Below, in pieces: positions 1-17,414 of a stretch of DNA of 17,414 nt. Each line of letters starts with the position of its first letter. Positions within the stretch are counted from its first letter, which is position 1. Source of the DNA: Rhizobacter sp. (GTDB lineage Bacteria; Pseudomonadota; Gammaproteobacteria; Burkholderiales; Burkholderiaceae_C); NCBI GenBank assembly GCA_025351675.1, contig JANXVK010000011.1, positions 1 to 17,414 of the forward strand, in the 5' to 3' direction. The position numbers were made by a program, and so were the translations under genes. The notes under the pieces were generated by a model. It was given only the letters and a program-made list of their open reading frames with translations, was not told where the DNA came from and ran no database searches.

Positions 1-2036
1 TCGCGCGCCCACGCGATCATCGCCGGCGTCGGCATCGAGCCGCCTTCGGACACGACTTCGAGCTCCGAGCTCTCGTGCCCCGACAGGTCGTGCACCATCG
101 ACTCGTCGATCTCGCGGCCCTCGGCCTCGGGCAGCAACTCTTCGAGCGTCTCGAGCCGCGCCATCAACTCCTCGAGCCGCTCGTGCGGGATCGCCGCCGT
201 CTTCGCGGTGAACGCGGCGGCGAGCGAGTTGTTCAGGCTCCGGATGTGCTCCTCCTGCTTCTCGGCGGGCACGCCGGCGTGGTCCATGCCGTCGCGCAGC
301 GTCTTCAGCAGCGGGGGCAGGCGGCGGATCACCTCGGCGCGTTCTTCGCGCGAGACCTTCGCGCCGGCCGACCAAATCAGGTCGGTGGCGGCACGCTTCA
401 TGTCTTTGGTGGCGTCACTCTGATTGCCGTGCTTGACCGCCGCCATCGCCAGCACATCGGCCCACACCTGGAACAGGAACTCGCGCACGCCCTCCTGCAC
501 CGGCACCTCGTTGAGCATCTTGCGCAACTCGATCGTGTACTGGATCGCCAGCGTCTCGCGCTGCTCAACCTGCTGCGCCAGCGACACGCCCTTGCGCGAG
601 GCTTCGTTCTCGTTCTTGAAATAGTGCTCGAGGAATTTCTCGAACTCGACCAGCACCGTCTGGAATACGCGCCGGCCGGTGTCCGGGTAGGCCTCGACGA
701 CCTGAACGACGCGCTTGATCTCTTTCTCCAGCACATCGCCGACGGCGCGACTGGTCGCATCGAAGCCCATCACGCACGAGCCCATGCGGTCGATCAGCCG
801 GCGCGCCGGGTGATCGATGGTCGCGAAGAAGTCCGGTTCGCTGACGGCCACGCGCAACACCGGCATCTGCAGTCGCGCGAACCAGACGCGCACGGCCGTC
901 GGGATGCGCTCTTCGGTCAGGATGCTCTGGAACAGCAGCGCGACGATCTCGATCGTGGCGCGCTCGACCGGCGTGGTCGCGGCTTGCTTCAGCGCCTGCT
1001 TGCGCTGGTTCAGCTCTTCGAGCAATGCGGGCGCACTGACTTGCCCGCCGGCGATCGTGCGTGCGTGCTCGGCCGATGCGAGCCGATTCGCGATGCCGCG
1101 CTGCGCGTCGTTGATCGCGGTCTTCAGGCGCGGCGCCGTCATCACCGGCCGCTCCTGCTGCGTCACGCCGAAGCCCGGCAGTTGCCGGCCGATCAGGCGA
1201 TTCAAGCGCCCGAGCACGGCCTCGGCGTGGTCGGCACCACGCGCCAAGCCGCCGGCACGGGTCATCATGCGGGTCTCTTCGCCGACACCGTCGGCGCGGC
1301 GGCTTTCTGCGCCGCCACCACCGCCGCCCGCACCGCCGGAGCCCGAGTGGATGAAGCCGCTGCCGTGGGCGTTCTGCGAGCGCCGGATGAACGGCCGCAG
1401 GTCGATCTCGGGCAGCACGTTGCGCTCCAGCAGGAAGCGGTTCGTCTCGTGGTAGCCCTCTTCGGCGAAGTGCGCGAACTCCGCGTGCAACACGGCCTGC
1501 AGCTGGCGCCACGTGTCCAAATCCAGCCCGGCAGCGCGCCACGACGCCGTGATGATGCGGGCGAACACATGCGGCCGCAGCACGTCGTTGGTGTCGAGTT
1601 CGTCGCGGCGTTCGAGTGCGTTCATGCGCGAACGCAGATCGGTGAACTCCCACGACGAGCGGTCCATCATCGACAGCGCCAGCTTGGAGCTGACGATCTC
1701 GTGCTCGATGGTCTCGTCGTCGACCAGGCTCAGCTTCGCGCTGCGCGTGGACGAGAGCGGCAGGTCACCCGGATGCGTAGCGGACACGATGCCCGACTGG
1801 CGCGCACCGCTAAGCATCGAAGTCATGCCCTGCAGCCAGTAAGGCGCAGCCTTTTGCAGACCGGGCAGCAACTCGCGACGCTTTGCCGCGACACTCGGCT
1901 CGGCCACTTGGCTGACCAGCAATCGCGCACCCCGATCGACCGCCTGCGCGACGTTCGGCAGACCGGAGAGCAACCCCTCCACGTAGGAGCGCCGTGCCTG
2001 TTGGGCCAATGCCGTCGGGTTGGCGGGAGTCGGCAT
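1..2036 (-). CDS. DUF1631 family protein, C-terminus off the window
   Basis: The minus-strand frame from ATG at 2036 stays open for 678 codons to the left edge, so the stop is missing. The product begins MPTPANPTALAQQARRSYVE and is a long, mostly helical, charged protein with no signal peptide or membrane segment. A Gly/Ser-rich linker (FIHSGSGGAGGGGG) interrupts it near residue 235. It contains stretches I associate with DUF1631, such as DLDTWRQLQAVLHAEF and FFATIDHPARRLIDRMG. This is a proteobacterial family of unknown function, sometimes mislabelled thymidine phosphorylase. It starts 39 bp after the secF stop on the same strand, so it may be the last gene of the yajC-secDF operon. The ribosome site is weak: AGGA about 13 nt before ATG. 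The long plus-strand open frame across this stretch is antisense to it. The family call is from memory of the sequence type; the reading frame is certain. Confidence 0.85.
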   Translation of the reverse strand, partial: MPTPANPTALAQQARRSYVEGLLSGLPNVAQAVDRGARLLVSQVAEPSVAAKRRELLPGLQKAAPYWLQGMTSMLSGARQSGIVSATHPGDLPLSSTRSAKLSLVDDETIEHEIVSSKLALSMMDRSSWEFTDLRSRMNALERRDELDTNDVLRPHVFARIITASWRAAGLDLDTWRQLQAVLHAEFAHFAEEGYHETNRFLLERNVLPEIDLRPFIRRSQNAHGSGFIHSGSGGAGGGGGGAESRRADGVGEETRMMTRAGGLARGADHAEAVLGRLNRLIGRQLPGFGVTQQERPVMTAPRLKTAINDAQRGIANRLASAEHARTIAGGQVSAPALLEELNQRKQALKQAATTPVERATIEIVALLFQSILTEERIPTAVRVWFARLQMPVLRVAVSEPDFFATIDHPARRLIDRMGSCVMGFDATSRAVGDVLEKEIKRVVQVVEAYPDTGRRVFQTVLVEFEKFLEHYFKNENEASRKGVSLAQQVEQRETLAIQYTIELRKMLNEVPVQEGVREFLFQVWADVLAMAAVKHGNQSDATKDMKRAATDLIWSAGAKVSREERAEVIRRLPPLLKTLRDGMDHAGVPAEKQEEHIRSLNNSLAAAFTAKTAAIPHERLEELMARLETLEELLPEAEGREIDESMVHDLSGHESSELEVVSEGGSMPTPAMIAWAR

Positions 2037-2075
2037 GTGTGAGAGTCGGATCCTGAGGAAAATCAGCGCTTGACT

Positions 2076-3140
2076 CTACACCACCGCCCCGGCGTTCGGG
2101 TCGTCGGGATCGGTCTCCTTGACCGGTCCGGTCTTGATCAGGTCTTCGCGTTTCACGCCCAGCCACATCGCGATCGCCGCGGCCACGAACACCGACGAAT
2201 AGATGCCGAAGCAAATGCCGATCGTCAGCGCGATCGCGAAGCCGTGCAGCGTTGGCCCGCCAAAGATCAGCATCGACAACACCATCATCTGGGTGCTGCC
2301 GTGCGTGATGATCGTGCGGCTCATCGTGCTGGTGATCGCGTGGTCGATGACCTCGTGCGTGTTCATCTTGCGATAGCGCCGGAAGGCCTCGCGAATCCGG
2401 TCGAAGATCACGACCGATTCGTTCACCGAGTAGCCGAGCACCGCGAGCACCGCGGCCAGCACCGTGAGGTTGAACTCCCACTGAAAGAACGCGAAGAAGC
2501 CGAGGATGATGATCACGTCGTGCAGGTTCGCGATGATCGCCGCGACCGCGTACTTCCACTCGAAGCGGATCGCGAGGTAGACCATGATGCCGACGATGAC
2601 CGCGAGCAGCGCGTAGGCGCCGTTCACTGCCAGCTCGCGCCCGACCTGCGGGCCGACATACTCGACGCTGCGCTGCTGCACCGGCTCCGCCGCCGCACCC
2701 GCGGCCCCGGCCCCGGCCGCGGTGGTGGCCGAACACACCGGCCGGTCGACGACCTCGCCCTTCTCGGTCGTCATCTGCTTGACGCTGACCGTGCCGCTCT
2801 CGGCCTTGCACAGCGTATCGAAGACCGCCGCCGCGACCACGCTCTGCTTGGTCGCTTGGTTCGCCGGCAGGCGGATGATCACGTCGCGCGAGCTGCCGAA
2901 GTTCTGCACCTGCGACTCGCCGAAGTTCAGCTTGTCGATGCTGGTGCGGATCTTCTCGACATCCGCAGTCTGCGCGTAGCTCGCCTGCGTGACGATGCCG
3001 CCGGTGAACTCGATCGAGAAGTGCAGCCCGCGCGTCGCGAGAAAGAAGACGGCCAGCACGAAGGTGACGGCCGAGACGATATTGAAAACCAGCGCATGCC
3101 GCATGAACGGGATGTCGCGCCGGATTCTGAAGAACTCCAT
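2076..3140 (-). CDS. secF: Protein translocase subunit SecF
   Basis: SecF is an inner-membrane RND-type subunit that works with SecD and YajC on the SecYEG channel, using the proton-motive force to complete export. The product is 354 aa. A first membrane segment lies at about 17-36, followed by the family motif FSIEFTGG (41-48). A periplasmic domain contains QNFGSSRDVIIRLP (79-92). VEYVGPQVG (159-167) leads into five further helices, with LGYSVNESVVIFDRIRE at 235-251. ATG at 3140 has AAGGA six bases upstream in the secD-secF gap. Compared with remembered E. coli SecF (323 aa), the periplasmic domain carries roughly 35 extra residues (about 112-155), including an Ala/Gly run at 141-151 and two cysteines, C111 and C136. 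It lies 34 bp after secD. Confidence 0.97.
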   Translation of the reverse strand: MEFFRIRRDIPFMRHALVFNIVSAVTFVLAVFFLATRGLHFSIEFTGGIVTQASYAQTADVEKIRTSIDKLNFGESQVQNFGSSRDVIIRLPANQATKQSVVAAAVFDTLCKAESGTVSVKQMTTEKGEVVDRPVCSATTAAGAGAAGAAAEPVQQRSVEYVGPQVGRELAVNGAYALLAVIVGIMVYLAIRFEWKYAVAAIIANLHDVIIILGFFAFFQWEFNLTVLAAVLAVLGYSVNESVVIFDRIREAFRRYRKMNTHEVIDHAITSTMSRTIITHGSTQMMVLSMLIFGGPTLHGFAIALTIGICFGIYSSVFVAAAIAMWLGVKREDLIKTGPVKETDPDDPNAGAVV

Positions 3141-3174
3141 GATGCTTCCTTGTCAGTCGTGGGTTCGTCGGGAA

Positions 3175-5052
3175 TCAGGCTTTGGCTGCGGGCACGTCGG
3201 CCGGCGGCTTCCAGACCTGACCGATGGCCACGCTCTTCAACTTCTTCTGGCGGCCGTACCAGAGGTTCACCAAGCCGCGCGAGAACACCACCGACGAGAA
3301 CATCGAGGTCACGATGCCCAGGCAGTGCACGACCGCGAAGCCTCGGATCGGACCCGAGCCGAACGCGAGCAGCGCCAGGCCGGCGATCAGGGTCGTCACG
3401 TTCGAGTCGAGAATCGTCGCCCAGGCGCGCTCGTAGCCCTCGTTGATCGCGACCTGCGGCGACTTGCCGGCGCGCAGCTCCTCGCGGATGCGCTCGTTGA
3501 TCAGCACGTTCGAGTCGATCGCCATGCCCAGCGTCAGCGCGATCGCGGCGATGCCCGGCAGCGAGAGCGTCGCCTGCAGCATCGACAGCAGCGCCAGCAG
3601 CAGCAGCAGGTTGAAGCCCAGCGCCAGCGTCGAGACGATGCCGAAGAACTGGTAGTAGATGCACATGAACAGCGCGATCGCGGCGAAGCCGAACAGCACG
3701 CTGTGGAAGCCCTTGGCGATGTTGTCGGCGCCCAGGCTCGGACCGATCGTCTTCTCTTCGATGATGTCCATCGGCGCGGCCAGTGAGCCGGCGCGCAGCA
3801 GCAGCGCGGTGTCGTTGGCCTCGCCCGCGGTCATGCGGCCGGAGATCTGGAAGTTCGAACCGAGTTCGCTGCGGATCACCGGCGCGGTCACGACCTCGCC
3901 CTTGCCCTTCTCGAACAGCAGGATCGCCAAGCGCTTGCCGACGTTGTCGCGCGAGGTGTCCTTCATGATGCGCGCGCCCTTCGCGTCCAGCGCAAGGTTC
4001 ACGACCGGCTCGTGGGTCTGGCCGTCGAAGCCGGGTTGCGCATCGGTCAGGTTGTCGCCGGTCACCACGACCTGGCGCTTGACGATCAGCGGGCTGCCGT
4101 CGCGGTCGGTGAAGCGTTCGGTGCCGAACGGCACCGGGCCGGAGCCTGTCGCGGCGGCGATCGCTTCGGCGCTGTCGTCGACCATGCGCAGCTCGAGCGT
4201 CGCGGTCCGGCCGATGATGTCCTTCGCCTTCGCGGTGTCCTGCACGCCCGGCAGTTGCACGACGACGCGGTCGGCGCCCTGTTGCTGGATCACCGGCTCG
4301 GCCACGCCGAGTTCGTTGACCCGGTTGTGCAGCGTCGTGATGTTCTGCGCGATCGCGGTATCTTGAACGCGCTTGCTGGCCTCGGGTTTCAGGCTGCCGC
4401 TCAGCTTGATGTCGGTGCCGTCTTGTGCCTCGACCCATTGCAGGTCGGGCAGGAGGTCGGTCATCAGGTTGCGCGCGGCGGTGAGCGTTTCGCGGTCGCG
4501 AAAGCGCACGTCGACGCTGTTGCCGTCGCGCGTGACGCCGGCGTGGCGCAGGTTCTTGTCGCGCAGCATCGCGCGGATGTCGCCGGTCAGCGCCTCGGCC
4601 TTCTTGGTCAGCGCCGACTTCATGTCGACCTGCATCAGGAAGTAGACGCCGCCGCGCAGGTCGAGGCCGAGGAACATCGGCAGCGCATGCAGCTTGGTCA
4701 GCCAAGCCGGCGAGCGCGATAACAGGTTCAGCGCGACGATGTAGCTCGGGTTCGCCGGGTCGGGGTTGAGCGCGACGTTGATCGCGTCCTTCGCCTTGCG
4801 TTGGGCGTCGAGGTCGTCGAAGCGCGCTTTGACCGAGTTGCCCTCGAACTGCACGAAATCGGGTTTCAGCGCGGCCTTGGCCAGGATCTCCTGGACGCGC
4901 GGCGCCATCGAAGCGTCGAGCTTTAGCGTGGCCTTGCCGCTGCTGACCTGAACGGCCGGCGCTTCACCGAACACATTCGGCAGCGTGTAGACCAGGCCGA
5001 CCAACAGCGCGATCACGAGCAGCGCGTATTTCCAGGCGGGGTAGCGATTCAT
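3175..5052 (-). CDS. secD: Protein translocase subunit SecD
   Basis: SecD is the larger partner of SecF in the Sec auxiliary complex. Its periplasmic domain moves with proton flow to pull substrates out of the channel. The product is 625 aa, a usual length for the family. An N-terminal membrane segment lies at about 9-25. The motif FLGLDLRGGVYFLMQVD starts at 127 and opens the large periplasmic domain. The C-terminal half has five hydrophobic helices from GFHSVLFGFAAIALFMCIYY onward, and the conserved GMAIDSNVLINERIREE in helix 4, which holds the proton-path Asp. ATG at 5052 has AAGGA about eight bases upstream. It lies between yajC (90-bp gap) and secF (34-bp gap), the standard order. Confidence 0.98.
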   Translation of the reverse strand: MNRYPAWKYALLVIALLVGLVYTLPNVFGEAPAVQVSSGKATLKLDASMAPRVQEILAKAALKPDFVQFEGNSVKARFDDLDAQRKAKDAINVALNPDPANPSYIVALNLLSRSPAWLTKLHALPMFLGLDLRGGVYFLMQVDMKSALTKKAEALTGDIRAMLRDKNLRHAGVTRDGNSVDVRFRDRETLTAARNLMTDLLPDLQWVEAQDGTDIKLSGSLKPEASKRVQDTAIAQNITTLHNRVNELGVAEPVIQQQGADRVVVQLPGVQDTAKAKDIIGRTATLELRMVDDSAEAIAAATGSGPVPFGTERFTDRDGSPLIVKRQVVVTGDNLTDAQPGFDGQTHEPVVNLALDAKGARIMKDTSRDNVGKRLAILLFEKGKGEVVTAPVIRSELGSNFQISGRMTAGEANDTALLLRAGSLAAPMDIIEEKTIGPSLGADNIAKGFHSVLFGFAAIALFMCIYYQFFGIVSTLALGFNLLLLLALLSMLQATLSLPGIAAIALTLGMAIDSNVLINERIREELRAGKSPQVAINEGYERAWATILDSNVTTLIAGLALLAFGSGPIRGFAVVHCLGIVTSMFSSVVFSRGLVNLWYGRQKKLKSVAIGQVWKPPADVPAAKA

Positions 5053-5142
5053 CGAGAGGTTCCTTCAGCGGCGCGTGGGCCGGAACGGCGAGCGGCTCGA
5101 CACGCCGCGAAGGCGAGCGAGCCGCGAACGCGCGCAACGCAT

Positions 5143-5475
5143 TTACTTGGCGGCGACGGTGCCCTTCGGCAGCACCTGCACGACCGCGCCGCGCTGCACT
5201 TGGATCTCGACGCCGTTGGCGATCTCGACCGTCAGGTAGCTCTCGCCGATCTTCGCGATCTTGCCCAGCATGCCGCCGGTCGTGACGACCTCGTCGCCCT
5301 TGGCGAGCGCCTCGATCATCGCCTTGGCTTCTTTCTGGCGCTTCATCTGCGGGCGGATCATCACGAAGTACAGCACCACGAACATCAGCACCAGCGGCAG
5401 CATGCTGCCAAGGCTGCCGAACGGTGAATCGGTGGCGGCGGGCGCGGCTTGAGCGAAGGCTTCGGAAATGAACAC
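5143..5475 (-). CDS. yajC: Preprotein translocase subunit YajC
   Basis: YajC is a small single-span inner-membrane accessory of SecDF. The product is 110 aa. A short N-terminal stretch (MFISEAFAQAAPAA) precedes one membrane helix at about 24-42, which ends in the family signature YFVMIRPQMKRQKE. A compact cytoplasmic domain (GDEVVTTGGMLGKIAKI, then VEIANGVEIQVQRGAV) follows. The start is GTG at 5475, chosen because AGAGGA lies eight bases upstream and because the N-terminus then matches the family layout. It is the first gene of the yajC-secD-secF run. The usual upstream neighbours queA and tgt are absent here and replaced by a metallophosphoesterase. Confidence 0.96.
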   Translation of the reverse strand: MFISEAFAQAAPAATDSPFGSLGSMLPLVLMFVVLYFVMIRPQMKRQKEAKAMIEALAKGDEVVTTGGMLGKIAKIGESYLTVEIANGVEIQVQRGAVVQVLPKGTVAAK

Positions 5476-5583
5476 GTGGGAATCCTCTTTTGGAGCCCGG
5501 CAAAACGCCGGAAGCGAAACCCGTCGATTGTAAGACGCGGGCTCAGTGGGTGAACAAATGCCCTGACAACCACTGCTGGCGGG

Positions 5584-6729
<1,146 letters not shown>

Positions 6730-7188
6730 CGGCGGGAGTGAGTCGACCGCATGTGGTTCCGATCCGCTCGCGCGCAAGGGCCGGTGCGCCCCGCGCGTTG
6801 CGGCAGGCGCATCACCCGCGCGGCCACGGCGTGCACACCATGTCGGGCGACGCCACCGACGAAACCACACGCCGGGTCGATCGGGCACGCGCGCTGGGGC
6901 GGCACTTCGAGGCCTGCCCGAGCAGCAACATCCGCACCGGCGGTTCGGATCGCTGGCCGAGCATCCGATCCGCGCGATGGTCGCGGCCGGCCTCTCTCGC
7001 GGCACTGGCCATCGCCATGCCGACCTGCGGTCGGTGTCACTCCCCCCCGAAACGCGGGTGTGCCGACGACACACAAGTGTTACTCGGCTCCCTAGAATGG
7101 CTCGTCGGCGGAATTTTCTCCGGCACAGCATGATCGCCCCGATGTGGGTCGCATCGCGCCGAGCTCGTCAACAATCGGGATCAACACC
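6730..7188. other. 459-bp intergenic stretch, no recognised gene
   Basis: This lies between the divergent metallophosphoesterase and PEP-CTERM genes. Open frames exist on both strands, as expected at this GC content, but their products are Arg/Pro-rich with no family resemblance or ribosome site. The right end, about 7050-7190, should contain the PEP-CTERM promoter. Confidence 0.5.
7058..7098 (+). promoter_or_regulatory. Possible promoter region for the PEP-CTERM gene
   Basis: TAGAAT at 7093-7098 is a good -10 hexamer match about 90 bp before the start codon. No convincing -35 lies 16-18 bp upstream. A small inverted repeat, GTGTG at 7058-7062 and CACAC at 7070-7074, sits there instead and could be an activator site. 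This is weak and based on pattern alone. Confidence 0.25.
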
Positions 7189-7860
7189 ATGTTTGCAAAA
7201 CGCGTACGGGCCGTCTCCATCGGCACAGCAATCTCTGTTCTCGGCGTTTTCGCCGGAGTTGGCTCGGCGCAAGCTGCGGTCTACAACGGCAGCTGGGATC
7301 CCGCTTACGGCGGCATCTTCCCGGAGCTGGGCTGGAAAGCCTCGGCAACCTTTAACGTCCCGACGTCGTGCCTCACTCAACCGAACGGCACTTACGACGA
7401 TGCCGGAAACTGCGCGGGCTTTTCGGTCCTCAGTGCGAGTGTTGCCTTCTACAACATCGCCGATACGAGCACGATCCTCCAGTCGTTCGTTCTTGGCACC
7501 ACGGTAGATATCAGCGGTCTCGTCATCGACGGCGGCCAACTCGTCGGCATCAACACCGGCTACTTCTCCCCGGTTGTGCCGAGCGGTGACTGGGCCTTGA
7601 TCGCCGGCAACGGCACCTACGCCTTCAGCCTCTACCTGTATGGCGGCACGCTCGCGCAGCTCGTCTACACGAACCCGACGACCGACACGCCAGTGTGCCG
7701 TCAGGCCAGTCCCTACGTGTGCGATTACTCGGCCAATGCCGCTAGGGGCACAATCACGCCGGCGGTGCCCGAGCCGGAGACCTATGCACTGATGCTCGCC
7801 GGACTCGGCGCCCTCGGGTGGGTCGCCCGTCGGCGCAGCCAGCAGGTGGCGACGATCTGA
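7189..7860 (+). CDS. PEP-CTERM sorting domain protein, secreted
   Basis: This exported protein of unknown function is 223 aa. It has a Sec signal peptide (MFAKRVRAVSIGTAISVLGV, with a probable AQA|AVYNG cleavage near residue 31). The Gly/Ser/Tyr-rich body carries four cysteines. The C-terminal PEP-CTERM tripartite tail is VPEPETYALMLAGLGALGW followed by VARRR. In the established model this tail is recognised by an exosortase of the EpsH/XrtA type in bacteria that make exopolysaccharide. No exosortase is in the window. The start is the ATG at 7189, since it gives a normal signal peptide; a GTG 45 bp upstream would add an unlikely leader. It is convergent with the ATPase gene, with six bases between stops. 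Confidence 0.92.
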   Translation: MFAKRVRAVSIGTAISVLGVFAGVGSAQAAVYNGSWDPAYGGIFPELGWKASATFNVPTSCLTQPNGTYDDAGNCAGFSVLSASVAFYNIADTSTILQSFVLGTTVDISGLVIDGGQLVGINTGYFSPVVPSGDWALIAGNGTYAFSLYLYGGTLAQLVYTNPTTDTPVCRQASPYVCDYSANAARGTITPAVPEPETYALMLAGLGALGWVARRRSQQVATI

Positions 7861-7866
7861 GCCCGT

Positions 7867-10695
7867 TCACCCGGCGGCCGCCGTGGCCGCCGGGTCGGTG
7901 ATCGGTGGGGCTTGGGCGGTGTGGATCGCGCGGTCGATCTGCCAGTCGGCGCCTTCGCGCCACGCGGCATCGAACGCATCCGGGCTCAACGCCTGTCGCA
8001 TCAATTGCACCTCAGCCTGCCAGCGAGACTCGCTTGGCGGCGCGCGGCGCAGGTCGAGGCGACCCCGCCATGTCGCCGCGACTGCCGCCAGGTTGACTGC
8101 CAACTCGGCCCGGTGTTCGGCGAACGCCAGCACCGCGTGGTCTTCGAGGCAGCCGATCATTTCCTCCCGCATCTCGAACGCGCGGAACGCCGCCACTGCC
8201 TCGCCGAGCCGCTGGCGCGCCGACCCGAGCTCGCGCTGCTTGACGTCGACCTTGCCGAGCCACCACTGCGCGTTCGCCTCACCGCGCTTGTCACCGGCCT
8301 CACGGCAGACTGTCAGCGAGCGCTTGAAGCGCGTCGCCGCCGGCGCCAGTTCGCCCGTCTGCAGCGCCGACTCGCCAAGCACGAGCTCACACTCGCCTTC
8401 GAGCTCTTGGTGCTTGATCGCGCGCGCGATCGCGAGACCCTCCTCGAGGGGCACGCGGGCCTGCGCGTCCTCGCCGAGGAAGACACCGATCTGACCCAGA
8501 TGGAGCAGCCCGATCGCCTCACCGACGCGGTCGCCGAGCCGGCGGAAGATCTCGAGCGCCTCGCGTTCGCCGGCCTCGGCGCCGTCAGCATCGCCGGCGT
8601 ACAGGCGCGCCAAGGCCAGGGTGGACAGGGTCGCGGCGATATCGACCTCACTCGGCAGCGCGCGGCGCAAGTCGAGGCAGGTTTCGAGCATCTGGCGCGC
8701 TTCGGCGTAGTCGCTCTGGCTCTCGGCCAGCGCGGCGCCGACGTACAGCGCCCAAGCCTGCGCGACCGACGATGCGCGGATCGCCGGTAACGCGAGTGCG
8801 GCTCGCACGACGTTGCGACCTTCGGTGGAATAGCCGCGCAGGATCCAGAACTTCTGCATCGCGACCGCGAACTTGACCGCGATGAACGGGTCGACTCCGC
8901 CGGTGAGCGACAGCGCGCTGGCCGTGCGGATGTTGTCGAGTTCGGCCTCGACGCGCCAGATCCAGTCGGCCTGTTGCGGGCCGGAGAGCCCACGGTTCGC
9001 CGCCTTCGCCATGGCGAAGTAATGCGCGCAGTGTCGCCCCGAGGTGTCGGCCAGGTCGTCGCCGGCCTGCTCGAGCTTCTCGTGCGCATACTCGCGAATC
9101 GTCTCGAGCATGCGATAGCGTGCGCCTTCGTCGCGCTCCTCGAGCATCACGAGCGACTTCTCGACCAGCGAACCGAGCAGGTCGAGCACGTCGTCGGGCT
9201 CGAGTGGCGGGGCGCTGCAGATGGCCTCGGCCGCGGCCAGATCGAAACCGCCGATAAAGACGCCGAGACGGTTTAACACCGTGCGCTCGTTCGGCTCGAG
9301 CAGCTCGTAGGACCAGTCGACCAGCGCGCGCAGCGTCTGCTGACGCTCTTGGAGCACGCGGGCGCCGCCGGTCAGCAACTTGTAGCGGTCTTTCAGTCGC
9401 GCATTGATGTCGGCCACGGAAAGCGAACGCAGCCGCGCTGCCGCGAGCTCGAGCGCGAGCGGGATGCCTTCGAGCCGCGCGACCAGCTCGGCGATCATCG
9501 GCGCGTCACGTTCGTTCAGCGAGAAGCTGGGTTTGTGCAGCTGCGCCCGGTCGATGAAAAGCCGCACCGCGGTCGAGCGCGACAGCACCTCGATCGCGTC
9601 ACCGCGCGACGGCACCGGCAGCGGCAAAACGGGGTAGGCCTGCTCCCCCGGCGTGCGCAGCGATTCGCGGCTGGACGCCAGGATGCGCACATGGGGCGCC
9701 GCCTTCAGCACCGCGTTGGCCAGCTGAGCCGACACCGCGACGACATGCTCGCAGTTGTCGAGGATCAGCAACGCACGCTGCGGCTTCAGGTGCGCGCAGA
9801 GTGTCTGCAGCAGCGTTCTGCCGGCGTCCTCGCGCACGCCGAGTACCTGCGCGGTCTCGGCGACGACGAGTTCGGCATCGCGGATCGGCGCGAGGTCGAG
9901 GAACCAGACGCCATCGGGGAACAGATGAAGCAGTTCGGCGGCCACTTGCAGCGACAGCCGCGTCTTGCCCAAGCCACCCATGCCGAGCAGCGTGACCAGC
10001 TTCGCGCTGCCCATCAGCGCCTTCACTTCGCCCAGTTCGCGTTCGCGCCCGATGAACGATGTCGGCTGGTGCGGCAGGTTGTTCGGAATGTCGCGAACCG
10101 GCAGCCACCAGTCGCCGGTGCGCACCACCCGAAAGCACTTCTCGCTGTCCGGCGGTCGCGCAAAGGGCGCCCCGTCGTCACCGACCTCGAACACCTCGAG
10201 CGGTTCGGCGACGCCCTTGACCATCCAGTGGCCGTGCGAGATCACCTTCAACGCCGTCTTGCCGAGATCCTCGCGCGCCTCGGCCGTCAGCAACGTTTGG
10301 CCGGGGAGTGCGAGCGACATCACGCGCGCCGCGGTCGGCTTGGCGAGGCCATCGACTTCGAGCGGCTTCGCGCCGCGGGCAATGTCGTCGGGGTTGTTGT
10401 TGCGCAGGATTACCGGCCCGACGTGCAGCCCGGCGCGTGCAGTCAGCGGCACCGGCAAACCGGCAAGCGCACGGTGGTAGTCGTGCGCATAACGGACGGC
10501 GTCGGCTGCGACGTTGAACAGCAGCAGCATGCCGTCGGTCTTGTCGATCTCGAGGCCGTGGCGCGCAGCCAGCAGCGAACGCGCGACGCGGTCGTGCGCC
10601 GCCCACACCTCGGCCATCGCCGCGTCGCCAAGTTCCTGGGAAAGCCGGGTGCTGTCGACGACGTCGGTCAACAGCAGCGCCCGTGACTCGCTCAC
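7867..10695 (-). CDS. Cyclase-homology / STAND ATPase / helical-repeat regulator
   Basis: This large predicted signalling protein is 942 aa from GTG at 10695, chosen because GCGGGA lies about eight bases upstream and the cyclase domain starts at once; an upstream TTG at 10821 would add 42 residues. Residues 5-170 resemble a class III nucleotide cyclase: LLLTDVVDSTRL with metal Asp11, DKTDG with Asp54, and RAGLHVG (87-93). The usual VNxAAR motif reads AKPTAAR, so the transition-state Asn looks lost. A STAND/NB-ARC-like ATPase follows, with Walker A GMGGLGKT (238-245), Walker B ALLILDN (308-314) and ILASSRESLRTPGE further on. From about residue 580 to the end are Ala/Leu/Glu-rich tetratricopeptide-like repeats. 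No DNA-binding domain was seen. Proteins of this layout are thought to sense ligands through the repeats, but target and signal are unknown. Confidence 0.88.
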   Translation of the reverse strand: MSESRALLLTDVVDSTRLSQELGDAAMAEVWAAHDRVARSLLAARHGLEIDKTDGMLLLFNVAADAVRYAHDYHRALAGLPVPLTARAGLHVGPVILRNNNPDDIARGAKPLEVDGLAKPTAARVMSLALPGQTLLTAEAREDLGKTALKVISHGHWMVKGVAEPLEVFEVGDDGAPFARPPDSEKCFRVVRTGDWWLPVRDIPNNLPHQPTSFIGRERELGEVKALMGSAKLVTLLGMGGLGKTRLSLQVAAELLHLFPDGVWFLDLAPIRDAELVVAETAQVLGVREDAGRTLLQTLCAHLKPQRALLILDNCEHVVAVSAQLANAVLKAAPHVRILASSRESLRTPGEQAYPVLPLPVPSRGDAIEVLSRSTAVRLFIDRAQLHKPSFSLNERDAPMIAELVARLEGIPLALELAAARLRSLSVADINARLKDRYKLLTGGARVLQERQQTLRALVDWSYELLEPNERTVLNRLGVFIGGFDLAAAEAICSAPPLEPDDVLDLLGSLVEKSLVMLEERDEGARYRMLETIREYAHEKLEQAGDDLADTSGRHCAHYFAMAKAANRGLSGPQQADWIWRVEAELDNIRTASALSLTGGVDPFIAVKFAVAMQKFWILRGYSTEGRNVVRAALALPAIRASSVAQAWALYVGAALAESQSDYAEARQMLETCLDLRRALPSEVDIAATLSTLALARLYAGDADGAEAGEREALEIFRRLGDRVGEAIGLLHLGQIGVFLGEDAQARVPLEEGLAIARAIKHQELEGECELVLGESALQTGELAPAATRFKRSLTVCREAGDKRGEANAQWWLGKVDVKQRELGSARQRLGEAVAAFRAFEMREEMIGCLEDHAVLAFAEHRAELAVNLAAVAATWRGRLDLRRAPPSESRWQAEVQLMRQALSPDAFDAAWREGADWQIDRAIHTAQAPPITDPAATAAAG
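7870..7894. terminator. Perfect 10-bp hairpin at the convergent gene ends
   Basis: CCCGGCGGCC (7870-7879) and GGCCGCCGGG (7885-7894) are exact reverse complements around a 5-base loop. The stem begins just past the PEP-CTERM stop and lies inside the last codons of the opposing ATPase gene. There is no T-run on either side, so it is not a classical intrinsic terminator. It could still block or stabilise both transcripts. Confidence 0.55.
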
Positions 10696-10936
10696 GGCGA
10701 AATCCCGCCGGCAGAGGAGTGCGAAACGCGCCAGCCATCGACGGGCCCCTGCTCCGGCGATGCCCCGACAGAATCGATCATTCGAGAAGTTTAACTGCCC
10801 TGTGCGCGACAAGCCCCGCAAGCCACTCCAGTTGGGTGATCCGATGTCGACCCACCGCGTGCCTCACGCCTGTCAGGGCTGTGGACTTGCACCACGCGCC
10901 GGGACATCACCGGCTGCAACGGTCACAAGGCGGATC
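10696..10936. other. Intergenic stretch between the ATPase gene and the IS30 end
   Basis: About 240 bp that should hold the promoter of the minus-strand ATPase gene. TTAAAC-like hexamers occur around 10790-10795, but no convincing promoter pair was found. Bases 10873-10936 are read as an accidental tail of the IS30 transposase frame. No IS3-type coding sequence is visible here, although a remnant lies on the other side of the IS30 element. Confidence 0.4.
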
Positions 10937-12334
10937 CAATCGGTCGTCGCAACACTGGGTTGTTGGCCGGATTCCAGGTATTCGTTTATGGCTTCAGTTG
11001 ATGTTTTCCAACCAAGCGTTTTCCGGGGCCTGGTGTTCAGCGCGTGAGTGACAGCTTGGATCTCTTGGGCGGTCCACCGTGAGAGGTCGGTGCCCTTCGG
11101 GAAGTATTGCCGCAGAGGGCCGTTGGTGTTCTCGTTCGTGCCGCGCTGCCACGGGCTGCGAGGAGCTGCGAAGAAGACCTTCACACCGGACTCACTCGTG
11201 AACCGGGCGTCGTCGGACAGTTCCTTGCCGCGGTTCCATGTCAATGACCGCCACAGCCGGGTAGGCAGAGCCTTCACGGTGTCTTTGAGCGCATTGGCCA
11301 TGGCAACGGCGCCATAGCCGGCTAGCGCGGGACCGTTCTTCGTGGGCGGAACAAGCCCGTAGATTTTCTCGCGAGGCAGGTGCACGAGACTGGTGAAGCG
11401 ACTTGATCGCTCGACCAGCGTTCCGATTGCGGACCGGTTCAACCCGACGATCAGATTCCCCTCCCAATGTCCGGGCACCGATCGGTCTTCCACTTCTGCG
11501 GGGCGGTTGGAGATCATCACCTCTTCGCTGACGTGTGCCCATGCCTTGGCCTGAGCCCTCGCCCGCGGGACGCGCAGCGCCCGCCCACGCCGCAGGCAGC
11601 CGACCAGCTCGCGTTTGAGAGCTCCTCGGCCTTGAATGTAGAGGGCCTGGTAGATGGCTTCGTGTGAGATACGCATGGACTTGTCATCCGGGAAGTCGAC
11701 CTTCAGCCGGTTGGTAATCTGTTCGGGCGACCAGCCATTGACCCATTGACGGTCACCGCGATGCGGCTTGTTGCGACCCTTGAACGGTGCCTGCTGGGGG
11801 CCCGCAATCTCACGGCCATCACCATCATGGATCTTGCCGGCCAAGCGGTCCTGGACGTAGTGATGCAGCCGGGGGTTGGTCACCAGCTTTGCTGGCTTCG
11901 GTCTTTTGGCCACCAGTTCCGCCTTCCACTGCGCGACTGACGCCCGATATTCGAGCTTGCCGCCGCGGGTCGCTGCGTTACGCCGGAGCTCCCTTGAGAC
12001 CGTCGACGGGCTGCGTTCGATGCGGCGAGCAATCTCGCGCACGCCGACGTCTTGGGCCCAGAGCAGCCCGATTTCTTCCCGCTGCGCGAACGACAGGCAT
12101 CTCCCGCACATGGGTCTCGACATAAAAAAGTGGCATGCTGCCACGATGGCGGAACCAGCGTGCGCCAACCACTGGCGACATGCCGACCGCCTCGGCAGCC
12201 TTCTCGCTCGTGATGCCGGTCGCAACCTGTTCCCAGAATCGTCGTTCGATCTCGCACCGAAGCGAGGGCGCACTTGGCGAGCGCATTGCTCCTCGCCCTG
12301 TCAACTTCTGCATCCACCCTGCGGGTCGTCCCAT
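10873..12334 (-). pseudogene. IS30-family transposase, frameshifted, catalytic Asp residues replaced
   Basis: The gene starts at ATG 12334 with GGAGG five bases upstream (MGRPAGWMQKLTGRG). The helix-turn-helix part is in this first frame up to a run of six T on the coding strand (12124-12129). The rest, from CLSFAQREEIGLLWAQDVGVRE to the end, is one frame over. Removing one T joins the two into an uninterrupted protein of about 486 codons whose junction matches the remembered family length. The DDE core is intact in outline, but GHWEGD reads GHWEGN (codon 11455-11457) and TWDRG reads TWNRG (codon 11233-11235). The Glu in RGTNENTNG is kept. The frame also overruns the element end by about 21 codons to a stop at 10873. 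All three faults point to a dead transposase. Confidence 0.85.
10937..10955 (+). repeat. IS30 terminal inverted repeat, transposase 3' side
   Basis: CAATCGGTCGTCGCAACAC pairs with the repeat at 12354-12372 with one mismatch. The transposase codons VATTD lie inside it, and the frame runs out through the tip because the next codon is TGG rather than a stop. Confidence 0.85.
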
Positions 12335-12353
12335 AAACACCTCCATGATTCAG

Positions 12354-12372
12354 GTGTTGCGACGACCGGTTG
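12354..12372 (-). repeat. IS30 terminal inverted repeat, transposase 5' side
   Basis: On the plus strand it reads GTGTTGCGACGACCGGTTG, the inverted copy of 10937-10955 with one mismatch. The transposase start codon at 12334 and its ribosome site lie just inside. Confidence 0.85.
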
Positions 12373-12692
12373 CATACGCCCGGTTCACGAGTAGCGCGTT
12401 TACCGGGCTGCTACACGGGCACGGCATCCGCATCTCGATGGACGGCAAGGGCAGCTGGCGCGAGAACGTGTTCATCGAGCGGGTGTGGCGCTCGATCAAA
12501 TACGAGGAGGTCTGCTTGCATGCCTGCGAGGCCGTGAGCGCCGCCCGCGAGGGCATCGGCCGCTACATCAACTTCTACAACACGCGCCGGCCGCACTTGA
12601 GCCATCCGGCCCGAGCCCCGGACGTGGTGTACGTCGCATCGCTGCATCAGCCTTCGGGCGACGCAGCCCGATCCCGCAGGGTCCACTTGTAA
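12373..12692 (+). pseudogene. IS3-family transposase OrfB, C-terminal fragment
   Basis: About 106 codons remain, ending in TAA at 12690-12692. The reading frame continues upstream through the IS30 end only by chance. Recognisable stretches are FTSSAFTGLLHGHGIRISMD, then GKGSWRENVFIERVWRSIKY, which carries the final catalytic Glu of the DDE triad in FIER, and GRYINFYNTRRPH near the end. The two catalytic Asp regions are gone, so the fragment cannot be active. It directly abuts the IS30 terminal repeat, suggesting IS30 landed in or deleted up to it. Confidence 0.85.
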
Positions 12693-12732
12693 ATCGTCGG
12701 GGTCTGTTCAGATCAATGGGGCCGGCTCTGTT
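12373..12732 (+). mobile_element. 3' remnant of an IS3-family element
   Basis: This holds the end of an IS3-type OrfB gene plus about 40 bp of downstream sequence resembling the right end of such elements (GGGGTCTGTTCAGATCAATG near 12699, then GGGCCGGCTC). The outer limit near 12732 is approximate. The 5' part of the element (orfA and most of orfB) is missing and does not appear on the far side of the neighbouring IS30 copy. Confidence 0.65.
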
Positions 12733-12885
12733 CCCGGAACCGAACCTATTCCAAACCTTGGTGGCGAGGCTTGCTGGTGCACAGCACGCAAGGCCAAGCG
12801 AATCAACGGCATGCGTCCAGCACGCCAGACCGAGACCGAACGAACCCGGCCCGAAGCATTCGTCCCCGACTACTGCCGACCGTGG
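12733..12885. other. Short intergenic stretch after the IS remnants
   Basis: About 150 bp with no recognised gene or repeat. It separates the IS3 end from the anti-sigma factor stop. Confidence 0.4.
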
Positions 12886-13098
12886 TCATTTCCCGCCAAG
12901 TTGAACCCGGCGCAGCTTGGCGAGTATGCGCAGCGTGTACCCATCGTCCGGCACGCGCAGTCCGGCCAAGCCGTCGCGAATCAGCTGCTGCACCGCAACG
13001 TCGTCGCGCAACGCCTCGTCGTGCTTCAAGCGCGCGAGCAGCGTTGTCAGTTCTGCGGGTGTCAGGTCACCGTCCAGAAGACGCGATGCTTCGTTCAT
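12886..13098 (-). CDS. Small RseA-like anti-sigma factor
   Basis: This 70-aa protein begins MNEASRLLDGDLTPAELTTL and continues LARLKHDEALRDDVAVQQLI. That fits the N-terminal sigma-binding fold of RseA-type anti-sigma factors, which hold an ECF sigma factor inactive. It ends after DDGYTLRILAKLRRVQLGGK. There is no membrane helix or periplasmic domain, and no zinc-binding His/Cys motif, so it would be a soluble inhibitor, unlike classical RseA. The start ATG at 13098 has AGGAG seven bases upstream. That ribosome site overlaps the stop codon of the sigma gene 10 bp away, implying coupled translation. Function is inferred from pairing with the sigma gene and the short motif match. It may be a shortened version of a once longer protein. 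Confidence 0.75.
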   Translation of the reverse strand: MNEASRLLDGDLTPAELTTLLARLKHDEALRDDVAVQQLIRDGLAGLRVPDDGYTLRILAKLRRVQLGGK

Positions 13099-13108
13099 TG
13101 CATGTCTC

Positions 13109-13711
13109 CTACCAGCGTCTGCTGCGCGTTGGTGCGAGCAACGGGCGAGCGCGACTGGCAATTGCTTCGCGCGCCCGAAAAATGTGCGACTTGACGGAAT
13201 TGACGGGCTGCCCGAGCGCCGCTGCGATGGCCTTGTAGTCCAGCCCATCGATCTCGCGCATCAACAGCGCACGACGCTGGACATCGGGCAACGCCGCGAT
13301 TTCGGCGTCAATGCGTTCGAACAGCTCGTGTGCCATGGCTTCTTCTTCAGGGCTCGGTGCGACCCCGAACCTGGCGTTGTCGCCGACTTCATCGGGCAGT
13401 TGCACAGGCCGGTCGTCTTGCCGGTTCTGGCCGCTGCGCAAGTAACTCCTGGCCGCGTTACGAGCAATCGTGAACAGCCAAGCCGCAAAGTCGCCGTCGG
13501 GCCTGAAGGTCGCCAAGGCCAGAAAAACACTCACGAAAACCTCCTGCGTCAGTTCTTCGGCGATTCGATCTTCTCGCACGAGCCGCCGAATCGCCGCGGC
13601 AACGCGCCGTTGATATTTCACCACCAGCAACTCAAACGCGATCGTTTCACCTTGCCGAGCGCGCGCCACCATCTCGGCGTCGATGCCGTCTGCGAGTCGG
13701 GATTCGCTCAA
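13109..13711 (-). CDS. ECF-type RNA polymerase sigma factor (RpoE-like)
   Basis: This alternative sigma factor of the extracytoplasmic-function group directs RNA polymerase to a stress or envelope regulon. The product is 200 aa. Region 2 starts at FELLVVKYQRRV and includes ELTQEVFVSVFLALATFRP and AAWLFTIARNAARSYLR. Region 4 is EIAALPDVQRRALLMREIDG followed by the helix-turn-helix LDYKAIAAALGQPVNSVKSH. The start is set at TTG 13711 because it gives MSESRLADGIDAEMVARARQ, which lines up with the RpoE N-terminus. The first in-frame ATG, at 13672, would trim 13 residues. GGGCAGG upstream is only a fair ribosome site. It is transcribed with the anti-sigma gene, and its own promoter should lie in 13712-13900. 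Targets are unknown; a link to the nearby light genes is only positional. Confidence 0.88.
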   Translation of the reverse strand: MSESRLADGIDAEMVARARQGETIAFELLVVKYQRRVAAAIRRLVREDRIAEELTQEVFVSVFLALATFRPDGDFAAWLFTIARNAARSYLRSGQNRQDDRPVQLPDEVGDNARFGVAPSPEEEAMAHELFERIDAEIAALPDVQRRALLMREIDGLDYKAIAAALGQPVNSVKSHIFRAREAIASRARPLLAPTRSRRW

Positions 13712-14510
13712 GTGCGCCTGCCCGGCACATGCGGGGAGCCGATTGCCGGTCGCCCCAGTCGCCAGCCCTGCCGCGCCCGGCGCGATCCAGCACCGACAAC
13801 GCAATGACGTCGCTGCGCCGCCGAAGTTGCAGCGCCTGCAAACAATTCATCGACGCGAAAACAATTGGGCGCTGGCGTGCAACTCTGAGGTTGTTCCGAC
13901 GTAAGAGGAGACAGAGGCAGCCAAGGCGGGATGGAAGTAAATGTCAATGCAGCACCAAAGAAACACCAACGCGGCCAGTGTACTGACCTACCGGGGGCCA
14001 CCATGCATCGCGGATGTCGGCGCCGGTACCGCCAGACCGACCTGCGCTGGAGTTTGGGGTTCGCGCGGCTGCGACCCGGCTCCTTTCGAAGCCGATCACC
14101 GATCGGGTGGCCACCGTGGTTCGCGCACGACAAGGATCGGCGGGTTCGCTGCGGCAGCCGCGTGCATCAGTAATGCCACCCGCCTGGCGTCGTACGCCGA
14201 GCCGCTAGCCGGTGAGCTGGCGTCACTTTATTTACGGACAGTGCCGGCGACGCCCGCTGATGATGAGCCAGACAGTTGCGAACGCATGGCGCTGGAAGCG
14301 GTGATGGAGTGCGAGGCCATCAAGCCGAGCCGGTGCCTTCGCCGCTCGCCCCGCGAAAGCGTTCGCGGCTCGAACGCCATGGGCAGCACCGGCGGGAACG
14401 GTACGGCTTGCCTGACCAGCATCCCCACCGGTCGCCTGCGCCCCAAGTGCCCGATCCCGATCATGGCGACCCGCAGGCACAAGGAAATGATGACCAGGAG
14501 AGCCGGCTAA
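13712..14510. other. ~800-bp stretch with no recognised gene; one doubtful ORF
   Basis: This lies between the minus-strand sigma factor and plus-strand coq7, so it should carry divergent promoters. A plus-strand open frame, 13941-14510 (189 codons), ends in TAA exactly before the coq7 ATG. It has GGAAG about four bases upstream of its first ATG. Its product is rich in Cys, Arg, Gly and Pro (for example CAGVWGSRGCDPAPF) and resembles no family I know, so I do not call it a gene. Overlapping frames on both strands look equally arbitrary. The stretch may be degraded coding sequence. Confidence 0.45.
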
Positions 14511-15110
14511 ATGGACATGACCCGCGTTGAACTTTGCAAGGAAGGCCCCCGCGGTGACGGCGTGAGCCCGTTGCCGGCGGCGCTGATCGCCGATTTGCGC
14601 ACCGATCATGCGGGCGAAAGCGGCGCAGCGATGATCTACCGGGGCATCCTCGCCGTCACCCGCAGCGGCAGGGTGCGTCAATTTGCAAGCGAGCACCTCG
14701 CGACCGAGGCCAGCCACCTGGCCGCTATCGAGGCCCTGCTGCCGCGACGACAACGCAGCCGGCTGCTGCCGCTGTGGCGCATCTCGGGCTGGCTGTCCGG
14801 CGCGCTGCCAGCGCTCGTTGGGCCGCGCGCTGTTTACGCGACGATTGAAGCGGTCGAGACCTTCGTCGATCACCACTACGCCGAGCAGATCGAGTCGATC
14901 GACCAGCAAGGTGCTGCGAGCACGCACCCAGCATTGCAGGCACTGCGCGCGCTCCTGCAAGCCTGCCGCGCTGACGAAGTCGCACATCGCGATGAAGCCG
15001 CCGCACTTTTCGCCATGGCCGGGCAGCCGCCCACCCTGGCGATGCGTGTGTGGTTGTGGTTGGTCGGTGCGGGCTCGCGCGTGGCGGTGACGATCTGCCG
15101 CCGGGTTTGA
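14511..15110 (+). CDS. coq7: Coq7-type demethoxyubiquinone hydroxylase
   Basis: This di-iron monooxygenase adds the hydroxyl group to demethoxyubiquinone, the penultimate step of ubiquinone synthesis, on the inner face of the membrane. The product is 199 aa, the usual length. The iron-ligand pattern of the ferritin-like fold is complete: DHAGESGAAMIYRG (first Glu), EASHLAAIEAL (ExxH), EAVETFVDHHY (third Glu), and ADEVAHRDEAA (ExxH). A hydrophobic C-terminal stretch probably touches the membrane. ATG at 14511 has GGAG 10 bases upstream; a second ATG two codons on is equally possible. The stop overlaps the ubiG start (TTTGATGATG), so the two are coupled. Coq7 is the usual hydroxylase in many betaproteobacteria; whether another copy exists elsewhere cannot be told here. 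Confidence 0.93.
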   Translation: MDMTRVELCKEGPRGDGVSPLPAALIADLRTDHAGESGAAMIYRGILAVTRSGRVRQFASEHLATEASHLAAIEALLPRRQRSRLLPLWRISGWLSGALPALVGPRAVYATIEAVETFVDHHYAEQIESIDQQGAASTHPALQALRALLQACRADEVAHRDEAAALFAMAGQPPTLAMRVWLWLVGAGSRVAVTICRRV

Positions 15111-15884
15111 TGATGGCACTCGACAAACCCGCCACGCTGCCGATCAGCACCATCCGCGACGCCGAAGTCGCGCGCTTCGACCGTCTGGCGGCAACCTGGT
15201 GGAACAGTGAAGGGCCAATGCGCCCGCTGCACGTCATCAACGCGCTGCGTCTCGGCTACGTGCTCGAGCAGATCGGTCGCTGCTTCAAGCGCCCGGTCGG
15301 CGACCTGCGCGAGCTGCGCATCGCCGATATCGGGTGCGGTGCAGGCCTGATGTGTGAGCCCTTGGCCGCTCGCGATGCGCGAGTCGTACGTGGATGCCGC
15401 TGCGAAAAATATCGCGGTCGCGCAGCGGCACGCGGGCATCGGCCGACTGAGCATCGACTACCGAATTGGTGATGTACAGGCTGCACTGCACGATGACGAC
15501 TGCTTCGACGTGCTTCTTCTGCTCGAAGTGGTCGAGCACGTCGACAACATGCACAGCTTCGTGCGCGAGGCGGCGCGTCATCTCAAGCCCGGCGGTCTGA
15601 TGCTGGTTTCGACGATCAACCGTACGGCGCGCAGCTTCGTGACCGCCATCGTTGGCGCCGAGTACGTTTTTCGTGTGCTGCCTCGAGGTACTCACCAGTG
15701 GGCGCAGTTCGTTCGGCCCAACGAGCTGGAGAACGCCGCTGAAGCCGGTGGACTGAAACTGCATGACCGCCGCGGCATGCAATATCTGCCGGTTCTCCAT
15801 CGTGCCTGGTGGACGCGCGACCTGTCGGTCAACTACATCGCGAGCTTCACCCGCGGAGTCGCCGAGGACGAGCCGAAGATCTAG
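15110..15884 (+). pseudogene. ubiG: UbiG-type ubiquinone O-methyltransferase, frameshifted
   Basis: UbiG methylates two hydroxyls of the ubiquinone ring using S-adenosylmethionine. The first frame, from ATG 15110 (or 15113), gives family sequence FDRLAATWWNSEGPMRPLH and the SAM-binding motif IADIGCGAGLMCEPL. It then leaves the family at about 15383-15392 and stops at 15472. The next frame takes over exactly there: VDAAAKNIAVAQRHAG, LLEVVEHV, HLKPGGLMLVSTINR, AIVGAEYVFRVLPRGTHQW, SVNYIASF, to TAG at 15884. Family spacing (usually ARVTGID) suggests two bases were lost within or just before the strand carrying the SAM-ribose acidic residue. It overlaps coq7 by one base. As written, no full enzyme is made. 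A sequencing error is a real alternative because both halves are otherwise well conserved. Confidence 0.88.
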
Positions 15885-15893
15885 ACGCGTCCG

Positions 15894-16286
15894 TCAGACC
15901 AATCTGACGAGTACGAAGCCTGCCGCCGCCACATGGGCCAGCGTGATCGCCACCGAGAGCCCGTGGAGCCACTTGAACTGACGTCGCTGGCCACTGTCGG
16001 TCGCACGGTTGATGGCAGGCATCAGGGCCTGCTTGGTCGGTACCGTGGTGACGGCCACCAGTGCCATGAGCGCAGCCGACAACCGGTCGTGCGGCCACAG
16101 GAATGCCGAAGCCAGCATCGCTGTGGCGATCACGAACAGATAGAAAAGCGGGAATGCTCGGCGCAATGCCAAGCCTGCCGTGTCGGCTGGGAGGGCCGTG
16201 AACAAGAACGCTGCAAAGCCGAACGAGTAAAGCGTCATGCCGCCGAAAAGCAGCGCCGTGAACAAGACCGCCACAGACAGGGTCAT
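15894..16286 (-). CDS. DUF4149 family four-helix membrane protein
   Basis: This 130-aa protein is almost entirely hydrophobic, with four predicted membrane helices at about 4-30, 44-63, 68-84 and 108-128. The last is preceded by the motif FKWLHGLSVAI, typical of the DUF4149/TMEM205-like group as I remember it. The function of the family is unknown. ATG at 16286 is preferred over the upstream GTG at 16298 because GAGG lies six bases before it. It is convergent with ubiG (nine bases between stops) and divergent from the rhodopsin gene, sharing a 175-bp AT-rich control region with it. That layout suggests co-regulation with the rhodopsin. Confidence 0.8.
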   Translation of the reverse strand: MTLSVAVLFTALLFGGMTLYSFGFAAFLFTALPADTAGLALRRAFPLFYLFVIATAMLASAFLWPHDRLSAALMALVAVTTVPTKQALMPAINRATDSGQRRQFKWLHGLSVAITLAHVAAAGFVLVRLV

Positions 16287-16324
16287 CGGAAACCTCACGT
16301 TTTCGAGTGCTGATTCTTCAGGAG

Positions 16325-16342
16325 CTGTCGGTGTGCCGACAG
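16325..16342. repeat. Perfect 7-bp inverted repeat with tetraloop
   Basis: CTGTCGG (16325-16331) and CCGACAG (16336-16342) flank TGTG. The repeat lies 38 bp before the DUF4149 start, in its probable leader or promoter. It could be a dimeric regulator site (TGTC-N8-GACA) or an mRNA hairpin. Confidence 0.45.
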
Positions 16343-16388
16343 GGACGAAGCAGACGGCGTGCGCATCATCTGTTACGTCAATAGGGAA

Positions 16389-16422
16389 TTGTATAGGTTA
16401 CGACTTAACAAAACCTATACAA
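16389..16422. promoter_or_regulatory. 11-bp perfect inverted repeat, candidate operator between divergent genes
   Basis: TTGTATAGGTT (16389-16399) and AACCTATACAA (16412-16422) are exact reverse complements separated by 12 bases. The repeat lies in an AT-rich patch that stands out in this GC-rich window, between the DUF4149 gene and the rhodopsin gene. A symmetric site of this size suits a dimeric regulator. MerR-family light regulators (LitR/CarH) often control such clusters, but identity with their operators is not established. Confidence 0.6.
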
Positions 16423-16432
16423 CGACTATTCT
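16405..16432 (+). promoter_or_regulatory. Possible rhodopsin promoter
   Basis: TTAACA (16405-16410) and TATTCT (16427-16432), 16 bp apart, resemble -35 and -10 hexamers about 30 bp before the rhodopsin start codon. The right arm of the 11-bp inverted repeat falls in the spacer, so a bound regulator would touch the polymerase site directly. No experiment or profile supports this. Confidence 0.35.
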
Positions 16433-16461
16433 TCGACGTCATCTACTCCGAGCTTGCTGCC

Positions 16462-17214
16462 ATGGAAACGATCTCCCTCGGGCAATTCAGCCTTGTCTTC
16501 AACGCGTTCTCCTTCACGATTGCCGTGATGGGCGCAGCCTCCGTCTTTTTCTTTTTGTCGCGTTCGCAAGTAGCGCCGCCTTATCGAACCGCGCTCACCA
16601 TCACCGGCCTCGTGACGCTGATCGCGTTCTATCACTACCTGAGAATTTTCAACAGTTGGGAAGGCGCGTACGCGTTGGTCGACGGTGCGATGAAACCTAC
16701 CGGGGCTCGCTTCAACGATGCCTATCGATACGTCGACTGGCTGCTGACCGTGCCGCTGCTGCTGATCGAACTCATTCTCGTGATGCGCTTGTCACGCGCT
16801 GAAACCGTCGCCAAAGCAACCAAGCTCGGCCTGCTCGCAGCCTTGATGGTGATACTCGGCTACCCCGGCGAGATTTCGTCCGATTCCGGTACGCGCTGGC
16901 TGTGGTGGGGGCTCGCGATGATCCCTTTCGTCATCATCGTTTACGACCTCTTCGTTGGCTTGAGGAATTCGATTGCCTCGCAACCTGAAGGTGCCAGGGG
17001 GCTTATCAGCGCGGCTCGCTGGCTGACCGTGGTGTCCTGGCTGTTCTACCCGGTGGTGTTCGTGTTCCCGATGATCGGGTTGTCAGGCGGTACAGCGACC
17101 ACGGCGGTGCAGATCGGCTACACAGTGGCGGACGTCGTGGCGAAGGCCGTGTTCGGCGTCCTGATCTTCATGATCGCTGTGCGCAAGTCCGAGGTTGAAA
17201 CGGCCTCTCGTTGA
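16462..17214 (+). CDS. Xanthorhodopsin-clade light-driven proton pump
   Basis: This seven-helix retinal protein should pump protons outward across the inner membrane on illumination. It is 250 aa. Key residues: helix C RYVDWLLTVPLLLIEL with acceptor Asp92, Thr96 and donor Glu103 (the DTE pattern of proton pumps), His58 in AFYHYLR pairing with Asp92, and retinal-binding Lys228 in DVVAKAVFG. Leu100 at the colour-tuning site predicts green absorption. LGQFSLVFNAFSFT, FNDAYRYVDWLL and LGYPGE place it beside Salinibacter xanthorhodopsin. However, GTRWLWWG in helix E has Trp149 where xanthorhodopsin has Gly156, closing the carotenoid fenestration. ATG at 16462 gives the normal N-terminus; the frame is open upstream, but that DNA is the control region. 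The ribosome site is poor. A crtI-like gene follows after 68 bp. Confidence 0.96.
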   Translation: METISLGQFSLVFNAFSFTIAVMGAASVFFFLSRSQVAPPYRTALTITGLVTLIAFYHYLRIFNSWEGAYALVDGAMKPTGARFNDAYRYVDWLLTVPLLLIELILVMRLSRAETVAKATKLGLLAALMVILGYPGEISSDSGTRWLWWGLAMIPFVIIVYDLFVGLRNSIASQPEGARGLISAARWLTVVSWLFYPVVFVFPMIGLSGGTATTAVQIGYTVADVVAKAVFGVLIFMIAVRKSEVETASR

Positions 17215-17221
17215 AGGTTTC

Positions 17222-17248
17222 GGTGACGGTGGCGGAAGCGCCGTCACC
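17222..17248 (+). terminator. Hairpin between rhodopsin and crtI-like genes
   Basis: GGTGACGG (17222-17229) and CCGTCACC (17241-17248) form an 8-bp perfect stem around an 11-base loop, directly after the rhodopsin stop. No T-run follows. It may protect the 3' end of a rhodopsin-only transcript or reduce read-through into the carotenoid gene, giving more rhodopsin than desaturase. Confidence 0.45.
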
Positions 17249-17282
17249 CTTGCCTGCGATCGCCCCTCTACGGAAAGTCACC

Positions 17283-17414
17283 ATGAGTGCTGAGTACGCA
17301 CGAGCCCGCATCCCGGGTTCCGAGTCACGTACCCGCCAAGCGACATCGACAACCCGGTGGGCGGCGGCCGCGCCGCACGCTGTTGTGGTCGGCGCCGGCT
17401 TTGGCGGGATGGCG
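17283..17414 (+). CDS. crtI: CrtI-like carotenoid desaturase, N-terminus only
   Basis: Only 44 codons are present before the window ends. The start ATG at 17283 has GGAAAG about seven bases upstream. After a hydrophilic 32-residue leader (MSAEYARARIPGSESRTRQA and on), the Rossmann dinucleotide-binding motif AVVVGAGFGGMA appears. It is typical of phytoene desaturases and other FAD-dependent amine-oxidase-like enzymes. The call as CrtI rests on that motif plus position downstream of a rhodopsin, where crt genes commonly supply carotenoid for retinal. Other flavoprotein desaturases or ketolases of the same fold remain possible. The leader is longer than in most CrtI proteins, which begin within a few residues of the motif. 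Confidence 0.7.
   Translation, partial: MSAEYARARIPGSESRTRQATSTTRWAAAAPHAVVVGAGFGGMA

Follow-up and report, generated by a model that had tools for sequence, protein, structure and literature searches.

A xanthorhodopsin subgroup II-like rhodopsin of Rhizobacter sp., a predicted proton pump with tryptophan at the position of the antenna glycine

A rhodopsin gene in a 17,414-nucleotide stretch of Rhizobacter sp. DNA (contig JANXVK010000011.1; hereafter, the window) very probably encodes a light-driven outward proton pump of xanthorhodopsin subgroup II in which retinal is the sole pigment. The sequence of the protein (P0001), its alignment, the gene order in its relatives and the conservation across its branch were observed; pumping, its outward direction, a lack of carotenoid binding and retinal as the end product in the host cell are inferred from relatives. 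In the proposed mechanism, light would isomerize the retinal on Lys228, Asp92 (with His58) would accept the Schiff-base proton, and Glu103 would return it; in such pumps, the acceptor role of the Asp/His pair and the donor role of Glu are well established. Trp149 on helix E would fill the space beside the retinal ring that is left open by Gly156 in Salinibacter xanthorhodopsin (XR), and Met153, Phe200 and altered helix-F residues would reshape the remainder of the carotenoid slot. Owing to this filling and to the changed slot residues, it is proposed that no carotenoid ring could dock, and the crt gene behind the rhodopsin gene would make the carotenoid precursor of retinal. The Trp at the position of XR Gly156 (XR156) is neither new nor peculiar to the host organism: a point published in 2013 is restated here for one more member.

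Rhodopsin gene, pump residues and carotenoid site

The reading frame of P0001 (Table 1) closes with a single terminal stop and, in the list of open reading frames (ORFs), extends upstream to position 16237 (325 aa). Position 16462 was taken as the start because it yields 249-250 aa, the length of most homologues among the best 120 of 7739 matches. P0001 matches PF01036 (Bac_rhodopsin) in a profile search (E 2.2e-42; 145.5 bits, cut-off 24.6) and XR (3ddl) in a phmmer search (E 6.8e-75), values at which chance can be set aside; an NCBIfam search of the protein assigned no family. The PF01036 score above the cut-off and the Schiff-base lysine K228 identify it as a type 1 rhodopsin, and its best solved relatives in phmmer are psXR, XR (3ddl), GR and Kin4B8, the last of which was reportedly introduced in a 2023 Nature paper.

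The alignment comprised the query, 80 other genome loci, 120 best-listed database proteins (the query being one of them) and five solved references (XR, GR, psXR, Kin4B8 and TR). The loci are the best 80 of 366 retrieved with six peptide patterns derived from the query (one of them covering the Trp motif), and the proteins are the best 120 of 7739 matches among 8000 scored candidates, so that both samples are biased towards the query. Initially, 85 loci were compared; the five outside the count of 80 are the query's own locus (L001), L002 and L085, which gave no tblastn match, and L083 and L084 (24-25% identical), which represent another rhodopsin type. P0001 possesses all of the pump residues (H58, D92, T96, E103, D224 and K228), and the same H-D-T-E-D-K set is found in 79 of the 80 loci and in all 120 best-listed proteins, query included. 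The match of the single exception, L060, covers residues 3-212 and thus stops before D224. The first-pass annotation, which had proposed a xanthorhodopsin-type pump with H58, D92, T96, E103 and K228 kept, named every checked residue correctly, and the family matches and the conserved pump set agree with its prediction.

In the phmmer alignment to 3ddl_A, XR residues R152-G153-L154-W155-G156 lie opposite R145-W146-L147-W148-W149 of the query. XR numbers were counted in the printed alignment (V109 ... G156), and the MAFFT mapping agrees (XR 153 to query 146, XR 156 to query 149). Both alignments thus bear out the earlier reading of Gly156 as Trp149 and of Gly153 as Trp146, with no Gly at the 156-equivalent position, whereas all five solved references have Gly there. 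According to the available portions of two reports, Gly at this position is the primary criterion for a carotenoid site (PMC12308411) or its definer, Trp being present in many other rhodopsins (PMC13093654). In particular, a bulkier residue at Gly153 of Kin4B8 blocks zeaxanthin, and Tyr207, a further important residue, is described as conserved in every known carotenoid-binding rhodopsin (PMC12308411). Antenna-bearing proteins (subgroup I and the Kin4B8 type) are expected to have Gly at XR156 and Tyr at XR207; P0001 has Trp149 and Phe200. Altogether, 17 XR positions were tabulated, namely those named in papers or adjacent to such positions; a list of 16 carotenoid-contact residues by Imasheva et al. 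is cited in PMC3646047. At XR positions 160, 194, 197, 198, 201 and 205, the query has M, W, V, V, L and V versus T, L, L, A, G and I in XR; as GR and Kin4B8, both carotenoid binders, also differ from XR at 194 and 198, not all six slot positions are informative.

Table 1. Positions of the rhodopsin gene, selected codons and the adjoining gene in the window
Feature	Position	Strand	Basis
Rhodopsin P0001, xanthorhodopsin subgroup II-like proton pump (predicted), 250 aa	16462..17214	+	PF01036 match, solved relatives, tree
Trp146 codon, opposite XR Gly153	16897..16899	+	phmmer and MAFFT alignments; position = 16462+3*(146-1)
Trp149 codon, opposite XR Gly156 (GR Gly178, Kin4B8 Gly153)	16906..16908	+	phmmer and MAFFT alignments
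Met153 codon, opposite XR Thr160	16918..16920	+	MAFFT alignment; Met in 60/60 Trp-type and 13/20 Gly-type loci
Phe200 codon, opposite XR Tyr207	17059..17061	+	MAFFT alignment; Phe in 55/60 Trp-type and 8/20 Gly-type loci
Lys228 codon, retinal Schiff-base lysine	17143..17145	+	phmmer alignment; K in 79/80 loci, remaining match stops short
crtI (phytoene desaturase), N-terminal 44 codons, cut by contig end	17283..17414	+	matches CrtI of L004 and L003

Distribution of the tryptophan and its branch in the trees

At XR156, Trp is found in 60 of the 80 loci and in all 120 best-listed proteins, and the remaining 20 loci have Gly. Even in a query-biased sample, a Trp type that makes up 60 of the 80 nearest loci means that a protein called xanthorhodopsin-like by overall similarity need not carry a carotenoid antenna. 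At XR153, the Trp-type loci have Trp (56) or Phe (4), and the full pattern Trp153-Trp156-Met160-Phe207 (XR numbers) occurs in 55 of the 80 loci and in 119 of the 120 best-listed proteins. Met160 and Phe207 are not limited to the Trp type, since 13 and 8 of the 20 Gly-type loci, respectively, carry them, and 11 of these 20 are half-way forms with Trp at 153, Met at 160 and Gly at 156. The presence of the Trp pair in many independent contigs rules out a sequencing or alignment artefact.

The first-pass annotation had also proposed a tree with XR, GR and homologues. Such a tree was built from 91 rows (the 80 loci, the query, five further proteins and the five solved references, the latter set as outgroup by choice) after removal of the 156 column. 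A single branch separates 66 Trp rows from 25 Gly rows (support 91/87); of 200 bootstrap trees, 92% require no more than one Gly/Trp change. The smallest well-supported group that contains the query numbers 10 rows, every one with Trp, and the query rhodopsin is nearest to Burkholderiales-labelled bins. The record titles of the Trp rows name Pseudomonadota, Acidobacteriota, Verrucomicrobiota, Gemmatimonadota, Armatimonadota and Chloroflexota, of which some may be wrong because most of these rows are metagenome bins. One contig titled as a Klebsiella pneumoniae MAG (L006) encodes a rhodopsin that shares 79% identity with the query and falls among the Burkholderiales-labelled ones; the title probably stems from an error in binning or naming. 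In the same tree, a group adjoining the Trp branch is made up of 12 Gly-type loci (L058, L064, L067-L073, L075, L080 and L081), all with Met at XR160; at XR153, 11 have Trp and one has Phe. They are natural intermediates in which it could be asked whether Gly156 alone gives a carotenoid site. Likewise, the natural Trp-Gly-Met and Trp-Trp-Met types (XR 153/156/160) could reveal the costs and benefits of an antenna site for a proton pump, an issue already raised by mutant work on GR (PMC9151804).

A second tree of 98 rows included three distant outgroup rows (two proteorhodopsin-like and one bacteriorhodopsin-like, labelled by eye). There too, a single branch sets apart the 68 ingroup Trp rows, but its support is weak (68/80). 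The outgroup branches measure 3.3 to 10 changes per column, a length that makes the root untrustworthy; when the outgroup rows are counted, one of which also has Trp, the Trp label needs two changes, and none of the bootstrap trees gives one. What the trees bear out is that Trp at XR156 is old and shared across the branch. Gly rows on both sides of the Trp branch suggest that Trp is derived, and the evidence leans, on an unreliable root, towards an old loss of the antenna glycine rather than towards its never having been present.

Two xanthorhodopsin subgroups, I and II, were distinguished by Vollmers et al. (2013). According to the consulted sections of that paper, subgroup II mostly has Trp at XR156, differs at positions 160, 194, 197, 198, 201 and 205, has the opsin gene beside retinal-synthesis genes, lacks crtO, includes a cluster of marine eukaryotic members and was judged unable to bind keto-carotenoids (PMC3646047). 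P0001 resembles it in having Trp at XR156, as in the majority of the subgroup, all six altered slot positions, the pump residues and, in its relatives, retinal-synthesis genes beside the opsin gene. Moreover, the query groups with the Octadecabacter-labelled bin L069 against XR and GR in the 91-row tree (78-row group, 87/84), and in the second tree both are split from the rows on the XR/GR side (94/94, ingroup rows). The placement is effectively unrooted, and L069 stands in for the published subgroup II accessions. XR (3ddl) and GR (6nwd), both of subgroup I, share the sequence family and the pump residues with the query; they have Gly156/178, Tyr207, Thr160 and a carotenoid slot, whereas the query has Trp, Phe and Met at these positions.

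Proton pumping in E. coli, without salinixanthin bands, is documented for two Octadecabacter subgroup II proteins, the bacterial members measured by Vollmers et al.; unlike P0001 with its Trp149, both have Gly at 156 (PMC3646047). The sources drawn on here, as far as their available text extends, show pumping by no bacterial Trp-type member. The closest experimental parallels to Trp149 come from another report, in the portions available: the G178W substitution in GR abolishes carotenoid binding and increases stability and pumping, the rhodopsin of the dinoflagellate Pyrocystis lunula, with Trp at the GR178 position, pumps about 2.6 times as much as GR, and 24% of 150 GR homologues have Trp at this position (PMC9151804). 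In contrast to the query, the former derives from a subgroup I protein by a single substitution and the latter is eukaryotic; both are outside the rows of the trees.

Retinal supply and host genome

CrtE, CrtI, CrtB and CrtY make beta-carotene, which Blh cleaves to retinal. The 44-codon crtI start downstream of the rhodopsin gene matches CrtI of L004 (2.7e-11) and L003 (1.1e-10), both of which lie directly downstream of a Trp-type rhodopsin gene; the 44-aa fragment alone matches no Pfam family, and the CrtI ORF of L003 is assigned to Amino_oxidase/NAD_binding_8. Past the rhodopsin gene, the order in L003 is crtI-crtB-crtY and that in L016 (Glaciimonas) is crtE-crtI-crtB-crtY-blh, and in L018, a Trp-type locus, and the Gly-type loci L077 and L082, blh lies after the rhodopsin gene. 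One or more of crtE, crtI, crtB, crtY and blh was found in the fetched flank of 51 of the 60 Trp-type loci (47 within 300 bases downstream) and of 15 of the 20 Gly-type loci (13 within 300 bases downstream). In nine of the 60 Trp-type loci, none of these genes was found in the fetched flank, and three of these nine contigs end no more than about 200 bases from the rhodopsin gene. These numbers are lower bounds, because the rough ORF list behind them (at least 120 aa, overlapping ORFs removed) failed to include even the rhodopsin gene in 6 of 81 loci. Since retinal genes are about equally common beside Gly-type loci, antenna-less and other types cannot be told apart by their neighbourhood. The first-pass annotation saw a tension between the missing antenna site and the carotenoid gene next door. 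This tension dissolves, as crtI in relatives is part of a retinal-supply cluster (crtE/crtI/crtB/crtY/blh) and, in the nearest ones, opens a crtI-crtB-crtY run of retinal precursor genes; the neighbouring crtI is thus no argument for an antenna.

The host assembly consists of 675 contigs (3.64 Mb, 82% complete). A search of it for blh was blank, as were the 14 controls; moreover, the assembly is incomplete to the stated degree, and crtI is cut by the contig end. For squalene/phytoene synthase, the genome yielded just one pair of matches, located on another contig, and matches to lycopene cyclase are weak and mostly short (10 places, best E 8.1e-6), none being a clear crtY.

Among 299 genomes sampled from the family (own included), no other comparable rhodopsin was found, the next best match being 36% identical. 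The SecD protein encoded by the rhodopsin contig shares 84-92% identity with the full-length SecD of seven of the nine other genomes of the genus; of the remaining two, one has a partial copy (89%) and one gave weak partial matches only. This identity rules out a misbinned contig; the contig fits the genus, and the rhodopsin gene is sporadic and was probably acquired, most likely already with Trp, given that no other sampled family genome has a P0001-like gene above 36% identity. In one genome of the genus (G002), coq7-like and DUF4149-like stretches lie together, with no rhodopsin gene in the 1.5 kb beyond, an arrangement that, on thin evidence, fits an insertion of the rhodopsin gene.

Two further features of the window were observed. 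About 4 kb from the rhodopsin gene lies a transposase-like ORF with an HTH_38 domain (10873-12273, minus strand; IS30-like by eye), overlapped by a shorter ORF (12135-12692, plus strand) that by eye resembles a fragment of an IS3-type integrase. A ubiG-like methyltransferase region (15050-15884) is split into two overlapping frames (15050-15472 and 15354-15884), of which the second alone matches methyltransferase profiles; it is either a disrupted gene or an assembly error.

Alternative readings and a second rhodopsin

That P0001 binds a carotenoid by another route despite a shut Gly156 window, such as a hydroxylated carotenoid lying against the outside of helices E and F, might be argued from the adjoining carotenoid gene and from the flexibility of a family in which XR, GR and Kin4B8 use different carotenoids (PMC12308411, available portions). 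This reading is nevertheless very improbable: Gly156 and Tyr207, the key residues in the same source, are both replaced in the query, Trp at the GR position blocks binding (PMC9151804), and the neighbour genes recognised, with a probe set lacking ketolase and hydroxylase, serve the synthesis of beta-carotene and retinal. A sensory rather than a pumping role has a precedent in Sphingomonas AAP5, whose Gly-type xanthorhodopsin is described as sharing an operon with a histidine kinase (PMC7762795, in the part available). However, the acceptor and donor carboxylates are retained in P0001, and no adjoining kinase or transducer was found among the window genes scanned, the contig ending 200 bases downstream; such a role would be quite unexpected. 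There is a similarly slim chance that the Trp-type branch, with its near-fixed Trp146, Trp149, Met153 and Phe200, has done more than close the carotenoid window and uses the aromatic wall to bind another pigment or a lipid that tunes or feeds the retinal.

Least probable of all is a recent, lineage-specific loss, in which the near ancestors of P0001 bore an antenna and the change from Gly to Trp was recent. Gly-type rows do stand on the other side of the Trp branch in both trees. However, Trp occupies the whole of the nearest group, all 66 Trp rows lie on one side of that branch in the 91-row tree, and the survey of the family indicates that the gene most likely arrived with Trp. A recent local loss was accordingly rejected, as Trp is common to the whole branch in the 91-row tree. 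The first-pass annotation had suggested a member of the antenna-bearing clade that had lost, or never had, the antenna site. Its closed site is supported, as judged from sequence and by analogy with mutants; a local loss is not, since Trp is shared by a branch spanning several phyla by record title. A subgroup II pump with retinal as its sole pigment remains the preferred reading of P0001.

The host genome also contains a second rhodopsin gene (L002:698-1408; G000:C75:698-1408), with relatives in L083, L084 and L085. These four rhodopsins have Q or L at the K228 position and G or A in place of the acceptor Asp. The lysine-less rhodopsin gene is followed by a flotillin gene (Band_7 and Flot) and, in L083, is preceded by a BPD_transp_2 permease gene. 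Of the 10 genomes of the genus, 4 carry an L002-type gene (60-100% identity), the host's among them; a P0001-like pump was not found in the other three. The single additional match in a set of 100 relatives (G458, 36%) may represent a different type of rhodopsin. The L002 gene resembles the lysine-less, flotillin-associated rhodopsins of freshwater bacteria, for which, according to the accessible part of that report, it could not be determined whether the genomes hold other rhodopsins (PMC10308929). The bin analysed here holds both the pump P0001 and the lysine-less paralogue.
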